Source of the DNA: a bacterium D16-56
Lineage (GTDB): Bacteria > Bacillota > Clostridia > Lachnospirales > Lachnospiraceae
Length of the DNA: 62,891 nt
NCBI GenBank assembly: GCA_003611875.1
Contig: RAYY01000030.1
Location: forward strand, 1-62,891
Direction of reading: 5' to 3'
Positions within the stretch are counted from its first letter, which is position 1; every line of letters starts with the position of its first letter. Shown here in pieces: positions 1 through 62,891 of this stretch. The translations under genes were made by a program, and so were the position numbers. The notes beneath the pieces were generated by a model that was given only the letters and a program-made list of their open reading frames with translations, had not been told where the DNA came from and made no database searches.

Positions 1-90
1 GGATTCCGAACCGGCTGACAGCAGGTTCATAATAAATAATGTCGTTTGGAAGCATTCATGAAACAACCCTGCCCGGTATTGGTACAGCGG

Positions 91-119
91 TTGACAGAGA
101 GCGAAATAAAAAGTATAAT
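91..119 (+). promoter_or_regulatory. Sigma-A type promoter of the toxin-antitoxin pair
   Basis: TTGACA at 91-96 and TATAAT at 114-119 are both perfect consensus hexamers with a 17-base spacer. The predicted start lies about 25 bases before an AAGGAGGT ribosome site (137-144) and the ATG at 151. Confidence 0.8.
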
Positions 120-150
120 AAAAAATGAGTAATTGTAAGGAGGTGGAGGC

Positions 151-675
151 ATGGATAAAATCACGAATGTTGCTGACTATATTATTAAGCGCTATCATGA
201 GTTAACAGGTGAGAGCCTGGATGAAATGAAACTCCATAAACTTCTGTATTTCACACAAAGAGAGGCGTTTGCAATTTTAGGTGAGCCTGCTTTTGTAGGT
301 GATTTTGAGGGATGGAAATTTGGGCCGGTTTCACGCGAAGTCCGAAATAATTTTATAAATGGTGAAATTGTAATTGCTACAGAACCAATCTCTGATAGTG
401 TACAGTATATTGCCAGCAATGTAATAATAGGGTATGGTTCATTAGCCTCATGGAGGTTAAGCGAATTATCTCATCGCGAAATCTCATGGAGTAATTCACG
501 AAAAGGTCTTGCGCCAGGAGAAAATGGAAATAATATCATTGCCCTTAGTGATATTATGGAAGATGCAAAAAAGGTTCGCCCATATGACCATGTGTGGGAT
601 ATGTATTATGATGAGTTTGATAACGATGATGATGTTGTAGCAAAGGCGGCGTCTTATGATCGGGAAAATATATAA
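151..675 (+). CDS. Panacea (DUF4065, SocA-like) domain protein, likely antitoxin
   Basis: This 174-residue protein has the Panacea/DUF4065 signature near its N-terminus (MKLHKLLYF, then EGWKFGPVSREV at about residues 53-64). The domain is known as a versatile antitoxin fold that neutralises many unrelated toxins when encoded beside them. The ATG at 151 has a strong AAGGAGGT site 6 bases upstream and a consensus promoter. The stop overlaps the next gene by 20 bases, so the two are translationally coupled. With the PemK/MazF-like neighbour this gives an antitoxin-first type II toxin-antitoxin operon. The family call is firm; the antitoxin role is inferred from context. Confidence 0.82.
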   Translation: MDKITNVADYIIKRYHELTGESLDEMKLHKLLYFTQREAFAILGEPAFVGDFEGWKFGPVSREVRNNFINGEIVIATEPISDSVQYIASNVIIGYGSLASWRLSELSHREISWSNSRKGLAPGENGNNIIALSDIMEDAKKVRPYDHVWDMYYDEFDNDDDVVAKAASYDRENI

Positions 676-1027
676 GGCACGCACACAGTTTTATGATCAA
701 GCAGCTCAGCAAATGTCATATAAAGCACGTCCTGCGCTGGTTTTGGCGAAGGCTGACAGTGATGATTATGTTGTTTTGCCGGTATCATCTATCTCAAATA
801 GGAGCAACATTGATCCTGTGTATGATATAGAAGTTAACCCAGTACTGTATCCCAAACTTAATTTGAGAAATATTTCATATGTTCGGACCCACAAACAGAC
901 TGTGGTTCATCGAGCAAACTTGCGTGATGAGATCGGAGACTTGAAATCCGAGTATGAAGATTTATATCTTGAAATACTGGAGAAACGCGAAGCATTCAGC
1001 AACTCAATAACTCAGCAGGCACTTTAA
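656..1027 (+). CDS. PemK/MazF-like toxin family protein
   Basis: This 123-residue protein begins GKIYKARTQFYDQ and continues with SYKARPALVLAKA and DYVVLPVSSIS. That is the beta-barrel start and K-x-RPALV pattern of PemK/MazF-type endoribonuclease toxins. Its ATG lies inside the end of the Panacea gene (20-base overlap), so translation is coupled. The family cleaves RNA and arrests growth unless bound by antitoxin. The typical MazF signature is only partly kept, so activity is unproven. A terminator follows at 1046-1085. The C-terminal 35 residues are charged and probably helical. Confidence 0.75.
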   Translation: MIGKIYKARTQFYDQAAQQMSYKARPALVLAKADSDDYVVLPVSSISNRSNIDPVYDIEVNPVLYPKLNLRNISYVRTHKQTVVHRANLRDEIGDLKSEYEDLYLEILEKREAFSNSITQQAL

Positions 1028-1045
1028 TTAAGGCTTAATATCGAG

Positions 1046-1085
1046 AACAGGAAATCTGATAGATCTTCAGGTTTCCTGTTTTTTT
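1046..1085 (+). terminator. Rho-independent terminator of the toxin-antitoxin operon
   Basis: AACAGGAAA pairs with TTTCCTGTT across a loop of about 16 bases, followed by a run of seven T. It starts 18 bases after the toxin stop codon. Confidence 0.8.
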
Positions 1086-1115
1086 GACCAAAACCTGAAA
1101 GGAGGGCCGAAAACA

Positions 1116-1468
1116 ATGGCAACCAAAGCGCAGATGTACGCACAGATGGCCGACCATGTGGCGGTTCAGCTCACTTCCAGCTGGAATGAGTGGATGCGGT
1201 TTCTGGACACAGCCTTCAGGCTTTAGAAATACCCGTTCCATGACCAGATGATGATTTACATTCAACGCCCGGACTCTACCGCCTGCGCAGAGTATGATCT
1301 GTGGAATGACAAGATGGGCCTCTATGTCCTATGCAGCTCCAAGGGCATTGCTCTGGTGGGCGATTTCGGGACCGGACCCGGTTACAGTATGTTTTTGACA
1401 TCTCTCCGACACCGGAACCCGCAAACATTCCTGCACCCCTCCGGATTCCCTTTTACCTGCAGGATATA
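1116..1468 (+). pseudogene. Relic of an ICE LtrC/SNF2-helicase-type protein, N-terminal part
   Basis: A good ribosome site (AAAGGAGGG) precedes the ATG at 1116. The frame reads MATKAQMYAQMADHVAVQL, then KYPFHDQMMIYIQRPD and AEYDLWNDKMG. This is the conserved N-terminus of the very large helicase/methylase-like proteins carried by Clostridia conjugative elements. An amber codon at 1224-1226 interrupts it where the family usually has Tyr. Homology then moves to another frame from about 1375 (LQYVFDIS...), so there is at least one frameshift, and everything after about residue 115 is missing. It marks a former conjugative element. The family is recalled from memory, not searched. Confidence 0.6.
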
Positions 1469-1546
1469 GTCTGCTTCTTTGTCCACGATTTTTTTGTAGC
1501 TATACTTTCCATGAAATATAAAAAGGAATGAGAGGAGGAAAATGAC

Positions 1547-2554
1547 ATGGGCAAGGATAACAGCAACGTGGAAAGTGCCAGCAAGGCAGAGGATTGCGGA
1601 AACTTCAACACGATTTTTGATGACGTATTTCGGACAATCGCCCAGAAAATGCCAACCCTGCTGATTCCGCTGATCAACGAGGTTTTCAAGACAAAATATA
1701 CAGAGGATCAGGAAATTGAGCAGCTCCGCAACAAACATTATGAGAAATTCGGAAAAGTTATTACCGATTCGATCATCCGGATCGGAGGGCGTTTGTACCA
1801 TATTGAGTGCCGGTCAAAGAAAGATGGGGATATGGCGCTGCGGATGATAGAATATGATTTTGCGATTGCCCTGGAGCACTCATCCAGGATGGAAGACGAC
1901 ATCCTGGAGATCCGTTTTCCGGAATCCTGCGTACTGTATATCAGGAACCACAAGGATACACCGGACTACCATGAAGCAAGAGTGCGTTTTGCGGATGGGC
2001 AGAGCGTCACATATAAAGTTCCGGTGATCATGGCGCAGGATTATACCGTTGACAGTATTTTCGAAAAACGGCTGCTTGCACTGCTGCCATACCACATCCT
2101 GCGGTATGAGAGTTTCTTGAAATCGAACAGCAACAACCCCAAAAAGGTGGATAAACTGCTGGGCGATTTAGAAGCAATTTGCCAGAGGTTGCTGCAAATA
2201 CAAGAGACAGAAATGTATTCCAATCTTGTTAATCTGATAAAGCAGATTGCAGATTACGTGATCCCGAAGGAAAACCCAGTCAGAGAAAGGATCGGTGAGG
2301 TCATGGGCGGACAGGTATTGATGTTAAAGTCGGAAGAAATCAGGCAGGAAGGCATAGCCCAGGGCATAACACAGGGTATAGCCCAGGGCATAACCCAAGG
2401 CATTGAAGAAGGCCGCAATAAGGAGAAACGCGATACTGCTATTCGGATGCGGAAGGCAAATATACCAATCGAAAGCATCGCTGTTTTCATAGATGAAACA
2501 GTCGATGATACAATTTCCTTGCTGGCCGATGCTGGATTTTCATGCAATTCCTAA
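1547..2554 (+). CDS. Rpn / PD-(D/E)XK nuclease family transposase-like protein
   Basis: This 335-residue protein has the N-terminal PD-(D/E)XK fold of the Rpn/'PDDEXK_2 transposase' family: FDDVFRTIAQKMPTLLIPLI at the start, then RIGGRLYHIECRSKKDG near residue 85, which carries the E-x-x nuclease core. The C-terminal third has five QGI(A/T) tetrapeptide repeats followed by a basic helix (EEGRNKEKRDTAIRMRKA), the usual architecture. Rpn proteins promote RecA-independent recombination and many are phage-defence genes. The ATG at 1547 has GAGAGGAGG upstream. The expected E-C-Q core reads E-C-R, so catalysis is not certain. Confidence 0.75.
   Translation: MGKDNSNVESASKAEDCGNFNTIFDDVFRTIAQKMPTLLIPLINEVFKTKYTEDQEIEQLRNKHYEKFGKVITDSIIRIGGRLYHIECRSKKDGDMALRMIEYDFAIALEHSSRMEDDILEIRFPESCVLYIRNHKDTPDYHEARVRFADGQSVTYKVPVIMAQDYTVDSIFEKRLLALLPYHILRYESFLKSNSNNPKKVDKLLGDLEAICQRLLQIQETEMYSNLVNLIKQIADYVIPKENPVRERIGEVMGGQVLMLKSEEIRQEGIAQGITQGIAQGITQGIEEGRNKEKRDTAIRMRKANIPIESIAVFIDETVDDTISLLADAGFSCNS
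2351..2410 (+). repeat. Five 12-bp in-frame repeats encoding G-I-(A/T/E)-(Q/E)
   Basis: The consensus GGCATAGCCCAG occurs five times in register inside the Rpn-family gene. Copy number can change by slippage without losing frame. Confidence 0.85.
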
Positions 2555-2734
2555 AAGTAGCAGTTTCAGAAGTGTCAGTATCCGCATAACTGAAACAGCG
2601 ATAAGAAGAATTACGCAAATGCAAGATGAGGAACAATATTAAAAATTCGTTTTTCATTGTTAATTCCCGTCTTCGTATAACTATTTATTGTCAAAAGAAG
2701 TACGGCTTATTATTGTTAAGAAACATTAGAAATA

Positions 2735-2776
2735 GGCAGCCTGGCCGGATACCGGTGTGGGCTGCCTGATTTTAAA
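2735..2776 (+). terminator. Terminator-like hairpin downstream of the Rpn-family gene
   Basis: AGGCAGCC (2735-2742) pairs with GGCTGCCT (2760-2767), followed by a weak T-rich tail. The rest of the gap 2555-2865 shows no gene. Confidence 0.45.
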
Positions 2777-2865
2777 GCTTGGCAGATATGTCAACAAGAG
2801 ATTACGAATATCAAAAAGGAGGTTTGCCATATGGGCGAGCATTGGCACCTTGGGAGGAAAACGCG

Positions 2866-3243
2866 ATGCAGGATGCAGTATTGAAAGTGCAGAGATTAGG
2901 AGTGCCGCCGGAGGGGGGTGAAGGCGATGCCTTTCCCGGCGATGAGGAATTTCCCGATGAGGAAACCCTTCAAATATGGGATGAGTGGGTAGAAGCGGTT
3001 GATTCCATCAAAAGGCCGATAACCTGGGAAGAAGCGGAAATCCTTATTAAGTGCAGCCCTACCGAACATATGGCAGGAGTCGAATGGACATTTTTGCATT
3101 GTATAGAAAGCGTTTTTGCGTCTAATGCCATAGAGGGTTTCCGAAAACTGATTGAGAAGTGCAACTCGGACTTGATGAAGAATATGCTGTTGGAACGGCT
3201 TCAGAATTACATCATCAGCAGCGAACGCACCACCGTCCCATGA
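2866..3243 (+). CDS. Hypothetical acidic protein truncated by a repeat
   Basis: I do not recognise this family. The ATG at 2866 is chosen because GGGAGG lies 8 bases upstream; earlier in-frame starts (TTG 2779, ATG 2788) lack a ribosome site. The 125-residue product is acidic early on, with a WEEAEILIKCSP segment and a helical C-terminal half. The last six or seven codons and the stop codon come from the start of the dispersed two-hairpin repeat (from about 3224), so the native C-terminus may be lost. No function is proposed. Confidence 0.4.
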   Translation: MQDAVLKVQRLGVPPEGGEGDAFPGDEEFPDEETLQIWDEWVEAVDSIKRPITWEEAEILIKCSPTEHMAGVEWTFLHCIESVFASNAIEGFRKLIEKCNSDLMKNMLLERLQNYIISSERTTVP

Positions 3244-3527
3244 AAGTCCGGCGGGCGCACTTGGAATACCTGATTAGAATCGCCTCCGGCGATGGGACTT
3301 TCACAGTAAACCTCCATGCGCCCGGCAGCGGATGCGCCACCAATCATGAAAGCTTGGCGGGCGCATTTGGCATCCCTGATTTTAAATCGCCTCCGGCGAT
3401 GGGACTTTCACAGTAAACCTGCATGCGCCCGGCAGCGGACGCGCCACCAATCATGAAAGCTTGGCGGGCGCATTTGGCATCCCTGAATTCATGCCGCCTA
3501 ATCGGCGGCGGGACTTTCACAGTAAAA
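3224..3527 (+). repeat. Dispersed two-hairpin repeat, cluster 1 (one partial and two full units)
   Basis: The units start near 3224 (lacking the 5' third), 3306 and 3413. Each contains hairpin A (TGCGCCCG paired with CGGGCGCA about 30 bases on) and hairpin B. Hairpin B is TCGCC/GGCGA in the first two units and CCGCC/GGCGG in the last. Orientation matches the upstream gene. Confidence 0.85.
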
Positions 3528-3569
3528 CTTCTGGGAGTATGATGGAGAGATTTTCATGCTGTTTTATGA

Positions 3570-3705
3570 CAAGGTGAACTACCCATTGTCTAAAGCCAAT
3601 GGGCTTCCTGCTTCGCAGACCTCGTAACCTACTATCTCCACAGGCGTAGATTCGGGCAGTCCCTGCCCTATAACGGTTTATACCATACATTCGTACCTTG
3701 TATAT
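3570..3705 (-). mobile_element. IS200/IS605-family remnant (TnpB C-terminal tail and end hairpin)
   Basis: On the minus strand the sequence reads MYGINRYRAGTARIYACGD. This resembles the variable tail of TnpB-type proteins of Clostridia IS605 elements. Near 3578-3600 lies the hairpin CCCATTG/CAATGGG, which resembles the imperfect palindromes at the ends of this IS family. No transposase core remains. The assignment rests on recalled family patterns. Confidence 0.45.
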
Positions 3706-3710
3706 TTTAC

Positions 3711-3902
3711 GTGCTGAAGGATTATAAAGATATAATTTCCTTAATCTTACGCTCATTTAATGAGAGGACAAACTATTCAGATGGAACAGATATTATTGCC
3801 TTAATTGAGAAAATACGGGATTCCCAATATTATATTCCCAAATTATCATTTGTAGCTGAATTAGATGGGAATATAGTTGGTTATTGGACGACCGATTCCT
3901 GA
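3711..3902 (+). pseudogene. Truncated GNAT acetyltransferase, N-terminal fragment
   Basis: The 63 codons read as the first strands and helices of a GNAT N-acetyltransferase (DYKDIISLILRSFNERTNY, later FVAELDGNIVGYW). The acetyl-CoA-binding motif A and the rest of the domain (about 100 residues) are missing. The GTG start abuts the IS605 remnant, so the gene is broken at both ends. Confidence 0.6.
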
Positions 3903-3965
3903 TGCTGCAGTAAAAAATATAGGAGTATAATTCTTCTTTGAAGCCCCGCACACTTCAGGGCTTCT

Positions 3966-4499
3966 TTAAGTGTTATCATTTAGTTTAGTATATACATATG
4001 TATCCTTCCAAATTGGTTTTTCAGTTTCATCTTTCCAGAAATACACATTTTTTCTAAAATGGGCTTCACGCTGAAATCCTAACGCTTCAAGTAATTTCCA
4101 CGAACTGGTATTATTGGGGTCACACTCTGCATATATCCTATGTACGCCATTGGAAAAAGCCTGATCGATTAACGCTTTGCAACTTTCGACAGCATAACCA
4201 TATCCCCAATAATTTCGATTAAATACATATCCTATTTCCAATGCTTCAAAGTCACGCTTACCCATATATACATTTCCAATCATTTTATGGGAATTTTTCA
4301 ATTCAACAGCAATCATTTCATCTGTACTAATACGCCATTCAAGACTTTTTTGTGTTTCATCGAAGGTTTGCGGTTTATATGGTTCGTATCTCACAACCTC
4401 CTTATCAGATAAATATTCAAATAAATCCTGTACATCTTCTTTTTTATATCTTCTTAAAATTAGCCTTTCCGTTTCAGCTATAAATATTTTGCTCTCCAT
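3966..4499 (-). CDS. GNAT family N-acetyltransferase (RimJ/RimL type)
   Basis: This 177-residue protein matches the Acetyltransf_3 (RimJ/RimL-like) subfamily. It starts with FIAETERLILRRYKKEDVQD, has IGYVFNRNYWGYGYAVESCK carrying the acetyl-CoA pyrophosphate-binding region (about residues 90-110), and ends with CDPNNTSSWKLLEALGFQRE. Such enzymes move an acetyl group from acetyl-CoA to protein N-termini or small amines; the substrate is not predictable here. The length is normal and the frame intact. It stands alone on the minus strand and has lower GC than the metabolic genes further on, fitting an accessory origin. Confidence 0.82.
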   Translation of the reverse strand: MESKIFIAETERLILRRYKKEDVQDLFEYLSDKEVVRYEPYKPQTFDETQKSLEWRISTDEMIAVELKNSHKMIGNVYMGKRDFEALEIGYVFNRNYWGYGYAVESCKALIDQAFSNGVHRIYAECDPNNTSSWKLLEALGFQREAHFRKNVYFWKDETEKPIWKDTYVYTKLNDNT

Positions 4500-4898
4500 G
4501 TCACATGCTCCATAAAATAATAATCTTTGACTTATTTCTTTTTTGCAAATTTATCAATAACCTTGTCTACCCAGAAATTGATGAAGAAATCAGCAATCTC
4601 TGCAAACACATTCAAAATGAAATCTACCATTTAATTTTTCATCAATTAACGATTTGTTGCTTTAATATTCCAATTTATTCTAACATACAACCCTAATTTT
4701 TTCAATAGAGATTGAAATCACCATTTGACAATGTGGTAAGGAGTTGATGAGCATAGACGAACTGGAAGCAGATACCGGAACGGGATAATCGACAGATATG
4801 GATCATTTATGGCGAATTTTTGTGAAAGCCTATTCCATCTGAAAAGGCATTGTAATATAATAGAGCCAGCGAAAAATCGGAATATGGAGGACAGAGAT

Positions 4899-5363
4899 AT
4901 GTTTGAATGTGGTACATATGAATATGGGTTGAAAACCGGCGATTTACCAGAAAAAGAACTGGTCAAAATCTTTGAAAAGGCACTCAGTAAAATCGCTGGG
5001 GAAATCAATGATTCCCGTATTCCTAAAAAGCGGAAACTGAAAAAGATGACTGGACCGTTTGGCCGCTCTACTCCAGACGCAGACCCGCCAGAATATGATT
5101 ATATCTATCTTTATAGTCATAGACCCAGTAATTTATTTTTGCAGCTGTACCCTAATCAAGAGAAGAATGGTCGGGTAAAATTTTCGGAGGAGGGAATTAT
5201 CTGGAATTTGTACTTTTATATTTTGTCGGACTATCCAAACCGGATATCCGATGTGGATCATATCCAAGAGTTTGGCGGCAGAGTGATTGAGGAATTATTC
5301 CAGACACTTCCCTGCGAAAAGGTACTCATTAAGAAATATGCCCCTGGTGAAGATAGACTTTAG
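4899..5363 (+). CDS. Hypothetical protein, possible immunity-type gene
   Basis: I do not recognise the family. The ATG at 4899 is chosen over upstream starts because TGGAGG lies 8 bases before it. The 154-residue product has no signal peptide or membrane segment. It contains a short charged linker (RIPKKRKLKKM) followed by an aromatic-rich region (YDYIYLYSH, WNLYFYIL). It precedes an Imm1-family gene by 71 bases in the same direction. Small orphan genes of this look often accompany polymorphic-toxin immunity arrays, but that role is only inferred from the neighbour. Confidence 0.55.
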   Translation: MFECGTYEYGLKTGDLPEKELVKIFEKALSKIAGEINDSRIPKKRKLKKMTGPFGRSTPDADPPEYDYIYLYSHRPSNLFLQLYPNQEKNGRVKFSEEGIIWNLYFYILSDYPNRISDVDHIQEFGGRVIEELFQTLPCEKVLIKKYAPGEDRL

Positions 5364-5434
5364 TGAAGCTGCAAATTCAACTTTATCGGCAAGTGAAATA
5401 GAGTAAAAATCAGTATTTTGGGAGGAATAGCTAT

Positions 5435-5776
5435 ATGGTTATTGATAGTTGGGAAAACGGTCAGTATAAAGAAATCTGGGTTTATTCAAAAGAAGCAGAG
5501 GATGATGAGCGGGCGATGTGCGGGTTGATAAATGGTGATTGGGGTTGGCTCAATTATTATAACGAGGAAGGGGACGCAGGATTAAGCTCCAGAAATCCGA
5601 ACTATACTGATACAGATGATGATGAAACCATGAATTTTATAATAAATGGTGAACTTGACCCATTTCCTTTATCTTATGTGTTGCCTGCAGAACAGGTGAT
5701 GGAAGCCCTTGAATATTTTGAAAAGTTTCATAAGCTGCCCACATTCATAACATGGCATGATGATAATTTCGCTTAG
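5435..5776 (+). CDS. Imm1-family immunity protein
   Basis: This 113-residue acidic protein fits the Imm1 pattern: SSRNPNYTDTDDDETMNF, NGELDPFPLSYVLPAEQVM, then ALEYFEKFHKLPTFITWHDD. Imm1 proteins bind and neutralise nuclease or deaminase domains of contact-dependent or secreted polymorphic toxins. GGGAGGA precedes the ATG. No toxin gene is present in the window, so this is an orphan immunity gene that may protect against toxins of neighbouring cells. The frame is intact and the length normal. The two-hairpin repeat begins about 110 bases downstream in the same orientation. Confidence 0.72.
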   Translation: MVIDSWENGQYKEIWVYSKEAEDDERAMCGLINGDWGWLNYYNEEGDAGLSSRNPNYTDTDDDETMNFIINGELDPFPLSYVLPAEQVMEALEYFEKFHKLPTFITWHDDNFA

Positions 5777-5884
5777 AAAATTTCCATTTGCCGGGGAGCT
5801 ACATGTAAAGAAAAATCAGAATTTCTGTGGAGGTGGGAGTGTCCGTTGTCAGAGAATGGTTTGGTGAGAACTAAGGTTTAAATG

Positions 5885-6101
5885 GAAACCTTCATGCGCC
5901 CGGCAGCGGACGCACCACCGTTCCATGAAAGTCCGGCGGGCGCACTTGGAATACCTGATTAGAATAGTCTCCGGCGATGGGGCTTTCACAGTAAACTTCC
6001 ATGCGCCCGGCTACGGACGCGCCACCAATCATGAAAGCTTGGCGGGCGCATTTGGCATCCCTGATTTTAAATCGCCTCCGGCGATGGGACTTTCACAGTA
6101 A
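5885..6101 (+). repeat. Dispersed two-hairpin repeat, cluster 2 (two tandem units)
   Basis: Two units begin near 5885 and 5992. Each keeps hairpin A (TGCGCCCG/CGGGCGCA); the second keeps hairpin B in its TCGCCTCCGGCGA form, while in the first it is mutated to AGTCTCCGGCGA. Orientation is the same as the upstream Imm1 gene. Confidence 0.85.
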
Positions 6102-6115
6102 TAGGATTATAAAAA

Positions 6116-6147
6116 CAGGATTCCTGGAAACGGGAGTCCTTTTTTTC
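6116..6147 (+). terminator. Rho-independent terminator
   Basis: AGGATTCC pairs with GGGAGTCCT (one G-T wobble) and is followed by seven T. It lies just after repeat cluster 2 and could end the Imm1 transcript. Nothing gene-like was seen in 6148-6333. Confidence 0.7.
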
Positions 6148-6332
6148 ATGCATTTTTGCTGGCTGTTTCTTAATTCCGTCCGGGATTTCCATAATATTTT
6201 AGCGGGGAGGCGGACAGATGGATTATGAGAGGATGACAGAATGTCAATGAAAGAGATTCCACACTGGCAGAGGCAGCAGCAGCCCTGGGACTGAAGTGAC
6301 AGAAGGAAGCCATGGTGGTCATGCATTGAGGT

Positions 6333-6376
6333 GTAAAAAAGCGCATTGCGATGCTGGTGACAGCGGCAATGCGCTT
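6333..6376 (-). terminator. Terminator of the AraC-family gene
   Basis: Read on the minus strand, AAGCGCATTGC pairs perfectly with GCAATGCGCTT and is followed by six T. It lies about 80 bases past the stop codon of the AraC-family gene. Confidence 0.75.
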
Positions 6377-6457
6377 AAAAGAAAGGTTCTCCCTTAGAAG
6401 AAGGAGATGCTGAGTATATGAACGCAGTCGAAGTAAGGGAGGGCTATCCAAAGCTAA

Positions 6458-7684
6458 CTAATGATTCCGAATCCCTTTCCGATAGACTGTGGGCGTTTTC
6501 CCCAGTAATTTCTTAAATGTGCGTGTAAAATAGTTGGCATCGCCAAAGCCGCACTGGACAGCGATCTCTCCGATGGAAAAATCGGAAGCATTTAGAAGAA
6601 CCAGGGCCTGACGGATGCGGGTGTCATTAATGTAATCCGTAATAGTGGTGCCGGTTTCCTTTTTGAACTGAGAAGAAAGGTAGGCGGGAGAAACAAAATT
6701 CATGTCTGCCAGGCTGGCCAGGGACAGTTCGCTGCTGTAATGAAAGTCGATATAATCCATGCAGGCTCGTACCAGCTCGGAGCAGGAAAGCCTGGAGTAA
6801 TTATTAACCAGCAGGCAGTATTTGCGTATCATGACGTTTGGAAGCGCATCCAATTGTCCCGTGGTGCAGGATGATTCGATTTGAATTGCCAGCTGTCTGG
6901 AAAGATTGTCAATATGAAAAGGATGGACCCGGGCTTGTTCCACTGCTTTGCGCAGCAGGGTATTTAAGGTAAACATAAGATTCTTCTGGTCCCGGACAGG
7001 GTCAGGAACACGAGGCATAAGCCGGAACTGGAGGAAATGATAGTGGGCATCCAGCGCATCCTGGGTGTTCCCAGCGGCGACGGCAGCAATAATCTTATTT
7101 TCCCACATGTAGCGTTCCGCGATGGAGCGGAGAGCCACGTCAGGCTCTTCCGGGATAAGAAAATGATAATCTGTGGAGGGAAGCTGACTCATGGTCTGGG
7201 TGTCGATCTGGCGGAACTTTAGGGAAAAGCCGCATTGGCTGAGAAAAAAGCCAATGGTATGGTTCCAGTGATCGTAGGAATAGATCAAAGGAATCCGGTT
7301 AAAAAATTCAAAAAAGTCCTGGTGGCAGTGGGAAGGGATATGAAGCCTTTCTAAAAGGGAGGCAGCTTTATGCTGGCTCATGGGCCGGAAAAGAACAGGG
7401 CCCATGCACAGAACCTGGCAGCCGGCCGTGCTCTCTGCCTCCTCCGGAAAGCGGAACAGGAAATACTGCAGCATCAAGTCATCCTGAAACGAGTAGTAGG
7501 TGCCCGCCTCCAGGTATTGCTTGATAGCGTCTGCGATAATCTGATAATCAAAATCTTTCAGCATTTTTCTGCGAAAACCATAATCAATCTGTTCAATCTG
7601 TTCATAGTCTCCGCCAAAGAGAAGGACCTGTATGCCAAGATGACGCAGCAGGGCGGTCAGCATTTGGAATGGCTGGGGATTCAT
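6458..7684 (-). CDS. AraC family transcriptional regulator of the glucuronide cluster
   Basis: The C-terminal 100 residues form a two-helix-turn-helix AraC/XylS DNA-binding domain (LASLADMNFVSPAYLSSQFK, later IGEIAVQCGFGDANYFTRTF). The N-terminal 300 residues are a sensor region I cannot name. The ATG at 7684 is preferred over a TTG at 7702 because GCGAGGT lies just upstream; this gives 408 residues. It is divergent from the HAD/GPH/beta-glucuronidase cluster, and the shared 140-base gap carries repeated GCACAATTTT motifs. It is therefore the likely local activator, perhaps responding to a glucuronide. The ligand is inferred from gene order only. Confidence 0.88.
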   Translation of the reverse strand: MNPQPFQMLTALLRHLGIQVLLFGGDYEQIEQIDYGFRRKMLKDFDYQIIADAIKQYLEAGTYYSFQDDLMLQYFLFRFPEEAESTAGCQVLCMGPVLFRPMSQHKAASLLERLHIPSHCHQDFFEFFNRIPLIYSYDHWNHTIGFFLSQCGFSLKFRQIDTQTMSQLPSTDYHFLIPEEPDVALRSIAERYMWENKIIAAVAAGNTQDALDAHYHFLQFRLMPRVPDPVRDQKNLMFTLNTLLRKAVEQARVHPFHIDNLSRQLAIQIESSCTTGQLDALPNVMIRKYCLLVNNYSRLSCSELVRACMDYIDFHYSSELSLASLADMNFVSPAYLSSQFKKETGTTITDYINDTRIRQALVLLNASDFSIGEIAVQCGFGDANYFTRTFKKLLGKTPTVYRKGIRNH

Positions 7685-7696
7685 GGGAAGTACCTC

Positions 7697-7808
7697 GCAC
7701 AATTTTAATCAGAAATAGCACAATTTTTCTGTTCCAAATATAATAACATAAAATTGTGCGATTATCAATGAAAATTGTCCTAGGAAAAGATCACAAAATC
7801 TTTATACT
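7697..7808. promoter_or_regulatory. Divergent control region with repeated AraC-type sites
   Basis: GCACAATTTT occurs at 7697-7706 and 7718-7727. Its reverse complement AAAATTGTGC is at 7750-7759, with a near copy AAAATTGTCC at 7771-7780. A TATACT -10 box for the rightward cluster lies at 7803-7808 with no good -35 box. The last motif sits where an activator would contact polymerase. The motifs are read directly; binding by the AraC protein is inferred. Confidence 0.6.
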
Positions 7809-7831
7809 ATGAGGCAAAGGAGGTAGTGGCG

Positions 7832-8671
7832 ATGAGCGTATTTGATGAGTACGGAAGAAAACATGAGTTTCTGGTCTGCATCGACTCTGACGGGTGTGCC
7901 ATGGACACCATGGACTGCAAGCACTTTTACTGCTTCGGCCCCTGTATGGTGAAGGAGTGGGAGCTGGAGCCGTGGAAGGATGAGATTCTGGATTACTGGA
8001 ATAGGGTAAACCTGTATTCCATGAGCCGGGGCATTAACCGGTTTCTCGGTCTTGCCATGGTGCTTTCCCATGTCCATGATACATACAAAGAGATTTCCCA
8101 GATTGGGAACTTTTCTTCATGGACCAAGGAGGCAGTCCAGCTTTCCAACGAATCGGTGAAGGCGGCCTGGGAAGACAACGGATGTGAGATTTTCAGAAAG
8201 GCCCTGGCCTGGTCGCAGGCGGTAAATGAGGCCGTCACAAAGCTGCCGGGGGAGCTGAAAAAGCCCTTTGCCGGAGCGAGAGAGGGACTCCTGGCGGCCC
8301 ATGAAGCGGCGGATGTGGCCATTGTTTCGTCGGCGAATAAGGAGGCTGTGAAGGAAGAATGGGAGAAGTTCGGCCTGATGGACTGGGTGGATATCTGCCT
8401 GACACAGACAGAGGGAAGCAAGGCATACTGTATCGGGGAGATGATAAAGGCCGGATATGCCCCGGATCATGTGCTGATGGTGGGAGACGCCCCCGGAGAT
8501 CAGGATGCCGCCGAAAAAAACCAGGTGCTGTATTACCCGATCCTGGTGAAGCGGGAGGAGGAATCCTGGAAACGGTTTGTGCAGGAGGCGCTGCCTAAAT
8601 TTCTGGAGGGCAGCTACAAAGGAGCGTATCAGGAGCAGATGATCCGGGTGTTCAGGGACAATCTTTCCTGA
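7832..8671 (+). CDS. HAD superfamily hydrolase (predicted phosphatase)
   Basis: This 279-residue protein carries the HAD motifs in order: CIDSDGC with catalytic Asp18 and Asp20, the motif II serine in AIVSSANKE (about residue 165), the motif III lysine in EGSKAYC, and the motif IV acids in MVGDAPGDQDAA. A helical cap lies between motifs I and II. HAD enzymes hydrolyse phosphoesters through an aspartyl-phosphate. AAAGGAGGT ends 7 bases before the ATG at 7832. It heads the cluster with the GPH symporter, suggesting a sugar-phosphate or phosphonate-like substrate, but none can be named. A partial repeat unit starts immediately after its stop codon. Confidence 0.83.
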   Translation: MSVFDEYGRKHEFLVCIDSDGCAMDTMDCKHFYCFGPCMVKEWELEPWKDEILDYWNRVNLYSMSRGINRFLGLAMVLSHVHDTYKEISQIGNFSSWTKEAVQLSNESVKAAWEDNGCEIFRKALAWSQAVNEAVTKLPGELKKPFAGAREGLLAAHEAADVAIVSSANKEAVKEEWEKFGLMDWVDICLTQTEGSKAYCIGEMIKAGYAPDHVLMVGDAPGDQDAAEKNQVLYYPILVKREEESWKRFVQEALPKFLEGSYKGAYQEQMIRVFRDNLS

Positions 8672-8693
8672 CAGTAAACCTGCATGCGCCCGG
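8672..8693 (+). repeat. Partial copy of the two-hairpin repeat
   Basis: Only the first 22 bases of the unit (AGTAAACCTGCATGCGCCCG) remain. They begin one base after the HAD stop codon and are in the same orientation. Confidence 0.75.
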
Positions 8694-8729
8694 AGACTTT
8701 TTAAGTGACAAGCGAGGAGAATATGTAAA

Positions 8730-10202
8730 ATGAACGAACAGACGATCAATAACGGTATCCACCGTGCGAAGCTGTGGCAGATTGCAGGCTTTGCCTTCAA
8801 CAACACAGCAACCAATATGTACATGTTTATGATGAATTTTATTGCTTATTATATGGTAGGAGCCGTGGGCGTAGGCGTAGTGTTGGCATCTACGTTTGTG
8901 ACTATTATGAGAGTATGGGACGGCGTGACCGACCCGTTTGTGGGATTTGTGCTGGATAAGACCAACGGGAAATTCGGCAAGAACCGGCCCTTTATGCTCA
9001 TCGGCAATGTGATCCTGGCTCTGGCTACCTTTATCATGTTCCATGTCAGCCACAATATGCCAAAGGCCATACGGTTTGTTTTCTTTATTGTTATCTACAT
9101 GATTTATGTCATCGGTTATACCTGCCAGTGCGTGGTGACAAAATCGGCTCAGTCATGTCTCACCAACGACCCGAAGCAGAGGCCTTTATTTACCATTTTT
9201 GACGGCATTTATAATACCATTATCTTTGCGGCCCTTCCTATCTTTTTTACCGGCTATCTGCTTTCCAAACATGCAGGGGAATTTTCTGTTTCCTATTTCC
9301 ATGACGGATGGATGATGGTGGCTCCTGTCTCTTTTGTGCTGACTTGTATTGCCATATTCAGCATTTCAGGCAAAGACCGTTCGGAGTACTTTGGCGCAGG
9401 TCAGGAGATAAAAGTAAAGTTTAAGGATTACTGGGAGGTGCTGAAACATAACCGGGCCATCCAGATGTTAGTGGTGTCCGCAGGCACGGACAAGCTGGCG
9501 CTGAGTACCCAGAGCAATGCCACCGTAAGCGTTATTGTATATGCCATCGTGTGCGGAAATGCGGCGCTGCAGGGCGGCGTATCGGCCTACACCAGTATTC
9601 CTACCATGCTGTTTTTGATGTTTGGCGCCGGTTACATCGCAACCCGTCTTGGGCAGAAAAAGGCCATGATGTTCGGAACTTATGGGTCTCTGGTCTGCTG
9701 CGTTTTGTCTGTCATCCTGTTTTATGCGGGAGATCCCAGAAGCCTGGCGCTGCCTGGGTTTGACGGATTTGCGGGATGGAATTTCTTTACCCTGGCATTT
9801 CTTGCGCTGTGGGTTGGATTTAAAGGCTTCAGCGGTATTTCCGGCAATATTGTTATTCCCATGACTGCCGACTGTGCCGACTATGAGGTGGCCCGCTCCG
9901 GCAAATACGTGCCGGGACTTATGGGAACTCTGTTCAGCTTTGTGGATAAGATGATTTCCTCTCTGGGCTCCACTATCGTGGGATTGATGTGCGCGGCGAT
10001 TGGATTTACGGCGGCTCTTCCTGACGCCAACACCTCCTACAGCCCGCAGCTGAAATTTGTCGGACTGTTCTGTCTGTATGGCCTGGTGATTATCGGCCTG
10101 CTGTGCAACATTGCAGCCATGAGATTTTATCCCCTGACCAAGGAGAAGATGGAGGAGATCCAGGGCCAGATTGCAGAGATTAAGGCAAAGGCGGTAACGT
10201 AA
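8730..10202 (+). CDS. GPH-family (MFS_2) sugar:cation symporter
   Basis: This 490-residue membrane protein has about 12 hydrophobic segments and the glycoside-pentoside-hexuronide family signature MRVWDGVTDPFVGFVLD near residues 55-72, followed by GKFGKNRPFML. It likely imports a glucuronide or hexuronide with Na+ or H+, given the beta-glucuronidase two genes downstream. AGCGAGGAG precedes the ATG. The TAA stop codon (10200-10202) is part of the GTAAACCTG start of the downstream repeat array, so the repeat supplies the stop. Confidence 0.88.
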   Translation: MNEQTINNGIHRAKLWQIAGFAFNNTATNMYMFMMNFIAYYMVGAVGVGVVLASTFVTIMRVWDGVTDPFVGFVLDKTNGKFGKNRPFMLIGNVILALATFIMFHVSHNMPKAIRFVFFIVIYMIYVIGYTCQCVVTKSAQSCLTNDPKQRPLFTIFDGIYNTIIFAALPIFFTGYLLSKHAGEFSVSYFHDGWMMVAPVSFVLTCIAIFSISGKDRSEYFGAGQEIKVKFKDYWEVLKHNRAIQMLVVSAGTDKLALSTQSNATVSVIVYAIVCGNAALQGGVSAYTSIPTMLFLMFGAGYIATRLGQKKAMMFGTYGSLVCCVLSVILFYAGDPRSLALPGFDGFAGWNFFTLAFLALWVGFKGFSGISGNIVIPMTADCADYEVARSGKYVPGLMGTLFSFVDKMISSLGSTIVGLMCAAIGFTAALPDANTSYSPQLKFVGLFCLYGLVIIGLLCNIAAMRFYPLTKEKMEEIQGQIAEIKAKAVT

Positions 10203-10739
10203 ACCTGCATGCGCCCGGCAGAGGACGCACCACCATCCATGAGAGTCAGGCGGGCGCATTGGCATCCCTGAACTCATGCCGCCTATTAGCGGCGGACTTA
10301 TAAAGTAAACCTGCATGCGCCCGGCAGAGGACGCACCACCATCCATGAGAGTCAGGCGGGCGCATTTGGCATCCCTGAACTCATGCCGCCTATCAGCGGC
10401 GGACTTATAAAGTAAACCTGCATGCGCCCGGTTGCGGACGCACCACCATCCATGAGAGTCAGGCGGGCGCATTTGGCATCCCTGAACTCATGCCGCCTAT
10501 CAGCGGCGGATTTATAAAGTAAACCTGCATGCGCCCGGTTGCGGACGCACCACCATCCATGAAAGTCCGGCAGGCACATTTGGCATCCCTGAATTTATGC
10601 CGCCTGTCCGGCGGCGGGACTTTTACAGTAAACCTGCATGCGCCCGGCAGCGGACGCACCACCAATCATGAAAGTCAGGCGGGCGCATTTGGCATCCCTG
10701 AATTCATGCCGCCTAATCGGCGGCGGGACTTTTACAGTA
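10199..10739 (+). repeat. Dispersed two-hairpin repeat, cluster 3 (five tandem units)
   Basis: Units start at 10199, 10305, 10412, 10519 and 10628, with lengths of about 106-112 bp. Each has hairpin A (TGCGCCCG/CGGGCGCA) and hairpin B (CCGCC/GGCGG). Small changes occur between units: CAGAGGAC against TTGCGGAC in the loop, and ACTTATAAAGT against ACTTTTACAGT at the tail. There are no unique spacers, so it is not a CRISPR. Short frames across it are artefacts of repeat periodicity. Confidence 0.92.
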
Positions 10740-10758
10740 AGAAACCGGAGGGCCCGAA

Positions 10759-11127
10759 ATGAAACAAGATAAGCAGAAAGACAGAGATTTCGTAAATCCC
10801 CAGGAGTTGATTGCCCTGGAGCAGGAATTGGCGGAGCTGAAACAGCAGCATGGGCTTTTGGGAAAGCCCCGCTGGTGGGTCAGGCTGGGAGACTGGCTGG
10901 CGGAGAAAACCCAGGAGCCAAGGAGGGTAGACCGAAAAAAATACATTCGCCTTGCCCTGACCTGCGGATGGTTCTGCGGAGCCCACAGATTTTATGCCCG
11001 GCAGAAAATCCTGGGAACCCTGTATCTTCTGTTGTTCTGGACCGGGTTTTCCTTTACCATGACGCTGATTGATCTTATGATCGTAGTGCCTATGAAGGCC
11101 GACAGTCAGGGAATGATAGAATTATAG
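10759..11127 (+). CDS. TM2 domain membrane protein
   Basis: The 122-residue product has a charged N-terminal half with a short coiled-coil-like stretch (LIALEQELAELKQQ). A TM2 domain follows: IRLALTCGWFCGAHRFYARQ, then two membrane segments with a D-x-x-x-x-V/P ending. TM2 proteins are small two-span membrane proteins of unclear function. CCGGAGG precedes the ATG, and the gap to uidA is 17 bases, so it is co-transcribed with the beta-glucuronidase. Its role in the cluster is unknown. Confidence 0.75.
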   Translation: MKQDKQKDRDFVNPQELIALEQELAELKQQHGLLGKPRWWVRLGDWLAEKTQEPRRVDRKKYIRLALTCGWFCGAHRFYARQKILGTLYLLLFWTGFSFTMTLIDLMIVVPMKADSQGMIEL

Positions 11128-11144
11128 AACAAGGAGGAGACATT

Positions 11145-12977
11145 ATGCTGTACCCTGTATTAACAGAATCCAGAGGGCTTATGGATTTAAGCGGAATCTG
11201 GGCGTTTAAACTGGACAACGGAAAGGGATTTGACGAGAAATGGTATGAAGGACCTATAAACGATACCATACCCATGGCAGTACCTTCATCCTACAATGAC
11301 CTGCAGGAAGGAGAGGATTTCAGGGAGCATTACGGCTGGGTGTTTTATCAGCGGGCCATCCGTGTTCCGGCATATATGAGGACCCAGCGCATCGTGCTGC
11401 GGATGGCGGCTGTAACCCATATAGCTAAAATTTACTTAAACGGCACATGCATCTGTGAGCACAAAGGAGGGTTTCTTCCATTTGAAGTGGAGATAAACGA
11501 TTATCTGCAGGACGGAGAGAACCTGCTGACCATTGCCGTGGACAACCGGATTGACCATTCCACCCTTCCTGTGGGAAGCGAAAACGGAAAAGGGATGTTA
11601 AGCAGCAACATGTTTGAGTCAAAGACCACCAAGAAGAGAAATAATCCCAACTTTGACTTTTTCAACTACTGCGGCATTACCCGTCCGGTGAAGATTTACA
11701 CCACCCCCAGGGATTATATTGGGGACGTGACCCTGACTTCGGAGATTGATGAAGGCAGCGCATGGGTAAACTATGAGGTAGAAACTGTCGGCAGCGGGGA
11801 GGTGGAGATTGAGGTCCGTACCAGAACCGGGGAACTGGCGGCAAAAGGTACAGGCAAAATGGGCAGGCTGACCATTGACAATCCGGTTTTGTGGCAGCCT
11901 TTAAAGCCCTATCTCTATGAGATAACCGTAAGGTTTCATGAGGACGTGTATACCATGACCTACGGAATCCGCACGGTGAAGGTGGAGGGAGGAAAATTTT
12001 TAATCAACGGCCGGCCCTTCTATTTTAAGGGCTACGGAAAGCACGAGGATACATTCCCGGCAGGGCGGGGGCTGAATCTGCCCATGAACATCAAGGACGT
12101 CAGCCTGATGAAATGGCAGGGAGCCAACAGCTTTAGAACCAGCCACTATCCCTACAGCGAGGAAATGATGCAGCTTTGCGATGAGGAGGGCATCGTTGTC
12201 ATCGACGAGGTGCCGGCAGTGGGCGTACACTTAAATTTCGGCGGCGGCGCCAACTTTAAGGGAACCCCCAGAGTAGAAACCTTTGACCCGCCGGAGGCAG
12301 GCGGCATCCGCACCTTTGAGCATCATAAAGAGGTAATCCGGGATGTAATCGCCAGAGATAAGAACCGGGCATGCGTGGTGATGTGGAGCATTGCCAATGA
12401 GTCCGACTCCGCAGGCAAAGGCGCCTACGAGTACTTTAAGCCCCTGTATGATCTGGCCCGCAGCCTGGACGCCCAGAAGCGGCCCTGCACCATGGTCAGC
12501 GTCCAGATGCCCAACTACAAGGAGGACTGCACCATCCGCTTAAGCGACGTGTTCTGCTTAAACCGCTACTATGGCTGGTATAACTGCGGCGGAGATCTGG
12601 CGGCGGCGGAAGCGATGTGCCGGGAGGAGATGGAATTCTGGAATTCCCTTGGAAAGCCTTTTATGTTTACAGAGTATGGGGCGGATACCGTAAGTGGGCT
12701 GCATGACACTACCCCGGTTATGTGGACGGAGGAGTATCAGGTGGAGTACTATAAAGCCAGCCACCGGGCGGTGGACGGCATGGAAAACTTTGTGGGAGAG
12801 CAGGTGTGGAATTTTGCCGACTTTGCCACCAGCCAGGGCCTGATGCGTGTACAGGGCAACAAGAAAGGGCTGTTTACCCGTGACCGGCGGCCCAAGCTGG
12901 CAGCCCACTATTTTCGCAGCCGGTGGACGAACATGCCGGATTTCCGGGATGATAAGAATGGGGAAAATGTCGATTAG
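11145..12977 (+). CDS. uidA: Beta-glucuronidase, glycoside hydrolase family 2
   Basis: This 610-residue GH2 enzyme has the sugar-binding, immunoglobulin-like and TIM-barrel domains in order. The acid/base is Glu419 (MWSIANES) and the nucleophile is Glu510 (MFTEYGAD). The N-x-K glucuronate-recognition motif is present at Asn572 and Lys574 (GNKKGLFTRDRRPK), which separates glucuronidases from beta-galactosidases. It hydrolyses beta-glucuronides to glucuronate and an aglycone. No signal peptide is seen, so it acts in the cytoplasm on material brought in by the symporter. AAGGAGGA precedes the ATG. The length is normal for gut Firmicute enzymes. Confidence 0.93.
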   Translation: MLYPVLTESRGLMDLSGIWAFKLDNGKGFDEKWYEGPINDTIPMAVPSSYNDLQEGEDFREHYGWVFYQRAIRVPAYMRTQRIVLRMAAVTHIAKIYLNGTCICEHKGGFLPFEVEINDYLQDGENLLTIAVDNRIDHSTLPVGSENGKGMLSSNMFESKTTKKRNNPNFDFFNYCGITRPVKIYTTPRDYIGDVTLTSEIDEGSAWVNYEVETVGSGEVEIEVRTRTGELAAKGTGKMGRLTIDNPVLWQPLKPYLYEITVRFHEDVYTMTYGIRTVKVEGGKFLINGRPFYFKGYGKHEDTFPAGRGLNLPMNIKDVSLMKWQGANSFRTSHYPYSEEMMQLCDEEGIVVIDEVPAVGVHLNFGGGANFKGTPRVETFDPPEAGGIRTFEHHKEVIRDVIARDKNRACVVMWSIANESDSAGKGAYEYFKPLYDLARSLDAQKRPCTMVSVQMPNYKEDCTIRLSDVFCLNRYYGWYNCGGDLAAAEAMCREEMEFWNSLGKPFMFTEYGADTVSGLHDTTPVMWTEEYQVEYYKASHRAVDGMENFVGEQVWNFADFATSQGLMRVQGNKKGLFTRDRRPKLAAHYFRSRWTNMPDFRDDKNGENVD

Positions 12978-13001
12978 AGAAAAGAAAAGGAGGCGAATGT
13001 T

Positions 13002-14777
13002 ATGGTAGATATGAAGGCAAAGCCGTTTTATCTGTCAGATGAGGACTGTAAATGGGTGGAGGATACTATCGCGGCAATGACTTTGGATGAGAAGATCGGG
13101 CAGCTGTTTTTTAATATGGGTTCCAGCCGGGACGAGGAATACCTGAAAATGACGGTGAGCAAATACCATATCGGCGGAGTCCGGTATAACCCGGCCACAG
13201 CGGAGGAGGTCCGCATTCAGAACTGCATCCTCCAGGGAAGCAGCAAGATTCCCCTGATCATTGCCTGCAATACGGAGTCCGGAGGGGACGGCGCCTGCGT
13301 GGACGGCACGGTGATTGGCAGCCAGACAAAAATCGGAGCTGCGGGGAACAAGGAGTATGCATACCAATTGGGATATATGTCCAATAAAGAGGCGGCGTCT
13401 ATTGGCTGCAATCTTTCATTTGCGCCGGTAAGCGACATTCTGTACAACTGGGAAAATCCGGTTATCGGGCTGCGCACCTATGGAAATGATGCAGAACAGG
13501 TAATGGAGATGGCCAAGGCTTACCTGGACGGCGCCCACGCCAATGAGGGATTTTGCTGTGCGGCAAAACATTTTCCCGGCGACGGACTGGATTTCAGGGA
13601 TCAGCACGTGGCTAACAGCGTCAATTCCTTTAGCTGTGAAGAGTGGGACGCCACCTTCGGGAAAGTTTACCAGAGCCTGATTGATAATGGAATTGAGGCC
13701 ATTATGGCAGGACACATTATGCAGCCTGCCTATACCAGACATTTTAACCCGGACATTGCAGATGAGGACATTATGCCGGCTACCTTGTCCCCGGAGCTTA
13801 TCGGCGGGCTTTTGCGGGAAAAACTTGGATTTAACGGCATGGTGCTGACGGATGCGTCCCATATGGTGGGGCTGACCTGCCGCATGAGACGGCAGGACCT
13901 GATACCGGCGGCCATTGCGGCAGGTGTGGATATGTTCCTGTTCTTCAATGATATGGAGGAAGATTTCGAGAGCATGAAGCAGGGATACCTGGACGGACGG
14001 ATTACGCCGGAACGGTTAAGCGATGCGCTTCACCGCATCCTGGCCTTAAAGGCCCATATGGGGCTTCACAAAAAGACAAAGGAGGAACTTGTGCCTTCCA
14101 GGGAGAAGATGCTTGAAACCGTAGGGTGTGAGGAACACAAGGCCATGCAGAGAGAAATTGCGCAAAAGGCCATTACCCTTGTGAAGTATAAGGACAAGGA
14201 CGTGCTTCCCCTTACGCCAAAACGGTATAAGAGGATTATGATCGTGTATGTGAAGGGGCTGGAGGCTCCGGGGCTGGGGGCTGTAATCGGGCAGACCAAG
14301 GCGTCTCCTGCACAGAAGCTGAAGGAAAGGCTGGAGGCAGAAGGGTTTGATGCATTTATCTATGAGAGTCCTATTCAGAAAATGATGGATGAGATGAAGG
14401 CGGGAAAGAAACCGGATGTAAACCTGTATTTTGCGGGAAAGAGCGCAATTAAGGATTTTGTGGACAATCAGGATTTGATCATTACCCTTGTGGACATTTC
14501 CGGAGGTTTCCAGCCTGTGGCCAGGCCGTCTTTTGGCATGACCAAAGGCGGAGGGGAGATTCCCTGGTATGTGTTTGAGCTTCCCGTAATCGTGGTGGGA
14601 ACAAAGCAGCCCTTTGTGCTGGCGGACATTCCCCAGGCCAGAACCTACATCAATACCTATGACGGGCTGGATTCCACCCTGGATGCGCTGGTAGAAAAGC
14701 TGATGAAAGGCCCGGATGCGTTTGAGGGAAAGGACCCTGTGGATTCTTACTGCGGCTTGTGGGATACTCATCTGTAA
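13002..14777 (+). CDS. Glycoside hydrolase family 3 protein (NagZ-like)
   Basis: This 591-residue protein has a GH3 barrel (LDEKIGQLFF at the start, ALSPELIGGLL-like region before the nucleophile) with Asp284 in VLTDASHM as the expected nucleophile. It keeps the NagZ-type loop: KHFPGDG at about residue 189 and the Asp200-x-His202 pair (RDQH), the acid/base dyad of N-acetylglucosaminidase-type GH3 members. A C-terminal domain of about 200 residues follows. It lies 24 bases after uidA with AAAGGAGG, so it is co-expressed. The substrate is probably a beta-hexosaminide or a related glycoside in the imported conjugate. There is no signal peptide. Confidence 0.85.
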   Translation: MVDMKAKPFYLSDEDCKWVEDTIAAMTLDEKIGQLFFNMGSSRDEEYLKMTVSKYHIGGVRYNPATAEEVRIQNCILQGSSKIPLIIACNTESGGDGACVDGTVIGSQTKIGAAGNKEYAYQLGYMSNKEAASIGCNLSFAPVSDILYNWENPVIGLRTYGNDAEQVMEMAKAYLDGAHANEGFCCAAKHFPGDGLDFRDQHVANSVNSFSCEEWDATFGKVYQSLIDNGIEAIMAGHIMQPAYTRHFNPDIADEDIMPATLSPELIGGLLREKLGFNGMVLTDASHMVGLTCRMRRQDLIPAAIAAGVDMFLFFNDMEEDFESMKQGYLDGRITPERLSDALHRILALKAHMGLHKKTKEELVPSREKMLETVGCEEHKAMQREIAQKAITLVKYKDKDVLPLTPKRYKRIMIVYVKGLEAPGLGAVIGQTKASPAQKLKERLEAEGFDAFIYESPIQKMMDEMKAGKKPDVNLYFAGKSAIKDFVDNQDLIITLVDISGGFQPVARPSFGMTKGGGEIPWYVFELPVIVVGTKQPFVLADIPQARTYINTYDGLDSTLDALVEKLMKGPDAFEGKDPVDSYCGLWDTHL

Positions 14778-14785
14778 AAGAATCA

Positions 14786-14821
14786 GGGGCTGTCTGTGCA
14801 TATGATCAGAAATCAGCCCCC
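14786..14821 (+). terminator. Stem-loop after the GH3 gene, weak terminator or processing site
   Basis: GGGGCTG pairs with CAGCCCC across about 20 bases and lacks a T tract. It lies between the GH3 gene and the broken uxuA. Confidence 0.4.
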
Positions 14822-14870
14822 AGGGCAGGAGAGATTCTGAGAGAATATAGAATAGAAGAGGAGGGTGTTT

Positions 14871-15160
14871 ATGCAGATGCAAATGGGATTTCGCTGGTAC
14901 GGCGAAGACAACGATGACATTAAACTGTCGGATATTAAGCAGATTTCAGGCGTTTCCACCATCGTCTAGGCGCTGCACGACAAGATTATGCCGGTGTTTG
15001 ACTGGAACAGGACTGATCTGTTCCATCCTGTGGGGGACGGGTTCACGGCGCTGTATTATGAGGCAGATAAGATTCATGATGAGCCTAAGGAGATGGCGGA
15101 CTGCATTTTGAATAACCTCCACGGCCTGAAGTTTCCTGGATGGGAACCGGAGAGGATGGC
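14871..15160 (+). pseudogene. uxuA: Broken mannonate dehydratase (uxuA) relic
   Basis: After a GAGGAGG site the frame reads FRWYGEDNDDIKLSDIKQIS, the UxuA N-terminus. An amber codon at 14967-14969 replaces a normally hydrophobic residue before ALHDK. The frame then jumps, without a shift, to IMPVFDWNRTDLFHP, a motif normally about 80 residues further on, so an in-frame deletion has occurred. Homology ends at GWEPERM, and about 230 C-terminal residues are gone. UxuA converts D-mannonate to 2-keto-3-deoxygluconate in glucuronate breakdown, so the cluster once held that step. A functional copy must lie elsewhere if glucuronate is used as carbon. Confidence 0.82.
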
Positions 15161-15222
15161 AAGAAAAATAATCAACATCGGCATCATCCTGATAATATTG
15201 ATATCCACTATGAGCAGAACCT

Positions 15223-18200
15223 TCATTCAACATAAAACGTCATAAGATAAATTCCCGTCCATGCTGCCGGGCAGGCGAATCCGTAAGCATTGTGAACCAA
15301 GATGCCATTTGTCAAGGATAGTTTCTCCGAAAATATTAAAGAGCCGCTGTTCACATCCGACCAGCGACTCTTTTCTTTCTGGCATTGTGTTTTAAGGAAA
15401 TTATTCCTTGTTACTAACCGAACCGATTTTTCTACCCCCAATGCCTTGAAAACAGCATCCTCTGCGCTATTGTAGAAAATCAGGTTGAAGCTGCTGATAA
15501 GGTCAGCGGGGACGGTGGCCAAATCTACCGCCGAGGTCATTGGCAACAACACTTTTTTTGCTCCGCTGTCCACGCATACTTGCAGTGCGTTTGCCAGTTC
15601 CTCCACCTTTATCATGGTGCCGCTGATGCTGATCTCACCCAGCACAGCCAAGGAACTAAGCGTTGGCTTTCCCAGTGCGATAGAACAGATTGCGATTAAG
15701 GTTGGCAGAGCGAGCCTGCTGGTCATTCCGATGCCCTGCAGATCCTGATAATTCACGATGTAGTCCTTCGTTGTGGTGCTGATCGTGCCGCTGATGCGGT
15801 TCGCGTTTGCTTTCAGGAAATTAAATGCTGTGTTGGCGGCCTCTCTGCAATCCCGGTCAGAGCCTATGCCTGTACGCTCAAACTTGCCGTTTCCGGGGAG
15901 CATCTGGCTTTCCAGGCAGAACACGCCAATCATGCCTGATTTGCCATACCCAACGGTATAGACCTGCCCCGGATTACATATTCCCTCTGGGATAAGTTTT
16001 CCGCCGCCTTGTTCTGGCACGGACACATAGTGTTCCTCGAAGGTATCGTTATCAATATACGAGAAATTAACATCGTAAAACTCCATGCCTCCCAGCTTTT
16101 TAAGCTGTTCCTTGACACGGCGGCGCATTTCAAGGGAGATGGCGAGGATTTCCTCCAGTTCTTCTTTTGAAAACTCTCCGTCAGGATAGACCAGTTTCAA
16201 TAAGCCTCCAACTATTTTACGGACAGCTATCGTATCCCTCTGATTCAAGTTCTTGCCAAGCCGGAAATGCTTGTCCAGGGCATCGCCGTACTGCTCCTTC
16301 CGCAATTCCCGGAGAAATTCCGCCAGATAGTCGGTAATAAACCCATAGTCATTTGTGAAATGCCCTGGGCGGAACTTGGGGATTTCCCAGCCGGGGAGGT
16401 AGCAGTGCATACGGTCAAGAAAGGCTGTATCCGTCCCCATTTCTAACGGGAACGGATCAAACAGGCTGGATGTTTTCAGGAGTACATCTACGCTCTGATT
16501 GATATTCCCGACAAACACCATAGACGCAGAGGCGGCTTTTTCCTCTTTTCCACGGGCAAAGGAACCGGATGCCATATAGTCCTTCATGATCTGGATACCG
16601 TCTTTATCCTTGAAGTTGATACCCGCTACCTCGTCAAAGGCTACGCAATCCCACAGTCCTACAAGCCCGACCGTCTTTCTGCCCATATTATAAAACAGGT
16701 TCGCCACAGTCGTCTGACCGCCGGAAACAAGGATGCTGTTAGGAGAGATTTCTTTATACAGGTGGGATTTTCCCGTACTGCGAGGGCCAAGCTCACAGAG
16801 GTTAAAGTTGTTCTCCACCAGCGGCAGCATCCGGGCAAGCAAGAGCCACTTCACGCGCTCCTCCAATTTGTCTGGTTCCATGCCGATAGAACGCAAAAGC
16901 ACATCGATCCATTCATCCTTGGTAAATGCCTTGCGTCCTGCTTTCAGGTCCTCCATATCCACAACAGGCACAGAGGATACAATGAATCGGCGGTTCACAA
17001 AAGCTCCCTTATCGCTTACACCGCCCATCTTGCCGCTTTCGGTCACTTTGTCACGCTTGTAAATAAAGCCGTGATCGGCTGTGACGATGAAATGAATCGT
17101 GTTTGCGCCGACCGCAATACGATGAATCAAATCAATAATTTCCTGGATTGCTTCCTGACAGGCGGAAAACACCTCGTTTTCTGTATTCAGTTTGTCGCCG
17201 CGGGCATCGATCTGATTATGGTAGATGTAAACTACCTGTTTCCCGGTAATGATCTCCCGCAGTTCCATTTTTTTTAGAGCTTTCATATCATCAAATTGGA
17301 CGCAGACGCTTCCCGGTACGTAGGATTGTAAAACCTTTTCCCGCCCAGCCAGGCTGTCGCAAAGAACATCATCTACAAGCACCTGGTAGTCGTCCGTCAT
17401 GGTCAGAGACTTATGGGGGAGCAGCGCAGCCATGCCCAGCCGGGTGTAGGAGGGCAGGACACCAAGCTGGATCTCCAGCTTCGCAAAGACGCACTTAGGA
17501 GCATCCTGCATCCTCTGGAACAATTCCCGACCGACCTCAAAGCGGAGCGCATCGGAGATGATGACAACAACACGGTCCTTTGCGTTTTTAATATGCCGGG
17601 AAAAGAAGTCAACTTGCGCCGGAATACTTGTAAGCGAATCCCCATCGACAAGTCCGGCGTTCCATTTGGGGAGCAATTTGGCCAGGAACTCATTGGTATA
17701 GATGTTTTCTGCCAATTCCCGGAGCGTTTCAAAATCAGCCGTGTCCGCAAGCTGGTCATAGGCAAAGTAGAACCGCCTGTACGCAGAATCAATCTGGCAA
17801 TCTGTATTCCGGTACGTATCCACAATAGCCTTGAACCCATCCGGACAATGATAGGCGGCGGCAGTTATCAGATGATATGCGCTGTCAAGAAGGCTGTAGG
17901 ACTGTTCCATCTGCGGGCCAAAGTGCATCTTTTGCCGTTTTTCACAGACCTGCGGAATCGTCAGAGTCCCCAGCTTCGCGCCAATGTCCTCGTTCAGGAG
18001 CCTGTCAGTCATCCACTTGATGATGATCTGGTCAATGCAGAGGAATGTATCGCACCCCGCCAAATCCTCCGGCAAGTATCCGGCAAAGACCGTTCCGGCA
18101 TTCAAGCTTTTTGCGACATGAGCGGACAGTGCATCGTAGGTTTCCCGATAGATCACGCTATTCATCAGGTTATCGAGAAAGGCGATAATGTTGCCGGACT

Positions 18201-18930
18201 TATAGGACTGGAACATCTTCCATGGTTTTGGCAGCTCCGCCCCGATATACTTTGCAGTATAGGTTACGAACATGGCGACAATCAGCTTCTCCAATGTGGG
18301 CTTGACATCGGTATAGCCAAAATGCTGTTCGCAGAGCTTCCAGAAAGCGTCCAACAAATCATACCGTTCAAACTCGGCCAAGAAGCTGTTATCCGCCAGC
18401 CCTCCGCCAGTCAGCACCACCCGGACTACATCCTCAAAGGAACAGGTGCGGGCAAAGCATAAGGCGGCCATAATGCCCACAAGGATATTCGTCTCGTTAT
18501 AATTCTCAATCTCCAGGTCATAGAACCGCTGGGCTCGTTTTTTCTCCGCCCAAAACTTGATGTGCTTCTCAATGAGCGGCCTATATTTTTCGTCAATACC
18601 CAGGTCTGCTAAGAGGAGTGCGGCTCGATCCGCAAAAAACCGTTTGGAGTAGAGCAGGGTATCCTCCAAATGATTGTCGGCCGTCTCCGGCTTCGGGAAC
18701 GGCGCATAGATCAGGTAATTTGTCGCGGTATCCACACGCTCCAGAAAATACTTCGTATAGAACTGATTGTCTCGCTGGAGGTAGTAGACTTTAGCGTTTT
18801 CCAGCCTTACGCCCTGCATATCTTCTTCAAATTGAGCCTTATCATCATACCAAAAAACCAACTTGCGGGTATCCCCGGCAAATTCGGCGTTCAGCCGGTC
18901 AATGATTTGTTTCAAATTTAATTCAGCCAT
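15223..18930 (-). CDS. PglZ::BrxL fusion frame of a decayed type 1 BREX system
   Basis: The open frame of about 1,235 codons joins two BREX proteins. Residues 1-650 are PglZ type A (RKLVFWYDDKAQFEEDM at the start; alkaline-phosphatase-like motifs IISDALRFEVGREL and IVTADHGFIYKRDK). From about residue 653 (nt 16965-16975) it continues as BrxL: VVDMEDLKAGRKAF, Walker A in GPRSTGKSH, FDEVAG Walker B, and the Lon-like C-terminal domain ending at FKALGVE. PglZ lacks about its last 170 residues and BrxL about its first 190. After FKALGVE a tail of about 68 codons covers a terminator hairpin, so the native stop is lost. The ATG at 18930 follows the upstream stop by two bases. Confidence 0.85.
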   Translation of the reverse strand: MAELNLKQIIDRLNAEFAGDTRKLVFWYDDKAQFEEDMQGVRLENAKVYYLQRDNQFYTKYFLERVDTATNYLIYAPFPKPETADNHLEDTLLYSKRFFADRAALLLADLGIDEKYRPLIEKHIKFWAEKKRAQRFYDLEIENYNETNILVGIMAALCFARTCSFEDVVRVVLTGGGLADNSFLAEFERYDLLDAFWKLCEQHFGYTDVKPTLEKLIVAMFVTYTAKYIGAELPKPWKMFQSYKSGNIIAFLDNLMNSVIYRETYDALSAHVAKSLNAGTVFAGYLPEDLAGCDTFLCIDQIIIKWMTDRLLNEDIGAKLGTLTIPQVCEKRQKMHFGPQMEQSYSLLDSAYHLITAAAYHCPDGFKAIVDTYRNTDCQIDSAYRRFYFAYDQLADTADFETLRELAENIYTNEFLAKLLPKWNAGLVDGDSLTSIPAQVDFFSRHIKNAKDRVVVIISDALRFEVGRELFQRMQDAPKCVFAKLEIQLGVLPSYTRLGMAALLPHKSLTMTDDYQVLVDDVLCDSLAGREKVLQSYVPGSVCVQFDDMKALKKMELREIITGKQVVYIYHNQIDARGDKLNTENEVFSACQEAIQEIIDLIHRIAVGANTIHFIVTADHGFIYKRDKVTESGKMGGVSDKGAFVNRRFIVSSVPVVDMEDLKAGRKAFTKDEWIDVLLRSIGMEPDKLEERVKWLLLARMLPLVENNFNLCELGPRSTGKSHLYKEISPNSILVSGGQTTVANLFYNMGRKTVGLVGLWDCVAFDEVAGINFKDKDGIQIMKDYMASGSFARGKEEKAASASMVFVGNINQSVDVLLKTSSLFDPFPLEMGTDTAFLDRMHCYLPGWEIPKFRPGHFTNDYGFITDYLAEFLRELRKEQYGDALDKHFRLGKNLNQRDTIAVRKIVGGLLKLVYPDGEFSKEELEEILAISLEMRRRVKEQLKKLGGMEFYDVNFSYIDNDTFEEHYVSVPEQGGGKLIPEGICNPGQVYTVGYGKSGMIGVFCLESQMLPGNGKFERTGIGSDRDCREAANTAFNFLKANANRISGTISTTTKDYIVNYQDLQGIGMTSRLALPTLIAICSIALGKPTLSSLAVLGEISISGTMIKVEELANALQVCVDSGAKKVLLPMTSAVDLATVPADLISSFNLIFYNSAEDAVFKALGVEKSVRLVTRNNFLKTQCQKEKSRWSDVNSGSLIFSEKLSLTNGILVHNAYGFACPAAWTGIYLMTFYVE
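15338..15373 (-). terminator. Hairpin terminator lying inside the BrxL read-through tail
   Basis: AAAGAGTCGCTG pairs with CAGCGGCTCTTT (one wobble) on the minus strand, followed by a T-rich stretch. It was probably the native end of the brxL transcript before the stop codon was lost. Confidence 0.6.
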
Positions 18931-18932
18931 AT

Positions 18933-19706
18933 TTATCCATTCACCTGCCATTTCCCAGAGCGGTTATTCCCAATACGAGTAATGACACCTTCCTTTTGAA
19001 GCCTTGCCATAATGCGCTTCACTGTACTGAGCGAATATCCCGTTATATTCTGAACTTGTTTTTGTGTCAATGCGGCGTCTCTCGTTATGAGTTCAAGGAC
19101 TACATTTTCCTCGGTAGTAAGATTTCTTGAAACCAAATCAAGCGTCGGAATGGTATCAATGGTGTCAAAATTGGTGTCAACAGTGTCAGGGCGCTCTTGA
19201 CCCAATTTATAGTCATAAGAGTACGTCTCGTTCAGCGGCACAATGATTCTGAACACATCACCCTCGCGAAACTGCGGGTCACTGCCGGAATAGAATCGGC
19301 TGTACTTAAACAGATTCCTTACGCCGGAGCCAAGTCTGTCTGCCCGGCCATTCCCCAGCACCTCCGCTTCCGAAAGCAGGGCTTCATACTCCGCCGGATC
19401 AACATCCGACAGCCTATCCGCCCCATGCTGTGTGATGAGGCTCTTGACCTCCGCCGTATATCCCGCACGGGATTTTTCCGCCAGCACCATACGGACTTCT
19501 TCCAGCGTCAGCGGTTTCTTTTCCGGCTCCGCTTCTGCAGGAGCAGGCTCCTGTGCCTTCGGCTTAGGCTCTGCTTTCGTCCTGGTTTTCTTCTTCGGTT
19601 CTTCCTTCGGCTCGCCGCTTGCCATTGCATCTGCAAGTGCCTGCAGGCTGTCGCCCAAAGAGCGGACATCCTCGATGACATCCAGAAGCATCTTAATTCT
19701 GCTCAT
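18933..19706 (-). CDS. Chimeric protein: ICE 'Rrp5-like' N-part joined to AlbA_2/ATP-binding-protein C-part
   Basis: Residues 1 to about 119 match a small protein common in Clostridia mobile elements (IKMLLDVIEDVRSLGDSLQA, a Lys/Pro/Ala/Glu linker, then LTLEEVRMVLAEKSRAGYTA, ending near AEVLGNG). From about residue 121 the frame switches to the C-terminus of AlbA_2/HATPase-type ATP-binding proteins (ADRLGSGVRNLFKYSRFY, then a winged helix with LTQKQVQNITGYSLSTVKRI). Such AlbA_2 genes often sit beside pglZ in BREX loci. The junction near nt 19345 is inferred to be a deletion joining two genes in frame. RBS GGAGGG lies upstream, and it overlaps the 70-residue gene by 14 bases. Confidence 0.6.
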   Translation of the reverse strand: MSRIKMLLDVIEDVRSLGDSLQALADAMASGEPKEEPKKKTRTKAEPKPKAQEPAPAEAEPEKKPLTLEEVRMVLAEKSRAGYTAEVKSLITQHGADRLSDVDPAEYEALLSEAEVLGNGRADRLGSGVRNLFKYSRFYSGSDPQFREGDVFRIIVPLNETYSYDYKLGQERPDTVDTNFDTIDTIPTLDLVSRNLTTEENVVLELITRDAALTQKQVQNITGYSLSTVKRIMARLQKEGVITRIGNNRSGKWQVNG

Positions 19707-19905
19707 CTTCCTTTTTCCCTCCTTTGACCTCGTGTACTTCTACCGACTCCACGCTCTGTCCGGGCGAGAGCAGGTATACCGTTGTGAAATCTCCGAAAAG
19801 CAGACGGAGAAGTCTCATCGGCAACCTGCGGTCCGCGCCTTCCAGTACCCTTGTCCTGGATTTCTCATCCGTGACATTGATACGGATTCTGTGTTTCAGT
19901 GCCAT
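19693..19905 (-). CDS. Small ICE/phage-associated protein
   Basis: This 70-residue protein (RIRINVTDEKSRTRVLEG, RLPMRLLRLLFGDFTTVYLL) looks like a conserved small gene found beside the 'Rrp5-like' gene in Clostridia conjugative elements and prophages. Its function is unknown. Its end overlaps the next gene's start, indicating coupling. It is part of a mobile-element module embedded in the BREX remnant. Confidence 0.6.
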   Translation of the reverse strand: MALKHRIRINVTDEKSRTRVLEGADRRLPMRLLRLLFGDFTTVYLLSPGQSVESVEVHEVKGGKKEDEQN

Positions 19906-19989
19906 ATCCGATATCTTCCTTTCTGCAAGGGTTGTATCGTTTGTCCCTTACAACCCTATAGGCAAAAGGAAATGGCGGAATCCGAAGTC

Positions 19990-20478
19990 CTATCTGTATA
20001 AATTTTTCAAAGTCTCATCTTCAGCAATGGCGGCATTGATCTTCTTCACCAGCTGGCCGACTCGGACATCGCTGATGCCAATTTTTTTCCCAGCTTTCGC
20101 TTTGGACAGCCCTTCCATAAATACAAGCCGGTAGACCTTCTGCCACTGCTCCGGCATTGCCGCCACAAGCTCCCGCAGGCGGATGATCGTGTCCGGGACT
20201 TCTTCCTCATCCGATACAGACAGCTGCTCCTCCAGGCGGCTGCTGTCGCCCAGGTCATCGCCGTCAGGATCGGTCTGCCCGTCCAGTGATTCCAATACTC
20301 GGTGCTTTCCGGGGATTTCATTCGCAAACGGCTTCCTTCCGTATTTCTCCTTGAAATCAGCGATGAACTGTTCCTTCCACTTGTCATAGATGGGCTGGTA
20401 CCATTCCGGCAGCTTGTTTTCCTTGGCGTTGATGTACACCTCATGGTCGTCCATCTTATGAAGAGCAAGGATATCCAC
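19990..20478 (-). CDS. Sigma-70 family-like regulator of a mobile element, possibly 5'-truncated
   Basis: The 162-residue product ends with a sigma region 4-like helix-turn-helix (AMPEQWQKVYRLVFMEGLSK, then AGKKIGISDVRVGQLVKKIN). Proteins of this type are common in Clostridia ICEs. The start is uncertain: GTG at 20478 or ATG at 20454. In-frame codons extend a little further upstream to a stop without a better start, so the 5' end may be lost. It runs with the 70-residue gene and the chimeric gene toward pglZ. Confidence 0.6.
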   Translation of the reverse strand: MDILALHKMDDHEVYINAKENKLPEWYQPIYDKWKEQFIADFKEKYGRKPFANEIPGKHRVLESLDGQTDPDGDDLGDSSRLEEQLSVSDEEEVPDTIIRLRELVAAMPEQWQKVYRLVFMEGLSKAKAGKKIGISDVRVGQLVKKINAAIAEDETLKNLYR

Positions 20479-20761
20479 ATCCTTAATCCCATGCTCTCCC
20501 GGCTTTTGTGCATTTCATATAAACCGAAGGCCACCGGAATATTTTCTTTTGACCGTTCCTATGAAATTCACACTTTCACTGGTAATAAGCGCATATTTCT
20601 GATATAATGTGTTTTAGTGGGATTTGATATGGATTCCTTAATCCATGAGTACCGTACCTCATCAACTAATAACCAGAATATTGTTAATTTGCTTAATAGC
20701 AATAGTATCCTGCTGTTAATCGAGTTAATTGAGTTGATTTTTGAAAATCAGAGGCAACCAT
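20479..20761. other. Intergenic switch region between divergent blocks
   Basis: This AT-rich stretch separates the minus-strand mobile module from the plus-strand block. It has a TATAAT-like box near 20597 but no convincing partner hexamer, and no gene was recognised. Confidence 0.3.
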
Positions 20762-21468
20762 ATGGCAAATGAGTCAATTCCATATCTTTGCGGCGGCACC
20801 TTTCTTGCGCAGGTTTTAAGGGCAAGGCTTCCGTTGACTACCGCCGCAGACTATATAAACAGCAAAAAAGAATGCCTCCCGGAACAGGAAGTGTTCAGGA
20901 GGCTAATTTCGATATATCAGTTGAAGGATTTTTGTGCCTAGTAGATCAGTTGAATCTCACCGTTCAGAATATTAACACTGTGCCGCCATTAATAGCGCAG
21001 GTGCAAAATAGACCGATTGCATTTCCAAACTGCGATTATTACAGCCTTATTGTTTCCAATGACCTGGACATTCCAAATCTCCAGCCGTTTACAATGGAAA
21101 CGGACCGCTCCCTGACAGAATATATGGACGATGAAGTCAAAGCCGTATTTTCAACTCTGTCAGAAGAAGTTCAAAAACGGATATTGACATTCCCTTCCAT
21201 TTTTGCAAATGAAAACACTGCTTATGGGCATACGGATGAGAGTCAGATTCTTGGATTGGGATACATCCGGCAGATAAAAGTCCGGCGCGATGCAATAAAA
21301 ATATATCCGCAGGTTCTTTTAACTCTTTCGCAGCAAAGATTAAATGAGGCTCTGTTTGACTTGGATATACATGGAACAATATCCTTTAATGAATTTAACA
21401 GAACACATTGGTGTATTAAAAAAGTGGATTTGATAGCGGAACTTCGGGAATTGGGATTTCAGCTATAA
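20762..21468 (+). pseudogene. Frameshifted hypothetical defence/TA-associated gene
   Basis: The ATG at 20762 begins MANESIPYLCGGTFLAQVL, a start I associate with a conserved Clostridia hypothetical family. That frame stops at 20941, while the downstream frame continues to 21468 with FPSIFANENTAYGHTDESQ and FNELNRTHW-like SFNEFNRTHWCIKKVDLIAE at the end. The two parts are in different frames, and the middle is short for the family, so the gene is broken. The C-terminal 170 residues remain open and could be translated. It is followed 16 bases later by an HTH gene. No function is proposed. Confidence 0.45.
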
Positions 21469-21484
21469 AAGCAGGAGGTATGTA

Positions 21485-21682
21485 ATGGACACGGAAAAAG
21501 ATATTACAATAGAAAAATGGGTTAATTTAGAAGATATCGCTGAATTCCTCAGCGTAAGCAAAGACACTATCCGTGCCTGGATAAAAGCAGATAAAATTCC
21601 GTACTGCAAAGCAGGAAAACAATATAAGTTTAAGATTTCGGAAGTAGATGATTATGTGAGAGGCGGAAAGATTACAGAATAG
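21485..21682 (+). CDS. Excisionase-type helix-turn-helix DNA-binding protein
   Basis: This 65-residue protein is a single MerR/excisionase winged helix (HTH_17): WVNLEDIAEFLSVSKDTIRA, WIKADKIPYCKAGKQYKF. Such proteins serve as recombination directionality factors or as specificity partners in defence islands. RBS GCAGGAGGT lies upstream of ATG 21485. It is followed by a broken AAA-ATPase start, suggesting it once led a defence operon. Confidence 0.75.
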   Translation: MDTEKDITIEKWVNLEDIAEFLSVSKDTIRAWIKADKIPYCKAGKQYKFKISEVDDYVRGGKITE

Positions 21683-21691
21683 GAGGCACGG

Positions 21692-21799
21692 ATGGAAGGA
21701 AAAATACCAGCAGTCATCAGATCAATCACTCTTGATGGACGCACATACCACAATGTCGCATTAAGCCCAACGCTCATCAATTTCTTTTTTCAGCAATAA
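21692..21799 (+). pseudogene. N-terminal stub of an AAA/P-loop ATPase
   Basis: After a good GGAGG, 35 codons read GKIPAVIRSITLDGRTYHN and ALSPTLINFFF, then stop. In AAA_13/RloC-like ATPases this segment runs straight into the Walker A loop (GxNGxGKS). Here the frame ends at that point, so only the first beta-strands remain. The family assignment is inferred from pattern. Confidence 0.4.
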
Positions 21800-21878
21800 C
21801 ATGAATTTCATAATGAAGGGGGTACATATAGAGGCATGGTGTTAGTATATATGCGAATATAAAGACACTTGTAATGGA

Positions 21879-22016
21879 AAAGATTTTATGTGTGATGCAT
21901 CAACGAAGGCTATTGAGGATATATGTCACTTATTGCAATGTCAGCCAGAGAATTTGATTGAATGGAAAGTTGACATAAAGCCAGATTTGATATATGCAAC
22001 CAGATTTAAGGAGTGA
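21879..22016 (+). pseudogene. C-terminal fragment of an XRE-type HTH protein
   Basis: The frame reads KDFMCDASTKAIEDICHLLQ then CQPENLIEWK, the end of a Cro/CI-type HTH (HTH_26). The first helices are missing. It stops 6 bases before the PIN gene and may be a relic of its regulator or antitoxin. Confidence 0.45.
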
Positions 22017-22022
22017 TACTCT

Positions 22023-22499
22023 ATGCGAAAATTAAAGGTATACTTAGATACATCGGTTATCAGCCATTTATTACAAGAAGATGTACCTGAGAAGATGGCA
22101 GATACAAGGAAATTATGGGAAATGTTTAAGGCTGGAAAATATGATGTGTATTTGTCTACAGTGACATTAAGGGAAATACAAAAATGTTCAGAGCCGAAGA
22201 AAACACAGCTTATAGACCGTTTGAATGAAATACAATTCACAACATTAGATATTACAGATGATATTGTGGCAATGGCAGAAAAAATTATTGATATGGGTAT
22301 ATTGACACAAAGAAGTTTTGATGATTGTCAGCATATAGGAGCGGCAGTTATAAATGAATGTGATTGTATTATTTCATGGAATTTTAAGCATATTGTAAAT
22401 GTAAAGACCATTAGAGGGGTAAGGGCAATTACAAATTTGGAAGGATATAAGACGATTGAGATATGGAATCCTTCTGTATTATTGGAAAGTGGGGAATGA
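22023..22499 (+). CDS. PIN domain protein, likely VapC-like toxin
   Basis: This 158-residue protein has the PIN nuclease layout: VYLDTSVISHLL with the first metal-binding Asp near residue 8, a central STVTLREIQKC segment with an acidic residue, RSFDDCQHIGAAVIN with DD near residue 102, and CIISWNFKHI. PIN toxins cut tRNA, rRNA or mRNA. GGAGTG lies upstream of the ATG. The small downstream gene starts three bases after the stop and is the probable antitoxin. AT content is high relative to the BREX genes around it, fitting acquisition as cargo. Confidence 0.8.
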   Translation: MRKLKVYLDTSVISHLLQEDVPEKMADTRKLWEMFKAGKYDVYLSTVTLREIQKCSEPKKTQLIDRLNEIQFTTLDITDDIVAMAEKIIDMGILTQRSFDDCQHIGAAVINECDCIISWNFKHIVNVKTIRGVRAITNLEGYKTIEIWNPSVLLESGE

Positions 22500-22501
22500 T
22501 T

Positions 22502-22678
22502 ATGATTGCAAAACCAGTTATCAGTCCAGATTTTACTATTGAAGATATTCATAAGATTAGGGAATATCATTATGAACTTACAAAAAATATGACAAAGCAA
22601 GAAAAAATTAATTTCTATAATGAAGGCGGGAGAGCCTTTTTGAAAGAAATGGAAGAAAGAAAGCTAAAAAAAATGTAA
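22502..22678 (+). CDS. Small protein, probable antitoxin of the PIN gene
   Basis: This 58-residue charged helical protein (VISPDFTIEDIHKIREYHYE, then MTKQEKINFYNEGG) has GGGGA upstream of ATG 22502 and begins right after the PIN stop. Toxin-first order with a small helical partner is consistent with an antitoxin, but no named family was recognised. The frame just downstream (from 22684) repeats its start (VISPDSTIE). Confidence 0.55.
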   Translation: MIAKPVISPDFTIEDIHKIREYHYELTKNMTKQEKINFYNEGGRAFLKEMEERKLKKM

Positions 22679-22683
22679 TAATT

Positions 22684-22872
22684 ATGGACACAATGGTCAT
22701 TAGTCCAGATTCTACCATTGAAAAACAGAAAAATCAGCATACGCACAACTTTGGACGAACTGCCCCCCAAGTTCGTTCATTTTTATTTGGTTCGTTCAAT
22801 TATGCACCAAGGGCAAACCACCGCCTACGGCATACAAGCAAAAAAACAAGTCCTGCCAGTCTATCAAATTAA
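22684..22872 (+). pseudogene. Duplicate stub of the small PIN-linked gene
   Basis: The first dozen codons (MDTMVISPDSTIEK) repeat the start of the gene at 22502, then diverge into unrelated sequence. It looks like a truncated second copy. It ends next to the pglX breakpoint. Confidence 0.35.
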
Positions 22873-22894
22873 AAAAGCCTTGAAATCAAGAGAT

Positions 22895-23935
22895 TTAAAC
22901 CATCTTTGCACCTATCCTTTGTATCAATCTCGGTACTGTTATATCGATGCACTTAATGTCCTCCAGGTTCAGGGCAGCGTACTCTTTGCGTATCTCCGCA
23001 AGCTGGGCCTGCACAGTGGGTTCCTGCTCCGCATCTTCCAGGTAGTAGTTCCAATTCGCTTTCAGTTCGTCATTGGGATGCCCCTCTGCCCACAGGCGGT
23101 CTAGGGAGTTTTCCACCATGTAGCGGACGATCCAGTCCGGGGTAAAGAGCTGGGTGGCGGCAGGGATCTCCTCTTTTTTGATTTTCTGCCCGGATGGCCT
23201 GCCAAACACCGCGTCTTTTGGCTCCGTGTTCCAATACTGGTACAGCCAGCCGATGATCTCCACCTGCCCGCCCTTTTCGATGTTGAAATCGTCCTCGTCA
23301 ATGTCGTGAGTCAGGCGATAGACCACGCCGTCCTGATCGATTACGGACACACTGAGCAAAAGCTTGGTATAGTCGTTGGTCTTCTCGAACAATCCGGGCA
23401 AAATCTCATTCAAGTTATTGCACTGCTTAATGAACAGCAGCCGGAACAATTCATCAATCTGATTGTCCCGTTTGAACCGTATGACCATCTGCTCCTCATC
23501 TGCAGAGAAAAACAGTTCCGCGTCGAAAGGGGTCGTCACCAAATCCGGCTCTAACTTGCCGGAGTCAGAGGACAGCACACGGATATGGGAGGGGAGGTAG
23601 TCGTTGACCTCCATAAACCGAATGGCGATGAGGCGGTTGAACCAGGTGTAGGCGACTTCCTCCACGATGTACTTGTAGGCGGTCGGATAGTCGGATTTTC
23701 GATCTTCCTCACGGATGGCCTCCACCAGCTTGCGGCGTTGGCTGACGGCCTCGCCGCTGATGGAATAGGGCGACCCTGTGCCGATGTCGTAGAACTCCGT
23801 ATCCTTGGTGGACTGCGCAAGAGCGGCCTTAATGCCCTCATCCGAGATTCCCAGCAGTCCAGCACGGTAACGGATATCGTCAATGAGCTTGTTCCGCGCC
23901 CATATGGAGAAATTCTTGATGGCTGTTTTGTTCAT
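22895..23935 (-). pseudogene. pglX: pglX N-terminal fragment (BREX-1 adenine methyltransferase)
   Basis: The frame begins MNKTAIKNFSIWARNKLIDD and has AYTWFNRLIAIRFMEVNDYL and ATQLFTPDWIVRYMVENSLD, the PglX N-terminal region. PglX normally methylates adenine in the BREX site and has about 1,150-1,200 residues. Here homology ends at LNLEDIKCID (nt about 22945), exactly where the SAM-binding motif I (P-x-x-GSGH) should follow. The catalytic domain is absent and about 15 unrelated codons close the frame. It lies 12 bases after brxC. It cannot methylate. Confidence 0.85.
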
Positions 23936-23946
23936 ACTGCGTCTCC

Positions 23947-25460
23947 TTATAATAGCCGGGCAAATTCTTCCGCCTGCTCACGGGCCTGCTTTGCCGCCGC
24001 TTCCGCTTTCTTTTGTGCAATCTGCGCATCCAATGCGTCCATCTCACCCAGCAGGCGAAGTTTCAGGGCATCGGCTTTATCGCCAAAGCTTCGCAAAGTT
24101 GAGACATTGTTGCAACGCTCAGCACCGTCCCAGATTTCCCGAAACTGCTCAAAATAGTGGCTTCGCTTCTGCGCTTCATACTCTTTCCCAGAGAGAGCGT
24201 CAAGGACGCGTTTCCTTGCCTGGTCAATGGAGTCCAGCACCGGTGCCTGTTCGACTTCCAGCACTTTCACATAGGCGGCCATGAACTGGTCGCGCAGTCC
24301 GGGCAGTTTGGGAATATTGCCATAGGGCTTGTCCTGCCGAACGATGGAGCGCATCTACGCCACAATATCCTCCAGCACGGAGTCCACAATATAGGTCTTG
24401 CTGTCATCGTAGATTGCCAGCATATCCAGCGCCCGCATGAAGATCTGCTGCTGTTCCCCGGCAAAGAACGCTTTCACTGGGTTATAATCCTCTGCAAAAT
24501 CCATGAAGTCATCACGCATCTTTGACACAGTAGCGAAAAGCTCCATCGCGGACTGAATCTGGATCACTGCCAGCATCAGCTTTTTGCCAGCCGCCAGAAC
24601 CTTCTTGCCGGGGTACTGGTACTGCTTGTAGTAGACCTCCAGCTTTTCAATCTCATTATAAGTGTTCTGGGCATACCGCTGGAAATTCGACATGATGGCG
24701 TCCTCATCCTCGGCGGAACTTGCGGTATGGAACACCTCTTTCATCACATCCCGGACAGCTTTCTTGTCCTTATCGGAAACCCGGACGCGCTCCTCCATCA
24801 GCAGCTTCTCCACAAAGGCTTTTTTGGTGATAAAGCTGATGATCTCCTCATCGGACTTGTTATTGAGGCTGACTGCCGCGCCGTTCACGGTAAACGCCAC
24901 ATCGCCGCGCTTGAACAAGCGGGCAACGAGCCAGTGAATGTCATCCTCTACATAGCCGTAGGGGGCTTTCATAAAGCGGTCCTTTACCGTTTTCATGGAA
25001 GCTTTCATATGGCTGCGAGAGTTCATGGCGATGAAACCCTGCAATTCGTCCAGAGCGTGGCTATTGGGTTCTGTGCCACCCTCCAGTGTAAGGGAAAACT
25101 GATTTGTGCTGCGGAACATCTTGCGGATATCCGCCTCACTCATCGCCGTGTCAATATAGGAGAGCTTATGATAAACGGTCTGCACCAGCCGCCCGATGGC
25201 CTCATTGATCCGTCCCGTCACTTCTTTCGTGGAAAGGCGGGCAATATCCCCGTTCACATAGATACTTGCCTCTTTCAAAGCCTCGGTCAGATACAGTTTT
25301 GCATTGTCATACCGCTCCCGCATCTCCATGCACTTGGCTTCTTTGATGGACTCATACTTTGTAAGCTGGAAGGGTCCCCGGCTTTCTCAAAAACCGCTCG
25401 ATTTTCAAGTACACCTGCATTTCCGTCAGGAACTCGTTTTTGCCGAGGCCACTAAATTCC
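23947..25460 (-). pseudogene. brxC: brxC C-terminal fragment with amber stop and frameshift
   Basis: The sequence reads as the C-terminal 490 residues of the BREX P-loop protein BrxC (KNEFLTEMQVYLKIERFLRK, then EMRERYDNAKLYLTEALKEA, KRGDVAFTVNGAAVSLNN, ending AREQAEEFARLL). Three lesions are visible. The N-terminal ATPase part (about 700 residues) is missing beyond about 25460. A one-base loss near 25370-25380 shifts frame between FLRK and the TKYESIKEAK segment. An in-frame TAG lies at 24355-24357 between VEDIVA and MRSIVRQDK. BrxC is essential for BREX, so this remnant is inactive. Confidence 0.82.
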
Positions 25461-25650
25461 CGGTTTTATCAAAGAGAATCAGTATTGCATGGCTTTACAA
25501 TGAAACAGGCAAATCTAAGGGGATGTTGAAAGCGTAGCTTGTGCCGAAGGAAATCTGTCGCATCAAGTGGAAAATCAAGGTTACTGTTCGCTGGGAATCA
25601 GTGAACAGAAGCAATTTAAGTGATTGGCAATCTGAAAAATGTAAAACTGA

Positions 25651-25679
25651 TTGAGAAAAGGTGTTTGAGCTGATAAAAT
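25651..25679 (+). promoter_or_regulatory. Candidate promoter of a TA relic
   Basis: TTGAGA (25651-25656) and TAAAAT (25674-25679) are spaced by 17 bases, upstream of an AGAGGAGG site and the ATG at 25719. Confidence 0.45.
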
Positions 25680-25718
25680 ATTTATAGGAAATAAGTTTGC
25701 TGCAGAGGAGGCGAAAGG

Positions 25719-26000
25719 ATGGCTGCATCAAGTATAACTGATAATATTGTGATCCGTGATCCCAAGCAAGTAGAGGCATTCTCTGATGCAGTTGATCCCT
25801 ATTGCGGTACTGTAAAAACAGGAGATTTGGCAGGAATTTATGGTTATGATGTCTATTAAATCGAAACAATTATGAAATCGCCTATCGCATTTATGAAGAT
25901 GATGATAAAATTGTTGTTATTATGGCAGAGGCAAGGGAAAACTTTTATAGTGAATTAAAACGATATTTCAAAAAACAGGAGAACAAGAAGGAGGCAGAAA
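25719..26000 (+). pseudogene. Collapsed RelBE/ParDE-type toxin-antitoxin relic
   Basis: The start (ITDNIVIRDPKQVEAFSDAV) looks like a small antitoxin N-terminus and stops at 25859. Overlapping it in another frame, NRNNYEIAYRIYEDDDKIVV and ENFYSELKRYFKK match the C-terminus of RelE/ParE-family toxins. The middle of the pair is deleted. The toxin tail runs in frame into the nitroreductase gene. Confidence 0.5.
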
Positions 26001-26002
26001 GC

Positions 26003-26497
26003 GTGAAGGAGATTTTTCACAGGACAAGTATCAGGAAATATGAAAAGAAAAAGGTAGAAGGGGACAAAATAGAATTGCTTCTCCGTGCAGCTATGGCAGC
26101 GCCGTCTGCCGGAAATCAGCAGCCATGGGAATTTTATGTGGTGACGGACAGAGATAAATTAAAGGCATTATCGGAATGCAGTCCCTATGCCGGGATGCTG
26201 AAAGAAGCGCCTTTGGGGATTGTGGTATGCTGTCAGAAGGACTGCAGACTGCCGGATTATGCCCAGATTGACTGCAGTGCGGCGGTTGAAAATCTGCTTT
26301 TGGAGGCAGATTTTCTTGGACTTGGGGCAGTGTGGCTGGGGATTGCGCCGCTGAAGGAGCGAATGGAAGCGGTGGGGAATGTTTTAGATATTTCTAAAGA
26401 TTTATATGCATTTTCAATTATTGCTTGTGGATATCCGGCGGAGGAAAAGACGCAGCAGGACCGGTATGACGAAACAAGGGTGCATTATATGGATTGA
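26003..26497 (+). CDS. Nitroreductase family flavoprotein
   Basis: The GTG at 26003 is chosen because AAGGAGG lies 7-8 bases upstream and the homology starts there (KEIFHRTSIRKYEKKKVE). The frame continues upstream only as a toxin relic. The 164-residue protein has the FMN-binding pattern AAMAAPSAGNQQPWEFYVV, the central ALGIVVC-like strand, and LEADFLGLGAVWLGIAPLKE. These proteins reduce nitro or quinone compounds using NAD(P)H and FMN. The length is typical for short members. The macrodomain gene follows 22 bases later. Confidence 0.85.
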   Translation: MKEIFHRTSIRKYEKKKVEGDKIELLLRAAMAAPSAGNQQPWEFYVVTDRDKLKALSECSPYAGMLKEAPLGIVVCCQKDCRLPDYAQIDCSAAVENLLLEADFLGLGAVWLGIAPLKERMEAVGNVLDISKDLYAFSIIACGYPAEEKTQQDRYDETRVHYMD

Positions 26498-26519
26498 GAG
26501 CTGTAAAGGAGATTGACGT

Positions 26520-27029
26520 ATGCTGAGAATCACATTGGGTGATATTACAAAGATAGAAGCGGATGCCATTGTAAATGCTGCGAATACCAGCCTTTTAGGA
26601 GGAGGCGGTGTGGATGGAGCAATCCACAGGGCCGCAGGGCCGGGACTTCTGGCTGAATGCCGGATGCTGAACGGCTGCAGGACCGGCCAGGCGAAGATCA
26701 CAAAGGGATACCGGCTTCCTGCAAAATATGTCATCCATACGCCGGGGCCGGTGTGGAATGGAGGGGTAAAGGGCGAAGATCAGCTTTTAAAAAGCTGTTA
26801 TGAGAATTGCCTGAAGCTGGCTGTGGAGTATGGATGCAGAACAGTGGCGTTTCCCTCCATTAGTACTGGGATATATCGGTTTCCTCTTGAACAGGCATCT
26901 GTGATTGCTGTTGGGACGATTCTGGAGTTCCTGGAATTGCATCCAGGTATGGATGTGCAGATGGTATGCTTTGATAGGGAGACATTTCGATATTATCAAA
27001 ATGCGTTAGAGGTGGCTGGGGGCAAGTAA
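26520..27029 (+). CDS. Macrodomain protein (O-acetyl-ADP-ribose deacetylase-like)
   Basis: The 169-residue product is a single macrodomain. It has [20 protein letters not shown] at residues 15-34, with the Asn-Ala-Ala-Asn and Gly-rich ADP-ribose-binding loops, and [20 protein letters not shown] around residue 115. It resembles YmdB, which removes acetyl groups from O-acetyl-ADP-ribose and can reverse ADP-ribosylation. RBS AAAGGAG is upstream. It follows the nitroreductase closely. Confidence 0.9.
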
Positions 27030-27069
27030 TATAAATGTCAAGATTTGGCACGAGTTTTGTGCGATTTGA

Positions 27070-27209
27070 AAACCTAATGTAACAATACTGGATGCTGCTG
27101 AGGTATCTTTTGGAGATAATGTGTTTATTGCGCCGGATTGCGTATTTTCAACAGCAGGACATCCACTTGACGCGGATCAGAGGAACCAAGGGCTGGAAAT
27201 TGCGCTGCC
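27070..27209 (+). pseudogene. Sugar O-acetyltransferase fragment (LacA/Maa type)
   Basis: About 45 codons read NVTILDAAEVSFGDNVFIAP and TAGHPLDADQRNQGLEIALP. This is the hexapeptide-repeat core, including the catalytic His of maltose/galactoside O-acetyltransferases. The N-terminal part is absent and the frame is cut at LP by the start of an inverted copy of the two-hairpin repeat. Confidence 0.65.
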
Positions 27210-27273
27210 AAATGCGCCCGCCAAGCTTTTATAATTGGTGGTACGTCCGCCGCCGGGCGCATGGAGGTTTACT
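27206..27273 (-). repeat. Two-hairpin repeat, partial unit in reverse orientation
   Basis: The reverse complement gives AGTAAACCTCCATGCGCCCG through CGGGCGCATTTGGCA, i.e. hairpin A only. It abuts the truncated acetyltransferase. The gap 27274-27551 shows no gene. Confidence 0.8.
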
Positions 27274-27551
27274 ATACATTATCCATTTTTTCTTATAGAA
27301 TTAATGCGTTCGTCCTGATTCATATCAATAGCTGCCTAACTCAGAATGGTTACTGGTCGCGGCCTAACCGTGCACTTGCTGCATGATCAGCCGCGGTATC
27401 ACAACCCCGATAGTGCTGCATCCGAAGATCAGTGTCCCCGTATCAATTTATGCTCCTCGCACAAAAATAAGCGGTAATTGTCACAAAGGTATATAATGGA
27501 GGGATTGCCGTACAACCACCCCGTGAACCGTAACCTGTTACTTGTTATTTA

Positions 27552-29492
27552 TTACGAATCAGGCAGCATATTACATGGTGCAAAGCAGGTATGGTCCCTG
27601 CAAATATAAAAGGTTGTGCTGTTATTGACCAGAGGATATTTCCTGCTTTCCGAAACCACAATCACATTAGCCAGCAGCAAAAGCCGCTCTTTTATCTCCT
27701 CTAAGTCAGAGCCGTTTTTCAGGACAACCGTAATATGATCCGGCGGATTATCCCAGATCAGCTTTGCAAGCAGGAACATACTGTGTCCCGCCGGATAATC
27801 CTGGGCCTGGGCAGACATATACCGGATCTGCTCCTCTGCCAGCTCCCTGAAATCCTCTTTTCCGGTCAGCTGATACAGCCTTACAAGGTTATATGCCATT
27901 ACCGAATTTCCACTTGGAATTGCACCGTCATAGCATTCCTTGGGGTTCATGAAAAGCTCCGTATTGTCTGAAGGCGAAAGATAATATCCTCCATTTTCGT
28001 CATCAAAAAACAGTTTTACCCCTTCCCTGCAGAGATGCTGTGCCCGTTCAAGATAGGCTTCGTCCAGGGTAGAATGATACAGCTCGGTCAGTGCTGCCAC
28101 ATAGAAGGCATAATCATCCAGAAAGCTGTTATCTGACCGGGTTTTGTCACGCCAGCTTGTGAATATTCGGAGGTTCTCAATTAAATTTGTTTCAATAAAT
28201 CTTTGCGCATGTATGGCTGCCTCAAGAAAGATCTTATTGTGCGAAACCCTGTAGAGCACAGACAATGCAGCTATCATCAGGGAATTCCAGGAGGTCAGAA
28301 TCTTGTCATCAAGATGCAGACTGGAACGTCTTTTCCGGTAGCTGTAGAGCTTTTCGGTCTCCTGGCTGAAATCACCATGTAAGTCATGGCTTTTTAAAAG
28401 GTTGGGAATATTGACCCCCTCAAAATTCCCCTTTTCCGTAATATCAAATACACCTGCAAACCGCGCTCCCTTTTCCTTCCCCAGTACATCAAGGATTTCG
28501 GATAATGTGAAGGTATAGTATTTTCCCTCTACCCCTTCACTGTCAGCATCCTGGGCACTGTAAAAGCCTCCGTCCGGCGAGGTCATTTCACGCAGCACAT
28601 ACCAGGCGGTCTTTTCGGCTGTATCCAGGTATACAGGGTTCCTGTTTACCCAATAAACCGCGGCATAGGCTATGATCAGAAGCGCGTTGTCGTACAGCAT
28701 TTTTTCAAAGTGGGGCGCAAGAAAATACTGATCCGTGGAATATCTGGAAAAGCCATAGCCAATATGGTCAAAGATGCCGCCCTTTTGCATTTGTATAAGG
28801 GTTTTTTCCGCCATTTCCAATGCGCTGGGGTCATCCTTCTGTTTGGCGTACAGTGTCAGAAACAGCAGATTATGGGGCACGGGAAATTTGGGCGCAGCCC
28901 CGAATCCGCCGTATCTGTGGTCATAGCTTCCGGCAATTTGTTCCACTGCTTTCTCGGTAAGGTCACCATTGTCTATGGTTCCGCAACCGTTGTCCTGATG
29001 TTTCAGATGGGCGACAATCCGATCGGCCGAATGCAGCAGTTCCCTGCGTCTGCAGTTCCATTGGTCCGCCACCGCGCTTAGAAGTTCCAGAAATCCCGGC
29101 CTGCCGTACTGTGCCCGCGCCGGGAAATAGGTACCTGCAAAAAATGGCTTTTTGTCCCAGGTCATGAAAATACTCATGGGCCAGCCGCCGCTTCCGGTAT
29201 ATGCCTGGCACACCGACATATATACACTGTCAACGTCCGGCCGCTCCTCACGGTCAACCTTTATGGAGATAAAATGTCTGTTGAGAATTTCGGCAATTGC
29301 CCTGTCTTCAAAGCTCTCATGGGCCATGACATGACACCAGTGACAGGTGCTGTAGCCGATACTCAAAAAAACCGGCTTATCCTCCTGTCTGGCTTTCTCA
29401 AAGGCTTCCCTGCACCAGGGATACCAGTCTACGGGATTTTCCGCATGCTGAAGCAAATAGGGGCTTGCAGCGTTTTTCAAATGATTACTCAT
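27552..29492 (-). CDS. DUF255/YyaL-type thioredoxin-fold protein
   Basis: This 646-residue protein starts (ATG 29492, after AAGGAAGGAT) with the family signature [21 protein letters not shown] thioredoxin-like domain follows with [14 protein letters not shown] (redox-like Cys-x-x-Cys near residue 49). The rest is an (alpha/alpha)-barrel resembling N-acylglucosamine epimerases, with [20 protein letters not shown] and [18 protein letters not shown]. Eukaryotic relatives are called SPATA20. The function is not known. It stands alone and is full length. Confidence 0.88.
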
Positions 29493-29730
29493 GTTCATCC
29501 TTCCTTTTCGGTTCATCCGGGATTTTTGTTACAGTACAAAAATCTGACGATTGTATCAGCTTATGGCTGTCTTGACTGTTACAACCGTTTCCATTTTCCA
29601 GGTGTTCCTATTATGCCCCTGTTGCCAGAACAATAAAAGTTATTTATCAAGAAAATTCGTATTATGCAGAAGCGTTTCTTCCATCCTCATAGGCTGCCTT
29701 TTGAAACATGGTGCTGCAAATTTCAGCGGT

Positions 29731-30408
29731 TTATTCGATCCATCCCATTTTTCTTCCCATGATATCAGGGTTATCCGGCGCTTTCGGCAGTTGTATCGTC
29801 TCAGAAAAGCTGAAATATTCCTTGTTCTTAAGACCCGCTGTCCGGTCCGCCCAATACTCCAGCCAGTCCAGAAAATGGAAGGGCTTTCCTGTGTCCTTGT
29901 CACGCATGGGGATGATTCCGCAGTCATTAGCCAGGTCGAAATACCAGACAGTGCCGTAGGTATCCGGGTCCTGGCTGTTTACAACCAGAACACTGTCCAT
30001 GCCGTCCCCCTCGGTACACAGCGCCACCAGCCCGTTGTCGGCAGTAAAGGGGGTATCCTCGTCATAAAACGCGTCCATTTCTTCTTCGGTCATGTAAAGA
30101 AAGTAGAGAATATGGTCCGGAGTATAAGGGAAGGGCTGCTCAACTGTAGCTTCCTTCTGGCGCAGGGGCAGCAGACCGTAAAAGGGCTGGCTTCCGGCGC
30201 CGGCAATAGTGGTGATGAAACGACGGTAGTCCTCCGGCAGACGGATTCCCTTTTCTGCCTCAAAAGCGGCCACTTCTTCTTCCTTCATAGGCGGTTCCCA
30301 GACCGGCGGCCACTTTCCGCAGAAAAAGGATAACTTTTTGCTATGCAGGGCTTCGATTTTGGACATGATGCGGGCGATGCGCTGGTCATATTGTTCTATT
30401 TGGTTCAT
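29731..30408 (-). CDS. SMI1/KNR4 (SUKH) family protein
   Basis: The 225-residue protein has the SUKH-fold start EVAAFEAEKGIRLPEDYRRF and the later FTADNGLVALCTEGDGMDSV. Bacterial SUKH proteins are often immunity proteins against polymorphic toxins. The ATG at 30408 is used because GGAGG lies 8 bases upstream; an earlier in-frame start has none. No toxin gene is adjacent. A truncated IS630 element begins 80 bases upstream on the other strand. Confidence 0.75.
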   Translation of the reverse strand: MNQIEQYDQRIARIMSKIEALHSKKLSFFCGKWPPVWEPPMKEEEVAAFEAEKGIRLPEDYRRFITTIAGAGSQPFYGLLPLRQKEATVEQPFPYTPDHILYFLYMTEEEMDAFYDEDTPFTADNGLVALCTEGDGMDSVLVVNSQDPDTYGTVWYFDLANDCGIIPMRDKDTGKPFHFLDWLEYWADRTAGLKNKEYFSFSETIQLPKAPDNPDIMGRKMGWIE

Positions 30409-30490
30409 TTCTCTTTCCTCCATAGATTGTTTTTAATCTGATCATTATTTTATCAAACTTGTATGTGGATTTCAATCAGAGGACTGCGAA

Positions 30491-31219
30491 ATGGTATCTG
30501 TCACCGTCCGCACCATCCTGGAGGACAACGAGATAAAACCCAATAAGATCCGCTATTACCTTGAGCGCAAGGATCCTGAGTTCGAGTCCAAAATACACGA
30601 TGTACTCCTTGTGTATAAGCAGATAGAGATGTGCTTTGACAAGGAAGGGAACCTTCTCATTGACATGGATGAACCCAAAACAGTAACGGTCTCTTATGAT
30701 GAAAAACCAGGCATCCAGGCCCTTAAAAACATAGCGCCGGATCTTCCGCCAGCCCAGGGGCACGGTAAGGTGAGCAGGGATTATGAGTACAAACGGCCGG
30801 TGACGTTATCCCTGCTGGCAGGGATGGATCTGCTTACTGGAGAGATCATCCTTCTTGTAAGCGATACCCATAAAAGCTCGGATTTCATTACATGGCTCCA
30901 AAAGCTGGACGCTAAGTATCCGGAACATGACACAATACGGCTCGTTTTGGATAACCATTCAACGCATACTTCCAAAGAAACCCAGCGATATCTTGCGACA
31001 AGGCCGGGCAGGTTTGAATTTATATATACACCGAAGCATGGCTCATGGATGAACCTGATCGAGAGCTTCTTTGGAAAGATGGGGAAGCAATGCCTGAAGG
31101 GCATTCGCGTCAATTCCAAAGAAGAACTGGAAGAACGGATATATCAGTATATTGCCGAGGTCAACGAACATCCAGTAGTATATCATTGGACATACAAAAT
31201 GGATGAATTTGAAATATAG
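30491..31219 (+). mobile_element. IS630-family transposase, 5'-truncated
   Basis: The 242 codons hold the DDE_3 domain: TVSYDEKPGIQAL (first Asp), RLVLDNHSTHTSKE (second Asp) and KHGSWMNLIESFFGKMGKQC (Glu). The C-terminus ending HWTYKMDEF is complete. The usual N-terminal HTH of about 100 residues is almost entirely missing: only TVRTILEDNEIKPNKIRYYL remains. The element is therefore dead. Terminal inverted repeats were not found. Confidence 0.85.
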
Positions 31220-31406
31220 TTTTTCATTTAAATTTTCAATATGCTATACCGAAGGAGGCAAAAGCGGACACAATAGAACATAACTGGCAGAGAAATCTGC
31301 TCGTTTTCTTTATTTCGTTATTTACAATTATGAATTAAAATTTGGATTGAATACATAACGATTTCGTGATATAATTTGAAAAGAATTGAAAGAATGAGGG
31401 ATTGTA

Positions 31407-31634
31407 ATGGGTGTCACATATGGAAAGCTGTGGGAATTGTTGGAAGAAAAGGAAATGAAGAAAATAGAATTACAGAGAAAGGCTGGAATTAGTGGCAATA
31501 TTCTTGCGAGAATGGGAAGAAATGAATATATTTCTATGGAAAGCGTCGAAAAGATGTGCCGTATATTGCATTGCGGAGTAGATGATATGTTAGATTTTAT
31601 AGATGAAGATTCAGCAAAGAGTGAGGATAAATAG
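31407..31634 (+). CDS. XRE-family HTH regulator (HTH_26)
   Basis: This 75-residue Cro/CI-type repressor has VTYGKLWELLEEKEMKKIEL, then ISGNILARMGRNEYISMESV as the HTH and EKMCRILHCGVDDMLDFI. Such genes often precede restriction-modification loci, and the following codons are a methyltransferase relic. The frame is intact and overlaps no other gene. Confidence 0.8.
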   Translation: MGVTYGKLWELLEEKEMKKIELQRKAGISGNILARMGRNEYISMESVEKMCRILHCGVDDMLDFIDEDSAKSEDK

Positions 31635-31755
31635 ATGGGAAATAAGTTAGAACTGACATGATATGGTAAGGAAGATCCTCTGAAAATAGAACTTCGTCTG
31701 TTGATTGAAAATGTGAAGTTGTTATATGGATGTGATAACGATGGAATAACAGAAT
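31635..31755 (+). pseudogene. Relic of a type III-like DNA methyltransferase N-terminus
   Basis: From ATG 31635 the frame reads GNKLELT, a TGA where Trp is usual, then YGKEDPLKIELRLLIENVKL. This resembles the first 35 residues of site-specific (Mod-type) methyltransferases. Nothing of the catalytic part remains. A following snippet (QVEVTVYGKTLNDNYMHIL) recalls the C-terminus of AlbA_2 proteins. Confidence 0.4.
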
Positions 31756-32228
31756 GTATCTTCGGGGGCGCAGGTTGAGGTGACAGTATATGGTAAGACC
31801 TTGAATGATAATTATATGCACATATTGTAAGTAATTTGTTGGCGGCGCTAAAGAAAAATAGTATTATTGATACGGATTCGCCTAATCAGCAGCGTTCATA
31901 TTGGATATTGAAACAATAGCTTGAATAATATTGAGCAATTTTATTCAAGGTTTATTCAAGAGTTATTTGAGATGGATATTTCGCATATGAACAGACAAGC
32001 AGGTATTTTGAGCGAGTTGCGTTTTAGATTGGCTTGAATAAATTTGTTTCAAATTAAACAAGATTTATTCAAGATTACTCAAGGTTTATCCAAGATCGTG
32101 CTTCTAAAATGCTTCTAAAATTTTCAATAACCAGAAAAATAAGCAGATATTGATGGTAATATAAATAAAAAATCCCATTTTATTATGATTTGTGATATAG
32201 ACAAACGTACCATAGCAACGTGGGGAAG
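31756..32228. other. AT-rich debris region with TTATTCAAG repeats
   Basis: No intact gene. GTTTATTCAAGA-like words recur around 31930-32095, six or so copies of T(T/A)(A/C)TCAAG. It holds scraps of several genes, listed separately where recognisable. Confidence 0.4.
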
Positions 32229-32372
32229 GACGAGAAAAAATTCTTGTATGAATGCCAGAGCACCGCGGACAGCAGCATGTTGGTAAGAATTTTTGAATAC
32301 ACGACACAGATCGCCTTAGACCAGGGGGAAATTGACGAAAATACTCTTAAAGAGGAAATCCCTCGTTCAGGT
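32229..32372 (+). pseudogene. Relic of a second Rpn/PD-(D/E)XK nuclease-family gene
   Basis: The frame reads KFLYECQSTADSSMLVRIFE then TTQIALDQGEIDENTLKEEI, the E-C-Q core and following strand of the same family as the gene at 1547. Both ends are lost. Confidence 0.55.
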
Positions 32373-32535
32373 ATCTAAGGATATTCACGATGCCATAGCA
32401 GGAAGCGGGTATGACAGTTACAGCGGCCTGCTGGCGGCAAGCTTTAAGAACAGCCAGTAGGCACTGGTTGGTGAAGGCGATACCATGGCAAATATCTGAT
32501 GGAATAATAAATTTCAGCTGCGGGTATATTTGCTT

Positions 32536-32889
32536 ATGGAAGATGCAAAAAATGCAAAGGAGCAGCTGGAATCCTTAAAGGAACTTCAGAATGCTGCCGC
32601 AGGAAGAGTACCGGTGCTGGTTTCTGGCCTTGGGGATTGTATCTGTCTGGCAAAGGTGTGGCTGGAATTTCTGCAGGGAAAGGTTTGTGATGAGGACTAT
32701 ATTATAGAGGAGATAAATCTGGCTAAAAATGGGATTCACAAAAGTGAGATGCAGCTGCTCCTTGCAAAGATGGAGCTTAAGCGGGGAGAAACAAAAAAGG
32801 CAGAGGAACTTTTACGTAAGCTAGCAGAATATAGGCCTGATCTTTATTCTGGCAGGGAGGCGGCAAAAATTCTTAGGGAAATCTCATAA
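32536..32889 (+). CDS. Helical TPR-like protein fragment
   Basis: This 117-residue product begins at ATG 32536 without a clear ribosome site. It is all helical, with a TPR-like end (QLLLAKMELKRGETKKAEEL, LRKLAEYRPDLY). Upstream codons in nearby frames look like broken coding sequence, so this is probably the C-terminal remnant of a larger gene. No function is proposed. Confidence 0.35.
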   Translation: MEDAKNAKEQLESLKELQNAAAGRVPVLVSGLGDCICLAKVWLEFLQGKVCDEDYIIEEINLAKNGIHKSEMQLLLAKMELKRGETKKAEELLRKLAEYRPDLYSGREAAKILREIS

Positions 32890-32950
32890 GGATACACATG
32901 GGGATATTACAAAGCTGGTGATGAATCCGTTTTGTGTATCCCCAGTTTTA
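32890..32950 (+). terminator. Terminator-like stem-loop
   Basis: GGATACAC (32890-32897) pairs with GTGTATCC (32934-32941), followed by CCAGTTTTATT. It directly follows the TPR-like fragment. Confidence 0.5.
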
Positions 32951-33027
32951 TTGGCCGTTATTGGTAAGACATAAAATTCTCGATAATAGGAAAGGGTAAG
33001 CGTATTGTCTGCCAATCAGACCCACGT

Positions 33028-33591
33028 TCATTGCATAGGTTTTAGATTTTTATTGAGCCGATCCACGATCCAGGCTATCCGCTTTTCCCGTCCGGCATCG
33101 GTCTTTGCGTCAAAATATGCTCGTGTGTAGGTTTTCTTTATGGATAAGGACATCTCCTTCCAATTTGTGAAAGCTGGTTCATGCTCCTTCAGCAGTGCGG
33201 AAAGCCGGGCAATTTGTTCTTCTGTGACTGCCATGGAGTCTGGGGCATACCACTGGCCATTCTCTTTTGCTTCCTCTATTTTTTTTCTGCCGGATTCGGT
33301 CATAAGTCCCCGCTTTTCAAGGCTTTCCGCCAATGCCTTATTTTTCTCTGACCATTTGCTCTTTTCCCTGCGCATGGCAAAATATTTCTTATATGTTTTG
33401 TCGTCAAGCTTTTCCATCTGCCCGTCAATCCATCCAAAGCAGAGGGCTTCTTCAAGGGCTTCTCCTGCTTTTATGGTTTTCGGACCGCCAGCCTTGCCAA
33501 ATAATAGCCAGACGCCAGAGCTTGTCAGGCAATGGCCGGAAAGCCATTTTCTAAATTCTTCTCTGTCTGCAAATTTGATGATATCGCTCAT
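33028..33591 (-). CDS. YdeI/OmpD-associated family protein
   Basis: The 187-residue protein (ATG 33591 with GAGGAAAT upstream) has the YdeI pattern: SSGVWLLFGKAGG-type start, ALEEALCFGWIDGQMEKLDD, YKKYFAMRREKSKWSEKNKA, and a helical bacteriocin-protection-like end with AYFDAKTDAGREKRIAWIVD. Family members have been linked to bacteriocin or peptide tolerance, but the biochemical role is unclear. Full length. Confidence 0.8.
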   Translation of the reverse strand: MSDIIKFADREEFRKWLSGHCLTSSGVWLLFGKAGGPKTIKAGEALEEALCFGWIDGQMEKLDDKTYKKYFAMRREKSKWSEKNKALAESLEKRGLMTESGRKKIEEAKENGQWYAPDSMAVTEEQIARLSALLKEHEPAFTNWKEMSLSIKKTYTRAYFDAKTDAGREKRIAWIVDRLNKNLKPMQ

Positions 33592-34047
33592 GATTTCCTC
33601 CACACGGTACACGCTTCACAGAACATCGTATTCTGTGAGTGTTGCATGCCCTGCTTTATGTTTTTCATCCGGACAAGCGGAAGCAATCATTTCATATGAG
33701 TTAGGGCGGAATAGTCCGGATCCTGCCCATAGTAAATGATTTGACTTATTGCTGTAGATGATTCTATCAAATTATCAGATGATTTTCAAGAGAAACACTG
33801 TCAAAGGTGGTTGCGATACATCGCCGGGTTGAAACCATAGGCAAACAGAAATCCACATTATGGGCGGCAAGATAAGGATACTGCATTGTTTGGCGAGTGA
33901 AAATGGACAAGGATCTATTTGCGAAAAACGGATTCAGATAATTTCCTTTCATTCCCCAAAAGTGGTCATTTCGTTCCATTTAACAAAAAAACAGGAGATT
34001 TCTGCCGATATAAGAAATAAAGACCTTCCTGGGAGTTGATATGGAAA
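33592..34047. other. Intergenic region before the two-component genes
   Basis: No gene found. TCACAGAA (33616-33623) and TTCTGTGA (33631-33638) form a palindrome just upstream of the YdeI-like gene, a possible operator. The rest is unremarkable. Confidence 0.35.
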
Positions 34048-34755
34048 ATGTTGGATATAGCGGTTGTGGATGACGAAAAAGGAATAAGAGACCATTTATG
34101 TGAATTGATACGAAAGCAGAAGCAGCCGGGCCGCGTAGAATCCTATGCCACAGGCGAGGAGCTGCTGGCATCGGGAAAACGGTTTGACATTGTGTTCCTT
34201 GATATACGGCTGGAGGGTATCAATGGGATTGAGACGGCAAGGAAGCTGAGAGAGAAACAGGATGATATGGTTCTCATATTTATTACAGGGCTCAGAGAAT
34301 ATGTATTTGACGCCTTGGATTTGTATGCGTTCCAGTACCTGTTAAAGCCTGTAGATGAAAAGAAATTTGCGGAGGTTCTGGGCAGAGCTGAAAGGGAAGC
34401 CGGCAGAAAGCGGGAGAAACAAAGGATCTTCCTCAAAACAAGGAACCTGACACTGGATCAGACAGATATTCTGTATATTGAGAGCAGGGGGAAGAAGGTT
34501 GAGATACATACTGTCAGGGAAACGGAGGATATCCAGATTTATGCCGCCATGGAGGAGCTGGAGGGACAGCTAGGGGAAGGATTTTACCGCTGCCATCGGT
34601 CCTATATCGTGAACATGGTTTATATTGCAGAATATAACAGTGACAGCATCTTCCTTACCAATGGCAATAAGGTGTATCTGGCAAAGAAGAAATACGGAGA
34701 GTTTGTAAAGGCGTATATGTGGTATCTTCAGAACGGGGGTGTATCCCGTGTTTGA
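34048..34755 (+). CDS. LytTR-family response regulator
   Basis: The product has a receiver domain (DIAVVDDEKGIRDHL with the acidic pocket, IVFLDIRLEGINGIE with the phosphorylated Asp near residue 55, YLLKPVDEKKF with the conserved Lys). A LytTR DNA-binding domain follows (DILYIESRGKKVEIHT, FYRCHRSYIVNMVYIAEYNS). ATG 34048 is taken as the start; a TTG at 34036 is possible. It overlaps the histidine kinase by 17 bases. LytTR regulators often control peptide, surface or competence genes in Clostridia. The target here is unknown; the two genes following the kinase are candidates. Confidence 0.88.
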   Translation: MLDIAVVDDEKGIRDHLCELIRKQKQPGRVESYATGEELLASGKRFDIVFLDIRLEGINGIETARKLREKQDDMVLIFITGLREYVFDALDLYAFQYLLKPVDEKKFAEVLGRAEREAGRKREKQRIFLKTRNLTLDQTDILYIESRGKKVEIHTVRETEDIQIYAAMEELEGQLGEGFYRCHRSYIVNMVYIAEYNSDSIFLTNGNKVYLAKKKYGEFVKAYMWYLQNGGVSRV

Positions 34756-36271
34756 AGTGGAGAATATCATTTTTACTGTATTTTTGAATCTGCTTCAGGG
34801 ATACTGCCTGCAGTATTTTTACGGGAGCTTTCTGGAAGGCAGGATAAGGAACAAAGGGTGGAATGGCTTGGCAGTTGCAGGCTTGTATGTGATTTCAAGG
34901 ATCATACTGGCAGAGATCGTATTTCCGGAAGGCTGGGGATATCAGGCGGCAGTCGGAAGGCTGGCTCTGGCCCTTGGCATTCTGTCGGTTCTTGCCCTTG
35001 GCTTTTATAAAGCTTTTCATCTGATTACGGTTTTCCTGGTGGTAGCATTTCAGGCAGTTACAGACATTGGGCGTTTTGCAGCGGTGATCCTGTTGGGAGA
35101 ACTGGGGGATGGGGTTCTTGGCTTGTGTAACTTTTGTATGGGACATGGGTTGATCGCATCAGAGAAAGGGTTTCTCATGGCGGTAAATGCAGGGCTGATC
35201 GGCCAATGGATTTTAGAGTATCTGGTCATTGCGCTGCTGATCTGTCTGCCATTGAAAAGGATTGCAGGAGAGTTCCGCGAAAAGGAATATGAAATTAACA
35301 GAACAGAGCTTTTGTTTATCCTTACTCCGGCGGCTGTGGGGATGATGATCTGTATGCTGCTGCGTATCATCATAATCACAATGGAGGACGGGATACCCAG
35401 AGTTTTGTATGACCGGTATCCGGTTCTGATCCTTGTGCTTCCGGCGATCCTGCTTTTATCCCTGCTTTCTATTCTGTATGGGGTAAAGCTGTTCCAGGAT
35501 ATGATTGATCTGAACCGGGAGAGGAGCAGCAGGATCATCTTTGAAAAACAGGTAGGGATTTTACAAGAGCACATAGAGGAGCTGGAGCGTATTTATTCTG
35601 GCGTCCGGAGTATGAAGCATGACATGAAGAATACCCTTGCCGTGATCCAGAGTCTGTCTGCCGACAGAGGAGAAAAAGAACAAAGGGAGCTGCAGGATTA
35701 CTTAGGGGAACTGAACCGCACATTTGAAAGGCTGGAGGTGCGCTTTAAGACAGGGAATACGGTTGTTGATACCATTTTGAATATGAAATACCATGAAGCA
35801 GTACGGGAGATCCCGGATCTTACCATGAATGCGGATCAGCTTCTGTTCCCCGGAGAAATGCGGATCAGGAGCTACGATATCGGTGTGATTCTGGGGAATG
35901 CTTTGGATAATGCCATCGAGGCATGCAGAAAGCTGAAGGAGAAGGAACCATCGGCAGATGCCTTTATCCATTTAAGCTCCCTGATGAAAGGGAATGTTTT
36001 GGTTTTCAGGGTGGAAAACAGCTTTGACGGGCGGCTGGCAGCCTGCCCTGCATCCTGGGGCACGAGGAAAAAGAAGGATGCGCTTTTGGTAACAGATAAG
36101 GCAGATAAAGCTTCTCATGGAATCGGGCTTGCCAACATCATGGATACGGCCCAGAAGTATCAGGGGACCATGGATTACAGAATAGAGGACAGAATTTTTA
36201 TCCTGTCTGTCATGATGAAAAATAAAAATTATCATAGGAGAAGTGAAGATGAGCATTGGAGTAACAGGTAA
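34739..36271 (+). CDS. GHKL sensor histidine kinase (LytS/AgrC-like)
   Basis: This 510-residue protein has about six N-terminal membrane segments (residues 5-255). A dimerisation helix with the phospho-acceptor His follows in VRSMKHDMKNTLAVIQSL, then an HATPase_c_5 domain with the N box ILGNALDNAIEAC and the G box SHGIGLANIMDTAQ. The start is GTG 34739, overlapping the regulator gene. It is the cognate partner of the LytTR regulator. A peptide or small hydrophobic signal is typical for the family, but none is encoded nearby that I can see. Confidence 0.88.
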   Translation: MYPVFEVENIIFTVFLNLLQGYCLQYFYGSFLEGRIRNKGWNGLAVAGLYVISRIILAEIVFPEGWGYQAAVGRLALALGILSVLALGFYKAFHLITVFLVVAFQAVTDIGRFAAVILLGELGDGVLGLCNFCMGHGLIASEKGFLMAVNAGLIGQWILEYLVIALLICLPLKRIAGEFREKEYEINRTELLFILTPAAVGMMICMLLRIIIITMEDGIPRVLYDRYPVLILVLPAILLLSLLSILYGVKLFQDMIDLNRERSSRIIFEKQVGILQEHIEELERIYSGVRSMKHDMKNTLAVIQSLSADRGEKEQRELQDYLGELNRTFERLEVRFKTGNTVVDTILNMKYHEAVREIPDLTMNADQLLFPGEMRIRSYDIGVILGNALDNAIEACRKLKEKEPSADAFIHLSSLMKGNVLVFRVENSFDGRLAACPASWGTRKKKDALLVTDKADKASHGIGLANIMDTAQKYQGTMDYRIEDRIFILSVMMKNKNYHRRSEDEHWSNR

Positions 36272-37232
36272 ATCAGAATGGGAGTATTTAACAGAGCGGT
36301 ATCTGAGAACAGGGACAGAGGGAAAAAGCACAGGCATCAGCTTTGCAGCTCTGGCAGACGCGGGCTTTGCAGAAAGGGCAGCAAAGCAGAGAAATGCTTT
36401 GGGGACAGGTACGGGCAAAGCACAAGACGGATGTTATATGGGCGAGTCCTATGAGGAACGTCTGAGTAAGATAACCGATGGACATGCAGCCGCTGCTTTT
36501 CAGGAGGCTTATGCAAAGAAAATGGCAGGCAGTGTGGATTATATATCCATCATCAGCAGATTATACAGCGCCGGGATTTTGGGGGCAGCCGACTTTGCAG
36601 ATGCTTTCCCCCAGTATGATGTCATAACCCATGTGGGAAATGCGGACATTTCTTCGGCTAACTGGCAGAGAAACGACTTTCCTTTTTGGAAATATTTCCA
36701 GAAGGACACCCGTGCAGACGCTTTGAATGATTGGAGACCTGTGGGCGAGAATCCACCTCAGACTCGCGGGGACCTGCAGCAGTGTTACCGCAGTGTTGGT
36801 TCCGGGCGGATTGCAGTGCTTATACCGGAGAGGCTGCAGGAAAAAATGGATGCAGACCCTGCTTATGCCCGGCAGGTGGTGGCAAAGCTGCAGGAATGGA
36901 AGGAGGATTATGACCGTTGGGATAATACGGTGGCAGCATCCTACGGTTATCATGTACTGGAGTATCAGGCAGGAAAAAGCTATGTGTTTGATCTGGACGA
37001 AAACGGAGATGTACGAAACTGTACCGTCACCGGCAGCGGCGGACATCTCACCGGCCCTACAGAGGAAGAAAGAAGACAGTTTAAGGCCGAACAGGAGAGG
37101 AAACGGAAGCTGCGTGTGAAATACATTGAGATCATGGAGGAAAGCGCTGAGAAAAAATGGCTGGAGGAGCAGGAGAATTTCCGTTTCTTTCAGAGCCAGC
37201 TTGTAAAACGTGATTGGCTCAGTGAGCAATGA
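36249..37232 (+). CDS. Hypothetical protein of a Lachnospiraceae-type family (DUF6033-like)
   Basis: ATG 36249 follows TAGGAGAAG; the gene overlaps the kinase end by 23 bases. The 327-residue product lacks a signal peptide. It has a central segment SVGSGRIAVLIPERLQEKMD, ADPAYARQVVAKLQEW and an acidic-helical C-terminus (KAEQERKRKLRVKYIEIMEE). This resembles DUF6033-type proteins, in which a P-x-x-L-x-KM-x-x-DP motif recurs; that name is a tentative recollection. Overlap with the kinase suggests it belongs to the two-component operon. Confidence 0.55.
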   Translation: MSIGVTGKSEWEYLTERYLRTGTEGKSTGISFAALADAGFAERAAKQRNALGTGTGKAQDGCYMGESYEERLSKITDGHAAAAFQEAYAKKMAGSVDYISIISRLYSAGILGAADFADAFPQYDVITHVGNADISSANWQRNDFPFWKYFQKDTRADALNDWRPVGENPPQTRGDLQQCYRSVGSGRIAVLIPERLQEKMDADPAYARQVVAKLQEWKEDYDRWDNTVAASYGYHVLEYQAGKSYVFDLDENGDVRNCTVTGSGGHLTGPTEEERRQFKAEQERKRKLRVKYIEIMEESAEKKWLEEQENFRFFQSQLVKRDWLSEQ

Positions 37233-37478
37233 GGAAGGGATTGGATGTACACGTCTGATAGGGGAATCGTGCAATAGAATTTATGATTGCCGGACAGAAG
37301 ATGATTCTGATGATATAGGCAGGGCAGATATGGATAAAGGCTGTCAGAAAGAAGCAGTGCTGCCGCAATTAATGGATTTTCTATGAAGATTTTTGCAAAA
37401 ATGACGATATATACTATAAATGGTGAACGGAATTTAGACTTTTTTGATCAGGATGTTATAAGCAAGGAGGATGGGGTT

Positions 37479-38135
37479 ATGCCAAGAATTACGGATTATA
37501 GTTATTTGTTTCAAAAAATGTTCGGAACACCGAGGACAAATATTACCGGCAGTTTTCAGTTATCACAGCTGAACAGCAGTTCTGTACAGGCGCAGTTAAA
37601 AGCAGCAGGGATTAATACAAACAGCAAGCAATACAAGGCAGTGATGAATGAGATGATGAAGAACGGAAACGGTGCAATGTATACCAACGTTCAAGCCATT
37701 AAGAATCTGATGAAGGGCTATGATAAGGATGGCGACTACATTGACCCGACTACAGGACTGGCTGGCCTTTTGGTAACGGAAGAAAATGCAGCCAGCCAGA
37801 AACGCATAATTTCTATTCCCGAGAGCAGCAAGGATGAAATGTTTGAACAGACCAAGAAAGAATTTTTACGTGAAAATGGTGTTCTGAATGGTGATACGAC
37901 AAAACGGTCCGATGTATATACAAATCTGTATCGCAAGGTGCAGAAAAATGACCGTCTGGCAGCAGGATATACCATGCAGCAGTATGAGCGGGCGTACAGG
38001 CAGGCATTTTTATCTGCTGCACGGAAGGCGGATCCTGGCTGGGAAATAGGAAGTCCTGTTCCGGCAGGTGCATTGGACGGCATTACCAGGGAGTCTGTTG
38101 AGGGTTCAGGGATGTCCATAGATAGGAAAATATGA
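37479..38135 (+). CDS. Hypothetical protein of a Lachnospiraceae-type family (DUF3879-like)
   Basis: ATG 37479 follows AAGGAGG by 8 bases. The 218-residue product starts PRITDYSYLFQKMFGT and has SQLNSSSVQAQLKAAGINTN, NVQAIKNLMKGYDKDGDYID and KRSDVYTNLYRKVQKNDRLA. I associate this start with a Clostridia hypothetical family (DUF3879-like), without known function. The YDKDGDYID stretch resembles a calcium-binding loop. It follows the gene at 36249 in the same direction and may be regulated with it. Confidence 0.55.
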   Translation: MPRITDYSYLFQKMFGTPRTNITGSFQLSQLNSSSVQAQLKAAGINTNSKQYKAVMNEMMKNGNGAMYTNVQAIKNLMKGYDKDGDYIDPTTGLAGLLVTEENAASQKRIISIPESSKDEMFEQTKKEFLRENGVLNGDTTKRSDVYTNLYRKVQKNDRLAAGYTMQQYERAYRQAFLSAARKADPGWEIGSPVPAGALDGITRESVEGSGMSIDRKI

Positions 38136-38176
38136 AGGTTTATTTTGGAAGATGCAGAAGAAGGGTGAAGGAAAAT

Positions 38177-39433
38177 ATGGGAATTGTCATAGATTTGAGC
38201 AGGGCGGAGAGCTATTTGGGAGAGGATGAGCTGAGGGAAGCCAGGGGAAGGGCAGCGGCCATCTGCCGGGCCTTGTATGAAAAAGAGGACAAGGACAGGG
38301 TACTGGGCTGGCGGACAGAGGAGACCTCTGTGCTGCAGCTAAAGCAGATTAAGGAAAAGGCGGCGGAAATCCGCCGGGAGGCAGATGTATTTGTAATCGT
38401 GGGGGTGGGAGGCTCCAATCAGGCAGCCAGAGGGGTGATTGAGGCATTGCCCCGTCCGAAAGGTCCAAAGATTGTGTATCTGGGAAATACCCTTTCTCCT
38501 TATACCATCCGCAGGACATTGGAGGGGATGGAGGGAAAAAGTGTCTATATCAATGTGATTGCCAAGAATTTTGAAACTCTGGAGCCGGGGAGCCATTTCC
38601 GGATCCTGCGGCAGTGGATGGGAAGCCGTTATAGTAAGGAGGAGATGGCAAGGCGGATTGTTGTCACCGGAACCAGGGGTTCCCGGCTGGAGGAGATAGC
38701 GGAAAAAGAGGGATATCTGTTTTTGGAGTTTCCCCTATCAGTGGGCGGCCGTTATTCGGCTTTTACCCCCGTGGGGCTGTTTCCTATTGCGGCGGCAGGG
38801 CTGGATGTGGATGAATATCTGGCGGGAATGGCTGCTGCCTTAAAGGATTGCAGGGAGCATGGGGAGGATAATCCGGCGGTAAGATATGCCCTGGTGCGGC
38901 AGCTTTTGTATGGCCGGGGCTATGATATTGAGATGATGGTTTCCTTTGAACCTCGGTATGGCTTTTTTACTAAATGGTGGGTACAGCTTTTCGGGGAGAG
39001 TGAGGGCAAGGATAAGAAAGGGATTTTTCCTGCTGCTTCTGTTTATTCTGAGGATCTCCATTCCATTGGACAGTATATGCAGGAAGGCAGAAGGAATCTG
39101 ACAGAGACCTTTGTGTCAGTGAAGGAACCGGGGGCTTCGGTGACAGTGGAGTCCTGTCCGGAATATGGGGACGGGTTTGATTATCTGGACGGAATGGATT
39201 TCGGGGATATTAACCGGGCGGCAGAGAAAGCTACTTTAGAGGCCCACGCTAGGGGCGGGGTGCCCTGTATCCGGTTTGAGGCGGACAGGGTCTCGGAGCG
39301 GAGCTTCGGGGAGCTGTATTATTATTTTATGGTGGCCTGTGCAGTGTCAGGGGAGCTTATGGGGGTCAATCCCTTTGACCAGGAGGGAGTGGAGGAGTAT
39401 AAGAGGAGTATGTTTGCGGCACTGGGGAAATGA
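38177..39433 (+). CDS. pgi: Glucose-6-phosphate isomerase
   Basis: The 418-residue protein has two SIS-type domains and PGI signatures. These are IVGVGGSNQAARGVIEAL (residues 72-90), VVTGTRGSRLEE, SVGGRYSAFTPVGLFPIA, QLFGESEGKDKKGIFPAA with the catalytic Glu, DLHSIGQYMQEG with the catalytic His, and GVNPFDQEGVEEYK with the C-terminal Lys. It interconverts glucose-6-phosphate and fructose-6-phosphate. ATG 38177 is chosen because GAAGGA precedes it; an upstream start overlaps the previous gene. It is slightly shorter than the usual 440-450 residues. It is the first of several glycolysis-like genes scattered downstream and may be a paralogue for a sugar other than glucose. Confidence 0.88.
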   Translation: MGIVIDLSRAESYLGEDELREARGRAAAICRALYEKEDKDRVLGWRTEETSVLQLKQIKEKAAEIRREADVFVIVGVGGSNQAARGVIEALPRPKGPKIVYLGNTLSPYTIRRTLEGMEGKSVYINVIAKNFETLEPGSHFRILRQWMGSRYSKEEMARRIVVTGTRGSRLEEIAEKEGYLFLEFPLSVGGRYSAFTPVGLFPIAAAGLDVDEYLAGMAAALKDCREHGEDNPAVRYALVRQLLYGRGYDIEMMVSFEPRYGFFTKWWVQLFGESEGKDKKGIFPAASVYSEDLHSIGQYMQEGRRNLTETFVSVKEPGASVTVESCPEYGDGFDYLDGMDFGDINRAAEKATLEAHARGGVPCIRFEADRVSERSFGELYYYFMVACAVSGELMGVNPFDQEGVEEYKRSMFAALGK

Positions 39434-39440
39434 GAGATCC

Positions 39441-39474
39441 AGAACAGCCTTCCTTTTCGGAGGGCTGTTTCATA
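39441..39474. terminator. Bidirectional terminator between pgi and the HxlR gene
   Basis: AACAGCCTTCC pairs with GGAGGGCTGTT (one wobble) with T-rich flank on the right. It lies between converging stop codons. Confidence 0.7.
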
Positions 39475-39802
39475 TTCTGTTGTTATCTCCCCATTCGCAC
39501 ATACTGTCTAAGATAGGAATCAGGGATTTTCCCCGTTGGGTAAGGCTGTATTCCACCTTTGGAGGAATCTGGGGAAATTCTTCCCGGTGGATCAGCCGGT
39601 CGTTTTCCAGTTCCTTTAAAGTGGAACTCAGGGTCTTGTAGGAAATATTTCCGATATATCGTTTCATTTCATTAAAGCGGACAATTTCAAATTCCATCAG
39701 GGTATAGAGGATGGTCATTTTGTATTTTCCGTTGATCAGGGACAGGGTATAGCTGAATCCAGTGTCCTTCAGGCATTCGCTGGAAATGCATCGTTTTTCC
39801 AT
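39470..39802 (-). CDS. HxlR-family transcriptional regulator
   Basis: The 110-residue protein is a winged-helix HxlR regulator: YTLSLINGKYKMTILYTLME, RFNEMKRYIGNISYKTLSST, LKELENDRLIHREEFPQIPP, VEYSLTQRGKSLIPILD. A Cys near residue 10 (SSECLKD) could act in redox or electrophile sensing, as in some members. AAAGGAGAG precedes the ATG. It is divergent from two flavodoxin-like reductases, which it probably controls. Confidence 0.88.
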   Translation of the reverse strand: MEKRCISSECLKDTGFSYTLSLINGKYKMTILYTLMEFEIVRFNEMKRYIGNISYKTLSSTLKELENDRLIHREEFPQIPPKVEYSLTQRGKSLIPILDSMCEWGDNNRI

Positions 39803-39959
39803 ATTACACTCTCCTTTAGGTAAGTATTGAACTTATATGTAAGTATCGCACTTGAATGTGCGTACTTGAATTTGTATCTGTATTTGCTAAAATCATAATA
39901 TGAATTGACATTCCTGTCAAGACAATAAAGATAATAAAGGAATATGAGGAGAATGAGCG

Positions 39960-40505
39960 ATGAGTAAAAGGATTGTTGTAATCACAGGAAGCCCGAGAAA
40001 AAACGGAAACAGCTTTGCCATGACGGATGCTTTCATCCGGGCGGCAGAGGACAGGGGGCATACTGTGACCCGTTTCGATGCAGCCATGAAGAATGTGGGG
40101 GGCTGCCATGCCTGTGAGACCTGCTTTAAGACAGGAAAGGCCTGCTCCTTTGATGATGATTTTAATGTGATTGCACCGGCGATCCAGGAAGCGGATGTGG
40201 TGGTATTTACCATGCCGGTGTACTGGTATTCCCTTCCGGCACAGATCAAGGGTGTCATTGACAGGCTGTTTTCCTTCTGCGTTGCGGGAAAGGATGTGGC
40301 AGGGAAGGAATGTGCCCTGATTACCTGCTGTGAAGAGGATGATATGTCGGTTATGGACGGTGTGCGTATTCCGGTTGAGCGTTCTGCAGCATTGCTGAAA
40401 TGGAAGATGGTGGGCGAGGTGCTTGTTCCCGGAGTTTTGAATGCAGGGGATATTGAAAAAACTGACGGGTGCAGTCAGGCGGCCGCACTGGCTGAGAAAA
40501 TCTGA
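39960..40505 (+). CDS. Flavodoxin-fold NAD(P)H-dependent reductase, first copy
   Basis: This 181-residue protein has the FMN-binding loop ITGSPRKNGNSFAMTDAF at residues 8-25, Cys-rich GGCHACETCFKTGKACSF, and PVYWYSLPAQIKGVIDRLFS. It belongs to the FMN_red/IsdB-like iron-sulfur-flavoprotein-related reductases that use NAD(P)H and FMN. The motif C-x2-C-x2-C-x5-C could hold a cluster or redox thiols. ATG 39960 follows TGAGGAGAA. It is divergent from hxlR and 22 bases before a paralogue. Confidence 0.85.
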   Translation: MSKRIVVITGSPRKNGNSFAMTDAFIRAAEDRGHTVTRFDAAMKNVGGCHACETCFKTGKACSFDDDFNVIAPAIQEADVVVFTMPVYWYSLPAQIKGVIDRLFSFCVAGKDVAGKECALITCCEEDDMSVMDGVRIPVERSAALLKWKMVGEVLVPGVLNAGDIEKTDGCSQAAALAEKI

Positions 40506-40527
40506 CAGGGAATGGAGGAAGCAGGGC

Positions 40528-41079
40528 ATGGGTAAAAGGATTGTGATATTGAATGGAAGTCCCCGCAGGGCGGGAAATACCTCCGGGCTGGTCAGGGAGT
40601 TTGTGAAAGGGGCAGAAAGCGCAGGCAACACGGTCACGGAATTTTTCCTGAATGATATGGATATCCATGGATGCCTAGGCTGCTTCGGAGGCAGAAGCAG
40701 CAGGGAATGTCCCTGTGTCCAGAAGGATGATATGGCCCGGATTTATCCGGCAGTAAGGGAGTGTGATGTGGTGGTGCTTGCCACGCCTCTGTATTACTGG
40801 AATATGAGCGGACAGCTTCGGACTGCGGTTGACCGTCTCTTTGCATTAGAGGAGGGGGATGGCAATCTTCTCCGCGGGAACGGAAGATCCTCTGCCCTTC
40901 TGATGGCGGCGGAGGGCAGTGGCTTTGAGGATGTGGTGCTGTACTATGATCACCTGACGGAGCATTTGCGATGGAAAAATCTGGGCCATGTTCTTGCCGG
41001 AGGAAATATGGCGGCTGGCGACATTGAAGGAAAGCCGGAGCTTATGGAGGCTTATGAGCTGGGCAGATCGATTTATTAA
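40528..41079 (+). CDS. Flavodoxin-fold NAD(P)H-dependent reductase, second copy
   Basis: The 183-residue paralogue has ILNGSPRRAGNTSGLVREFV, a Cys-rich DIHGCLGCFGGRSSRECPC, and PLYYWNMSGQLRTAVDRLFA. ATG 40528 follows TGGAGG by 9 bases. The tandem pair with a divergent HxlR regulator is a common arrangement for quinone or electrophile detoxification. The pair differs in the Cys spacing. Confidence 0.85.
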   Translation: MGKRIVILNGSPRRAGNTSGLVREFVKGAESAGNTVTEFFLNDMDIHGCLGCFGGRSSRECPCVQKDDMARIYPAVRECDVVVLATPLYYWNMSGQLRTAVDRLFALEEGDGNLLRGNGRSSALLMAAEGSGFEDVVLYYDHLTEHLRWKNLGHVLAGGNMAAGDIEGKPELMEAYELGRSIY

Positions 41080-41119
41080 ACGGGGGAAGGAGTATTTTAT
41101 AGCTGTGTCAGTGGGCAAA

Positions 41120-41174
41120 CTAGTACATCGTTCGGCAAGCGATTAGTGTAGTTATTTGCAAAACGATGTACTAG
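41120..41174. repeat. 13-bp perfect inverted repeat, long hairpin
   Basis: CTAGTACATCGTT (41120-41132) is the exact reverse complement of AACGATGTACTAG (41162-41174), with GCAA/TTGC pairing inside the loop. There is no T tract. Confidence 0.65.
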
Positions 41175-41217
41175 AGAAACATCAGGTTATTCAAGTGGGT
41201 TACATCAGGGGATAATC

Positions 41218-41272
41218 ACAGCAAACCTCCATGCGCCCGGCAGCGGACGCACCGCCATAAATGAAGGGGGTT
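41218..41272 (+). repeat. Two-hairpin repeat, 5' half unit
   Basis: GCAAACCTCCATGCGCCCGG and CAGCGGACGCACCGCCATAA match the first 50 bases of the unit. It then merges into a MITE-like segment. It lies about 140 bases downstream of the second reductase, in the same orientation. Confidence 0.75.
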
Positions 41273-41282
41273 TACTGTGAGC

Positions 41283-41360
41283 CTCCGGCAGATGCACACA
41301 AAATGCCAAAGGCGGGCATTTTGGCGCGTTATATGGTCAGCGCAGCCAGTACCCTCGCTT
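41283..41360 (+). repeat. MITE-like internal segment related to 56855-57016
   Basis: CTCCGGCAGATGCACAC, TTTTGGCGCGTTAT and GGTCAGCGCAGCC align in order with the MITE at 56855-57016 (CCGCCAGATGCACGC, TTTGGCTCTTAT, GGTCAGCGCAGCC). Confidence 0.5.
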
Positions 41361-41520
41361 CCCTGGGGCAGACCTATAGTAAGAATATAGAGATTTTACG
41401 GTAAGAAGCAGGGCCGGATCCGTAAGCTGCAGGTTCTCATATGGGAGTCTGCGGCTTTTTTATTGGTAATAATCCAGTTGCTGTTCAGGTAGATCTGCGC
41501 ACTGGCTGCGCTGACCATAT
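41331..41520. repeat. Pair of 20-bp perfect inverted repeats 150 bp apart
   Basis: ATATGGTCAGCGCAGCCAGT (41331-41350) is exactly reverse-complemented at 41501-41520. The interior has no gene but holds a terminator. Confidence 0.7.
41426..41464 (+). terminator. Rho-independent terminator
   Basis: AGCTGCAG pairs with CTGCGGCT (one wobble) followed by six T. Confidence 0.65.
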
Positions 41521-41575
41521 GATAATCCAGACTAGCGGGTAAAAATCCTATTGCCGCAGGTGATGAGATTTTTGA

Positions 41576-41830
41576 TTGCAGCTGATGGATTGGATATGCT
41601 ATAGCTTTCCGGGAATATACCTGATTTTGGAAGGTAGATACTGGGTTTTATGCAGTAAAATCGGAGCAGGCGGCAAGTCCAACCTGAAAACTGTAATGAC
41701 TCAATTAGAGGAAGAAGCAGCATTGGTGATTGCAGATGGGGCAGCAATTGGTTCAGAGATGAATGAACGATATCAGGGCGAAAACCGGGGAACCAAAAAC
41801 TGGAGAATCAAAAAGCAAACGTTTGAGTAA
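41576..41830 (+). pseudogene. Unrecognised gene fragment
   Basis: The 84 codons include IYLILEGRYWVLCSKIGAGG and TQLEEEAALVIADGAAIGSE. There is no ribosome site, and the composition suggests the inside of a larger protein. I cannot assign a family. Confidence 0.25.
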
Positions 41831-41846
41831 AAACAACACAAAACCC

Positions 41847-41858
41847 GTCGAAATTGTG
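41847..41858 (+). promoter_or_regulatory. Candidate extended -10 promoter of the pfk cluster
   Basis: TGTTATGAT fits an extended -10 element about 200 bases before pfkA. No clear -35 box is seen. Confidence 0.3.
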
Positions 41859-41923
41859 TTATGATGAACACATGAAAAGGAAACATGGTAACAGGCAGCT
41901 TTTTTCCGGAGGGGCTATAGGCT

Positions 41924-41990
41924 ATGAGTCGTGAGCCAAAATCATGAGTCAGGAGTCAGAATCACGGGCCAGAATCACTGGCCCAAGGGA
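41924..41990 (+). repeat. Short tandem repeats in the leader of the pfk cluster
   Basis: ATGAGTCGTGAGCCAAAATC and ATGAGTCAGGAGTCAGAATC are adjacent 20-bp copies, followed by shorter copies ACGGGCCAGAATC and ACTGGCCCA. It is non-coding as far as can be seen. Confidence 0.6.
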
Positions 41991-42068
41991 AAGGGATCTC
42001 ATGGTTCCATGAGGCACAGGCAGGGGAAAGGCAAAGCAGGAAGGTAACAAGGGAAAGGAGAATGGAAG

Positions 42069-43256
42069 GTGGCAAATGTATTGGTGGTACATGGCGGCGG
42101 GCCCACGGCGGTGATCAACGCTTCTCTGTACGGGGTGATTGAGGAAGCGGCAGAGCAGGGCGGGATTGAGCATGTGTATGGCGCCATCGGAGGCAGTGAG
42201 GCGATTTTGAAGGAAAGGTTTCTTGACCTGGCGTCCTACCCGGAGGAGAAGCTGAAATTACTTCTGACTACTCCCGCCACGGCCATCGGTTCCTCCCGGT
42301 ATGTTCTGGAGCAGGAGGATTACGAGGCCATGAGGTCGATTTTTCAGAAGCATGACATTAAGTATGTGCTGCTGAACGGGGGCAACGGAACCATGGATAC
42401 CTGTGGAAAGATTCATCGTGCCTGTAAGGATGAGGGAATCTGTGTGGTGGGGATTCCCAAGACGATTGACAATGATATCGCCATCACAGATCATACTCCT
42501 GGGTATGGCAGCGCTGCCCGTTATCTGGCGGAGACGGTGGCAGAGGTAGGGGCGGATGTGAAGTCCCTGCCGATTCATGTGTGTGTGGTGGAGGCCATGG
42601 GACGGAACGCGGGATGGATTACCGCATCTTCGGCGTTAGCTAGGAAAAAGCCGGGGGATGCCCCCCATCTAATTTATCTGCCGGAGAGGCCCTTTCATGA
42701 GGAGGAATTTTTGGAGGATGTGAAACGGCTTTATGAGGAAAAGGGGGGCGTGGTGGTGGTGGCCAGCGAGGGCCTTAAGGATGAATCCGGCAAGCCCATT
42801 GTGCCTCCTATTTTCCAGACAGGAAGATCCGTCTACTATGGGGATGTGAGCGCTTATCTGGCAGAGCTGGTGATCAAGAAGCTGGGAATCAAAGCCAGAA
42901 GCGAGAAACCGGGCATCTGCGGCCGGGCATCCATCAAGCTTCAGTCTCCGGTAGACCGGGACGAAGCGGTGCTGGCGGGCCGGGAGGCTCTGAAGGCGGC
43001 CATGCGGGGCGAAGGCGGCAAAATGGCGGGCTTTATCCGTGAGGAGACTCCGGACGGCAGTTACCGCATCTCGGTGCGCATGATTCCCATTGAGGAGGTT
43101 ATGCTCTATGAGCGGGTAGTTCCGGAGGAATATATCAATGAACGGGGCAATGATGTGAAAGAAGGGTTTGTTCAGTGGTGTAAGCCCTTGATTGGAGCAG
43201 AGGTTCCGGAGTTTATTGATTTCCAGGATTTGTACCAGGAGAAAGAGAAGGAGTGA
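42069..43256 (+). CDS. pfkA: 6-phosphofructokinase family protein
   Basis: This 395-residue protein has HGGGPTAVINASLYGVIEEA at the N-terminus, LLNGGNGTMDTCGK, VGIPKTIDNDIAITDHTPG with the catalytic Asp pair, and VVEAMGRNAGWITASSALA. It phosphorylates fructose-6-phosphate or a related ketose phosphate. The phosphoryl-donor positions are mixed: Gly in GGNGT (ATP-like) but Lys in PKTIDND (PPi-like). Donor choice therefore cannot be called, and the substrate may differ from classic PFK. The start is GTG 42069 with AAAGGAGAAT upstream. The triose-phosphate isomerase gene follows after 4 bases, so they are one operon. Confidence 0.88.
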   Translation: MANVLVVHGGGPTAVINASLYGVIEEAAEQGGIEHVYGAIGGSEAILKERFLDLASYPEEKLKLLLTTPATAIGSSRYVLEQEDYEAMRSIFQKHDIKYVLLNGGNGTMDTCGKIHRACKDEGICVVGIPKTIDNDIAITDHTPGYGSAARYLAETVAEVGADVKSLPIHVCVVEAMGRNAGWITASSALARKKPGDAPHLIYLPERPFHEEEFLEDVKRLYEEKGGVVVVASEGLKDESGKPIVPPIFQTGRSVYYGDVSAYLAELVIKKLGIKARSEKPGICGRASIKLQSPVDRDEAVLAGREALKAAMRGEGGKMAGFIREETPDGSYRISVRMIPIEEVMLYERVVPEEYINERGNDVKEGFVQWCKPLIGAEVPEFIDFQDLYQEKEKE

Positions 43257-43260
43257 AAGC

Positions 43261-44097
43261 ATGAAGCATATCTTTTTGAATCTGAAACGTTTTGACATCC
43301 CAAAGGAGTTAGGAGGGGTAAATGCCATTGCTCCTATTGAGCAGTGGGGAAGCTATATTGTAGAGCACACACAGGAACAGTTAAAGAAGTATGAGGGGGA
43401 TGAGGTGGAGTTTGCCATGTATTTCCCGGAGGCTCATCTGATTCCGGCAGTGTCAGCCCTCTGCGAGAACAGCCCGGTGAAGGTGGGGTGCCAGGGCGTG
43501 TACCGGGATGATACGGCAGTGGGAGGCAATTTCGGGGCCTTCACCGCCAACCGGACAGCCAATGCAGTGAAAGCCATGGGGTGCGTCACCACCATTATCG
43601 GTCACTGCGAGGAGCGCCGGGACAAGGCAGGTATTTTAGCGGAGGCTGGGGTAAGTGACACGGCTGCGGTAAACCGTCTTTTGAACAAGGAGATTCAGGC
43701 AGCGGTGAAGGCAGGGCTTTCCGTGCTGTATTGTATCGGAGAGACCTCAGAGGAGCAGGAGCGGTGGCAGGAGGTGCTTAAAGAGCAGCTTGAGACAGGT
43801 CTGGCAGGGGCGGACAGGAAAAAGGTTACGATTGCCTATGAACCGGTGTGGGCTATCGGGCCGGGTAAGGTGCCGCCGGATAAAGAGTATATCACCAAGA
43901 TCGGGACATTTGTGAAGGAAGCGACAGGCGGTATGGATGTGGTGTACGGCGGCGGGCTTAAGACGGATAATGCCAAGATGCTGGCCTCTGTTCCGGTGAT
44001 GGACGGGGGGCTGATTGCCCTGACTCGGTTCTCCGGAGAGATCGGATATTATCCGGAGGAGTATCTGGATATTATCCGGACTTATATGGGAAAATAA
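43261..44097 (+). CDS. tpiA: Triose-phosphate isomerase family protein, divergent paralogue
   Basis: The 278-residue barrel has the N-terminal catalytic Lys in FLNLKRFDIP, the catalytic His in TTIIGHCEERRDKAG, and the catalytic Glu in AYEPVWAIGPGKVPPDKEYI. Canonical TIMs read GHSERR; here the loop is GHCEERR, one residue longer, and the protein is about 25 residues longer than usual. This points to a specialised paralogue working with the adjacent kinase and aldolase. It likely interconverts dihydroxyacetone phosphate and glyceraldehyde-3-phosphate or a related pair. ATG 43261 follows GAAGGAG and lies 4 bases after pfkA. Confidence 0.85.
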   Translation: MKHIFLNLKRFDIPKELGGVNAIAPIEQWGSYIVEHTQEQLKKYEGDEVEFAMYFPEAHLIPAVSALCENSPVKVGCQGVYRDDTAVGGNFGAFTANRTANAVKAMGCVTTIIGHCEERRDKAGILAEAGVSDTAAVNRLLNKEIQAAVKAGLSVLYCIGETSEEQERWQEVLKEQLETGLAGADRKKVTIAYEPVWAIGPGKVPPDKEYITKIGTFVKEATGGMDVVYGGGLKTDNAKMLASVPVMDGGLIALTRFSGEIGYYPEEYLDIIRTYMGK

Positions 44098-44180
44098 CAG
44101 GAGACAGGCTTATAGTAAAGTAATGATAAGTATTGCACAGACGATATGAAATTTGCTGACAGTAAAGAAGGAGGTATTTT

Positions 44181-45674
44181 ATGAAGCTTGCATTTGAGTA
44201 CGGACAGGGAATGATGACAGCGGAGCTGCCGGATTCTACAGATGTGTTTATTCCAGGGGAGACGGTTCCTGATCCCCCTTGCATTCCGGAGGATCAGATT
44301 GAGGCAAAAACATTGGAGTCCATCCGCAATCCCATGGGCATGGAGCCCCTTTCCAAGCTGGCTCACAAGGGCTCTAAGGTCACGATTATCTTCCCGGACC
44401 GGGTAAAGGGGGGAGAGCAGCCTGCTTCCCATCGAAAGGTTTCCATCCGGCTGATTCTGCAGGAATTGTATGATGCGGGAGTAGAGAAGAAGGACATTCT
44501 GCTGATCTGCTCCAACGGGCTTCATCGAAAGAACACGGAGCAGGAGATCCGGGGGGTACTGGGAAATGAGCTGTTTAACGAGTTCTGGTACACCCATCAG
44601 ATCATTAACCATGACAGTGAAGACTATGATCATCTGGTGGATTTGGGAACTACCCGCAGGGGAGACCCGGTACTGATGAACAAGTATGTGTATGACAGCG
44701 ATGTGGCGATTCTCATCGGACATACCCAGGGGAATCCCTATGGGGGATATTCCGGCGGCTATAAGCACTGTGCCACGGGGATTACCCATTGGCGTTCCAT
44801 TGCTTCCCACCATGTGCCGGAGGTTATGCACCGGCAGGATTTTACACCGGTGAGCGGCGCTTCCCTGATGCGTACCAAGTTTGACGAGATCGGGCAGCAC
44901 ATGGAGGAGTGCATGGGGAAGAAATTCTTCTGCTGTGATGCGGTGCTGGATACAAAATCCCGTCAGATTGAGATTAACAGCGGCTATGCCAAAGTGATGC
45001 AGCCCCATTCCTGGGTAACGGCAGACAAGCGTACCTATGTGCCCTGGGCAGAGAAGAAATATGATGTGATGATATTTGGCATGCCCCAGTTTTTCCACTA
45101 TGGAGAGGGCATGGGCACCAATCCGATTATGCTGATGCAGGCCATCTCAGCCCAGGTGATCCGCCATAAGAGAGTGATGAGCGATAAGTGTGTGATTATC
45201 TGTTCTTCCATCTGCAACGGGTATTTCCACGATGAGCTGTGGCCATACACCAGGGAAATGTATGAGATGTTCCAGAAGGACTACATGAATACCTTGCCGG
45301 ACATGAACCGGTATGGGGAGTATTTTGCCACCAATGAGGAATATATCCGCAAGTACCGGTTCTGCAATGCTTTCCATCCCTTCCATGGATTTTCCATGAT
45401 CAGTTGCGGACATATTGCGGAAATGAATACTTCAGCTATCTATGTGTGCGGCGCCCAGGAGCCGGGGTTTGCCCGCGGAATGGGCTTAAAGACAAGGGCC
45501 ACCATTGAGGAGGCGTTAGAGGATGCCAAAAAGAAGTTTGTGGGGCAAAACCCCAATATTCTGGCGCTGCCTCAGACCTTTAAGCTCAGTGCGGTCCATC
45601 TGATGATGAAGGGGGAGGTCTATAACGGCAAGGGTGCAGAGGACTGTCATTGCGCGGCTCATATGCATGGGTAG
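44181..45674 (+). CDS. LarA-family (DUF2088) nickel-dependent racemase/epimerase
   Basis: This 497-residue LarA homologue has VTIIFPDRVKGGEQPASHRK (equivalent of the DRTRP loop), ICSNGLHRKNTEQE (the His region used in catalysis), and YGGYSGGYKHCATGITHWRS (region of the Lys that binds the nickel-pincer cofactor). Family members racemise lactate or epimerise sugar acids such as gluconate or malate analogues, using a nickel-pincer nucleotide made by LarB, LarC and LarE, none of which is here. AAGGAGGT precedes the ATG. Its place between tpiA and a class II aldolase suggests a C2 epimerase of a sugar acid or hydroxy acid. Confidence 0.82.
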   Translation: MKLAFEYGQGMMTAELPDSTDVFIPGETVPDPPCIPEDQIEAKTLESIRNPMGMEPLSKLAHKGSKVTIIFPDRVKGGEQPASHRKVSIRLILQELYDAGVEKKDILLICSNGLHRKNTEQEIRGVLGNELFNEFWYTHQIINHDSEDYDHLVDLGTTRRGDPVLMNKYVYDSDVAILIGHTQGNPYGGYSGGYKHCATGITHWRSIASHHVPEVMHRQDFTPVSGASLMRTKFDEIGQHMEECMGKKFFCCDAVLDTKSRQIEINSGYAKVMQPHSWVTADKRTYVPWAEKKYDVMIFGMPQFFHYGEGMGTNPIMLMQAISAQVIRHKRVMSDKCVIICSSICNGYFHDELWPYTREMYEMFQKDYMNTLPDMNRYGEYFATNEEYIRKYRFCNAFHPFHGFSMISCGHIAEMNTSAIYVCGAQEPGFARGMGLKTRATIEEALEDAKKKFVGQNPNILALPQTFKLSAVHLMMKGEVYNGKGAEDCHCAAHMHG

Positions 45675-45767
45675 GAACAGGGAAATATAGGTTCGATTTC
45701 TGACCCGCATATGGGAAGCGGTTACATGCACGGGCAGGAGCAAATAAGAGAAAGAGAGGGGTAAATT

Positions 45768-46916
45768 ATGCCATTAATTCCACTGCGTCCGTTATTGGAG
45801 GCAACGGTTAAATACGGTTTTGGACAGGGTGCATTTAATGTTAATGCGGTGGCCCAGGCCAAGGCAGCCATTGAGGTCCATGAGATGTTCCGCTCAGCGG
45901 CGATTCTCCAGGGGGCAGACTTAGCCAACGGGTTTATGGGCGGAAGATGTGATTTTATGAACGCAACCTTGGAGGATAAAAAGGCAGGGGCAAAGAATAT
46001 TGCCGATGCGGTGAAAAAGTACGGGGCAGATTCTAAGATTCCCATTGTGCTTCATTTAGACCACGGAAGGGATTTCGATTCCTGCGCGGCAGCGATTGAG
46101 GGCGGGTATACGTCTGTGATGATTGACGGATCCTCCCTGCCTTTTAAGGAGAACATGGAGCTGACCAGGGAAGTGGTAAAATATGCCCACGCCCGGGGGG
46201 TCAGTGTGGAAGGAGAGCTGGGTGTGCTGGCCGGTGTGGAGGATCATGTATTCTCTGCAGCTTCCACCTACACCAATCCATTGGATGCAGTGGAATTTTT
46301 CAAAAACACAGAGGTGGATGCTCTGGCCATTTCCTATGGCACCATGCATGGGGCTTCCAAGGGCAAGAATGTAAAGCTGAGGAAGGAGATTGCCGTTGCC
46401 ATCCGGGAATGTATGAATCATCAGGGGATTTTCGGTGCTCTGGTGTCCCATGGATCTTCTACAGTGCCTAAATATATTGTGGATGAGATCAATGGTTTGG
46501 GAGGGGAGCTTTCCAACACCTATGGTATTTCTATCGAGGAGCTGAAGGCAGCGATTCCCTGCGGAATCAGCAAGATTAACGTGGATACGGATATCCGCCT
46601 GGCAGTGACCCGGAATATGAAGGAGCTGTTTGCTGAATATCCTGAGAAACGAACCAGTGCTTCCATTGGCGGTATCTATGAGCTTTTGGAGACAAAGAAG
46701 AACCAGTTTGATCCCCGGGCATTTCTGCCGCCCATCATGGACACGGTAATGTACGGAAATATTCCGGACGAGGATGTGGCTGCTATCGTGGACTGTGTGG
46801 AGCGGGGAGTGAAGGAAGTGGTTGGAACCTTGATCGTGCAGTTTGGTTCCTTTGGCAAGGCACCCCTTGTGGAGCAGGTCAGTTTAGATGAGATGGCAGA
46901 GCGGTACAAAAAGTAG
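45768..46916 (+). CDS. Class II (zinc) fructose-bisphosphate aldolase family protein
   Basis: The 382-residue barrel has HLDHGRDFDSC with the catalytic Asp and zinc His, VSVEGELGVLAGVEDHVF, ISYGTMHGASKGKN and GALVSHGSS with further zinc ligands, and INVDTDIRLAVTRNMKELF for phosphate binding. It splits a ketose bisphosphate or 1-phosphate into dihydroxyacetone phosphate and an aldehyde. RBS GAGAGGGG is upstream. It is longer than GatY/KbaY (about 285) and close to the long class IIA/B forms. It closes the pfk-tpi-larA cluster; a stem-loop follows. Confidence 0.87.
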   Translation: MPLIPLRPLLEATVKYGFGQGAFNVNAVAQAKAAIEVHEMFRSAAILQGADLANGFMGGRCDFMNATLEDKKAGAKNIADAVKKYGADSKIPIVLHLDHGRDFDSCAAAIEGGYTSVMIDGSSLPFKENMELTREVVKYAHARGVSVEGELGVLAGVEDHVFSAASTYTNPLDAVEFFKNTEVDALAISYGTMHGASKGKNVKLRKEIAVAIRECMNHQGIFGALVSHGSSTVPKYIVDEINGLGGELSNTYGISIEELKAAIPCGISKINVDTDIRLAVTRNMKELFAEYPEKRTSASIGGIYELLETKKNQFDPRAFLPPIMDTVMYGNIPDEDVAAIVDCVERGVKEVVGTLIVQFGSFGKAPLVEQVSLDEMAERYKK

Positions 46917-46927
46917 GTGATAAGATG

Positions 46928-46980
46928 GGAACGGTAACAGCCCGGAATTGACTTTTGGCGGGCTTTATCGTTCCTCTTTG
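46928..46980 (+). terminator. Stem-loop terminator of the pfk-tpi-larA-aldolase operon
   Basis: GGAACG/CGTTCC encloses AGCCCG/CGGGCT; a short T-rich tail (TCTTTG) follows. Confidence 0.55.
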
Positions 46981-46992
46981 TATCAGTGAGCC

Positions 46993-47027
46993 AGTGTGCT
47001 GTCCAGATATAATCTGGACAGCACACT
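46993..47027. promoter_or_regulatory. 35-nt near-perfect palindrome, possible operator or hairpin
   Basis: AGTGTGCTGTCCAGAT and ATCTGGACAGCACACT are exact 16-base complements around a 3-base ATA centre, 39 bases before the AI-2E gene start. There is no T tract. Confidence 0.6.
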
Positions 47028-47065
47028 AGATATTATTGGGAAGAAAAGAGTTTAAGAGGAAGGCT

Positions 47066-48250
47066 ATGGACACAAAAACAAAACAAAATTTATTGGTAAC
47101 AGTTGTTGGAATCAGCCTGTTTGCAGCACTGATGAATCTGCCGTTTGTGCTGAGGCTTGCGGGAAAAATCCTGGATTTGCTGCTTCCTGTCATTGCCGGA
47201 GGTATTTTGGCATTATTTATCAGCGTTCCGGCAAATGGAGTGAAAAAGCGGCTGAAAGGGCTTTTAAAAAGTAGGAAAGCGCAGTCTTCTGACAGCCAGC
47301 TTTGGAATATCAGTCTTGTGGTTACCGTAATCTCTATCCTGCTTGTGTTTCTTTTAGTTTTGATTTTGCTTGTTCCGGAAATCACCCGCTCGTTGGAGAG
47401 TCTGTATATCCAGGTGAAAGCCAGTATTCCGGGTTGGCTTGAATATTTAAACGGACAGGAGCTGAATATCGAGTGGATGGAGGAGTGGGTTTCCGGCATT
47501 GATTTTGAGAAGGTTATGCAGAATATTTCTAATGGTATGGATGTGGTGTTTGGAAATATTCTGAGTGCTGTTTCCTTCACGGTTAATATTCTTGTGACAG
47601 GTGTATTTGCCGCAATTATCTGCATCTATATGCTGTCAGAAAAGGAGCGGTTAGGCAGACATTCCCGGAAATTAATCCATGCCTATTTAAAGCCGGTATG
47701 GGAGGAGAGGATCCTTCATTTCTGCGCAGTATTTTACCGTTCTTTTACAAACTTTTTGTCCAGTCAGTGCTTTGAGGCTGTGATTTTGGGAATCCTCATG
47801 TTTCTGGCTTTTACACTGTTCCGGCTGCCTTACGGCAATCTGGTGGGCATGCTGACAGCAGTATGCGCCATCATTCCCTATGTAGGCGCCTTGATTTCCT
47901 GTGCTGTCAGTGCATTTCTCACCCTGCTGATTGCTCCTTCTGCTGTGATCCGGTGTTTGATTGTATATTTGGCGGTGCAGTTTGTTGAAAATCAGTTTAT
48001 CTATCCACGGGTGGTAGGAGGATCGGTAGGGCTTCCTCCCCTTTACACTCTGATTGCTGCCATGATTGGAGGGGAGCTTTTCGGTATTATGGGAATCATC
48101 TTTTTCATTCCTCTGACAGCGGTTGTCATTGAGCTTGTAAAAGAAGATGCGGCTCATCGGGCAAAGGAGAAAAAAGAGAGCCTGGAGCGTTGCTCTGACA
48201 ATATGTATAATAAAAAAATATATAAAAAATCTAAAAAAATCATTAACTAA
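47066..48250 (+). CDS. AI-2E family transporter
   Basis: This 394-residue membrane protein (ATG 47066 after GAGGAAGG) has eight or so membrane segments with the family end motif LVEN-like LAVQFVENQFIYPRVVGGSV, GLPPLYTLIAAMIGGELFGI and the final PLTAVVIELV. The family includes the AI-2 exporter TqsA and Na+/H+ antiporters, so the substrate is open. It is flanked by the 35-nt palindrome upstream and a strong promoter for the PTS gene downstream. The C-terminal tail is rich in Lys and Ile and AT-rich. Confidence 0.85.
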   Translation: MDTKTKQNLLVTVVGISLFAALMNLPFVLRLAGKILDLLLPVIAGGILALFISVPANGVKKRLKGLLKSRKAQSSDSQLWNISLVVTVISILLVFLLVLILLVPEITRSLESLYIQVKASIPGWLEYLNGQELNIEWMEEWVSGIDFEKVMQNISNGMDVVFGNILSAVSFTVNILVTGVFAAIICIYMLSEKERLGRHSRKLIHAYLKPVWEERILHFCAVFYRSFTNFLSSQCFEAVILGILMFLAFTLFRLPYGNLVGMLTAVCAIIPYVGALISCAVSAFLTLLIAPSAVIRCLIVYLAVQFVENQFIYPRVVGGSVGLPPLYTLIAAMIGGELFGIMGIIFFIPLTAVVIELVKEDAAHRAKEKKESLERCSDNMYNKKIYKKSKKIIN

Positions 48251-48265
48251 ATATAAATAAAAATA

Positions 48266-48294
48266 TTGACATTATAAAATATGACTGATATAAT
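48266..48294 (+). promoter_or_regulatory. Consensus promoter of the PTS gene
   Basis: TTGACA (48266-48271), 17-base spacer, TATAAT (48289-48294). It leaves a leader of about 160 bases before ATG 48465, in which no further gene was seen. Confidence 0.85.
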
Positions 48295-48464
48295 AAGTAA
48301 TGAATTGAAAAAAATAGTAAAGTTGTACAAAAGATGAAGGCGCAAGAATGGTGCCAGAAAACATTTTCCATGGAAAGAAAACGAAAACGAAAATGAAGGT
48401 CTGCGTTTCAAAGCAGATTTTTATGATTACCACCAAATTTTTTATTATGGAGAGGAGGATATCT

Positions 48465-49931
48465 ATGAAGTATCTTCAGAAACTGGGGAAAGCTTTAATG
48501 CTCCCTGTGGCGTGTCTCCCCATTTGCGGTATCTTAATGGGATTTGGTTACTTATTCTGCCCGGCTTCCATGCAGGGCGGCGATATTGTCGGTTTTGTGC
48601 CGAAGCTGGGACTGTTTTTGGTGAAGGCAGGCGGAGCGCTGATTGACAATATGGCAATTTTGTTTGTAATTGGTGTTGGTGTTGGGATGTCAGAAGACAA
48701 TGACGGAACCGGCGGTCTGGCGGCCCTGGCTTCCTGGCTGATGATAACTACTTTGTTGTCCACAGGTTTTGTGACCACCCTGTTTCCGTCGATTGCCGAG
48801 AATCCGGATAAGGTGTTGGCATTTGATAAGATTGCCAATCCCTTTATCGGAATTTTATCCGGTGTAATCGGTTCCTCATGCTACAACCGCTTTAAGAGGA
48901 CCAAACTTCCTAACTGGCTGTCGTTCTTCAGCGGCAAGCGGTGTGTGGCCATTGTGGCAGGAGTGGTTTCCATTCTGGCTTCTGTGGTATTGCTGTTTAT
49001 ATGGCCGGTGGTGTTTGGCGTGTTGATCGCAGTTGGTAATGGGATTATCGGAATGGATGCCATTGGAGCCGGTATCTATGCGTTCCTGAACCGTTTGCTG
49101 ATTCCTACCGGGCTGCATCACGCCCTCAACAATGTTTTCTGGTTCGATACCATCGGATTAGGAGATTTGAGTCATTTCTGGGCAGGCGAGACTTCGGCAG
49201 ATGTGAGCTGGTCTTTGGGAATGTACATGTCAGGGTTCTTCCCCTGTATGATGTTTGGTATTCCGGGAGCTGCTTTGGCTATGGTACATTGTGCTAAACC
49301 TGAGAAGCGGGATGTGGCAGTAGGTCTGGTTGCCTCCGCAGCGATTTGTGCGTTTATCTGCGGCGTTACAGAGCCTTTTGAATTTGGATTTATGTTCCTG
49401 GCTCCGGCTTTGTATGTGGTATATGCGCTGCTGTACGGAATTTTTACTACAATTACCGTAATGCTTGGCTTCCGCGCCGGATTCTCTTTCTCGGCAGGCG
49501 GTACAGACCTTCTGTTCTCCGCAACCCTGCCGGCAGCTGCGAAAACATGGTTGATTCTGCCTCTTGGAATAGCGGCCTTCGCGGTATTTTATCTGGTGTT
49601 CCGTTTTGCCATTACGGCCTGGAATCTGAAAACTCCGGGACGTGAGGATGACGAGGAAGATGAACTGAAGGTAGTGCTGGCTAATGATAACTTTACCCAG
49701 ATAGCAGAAATTATTCTGGAAGGTGTGGGCGGCAAGGAGAACTTAGCTTCCATTGACAACTGTATCACACGTCTGCGTCTGGAGGTAGTGGATAATACCA
49801 AGGTGGATGAAAAGAAGATTAAGTCAGCCGGAGTGGCTGGAGTGATTCGTCCCGGAAAGACCAGCGTGCAGGTTGTGATCGGCACACAGGTCCAGTTCGT
49901 AGCAGATGAATTTAAGAAACTTTGTAAGTAA
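48465..49931 (+). CDS. PTS glucose-family EIICB component
   Basis: The 488-residue protein has an EIIC membrane domain (KYLQKLGKALMLPVACLPIC at the start, ten or so segments, GVTEPFEFGFMFLAPALYVV carrying the substrate loop, PTGLHHALNNVFW). It ends with an EIIB domain whose Cys in DNCITRLRLEV is the phospho-acceptor. It imports and phosphorylates a hexose or N-acetylhexosamine using EIIA from elsewhere. ATG 48465 with GAGAGGAGG is chosen over starts up to 39 codons upstream. The stop codon TAA lies inside the GTAAACCTG start of a short two-hairpin repeat copy. Confidence 0.9.
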   Translation: MKYLQKLGKALMLPVACLPICGILMGFGYLFCPASMQGGDIVGFVPKLGLFLVKAGGALIDNMAILFVIGVGVGMSEDNDGTGGLAALASWLMITTLLSTGFVTTLFPSIAENPDKVLAFDKIANPFIGILSGVIGSSCYNRFKRTKLPNWLSFFSGKRCVAIVAGVVSILASVVLLFIWPVVFGVLIAVGNGIIGMDAIGAGIYAFLNRLLIPTGLHHALNNVFWFDTIGLGDLSHFWAGETSADVSWSLGMYMSGFFPCMMFGIPGAALAMVHCAKPEKRDVAVGLVASAAICAFICGVTEPFEFGFMFLAPALYVVYALLYGIFTTITVMLGFRAGFSFSAGGTDLLFSATLPAAAKTWLILPLGIAAFAVFYLVFRFAITAWNLKTPGREDDEEDELKVVLANDNFTQIAEIILEGVGGKENLASIDNCITRLRLEVVDNTKVDEKKIKSAGVAGVIRPGKTSVQVVIGTQVQFVADEFKKLCK

Positions 49932-49963
49932 ACCTGTATGTGCCCGGCAGCGGGCACACTGCC
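49928..49963 (+). repeat. Short, compacted copy of the two-hairpin repeat
   Basis: GTAAACCTGTATGTGCCCGG, then CAGCGGGCACACTGCC. Hairpin A is collapsed to TGTGCCCG-gcag-CGGGCACA with a 4-base loop. It supplies the PTS stop codon. Confidence 0.65.
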
Positions 49964-50021
49964 AAAAGCTCCTTTTTGGTAAGAATGGTCATCACTGCAT
50001 TCTTACCGAAAAGGAGCTTTT
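49964..50021. terminator. Strong bidirectional terminator
   Basis: AAAAGCTCCTTTTTGGTAAG pairs with CTTACCGAAAAGGAGCTTTT (the extra C at the tip aside), with A and T runs on both flanks. It serves the PTS gene and the converging Sel1 gene. Confidence 0.85.
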
Positions 50022-50034
50022 ATCACTGCCGGTA

Positions 50035-51357
50035 TTATTTTCTTTTCCACTTTCCGAATATTGTCTTCTTATACCGTTTTAAGGCATCTGCAGCTACAGA
50101 GATTCCTTTTCCGGCCGCCTTCTGATAACAGGATACTGCCATCGGAATATTTTCCGGAACTCCCACTGCCCCGTCATACATATCTCCCAAGAATTTCCAT
50201 GCCATGTTTTTGTCAGCCTGGGCTGCTTCCTCCAAAAGACGTTTGCCTCGAATGGTATCCACGCCTGTTCCTTTACCGTAAAGACAGCAATATCCCATAA
50301 GCTCTTTTGGGTAGTCGAGACGCTCTTTTATCAATCCGTTCATCATATTGACTGCCATCTCATAATTGATCTCCACGCCGCGTCCCCAGAAATAGCATTG
50401 AGCAAGATAAGATTTGGATGTCTGATGTCCGCCCTTAAAAGCCTGATTAAACCAGGAGAAAGCCTGGCTGTAATTTTTCTCACAACCCCAGCCGTTGTAA
50501 AAGCAGCGTCCCACATTGTAAGCCCCGTATTCATCACCTGCTTCGGCAGCCATTTTGAAAAGATCCAAGGCTTTGGCGTCATCTTCCTTTGCGCCTCTGT
50601 CGCCATATAAGTACACAAGTCCTAAATCTACCATGCAGACAGTGATGCCTTGACGGGTCCCCTTTTCACACCAGCGGATGGCGTCGGAATGGCGTTTTAA
50701 GCCTTGATATTCCAGAACAAGAGAATGGTAATAATCCCGCATGTCTACCTTGCCGTCCATAGTTTCCGCCCAGCGAAGGGCTTCATCCAAGTTCTTTTCC
50801 ACTCCGTTGACGCCATTGCGCACGCTGTTAAAGGCATTTCTGAAAGCCGGGATACAGCCCTTCTCAGCAGAGCGGCGGAACCATTTTAATGCCTCGGCAG
50901 CATTTTGTTTTTCGCATTTGATAAAATCTTCCTTTGACGGTTTTTGGAAATGAAGAAGCATATCTCCCCAAAAGTAAAAAAGTCCGACAGCATACTGGGC
51001 CATAGGTTCTCCGGCCTCTGCCATGGCCAGCACACCATGAAAAGCATCCTCCAGCGTTCCTGTCATAGCATTGGCAATATCGCCTTTTAAAATATCCATA
51101 CGATCTGCGCCCAGCACACAGAGATCGCTTCCAAGTTCAATGCCCCGTTTGGACAGCTTTTTTGCTTTCTTCTCGTCATCCTTAACATTTCCATCGCCCC
51201 AGCCATAACATCTGGCCAGAAAATAGAATGCATGAGGTTCCTCGTTTGCCACGGCCTGCTCCAAAAGCCGTACACCGTCAGGGAATTTTGATGGATCTGA
51301 CTGAAAATAGAGAAGCTGGATTCCCTGCCTTAATGTATCAGAATAATGGTTTTCCAT
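50035..51357 (-). CDS. Sel1-like repeat (TPR-like) protein
   Basis: The 440-residue protein consists of about nine Sel1 repeats, e.g. DLGLVYLYGDRGAKEDDAKA, AAEAGDEYGAYNVGRCFYNG and YLAQCYFWGRGVEINYEMAV. Sel1 solenoids bind protein partners. No signal peptide is seen. Its end converges on the PTS gene with a shared terminator. The partner and role are unknown. Confidence 0.87.
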   Translation of the reverse strand: MENHYSDTLRQGIQLLYFQSDPSKFPDGVRLLEQAVANEEPHAFYFLARCYGWGDGNVKDDEKKAKKLSKRGIELGSDLCVLGADRMDILKGDIANAMTGTLEDAFHGVLAMAEAGEPMAQYAVGLFYFWGDMLLHFQKPSKEDFIKCEKQNAAEALKWFRRSAEKGCIPAFRNAFNSVRNGVNGVEKNLDEALRWAETMDGKVDMRDYYHSLVLEYQGLKRHSDAIRWCEKGTRQGITVCMVDLGLVYLYGDRGAKEDDAKALDLFKMAAEAGDEYGAYNVGRCFYNGWGCEKNYSQAFSWFNQAFKGGHQTSKSYLAQCYFWGRGVEINYEMAVNMMNGLIKERLDYPKELMGYCCLYGKGTGVDTIRGKRLLEEAAQADKNMAWKFLGDMYDGAVGVPENIPMAVSCYQKAAGKGISVAADALKRYKKTIFGKWKRK

Positions 51358-51406
51358 ATCTTAAGTCCTCTTTCTTTGTTAAAAAATGGTTCCCTCTTTC
51401 AAAAAC

Positions 51407-51445
51407 TAGAGTGTGTCTGAAAATTGCTTTCCGCCACGCTCTAGA
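51407..51445. repeat. Collapsed MITE terminal repeats
   Basis: TAGAGTGTGTCTGAAAATTG then CTTTCCGCCACGCTCTAGA. The two ends match the terminal repeats of the element at 56855-57016 with the interior deleted. Confidence 0.5.
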
Positions 51446-51542
51446 ATCCTTTACTGGTATTTTAAACACTTCAGGCCAGGAAAGCAAGAGAAAAATTAAC
51501 TTTTATGGGAAAAGCTCATACAATACCAATAGAGAAACATTC

Positions 51543-51571
51543 TTGACTATGTCTGGAGATTTCCATATAAT
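51543..51571 (+). promoter_or_regulatory. Promoter of the hemerythrin gene
   Basis: TTGACT (51543-51548), 17-base spacer, TATAAT (51566-51571). The leader is about 115 bases. Confidence 0.75.
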
Positions 51572-51694
51572 GAGTTCATAATTCTGCCAGAAAAAGGTCG
51601 GCGTGAATGCTTCTCGCTGTACAAAAGATTTGGAACAGCACTTCCGTGATAAATTTATAAAAGAGGAAAAATAAAACAGAAAGGGGAGTAAAAA

Positions 51695-52567
51695 ATGAGG
51701 AAAATATCATGGAATGACAAGCTTAAGATTGGCGTTGACGTTGTGGATAAGGCACATGCCAGGCTTTTTAAAATCGTAGGTAAGCTGATGGAACAGATGG
51801 AATATGAACCTAATTATCAAAATACCTGCAAGGAAAGCATTCGTTTTCTGGAAGATTATACAATGGGCCATTTTTCTGAGGAAGAAGCCTATATGCGTTC
51901 GATTGGTTATAGTGGGTATGAAAAGCATAAAAGGATTCATGACAAATTCAGGGATGTTACATTGGTTTCTCTTAAAAAGCGCTTAGAGGAATCGGACTAT
52001 GCGCCAGAGGATGTAGAGCATTTTTCCGCTGTTATGGCCGGATGGCTGACCGGACATATTATGACAGAGGATCAGGCAATTATGGGAAATATTGTGGCAA
52101 AAAGAGTTTATGAAGATTCGCTGGATACACATATCATAGCCAGTGCATTTAATCAGGCTATGAAAGATGTATTTCACCTGGAGGCAGAGCTTGTCAGCGG
52201 GGATTACAACGGAAGGAATATACGGGATTGTTATTATTATCATCTGTGTTATGACATCAAAGGGGGAGGCAATATCCAGATTCTTTTAGGCTTAGAGGAA
52301 CAGCTGGCCCGCCGGGGTGTGGGCATGATGCTGGGATTGTCTGCCATGCAGAAGCCGGAGATGGTAGGGGATGCTTCCATGAAGATTCTGGAACATTTTC
52401 TTCATCATTTAGGAAAACTTTTCATGTCTGATTCAGAATATCATCTTTATAAGGAGGAGAGGCTGACAAGGGATGAGTTTCGTAAGGATTTTATGACACG
52501 ATGTTCCTGCCACTTGCTGTTTGAGACAAGACTCGGACATTTTATATTCTGTGTTGAGAAATGGTAG
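51695..52567 (+). CDS. Bacteriohemerythrin with C-terminal CheX-like region
   Basis: Residues 1 to about 135 form a hemerythrin domain with the di-iron His/Glu ligands in VVDKAHARLFKIVGKLMEQM, MGHFSEEEAYM, KHKRIHDKF and TGHIMTEDQAIMG. It binds O2, NO or iron. The C-terminal 150 residues (IIASAFNQAMKDVFHLEAEL, later GLSAMQKPEMVGDASMKILE) resemble a CheC/CheX-type domain; this is a weaker call. The pairing suggests an oxygen- or NO-linked signalling protein. AAAGGGGAG precedes the ATG. The fused PTS gene begins 30 bases after its stop. Confidence 0.82.
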   Translation: MRKISWNDKLKIGVDVVDKAHARLFKIVGKLMEQMEYEPNYQNTCKESIRFLEDYTMGHFSEEEAYMRSIGYSGYEKHKRIHDKFRDVTLVSLKKRLEESDYAPEDVEHFSAVMAGWLTGHIMTEDQAIMGNIVAKRVYEDSLDTHIIASAFNQAMKDVFHLEAELVSGDYNGRNIRDCYYYHLCYDIKGGGNIQILLGLEEQLARRGVGMMLGLSAMQKPEMVGDASMKILEHFLHHLGKLFMSDSEYHLYKEERLTRDEFRKDFMTRCSCHLLFETRLGHFIFCVEKW

Positions 52568-52597
52568 GCTGATAAAGAAAAAAGTTAGGGGACAAGT

Positions 52598-54208
52598 ATG
52601 GAGATAAATCTAATACAATGTATTTTGATTGGGGGCTGGACGAGTATCTGCATAACAGGGATGCTGACAGGAACTTATCTGACCCGGTGTCTGGTGATGG
52701 CGGCAGGAGTGGGGGTGATTCTGGGAGACATCAGAACCGGGCTTTTGATGGGGGCGGCTGGGGAGATGGCTTTTTTGGGATTCGGTGTATCCTCTGGCGG
52801 GTCAGTGCCTCCTAATCCGGTAGGGCCGGGTATTATCGGAACTATCATTGCCATTGTCATGAAGGAGAAAGGGGTTGATACAGGAGCAGCGCTGGCTTAC
52901 TCATTTCCATTTGCAGTGCTGATTCAGTTCCTGATCACGGGCATTTATACGGCTGCCACCGGAGCGGTTTCCCAGGCAGAACATGCAGTGGAAAAAGGAC
53001 AGTACAGACGATTTCGCCTGCTGGCCAACAGTACTCTGATTCTGTTTCTGGCGGCAGGATTTGGGATTGGGTTTTTTGCCGCTTTTCATGTAGAGGGAAT
53101 GGAACGGCTGATCGCGGGGATTCCGGAATGGCTGACAAAAGGACTAGGGACAGCGGGGAAAATGCTGCCGGCAGTGGGATTTGCAGTGATTTTAAATATA
53201 ATGGTCAGCAGGGACGCGGTTCCGTTTCTGATTACAGGGTATGTGCTTACAGCTTATTTAAAGCTTCCGGTTATGGCTGTGGCATTGATTGCCGCAGCCA
53301 TAACCTGGCTGCTTTTAGAAGCAGAGGAGAAAGCCCGGATAAAAGGGAGCAATAAACAGGAAACATTAAAGACTCAGGAAAAGATACCGGATAAGGACAG
53401 GAAAGAGGCTTCTGTTTTATCAGAAAAAGAGCTTCGGCGTATTTCCAGGAAAACGGCGCTTCGGGCTTATTTTCTTCAAAACGGATATAATTACGGGAAT
53501 TATGAAGGCTTGTCCTATGCTAATTTGATGTTTCCGGCGCTTCGGAAAGTGTGCCCCAATGAAGAAACCTTTCGTCAGGAACTAAAGGAGAGCATGGGAT
53601 ACTGCAGTGTGAATCCTAATTTTCTGCCGATTCTTACCAGTATTCATCTGGTGACTTTGAATCGGGGGATTGCAGGAAAAGAAAGCCGGGATATCCGCGT
53701 AGCCCTTATGGGACCATTGGCAGGGATCGGGGATTCCCTGGTTCAGTTTTGCTTTGCGCCTGTATTTTCCACTATTGGGGCAGTGATGGCCAGACAGGGA
53801 ATGATAGAAGGACCGATTGTATTTCTTTTGGGAATGAACGGACTTCTTTTGGGGCTGAAGCTGTTTAGTGAAAACCTAGGGTATAATCTGGGAATGTCAT
53901 TGGCAGGCAGGCTGCGGGAACGTTTGGACTCCTTATCCGGAGCAGCAAGGAGCATCGGCACGGCGGTGATTGCCGGATTGGCTGTAAGCTGTGTTGACAT
54001 CAAGATGGCCCTGACATTTGAAAGGGGAGGGGAAAATATACTGGATATGCAGGGATTTCTTGATTTGCTCTTTCCCGGGGCACTGTCGGCTGCTTATACA
54101 GGATTGCTTTTTTATCTGATACGGGTAAAAGGGTGGACCATGTACAAGCTGGTGGGGCTGACTCTGGGAGTGGGGATTTTATTTCAGGCAGCAGGGGTTT
54201 TAGAATGA
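52598..54208 (+). CDS. Mannose-family PTS EIIC-EIID fusion protein
   Basis: The 536-residue protein joins two normally separate membrane subunits. Residues 1 to about 250 are EIIC (LTGTYLTRCLVMAAGVGVIL, GEMAFLGFGVSSGGSVPPNP). A linker of about 40 charged residues follows (GSNKQETLKTQEKIPDKDRK). Residues about 290-536 are EIID (ISRKTALRAYFLQNGYNYGN, MGPLAGIGDSLVQFCFAPVF, ending GILFQAAGVLE). Mannose-family EIIC and EIID form the sugar channel. No EIIA or EIIB gene is nearby, so these must come from elsewhere. TAGGGGA precedes the ATG. Confidence 0.88.
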   Translation: MEINLIQCILIGGWTSICITGMLTGTYLTRCLVMAAGVGVILGDIRTGLLMGAAGEMAFLGFGVSSGGSVPPNPVGPGIIGTIIAIVMKEKGVDTGAALAYSFPFAVLIQFLITGIYTAATGAVSQAEHAVEKGQYRRFRLLANSTLILFLAAGFGIGFFAAFHVEGMERLIAGIPEWLTKGLGTAGKMLPAVGFAVILNIMVSRDAVPFLITGYVLTAYLKLPVMAVALIAAAITWLLLEAEEKARIKGSNKQETLKTQEKIPDKDRKEASVLSEKELRRISRKTALRAYFLQNGYNYGNYEGLSYANLMFPALRKVCPNEETFRQELKESMGYCSVNPNFLPILTSIHLVTLNRGIAGKESRDIRVALMGPLAGIGDSLVQFCFAPVFSTIGAVMARQGMIEGPIVFLLGMNGLLLGLKLFSENLGYNLGMSLAGRLRERLDSLSGAARSIGTAVIAGLAVSCVDIKMALTFERGGENILDMQGFLDLLFPGALSAAYTGLLFYLIRVKGWTMYKLVGLTLGVGILFQAAGVLE

Positions 54209-54246
54209 GGAGAAATGAAAGGGCTATAATTTATAACAAAAATAAG

Positions 54247-54298
54247 TTGACAAATAAGAATAATGTGTTACTATGAACTATATACACTCGTGTTTACA
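54247..54298 (+). promoter_or_regulatory. Promoter and LacI-type operator 1 (isomerase gene)
   Basis: TTGACA (54247-54252), 16-base spacer and TACTAT (54269-54274) are followed by TATACACTCGTGTTTACA (54281-54298) over the predicted start. Its reverse complement matches operators 2 and 3 in the CGAGTGTA core. Confidence 0.8.
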
Positions 54299-54347
54299 AA
54301 AATAAAATTGTACAGAATATAAAAGAAACTGCGTACAGGAGGATTGT

Positions 54348-55691
54348 ATGAAAGAACAACTACATGTGGGATTTGTGACAACCTATTCTGGCAGATGGCC
54401 CAGGGAACTTCCGGAAAAACGCCGGGAGGAGTACGGAATATGGCTTTTGCAGCAGCCTTCCCAGATAAAGGCGGTGAGGGCAGGACAGATTGTCTGCAGC
54501 AGGGAAACTCTTGAGGAAACAGCCAGGGAGTTTCAGGCAGCCCGGGTGGATGTGATTGTCATGGTGTACGGCGCATTTACGGGAGATGATGTGGCTGCTT
54601 ATCTGGCCGAGACAGTGCGGGTTCCTATTATTTTGTGGGCGCCTTATGAGGTTCCTTTTGAGAAAAATACCAGGCTTTACGCCAATGCCCTTTGTGCCAT
54701 GACCATGAATGCAGCGGCGCTGCATCGTCTGGGGGCGGTATGCCATACGGTTTATGGGAGTCTTGAGGATGAGCGGGCGGCAGACAAGGTAAAGAGGCTG
54801 CTTCTTGCTTATTACGCAGTAAAGGCTATGCGCCATACGAATCTGGGACTTTTGGGCTATCGCCCTACGGCCTTTTATAATTGTGCCTTTGATGAGGGAC
54901 TGATCCGCAGAACCTTTGGGGTAAAGATAGAGGAAACGGATCTTAAGGTGATTTTTGACCGAATGGAGGAGATTTCCCAGGAAGCATGCCAAAAGGAGAT
55001 GGACAGAGCAGAAGAAACCTTTGATGTGGAGCTGCCTGAGGGACATTTGGAGAACCATGCCCGGCTTTATCTGGCATTAAAGGAGGTTATGGGGCAGCAG
55101 GGGTATGATTTTGGGGTCATTAAGTGCTGGCCGGAGATGGGGAACCTTCACACCACACCATGTGCTGTTTTGGGCCGTCTGGCGGACGAAGGGGTACACA
55201 TTGGATGTGAGGGGGATGTGGATGCAGAGCTGGCCCAGATTGCTCAGAATTATTTGACCGGGCTGCCTACATTTATTACGGATATGATCAATATTGATGA
55301 GGATGAAAATGTGATGACCTTTTGGCATTGCGGCAACGGCGCTCCTTCCCTGGCCAACCCAAAATACCAGCTTTGGATGCGAAATCATCCTTTGGCGGGG
55401 CAGGGAAGCGCTTTTTGGGGAGCATTAAAGCCAGGAGCAGTAACCATTGCCCGGTTCTGCAATCTGAATGGAGCGTATAAGCTGTTTTTGATGAAAGGGG
55501 AGGCGTTGGATCAGGATCGGTATACTCGTGGGATTATGGCCAACGTGAAGGTCAAACGTCCGGTACGGCAGGTGATTGAGGAGATCATCCAGGAGGGGAT
55601 TCCTCATCATTACAGCCTGGTTTGGGCAGACGTGGCAGAAGAAATGAAGACGGTTTGTGAGCTTTTGGGGATTCCGGTTATAGAACTATAA
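54348..55691 (+). CDS. L-fucose/L-arabinose isomerase family protein
   Basis: This 447-residue protein belongs to the FucI/AraA-like superfamily: LHVGFVTTYSGRWPRELPEK at the start, VIVMVYGAFTGDDVAAYLAE, GLLGYRPTAFYNCAFDEGLI, VIKCWPEMGNLHTTPCAVLG with a metal-ligand Glu, and VMTFWHCGNGAPSL with a His. Relatives interconvert aldoses and ketoses with Mn2+. The substrate is not predictable; the short length (447 against about 590 for FucI) fits the uncharacterised subgroup found in ABC sugar clusters. CAGGAGG precedes the ATG. It has its own LacI operator. Confidence 0.82.
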   Translation: MKEQLHVGFVTTYSGRWPRELPEKRREEYGIWLLQQPSQIKAVRAGQIVCSRETLEETAREFQAARVDVIVMVYGAFTGDDVAAYLAETVRVPIILWAPYEVPFEKNTRLYANALCAMTMNAAALHRLGAVCHTVYGSLEDERAADKVKRLLLAYYAVKAMRHTNLGLLGYRPTAFYNCAFDEGLIRRTFGVKIEETDLKVIFDRMEEISQEACQKEMDRAEETFDVELPEGHLENHARLYLALKEVMGQQGYDFGVIKCWPEMGNLHTTPCAVLGRLADEGVHIGCEGDVDAELAQIAQNYLTGLPTFITDMINIDEDENVMTFWHCGNGAPSLANPKYQLWMRNHPLAGQGSAFWGALKPGAVTIARFCNLNGAYKLFLMKGEALDQDRYTRGIMANVKVKRPVRQVIEEIIQEGIPHHYSLVWADVAEEMKTVCELLGIPVIEL

Positions 55692-55714
55692 AATAAAAAA
55701 ATCACCAAATACCA

Positions 55715-55767
55715 TTGACATATCTCTTGCTTTGTTGTAGACTATTGATAGTACATACGAGTGTATA
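55715..55767 (+). promoter_or_regulatory. Promoter and LacI-type operator 2 (lacI gene)
   Basis: TTGACA (55715-55720), 17-base spacer and TAGACT (55738-55743) are followed by AGTACATACGAGTGTATA (55750-55767). The site overlaps the predicted start, so the regulator is autoregulated. Confidence 0.78.
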
Positions 55768-55789
55768 CAACGACAGGAGATCGACCGGG

Positions 55790-56809
55790 ATGGGAGACAC
55801 CAGAGAGCGGGTTACACGGGCCGATGTGGCGAAGATGGCGGGAGTCAGCGAAACCATTGTGTCCTATGTGATCAACAATAATCGTTATGTTGCAAAGGAG
55901 AAGCGGCAGCGGGTAGAGGAAGCGGTCCGGCTTTTGAACTACCGGCCGAATAATGTGGCACGTGCCTTAAAGGGAAAGCGAAGCAATCAGATTATATTTA
56001 TTGCAGATCATATTACCAATGAATATTTCAGCAGTATTGTCAGTGAGATGGATAAATACGCCTATGATTCCGGATATTTGATCTCACTGTGCAGCAACCG
56101 GAACACGCCGGAGTTTATTTCCCAGGTGATCAGCCGTCAGTTTGACGGGATTATTGTCAGTTCGGCCAGCTTTCCCACGGAATATGTGGAGCAGTTCAGC
56201 CAGGCAGGGATACCGGTAGTGGTGTTCAGAAGATGGAGACATCAAAAGGCCCTGGATCATGTGGCCTATTTGGGAACAGGGCTTTACACGGGAGCCAGGG
56301 AGGCGGTAAAGCATCTTATAGACAGAGGGTGCCGGAATGTGGTGTACGTGGATCGGATCAGTGCGAAGGGACACATCAGCCCGCCGGATGACATGCGGTT
56401 CAGTGGTTTTGTGGATGAGATGGAGGCCAATGGATTTACGGTAGGGCCAGACAATATTATCTGCGGATGCCGCAGCCAGGAGGATCTGGCAGAAGAAGTA
56501 AAGAGACGTCTTCGGACCGGTTCACGGGTCGATGGGATTTTCGGAAGGAATGATATGCTTGCCTGCATTGCCATGACAGCGGCAGGGCAGATTGGAATCC
56601 AGGTGCCTGGTCAGTTAAAGGTGATTGGTTTCGACGATTCCAGTATCAGCCGGCTGATTACTCCCGGACTTTCTACTATCCAGATGAGGAAAGAACGGAT
56701 TGCCCAGGCTGCTATTGATATGCTGACTCAGATGATTGCCGGCCGCCAGCCGGAGAATCGGGACTTTGAGACCGTGCTGATTGAGAGGGACAGTACAAGG
56801 ATGATGTGA
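55790..56809 (+). CDS. LacI-family transcriptional regulator
   Basis: ATG 55790 (CAGGAGA upstream) gives 339 residues. The N-terminal HTH reads TRADVAKMAGVSETIVSYVI followed by the hinge YRPNNVARALKGKR. The periplasmic-binding-protein-like domain has SNQIIFIADHITNEYFSSIV and LKVIGFDDSSISRLITPGLS. It should repress its own gene, the upstream isomerase and the downstream ABC operon, since all three carry the same palindromic operator. The inducer is presumably the imported sugar or its phosphate. A MITE lies between it and the binding-protein gene. Confidence 0.92.
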   Translation: MGDTRERVTRADVAKMAGVSETIVSYVINNNRYVAKEKRQRVEEAVRLLNYRPNNVARALKGKRSNQIIFIADHITNEYFSSIVSEMDKYAYDSGYLISLCSNRNTPEFISQVISRQFDGIIVSSASFPTEYVEQFSQAGIPVVVFRRWRHQKALDHVAYLGTGLYTGAREAVKHLIDRGCRNVVYVDRISAKGHISPPDDMRFSGFVDEMEANGFTVGPDNIICGCRSQEDLAEEVKRRLRTGSRVDGIFGRNDMLACIAMTAAGQIGIQVPGQLKVIGFDDSSISRLITPGLSTIQMRKERIAQAAIDMLTQMIAGRQPENRDFETVLIERDSTRMM

Positions 56810-56854
56810 GAGTGGGGGAGAGCGGTAAAAGGGGCTGCTGTGAGCACAGATTTT

Positions 56855-57016
56855 AGAGCATGTTTTAATAATTCATTCCCGCCAGATGCACGCCCCGCTT
56901 TGCGGTATATTTGGCTCTTATTCGGTCAGCGCAGCCCACTACATCTCTCTCATTGGAGCCAAATCTCCCACAAACTGTGACGAGCATCTGGCAGAAAGCA
57001 ATTCAAAACACGCTCT
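56855..57016. mobile_element. MITE-like element with terminal inverted repeats
   Basis: The left end AGAGCATGTTTTAATAATTC, then ATTCCCGCCAGATGC, matches the reverse complement of the right end (AGAGCGTGTTTTGAATTGCT, then TTCTGCCAGATGC). An inner TTTGGCTC/GAGCCAAA pair gives a long fold-back. It is 162 bp with no coding capacity. Related pieces are at 41283-41360, 51407-51445 and 62464-62493. Confidence 0.7.
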
Positions 57017-57037
57017 GGAGCTCATTCTTTTTTACCG

Positions 57038-57059
57038 AATGTACACACGAGTGTACATT
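57038..57059 (+). promoter_or_regulatory. LacI-type operator 3 (ABC operon)
   Basis: AATGTACACACGAGTGTACATT is a near-perfect palindrome upstream of the binding-protein gene. It is the best match to the consensus TGTAMAYACGAGTGTAYA. The promoter hexamers are unclear; any -35 box would lie in the MITE right end. Confidence 0.8.
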
Positions 57060-57162
57060 GGGAGAAATTCTGTATACGAACAGGGAATGATATAAGGATT
57101 GGCAGCAACACAGAGGATTCTGTGAAAAATAAAGCAAGAAGAAAAGAGAGGAAGGTATTGCG

Positions 57163-58521
57163 ATGAAGAAACAGACATTGGCACTGGTGATGGCAGGACT
57201 TATGGGACTTACCACAGCATGTTCCGGAGGAGGAGGGAAGGCAGAGTCTGCTGGGGGAACTCAAGGCCAGGCAGCAGAACCGGCAAAGGAGGCAGCAGGG
57301 GAGACAACAGCGCCGGCAGATGTGGAGATCACAGAACCGGTTACGATCAAATTTGCCAACTATGCGGTTCTGGAAGCAGGGTATGATGTGTATTGGAATC
57401 AGCTTTTAGAAGAATTTGCAGCAGAGAACCCGAATATTACGGTAGAACTGGTGACAGCTCCTTATGGAGAGATCGTAAACACGGTTATCAACATGGCTGG
57501 CGGCGGTGATATGGTGGATCTGATGTATGGAGAACTGGACTGGATTCCCACCATGGTGGAAGCAGGTATGGCAGCGCCTGCAAAAGATGTACTCAGCGCA
57601 GAACTGATGGCGGATATTTATCCCAGTATACTGGAAGCTTGTTCTATTGACGGTGTGGCGTATGGGGTTCCTATGTATGTATCTCCGTTTTTAATGTATT
57701 ACAATAAAGATCTGTTTGAGAAGGCAGGTTTGGATCCGGAAGCTCCGCCTGCCACCTATGACGAGATGCTGGAGATGGCGCCGAAGCTGGCAGCCCTCAC
57801 CACAGATGACGGCAACAAGGTTTATGCTTTTGGTCTGACCACAGCGTCCGTACCGGTGTCCGGCGCATGTCTGACATCTTCCATCCATAATTTCGGCGGA
57901 ACGGTTCTGGATGCTGACGGCAACCTGGCAGTGGATCAGGGCTTTAAGGATGCAGTGGCCATGTGGAAGACTCTCCATGAGAAAGGCTATAACCCGGAGA
58001 ACAGCAAGCTGAAAGATTTGAGAAACCTTTTTGCATTGGGTCAGTTAGCCATGTACTATGATCAGTCCTGGGGCTTTAACGGCGTGAAGTCCATTAATCC
58101 GGATGCGGCTGATTTTATCGCCTCAGCTCCTCCGTTAGCAGGCGGAAGCGGAAGCGGGGAGTCTGTGCTGCAGGCAGGAACCTTGATGGTGATGAATAAT
58201 GATGATGCCAGAAAGGCAGCCACTGCAAAGCTTGTAGATTTCATCTTGTCTGAAGACAAGATTTCCGAATACTTTGAGACCGTAACCCCTGCATATCCGT
58301 CCAGACAGTCTATGGAAGAACTGGCAGTGGTGAAGGATTCCGCCCTTTTGGCAGGAGCGGCAGGTTCTGTGGGCAAGGTAAAACCAGTTACCTTTATTCC
58401 TACCTTATCGGATCTGAACCTGGAGCTGTGTACCTTGGCCCAGGCAGTGACCTTAAGCGGCAAGGATGTGGATACTGCCATTGCAGAATTTGAGACGGCT
58501 GCAGGAAATGTGATTCAATAG
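57163..58521 (+). CDS. ABC sugar transporter substrate-binding lipoprotein
   Basis: The 452-residue protein has a lipoprotein signal (KKQTLALVMAGLMGLTTAC, lipobox Cys20), then a Gly/Ala/Glu linker. An extracellular solute-binding family 1 fold follows (GGGDMVDLMYGELDWIPTMV, VAYGVPMYVSPFLMYYNKDL, FALGQLAMYYDQSWGFNGV). It captures an oligosaccharide or sugar derivative outside the cell and hands it to the two permeases. AGAGGAAGG precedes the ATG. No ATPase is encoded nearby, so a shared MsmX/MsmK-type ATPase is likely. Confidence 0.92.
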   Translation: MKKQTLALVMAGLMGLTTACSGGGGKAESAGGTQGQAAEPAKEAAGETTAPADVEITEPVTIKFANYAVLEAGYDVYWNQLLEEFAAENPNITVELVTAPYGEIVNTVINMAGGGDMVDLMYGELDWIPTMVEAGMAAPAKDVLSAELMADIYPSILEACSIDGVAYGVPMYVSPFLMYYNKDLFEKAGLDPEAPPATYDEMLEMAPKLAALTTDDGNKVYAFGLTTASVPVSGACLTSSIHNFGGTVLDADGNLAVDQGFKDAVAMWKTLHEKGYNPENSKLKDLRNLFALGQLAMYYDQSWGFNGVKSINPDAADFIASAPPLAGGSGSGESVLQAGTLMVMNNDDARKAATAKLVDFILSEDKISEYFETVTPAYPSRQSMEELAVVKDSALLAGAAGSVGKVKPVTFIPTLSDLNLELCTLAQAVTLSGKDVDTAIAEFETAAGNVIQ

Positions 58522-58584
58522 CAACAGAAAATACTGTCTGAACGGCAGTTCCATAAGCAAATGGGAAAGGATGGCTGGTATACA

Positions 58585-59514
58585 ATGGGAAAAAATGCGC
58601 ATGCAAGGATCCCTATGACGGCCAGGGAACGGAATGATCGGATTTTCGCGGGAGCATTATTGCTCCCGTCCGTTCTGATAACGGTTATTTTTATTCTGGT
58701 TCCGGTGGCAGATTCGGTGGTGAAAAGTTTTTTGGATTTTAAGGTAAAGAATATTATTTCCGGCACGCCGGGAAGCTGGAATCATTTTCAGAATTATATC
58801 AAACTGTTCAGCAGCGGCAGGCTGGGAATGGCAGTGGTCCATACGCTGACCTTTGTGGCGGCCGTGGTAATCGCACAGTTTGTTTTGGGAATGATTTTGG
58901 CGCTGATCTTAAACTCGGACATTCGTTTTACCAGGTTTGTCCGCAGCATTATGATGGCTCCCTGGGTGGTGCCCACGATTATTTCCGGCCTGATCTGGAT
59001 GTGGATGTACCAGCCCCAGTATGGACTTTTGAAATTTTTGGTAGGGCTTTTCAGCGGAGGTAAGGTGACAGACTTTGCTATTTTAAATAATCCGGAGACA
59101 GCCCTTTTGGGAATCACCATAGCGGCGCTTTGGAAGCAGATTCCTCTTACTACCCTGCTTTTGGTGTCTGGCCTGACCAATGTATCGGCAGATCTTTTAG
59201 AGGCGGCAACCATTGACGGGGCCAATGGAATCAAAAGGTTTGTCTATATTACGATTCCCAGCATTATGAGTGTGATCAAGATCACTGTGTCCATGGCAAT
59301 TATCGAAAATTTCAAGCAGTTTCCGCTGTTTTGGACCATGACCGGAGGAGGACCGGACAATGCGACCACCACCCTGGCGATCTTAAGCTACCGGGAGGCA
59401 TTTGTCTCCAACAATTTAGGAAGCGGAGCAGCAGTGACCACTGTGTGGATGCTTCTGATGATCGTGGTAGTATTTGTGTACAACCGTGTGTTTAAAGATG
59501 TGGAAATGAATTAG
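58585..59514 (+). CDS. ABC sugar transporter permease (MalF-type)
   Basis: The 309-residue protein has six membrane segments. The cytoplasmic EAA loop DLLEAATIDGANGIKRFVYI carries the Gly of the ATPase contact. The LFWTMTGGGPDNATTTLAIL segment is typical of family 1 MalF-like subunits. ATG 58585 is preferred to 58561, which has no ribosome site. The next permease starts 9 bases after the stop. Confidence 0.9.
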   Translation: MGKNAHARIPMTARERNDRIFAGALLLPSVLITVIFILVPVADSVVKSFLDFKVKNIISGTPGSWNHFQNYIKLFSSGRLGMAVVHTLTFVAAVVIAQFVLGMILALILNSDIRFTRFVRSIMMAPWVVPTIISGLIWMWMYQPQYGLLKFLVGLFSGGKVTDFAILNNPETALLGITIAALWKQIPLTTLLLVSGLTNVSADLLEAATIDGANGIKRFVYITIPSIMSVIKITVSMAIIENFKQFPLFWTMTGGGPDNATTTLAILSYREAFVSNNLGSGAAVTTVWMLLMIVVVFVYNRVFKDVEMN

Positions 59515-59523
59515 GAGGCGGCT

Positions 59524-60369
59524 ATGGGAGCAAAGGGAAAAAAGAAGATATGGACCATGGTACAATACATGATCCTGGCTGTAATATTGCTGTTTTTGAT
59601 GTTTCCTCTCTACTGGGTGCTGATGACCTCCTTTAAGACCAACATGGAAGCTTACCGGTTTCCGCCGACCATGGTGCCGGAGGCGCCCAATGTGCAGAGC
59701 TATATTTCCCTGTTTACAGAGGACAATTTTTTCTTTATCTACTATAAAAACAATTTTATCGTTTCGGGAATCACGGCAGGCATTACCCTGGTTTTGGCCA
59801 TTATGTCCGGCTATGCCCTGTCCCGTTTCAAAATCAAATGGAATCAGTGGATCGTGGCGGCATTTCTGTCAGCGCAGATGTTTCCTATTGTCAGCCGGAT
59901 GATCTCTCTGTATGACCTGTTGGGAAAGATCCATCTGATCAATACGCGGGCCGGATTGATCCTGGCTCTGACCGCGGCAATGCTGCCCTTTACCATTACC
60001 CTGATGGCCAGCTTTTTTGATGGGATTCCCAAAGAGCTGGAGGAGGCTTCCATTGTAGACGGGGCGGGACGGTTTCAGACCTTGTTCCAGATCGTGATGC
60101 CGCTTGTAAAATCTGGTATGGTGGCTGTGGGCATCTATGCATTCCTTATGACGTGGGATGATTATCTGCATGCAGTTACATTGATTCAGAATGACAGCCT
60201 GCGGACCTTATCTGCAGGTGTGGCGCTGCGGTATCTGGGAGAATTGTCCTATGACTGGTCGAAGGTCAATACGATCTCTGTTGTTGGGATTCTTCCGATC
60301 ATGTGCTTATTCTTCTTTTTCCAGAAGTATATGGTCAAGGGCCTGGTGGCAGGGGCAGTAAAAGGATAG
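59524..60369 (+). CDS. ABC sugar transporter permease (MalG-type)
   Basis: The 281-residue protein has six membrane segments. FPLYWVLMTSFKTNMEAYRF is the usual MalG-like start. The EAA loop is KELEEASIVDGAGRFQTLFQ, and the protein ends MVKGLVAGAVKG. GGAGG lies before ATG 59524. It is part of the operon with the binding protein. Confidence 0.91.
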   Translation: MGAKGKKKIWTMVQYMILAVILLFLMFPLYWVLMTSFKTNMEAYRFPPTMVPEAPNVQSYISLFTEDNFFFIYYKNNFIVSGITAGITLVLAIMSGYALSRFKIKWNQWIVAAFLSAQMFPIVSRMISLYDLLGKIHLINTRAGLILALTAAMLPFTITLMASFFDGIPKELEEASIVDGAGRFQTLFQIVMPLVKSGMVAVGIYAFLMTWDDYLHAVTLIQNDSLRTLSAGVALRYLGELSYDWSKVNTISVVGILPIMCLFFFFQKYMVKGLVAGAVKG

Positions 60370-60422
60370 AGGCAGCCAGAGGAAAAGACATTTCCAAGTC
60401 TGCAAAATATAAGGGGGATAAT

Positions 60423-61286
60423 ATGCTGACAACAAGTAAACAAATGCTCGTGGAGGCGGCGGCAGGCGGCTATGCAGTGCCGGCGATTAACACCCAGGGC
60501 GGAAATTATGATATTATATGGGCAATCTGCAAGGCAGCAGAAGACTTAAAATCACCGGTCATGTTAGCGCATTATGTCAATACAGGAGCTTATTCCGGCC
60601 ATGACTGGTTTGTGAATGTATGTAAATGGTGTGCGTCAAAGGTTTCTGTTCCGGTTGCAGTGCATCTGGATCATGGGGACGGATTTGATATCTGCATGGA
60701 GGCGCTGAAGCTGGGATTTACTTCGCTGATGATTGACGGATCTGCAAAACCCATTGAGGAAAATGCCCGGATGACCAATGAGGTGCTGAAGGTAGCAAGG
60801 TGCTTTCGTGTTCCGGTGGAAGCAGAGGTGGGAGAGCTTTTGCGTCTGGACAATATGGGCGGCGTGATGGAGAATAAGAACATTGTGGACCCGGAGGAGG
60901 TGCGCAGGTATCTTGGCCTGTGCCAGCCGGATTCATTGGCAATCGGAATCGGCAATGCCCATGGATATTATAAGGGAGAGCCGGATATTCATCTGGAGAT
61001 TTTAGAGGCAGTCAGAAGGTTTACAGACATTCCCCTGGTGCTTCATGGATGTACGGGGATGAAGGAGGATATTATCCGGGAAGCTATCCGGATGGGGGTG
61101 GCAAAGATCAATTTCGGGACCGAGATCCGGTATAAGTATGTGGAGCATTATCAGGAAGGACTAGAGACCCTGGAGCATCAGGGACACTCCTGGAAGCTGT
61201 CTCAGTTTGCTAACGAATGTCTGCAGGAAGATGTAAAAAAGATTATCCGGCTGGCAGGTTCTGAGGGAAAGGCAGAAAGACAATGA
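60423..61286 (+). CDS. Class II aldolase (GatY/KbaY/Fba type)
   Basis: The 287-residue barrel starts at ATG 60423 (AAGGGGG upstream): LTTSKQMLVEAAAGGYAVPA, then INTQGGNYDIIWAICKAAED. The catalytic Asp and zinc His are in VAVHLDHGDGFDICMEALKL, further zinc ligands in AIGIGNAHGYYKGEPDI and LVLHGCTGMKEDIIREAI, and phosphate binding in GVAKINFGTEIRYKY. The usual AFN near the N-terminus is AIN, and HGGSG/HGASG is HGCTG, so the substrate may differ from fructose-1,6- or tagatose-1,6-bisphosphate. It yields dihydroxyacetone phosphate and an aldehyde. Confidence 0.87.
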   Translation: MLTTSKQMLVEAAAGGYAVPAINTQGGNYDIIWAICKAAEDLKSPVMLAHYVNTGAYSGHDWFVNVCKWCASKVSVPVAVHLDHGDGFDICMEALKLGFTSLMIDGSAKPIEENARMTNEVLKVARCFRVPVEAEVGELLRLDNMGGVMENKNIVDPEEVRRYLGLCQPDSLAIGIGNAHGYYKGEPDIHLEILEAVRRFTDIPLVLHGCTGMKEDIIREAIRMGVAKINFGTEIRYKYVEHYQEGLETLEHQGHSWKLSQFANECLQEDVKKIIRLAGSEGKAERQ

Positions 61287-61393
61287 GGGATTAAGGGGCG
61301 CTTTTGGGAATACAGGAGCGGCCTGCAGGGAATCAGGCAGAAGAAATAAAGAATGTTTAAAGAATTGCAGATATAGGAAAAGAGGTAACGGAA

Positions 61394-62449
61394 ATGAAGA
61401 ATAGTGAACTTACTTACAGAGAGATGTATGGGCAGCCGGCATCCTTTCAGGCGATCAATGACTCTCTTGAGGATATTTACCAGGTGTTGGATCTGGTGTT
61501 TGAGGAAACTTATGATGAGCTGATTTTTACAGGATGCGGGACTTCCCTGTATCTGGCCCAGGCGGCGGCTCATGCGTTCGGAAGCTGTACAGGTATTCCG
61601 GCAAAGGGGATGTGCTGCTCAGAGCTGTATTATTTTCCGGAAACTTATGTGGGAAAAGGCAAAAAAGTGCTGGTGCTGCCCATTACCAGAAAAAGCTATA
61701 CCACAGAGGTGCGGATGGCCATTGACAAGGTAAGGAGTTTTGAAGGGGTAAAGACTCTGGCTATTACCTGTGACCCGGACAGCTCCCAATATAATGACTT
61801 TATGATTTTGTCTCCGGAGACGGCAGAGGACAGTGTGATCATGACCAGATCCTTTACCAGCATGGTTTATCTTGCGGTGATTCTGGCGTTTTATGCAGGG
61901 AAATGTCAGGAAAAGATAGATGCCATGAAGAATTATGGAAAGGAAGCAGAGGAGTTTTTAAAATCCTGTGATGAGACGGCAAAACAGATAGTGGAGGATC
62001 ATCCGGAGCTGAATCTTTTTATTACTCTTGGGCAGGGAATCAATTATGGGATTGCCAATGAGTGCATGAACAAAATGAAGGAGATGAGCCTCAGCAACTC
62101 AGAGGCATACTATACACTGGAATACCGTCATGGGCCTATGAGCCTGGCGGATGATAAGACTATGATCATTCTTCTGGGAAATGAAGATACAGCAGATGGG
62201 GATAAAAAGCTTTTGGAGGAGATGAAAAGCTATGGCGCTGTGATTCTGGCAGTGGGGGGTATGGCATCCGGGCGCTATGGGGCGGCGGATTATACCCTGA
62301 ATCTGGATTATGGGTATGACAGTCTGCAAAATGGGGCTATGATCGGTTTTATCGGACAGATGATGGGGTATTATCTGGCTGAGAAAAAAGGCTTGAATGC
62401 AGACACGCCGAGGCATTTGTCCCAGGCGATTGTGATTCAGGAGAATTAA
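61394..62449 (+). CDS. SIS-domain sugar isomerase/deaminase (AgaS/GlmS-C-like)
   Basis: This 351-residue protein has two SIS domains: ELIFTGCGTSLYLAQAAAHA near residue 40, LVLPITRKSYTTEVRMAI, SNSEAYYTLEYRHGPMSLAD (the EA-x-x-x-E-x-RHGP signature), and the GlmS-like C-terminus ADTPRHLSQAIVIQEN. Relatives remove ammonia from amino sugar phosphates (AgaS) or deglycate fructosamine phosphates (FrlB). Its presence suggests the imported sugar carries nitrogen or is an aldose/ketose phosphate precursor. AAAGAGGTAAC precedes the ATG. It ends the regulon. Confidence 0.86.
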   Translation: MKNSELTYREMYGQPASFQAINDSLEDIYQVLDLVFEETYDELIFTGCGTSLYLAQAAAHAFGSCTGIPAKGMCCSELYYFPETYVGKGKKVLVLPITRKSYTTEVRMAIDKVRSFEGVKTLAITCDPDSSQYNDFMILSPETAEDSVIMTRSFTSMVYLAVILAFYAGKCQEKIDAMKNYGKEAEEFLKSCDETAKQIVEDHPELNLFITLGQGINYGIANECMNKMKEMSLSNSEAYYTLEYRHGPMSLADDKTMIILLGNEDTADGDKKLLEEMKSYGAVILAVGGMASGRYGAADYTLNLDYGYDSLQNGAMIGFIGQMMGYYLAEKKGLNADTPRHLSQAIVIQEN

Positions 62450-62463
62450 ACATAGAGCAGTGA

Positions 62464-62493
62464 GGCGGGAATGAATTTTCAGACACGCTCTAA
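62464..62493. repeat. Solo MITE end
   Basis: GGCGGGAATGAATTTTCAGA, then CACGCTCTAACG is the reverse complement of the AGAGCGTGTCTGAAAATTCA-type end seen at 51407. Confidence 0.5.
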
Positions 62494-62546
62494 CGCTGCA
62501 TAAGGAATTAATTTAAAAATACATCAGAATATAACTTTGTGGGCAT

Positions 62547-62582
62547 TTTAAAGGGCTGTCAGTAATAGACAGCCCTTTAAAA
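62547..62582 (+). terminator. Terminator of the sugar operon
   Basis: TTTAAAGGGCTGTC pairs with GACAGCCCTTTAAA around a 7-base loop; an A/T-rich flank follows. Confidence 0.8.
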
Positions 62583-62891
62583 ATTTCCGTTTTATTCAAG
62601 CAGACACCAACTTTCTGCATACAAAAATTAAAAAATGTATGCAGTTAGTATAGCCCAAGTTTGAAAGAATTGCAACAATTAATGTAGGGGAACTGAATAT
62701 AATGCAGACAGTACACGATATACCGACATTATTCCAAATTTGAATGTTAAAAGTAATTGGCATATCAATTAAGTTCCAGCTTTTGAAGATAAAATTAAAC
62801 GGTATTTCCCACCTTTCGAAGTAAGCGTCAAATAAGATAGTGGATAGAAAAATAACCACCAACCCTCTATAATAAAAGGGCAGTGGTCATC
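62583..62891. other. AT-rich end of window with no supported gene
   Basis: No convincing gene. An 88-codon minus-strand frame is hydrophobic, AT-driven, lacks a ribosome site and is not supported. Confidence 0.4.

Follow-up and report, generated by a model that had tools for sequence, protein, structure and literature searches.

A dispersed 107-nt hairpin repeat of Lachnospiraceae with exact borders at GTAA, probably a non-autonomous mobile element

In a 62,891-nt stretch of DNA from the Lachnospiraceae bacterium D16-56 (contig RAYY01000030.1, here called the window), we found a family of dispersed repeats that we read as mobile but non-autonomous elements, about 107 nt long and probably moved in trans (probability of about 0.62). 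The element is mobile and exact: its ends are constant, and at eight orthologous sites one of two related genomes lacks the element, the break falling at GTAA, in agreement with the targeted insertion proposed in the original prediction. A dedicated mRNA 3'-end device, the other role proposed there, is not how the element behaves.

Anatomy and distribution of the repeat

Copies of the repeat start with GTAAACCTNCATGCGCCCGG and end with GACTTTCANA, followed by GTAA. Between these constant ends the interior varies, from a 31-nt deletion form up to about 190 nt, and complete copies mostly measure 107-116 nt, GTAA included. Copies of about 160-190 nt have a second interior (ATGCACACAAAATGCC ... 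GGCATTTTGG); they occur alone, or else fused or tandemly joined to copies of the first kind, reaching 275 nt. Eighteen copies are shorter than 70 nt; ten of these measure 39-40 nt including GTAA (the window's copy at 8674 measures 35), and eight have another copy directly behind them. Left-only and right-only places of this genome, inspected for a long element, yielded two 39-nt mini copies instead. At L246 2061-2108 and at window positions 41221-41280, a left end is followed by a close inverted left end (GGTTTACT), forming short palindromes.

The two hairpins expected from the window, A and an exchangeable B, are present in a consensus built on 178 distinct full-length copies, of which 90 come from this genome and 88 from others, and pairs in them covary. 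For each of the two exchanged pairs of hairpin B, 59 sequences have both sides altered, with about 20-21 expected from shuffling; this covariation is one two-allele block, so it represents few events rather than many. One pair of hairpin A changes from C-G to T-A in seven of the 178 copies, where 1.2 would be expected. The GTAA tag stands 7-10 nt from the hairpin, and copies of 31-40 nt are without the hairpins.

Within the window, a 20-mer of the repeat matches 13 times at up to three mismatches (mean and largest number both 0 in 100 window shuffles), and Tandem Repeats Finder places 107-nt arrays at 3239-3526, 5886-6101, and 10195-10740. Except where stated, the copies lie on the forward strand. 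The first array (3217-3521) has three units, the first without its left end: a left-truncated unit at 3217..3305 (model positions 19-105, from the nhmmer match and the sequence), a complete unit with the hairpin-B allele ATCGCC/GGCGAT at 3306..3412, and a complete unit with the allele GCCGCC/GGCGGC at 3413..3521, with its right GTAA at 3522-3525. The called gene 2842-3243 extends into the truncated unit, and its last residues are probably repeat-derived. The second array (5884-6097) consists of two complete units, 5884..5990, with the left tetranucleotide GGAA, and 5991..6097, with the right GTAA at 6098-6101. Five complete units follow at 10199..10736 (starts 10199, 10305, 10412, 10519, and 10628; right GTAA 10737-10740), and the TAA at 10200-10202, inside the element's own GTAA, is the stop codon of the upstream MFS_2 transporter gene (8730..10202, forward; Pfam PF13347).

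The remaining window copies are partial or variant. A 31-nt mini copy at 8674..8704, with the left 20 nt fused to the right end and then GTGA at 8705-8708, starts 3 nt past a stop codon ending at 8671. On the reverse strand, a right-truncated copy at 27202..27272 keeps model positions 1-71 only. The long variant at 41221..41400, whose right border was placed by eye against L197, joins the usual left end to the second, longer interior, with its right GTAA at 41401-41404; a 19-nt inverted repeat (41120-41174) lies 46 nt ahead of it. The copy at 49928..49965 retains the left 38 nt only, and the gene 48348-49931 has its stop codon in this copy's TAA (49929-49931). Directly after the copy, between convergent genes, lies a 31-nt inverted repeat (49957-50028, 87%) that is probably a two-way terminator. 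Repeats were present at all the places first listed, but the 107-nt size did not hold at 8672 (the 31-nt copy), 27206 and 49928 (both partial), or 41218 (the other interior). Rfam gave no match in the window at the gathering score.

That the family is dispersed was borne out genome-wide. A search profile built from nine window units found at least 126 places at E <= 1.6e-5 and at least 141 at E up to 10, both lower bounds with 150 of 516 candidates scored. On 72 non-redundant stretches of this genome (467,678 bases), 126 matches fall into 100 blocks, comprising 80 single units, 17 doubles, and one block each of three, four, and five units. Truncation at either end is frequent in the fetched part of the genome. 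Spread has been recent here, as 24 of 90 copies are at least 95% identical to a copy at a different locus (maximum 98.2%).

An exact pattern scan of genome contigs found the 20-mer in at least 86 stretches, nearly all from Lachnospiraceae, Hungatella, Enterocloster, and similar bacteria. The profile matched 17 of the 21 genomes picked for holding the 20-mer, from 2 to at least 150 times each; one Korobacter and two Oscillospiraceae genomes have a 20-mer match, and the profile search finds nothing in them. Under stricter filters, matches were obtained in 10 of 60 relatives of the window's genome, all of one genus. The repeat had no match in IMG/VR (exact pattern) or in phages and plasmids (blastn, E 1e-5).

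Empty sites and the match between target and element

We compared two related metagenome-assembled genomes, G070 and G071, that are syntenic over about 90 kb at 87-93% identity, with further sites coming from 16 G070 flanks sent to G071 (15 with both flanks and one with one, from 30 blocks). The partner was empty at 8 of the 15 judged sites (G071 C1:25053; G070 C5:49516; C1:46705; L291; L294; L295; L299; L302). The element was present in both genomes at G071 C1:70275, L307, and L290 (truncated in G071), and the partner held a different or reversed element at G071 C1:20836, G071 C1:57419, and L306; one site, L304, was ambiguous. G071 C1:8161 and G070 C5:102120 lie beyond comparable sequence and were left out of the 15. 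L306 and L322 are one intergenic place, with the element in opposite orientations in G070 and G071.

At the empty sites the break lies 5' of one GTAA-like tetranucleotide, which is GTAA, GCAA, or GAAT on one strand and TTAC-like on the other. Viewed on that other strand, an element itself ending in TTAC is inserted 3' of TTAC. The clearest case is C1:46705, where the empty site TTCA|GTAATATA corresponds to the occupied TTCA|GTAAACC ... ATTTATG|GTAATATA; both junctions are clean, without substitutions or small indels, in only two of the eight sites (C1:46705 and L294). At C1:46705, L295, and G071 C1:25053, the sequence preceding GTAA in the empty site is not that found at the element's right end, which excludes a duplication beyond GTAA. 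The empty sites may record gain or loss, and precise loss by slippage between short flanking direct repeats could also account for them. No pair of copies examined in G070 or G071 (19 and 8 copies) exceeded 88.9% identity, so these copies are not young.

Further analysis showed that the target resembles the element. Left flanks without a neighboring copy read TTTCANA before GTAA, whether taken from this genome (n=68) or from other ones (n=84), and resemble the element's own right end. Moreover, the base at -2 is identical on the two sides of the element in 71 of 128 single copies, with 35.0 expected (z 7.3; 0 of 2000 shuffles as high), and it does so both here (30 of 52, 16.7 expected) and in other genomes (41 of 76, 22.2 expected). 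This match is partial (55%) and is spread over all bases (AA 27, TT 18, CC 17, GG 9); positions -1, -3, and -4 match in excess as well, more weakly. The -2 match had led us to consider a duplication of an NAGTAA target, which was dropped on the empty-site evidence. As the three empty sites exclude duplication of these bases, we read the match as a preference for matching.

Candidate agents and competing explanations

IS608 inserts 3' of TTAC without a longer duplication. We consider it possible, if doubtful, that the repeat is an ends-only relative of IS200/IS605 elements (PATE or REP-like), moved as single-stranded DNA by a Y1 (HuH) TnpA. In this case TTAC would be the tetranucleotide both cleaved and targeted, and hairpins B and A would be the left-end and right-end palindromes of the bottom strand. 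Bottom-strand insertion 3' of TTAC without a longer duplication fits this explanation, as do the arrangement TTAC-TNTGAAAGT-hairpin B ... CAAAT-hairpin A ... GGTTTAC on that strand and the A-rich tetranucleotide just ahead of each hairpin. Guide sequences stand 5' to the palindromes, according to the excerpted text of PMC8266576; by eye, the candidate guides AAAG and CAAA precede hairpins B and A, and the terminal variants do not covary with them. The outer helices of the bottom strand also carry an excess of G-T over A-C (265 vs 48, or 90 vs 47 minus two wobble-rule columns). However, the inner helices, minus their two wobble columns, lean the opposite way (70 vs 129), and in single copies neither strand folds clearly better than the other (z -1.6 to -3.0). 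GC skew gives no clear replication-strand bias (58 vs 42 blocks), and the mechanism does not predict matching at base -2.

The distribution of Y1 transposases (PF01797) also argues against this explanation. No Y1 was found in 6 of 11 many-copy genomes (G061, G062, G064, G065, G066, and G069), although the assemblies are drafts, in which a missing match does not prove absence, and a full-length, stop-free Y1 TnpA was found in only 2 of the 11 (G070 and G071), with fragments only in G000, G063, and G076. One of the six without Y1 is the isolate assembly 1XD42-76, which has at least 150 repeat matches. In the genome of the window, the sole IS200-type TnpA match (L096 4496-4834, minus strand) is a 112-aa frame whose match starts only at profile position 14, which does not support the TnpA proposed in the original prediction. 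It sits 2.3 kb from a four-unit array (7152-7577) whose last three units score alike, and a 305-aa gene beside that array (L096 5754-6671) presumably encodes a member of the Rpn-type (PD-(D/E)XK) nuclease family.

Moreover, no parent with these ends was found: none of 59 Y1 loci has them as its own. The repeat profile gave no match in 30 Y1 loci and, in 29 more, matched L343 only. End motifs at up to three mismatches yielded scattered chance matches and ordinary L343 copies across the 59 loci, and at 0-1 mismatches none outside L343. The gene at L343 1450-1890 (G071), an intact IS200-like TnpA whose ends, as judged by eye, are different ones, adjoins two tandem copies. An autonomous copy was likewise searched for and rejected, since none of 190 right ends (1,643,501 bases, some loci overlapping) has a left end 300-1500 nt away. 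In six the nearest left end is 1.5-4 kb off, and in the five distinct ones among them it belongs to an ordinary copy or is a chance match; 54 have no left end within 4 kb. No copy carrying a gene was found in the stretches examined. The genes beside close copy pairs are ordinary (by eye; Pfam for ten window proteins). The insertion rule is like that of IS200/IS605 and the anatomy is a lead that fails the parent test, and we do not claim membership. PATEs, as far as the excerpted account in PMC7290912 goes, are similarly short and gene-less, with a hairpin near each end and tetranucleotide insertion without a longer duplication, and are thought to be moved in trans. The repeat differs in having no parent IS with its ends in the loci examined, more than 100 copies, tandem arrays, a target that must resemble the element's end, and no Y1 in most many-copy genomes.

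The predicted RAYT was not recovered: none of the 11 many-copy genomes has a match over the curated cut-off, at which the E. coli control scores, and 5 of 11 show weak matches at E up to 1. IS110 recombinases are over cut-off in 5 of the 11, with one ordinary repeat copy near 14 IS110 loci, and have no match in G062 and G076. The repeat shares with REP/REPIN/BIME sequences and their RAYT (TnpA-REP) an intergenic location, high copy number, hairpins, a terminal tetranucleotide, arrays, and, as far as searched, a chromosomal habitat. It has GTAA, however, where REPs have GTAG or a related tag at the hairpin foot, and two unlike hairpins in one orientation where REPs form inverted pairs (excerpted accounts in PMC3733652, PMC8266576, PMC6006769); a REP genome would also have a RAYT gene, usually repeat-flanked, and no such gene over cut-off was seen here. 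The CGTC-tagged REPs of Di Nocera et al. 2013 (PMC3733652) are likewise abundant palindromic repeats for which a dedicated transposase was not found. They are shorter, with another terminal tag and other host groups, and the excerpted text of PMC3733652 does not name Firmicutes or Clostridia.

An explanation that we regard as unlikely needs no enzyme: polymerase or repair template switching between the core TTTCANAGTAA and similar sites, with the hairpins stalling replication, would produce a homology-guided spread. The core flanks every copy on both sides and is shared by the left flank and the right end, matching at positions -4 to -1 exceeds what the consensus of these positions accounts for, no enzyme has been found, and truncation is common at either end, all of which speaks for it. 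However, the 128 single copies have their borders at identical nucleotides, as do copies from different species, an exactness beyond what one would expect of template switching over four to eleven matching bases.

We find it very improbable that the repeat is an mRNA 3'-end element, a terminator or stabilizer selected downstream of genes. Using our own codon model (385 genes, coding fraction 0.74) and AGTAA sites as controls, we examined the 92 of 100 blocks that keep their left end. Placement is not random, as only 2 of the 92 lie inside genes against the coding fraction of 0.74, and the stems carry compensatory changes. The stop codon of the own-orientation upstream gene falls within 30 nt of the element in 28 of 57 cases, and the element's GTAA is itself the upstream stop codon in 16 of 92 blocks (13 of 190 controls, p=0.011), as would suit a 3'-end role. 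The target motif explains this stop-codon excess. The rule seen in the window, that forward copies follow a gene of their own orientation, holds there but not genome-wide: of the 88 blocks with a called gene on the left, 57 have one in their own orientation and 31 face its start side, which taken alone is uneven (p=0.007) but does not exceed the controls (88 of 162, p=0.14). On the right there is no preference, the gene there lying on the same strand in 47 of the 88 blocks, so that copies also precede starts, and on the opposite strand in 41. No T-run follows the element's hairpins; in window positions 2000-12000 no copy bears a terminator-like site in forward orientation, and one minus-strand match (10757-10745) falls outside the units. 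Copies are also cleanly lost or missing at orthologous genes. The gene-end position looks like a by-product of the GTAA target.

Least probable of all is a classical MITE mobilized by a DDE transposase, which would have terminal inverted repeats and a target duplication. A poor inverted repeat can be aligned by eye (left GTAAACCTCCATGCGCC vs reversed right GTGAAAGTCCCATCGCC), but the flanking bases are not duplicated relative to empty sites and the two ends do not covary.

A possible mechanism and its implications

We return to a mobile element moved in trans. The agent would recognize both ends and join them to a site sharing a short core with the element's end; it is probably a trans-acting enzyme favoring a matching core, and the reaction may be a site-specific or single-strand recombination on a hairpin-bearing element. 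An insertion at a stop codon would leave the protein unchanged, the target GTAA and the element's own GTAA both supplying the codon, and most insertions inside genes would be lost. Gene 3' ends would be favored because TAA is part of GTAA and every insertion comes with a further GTAA.

Integron attC sites, which measure about 60-140 nt, form hairpins and have a short core at which recombination involves one strand at a time. The repeat resembles them in size, hairpins, and short core; it differs in lacking, by eye, the GTTRRRY core, in having no cassette genes, and in being dispersed rather than held in one platform. We looked for an attC-like pairing of left and right ends and rejected it, as no covariation was found between end columns that are nearly invariant. 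Tentatively, the repeat may represent a transposase-less hairpin family that spreads, guided by core homology, into sites copying its end (TTTCANA|GTAA, matched at -2) through a shared or chromosomal recombinase, with no Y1, RAYT, or IS110 enzyme involved. If true, bacteria would have a route of dispersal intermediate between integron sites and REP elements, in which rebuilding the stop codon serves to avoid harm.

Small abundant repeats are usually put down to REP/RAYT or IS-derived systems. In this repeat family of gut Lachnospiraceae, which reaches at least 150 matches per genome, there is a precise insertion rule and a measurable target match with the enzyme not in sight, and what moves enzyme-less repeats becomes a testable question. 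Such arrays break contigs and seed false open reading frames in metagenome-assembled genomes. The repeat also shows how a stop codon can be exploited by a mobile element that meets a target GTAA with a GTAA of its own, the protein staying as it was.
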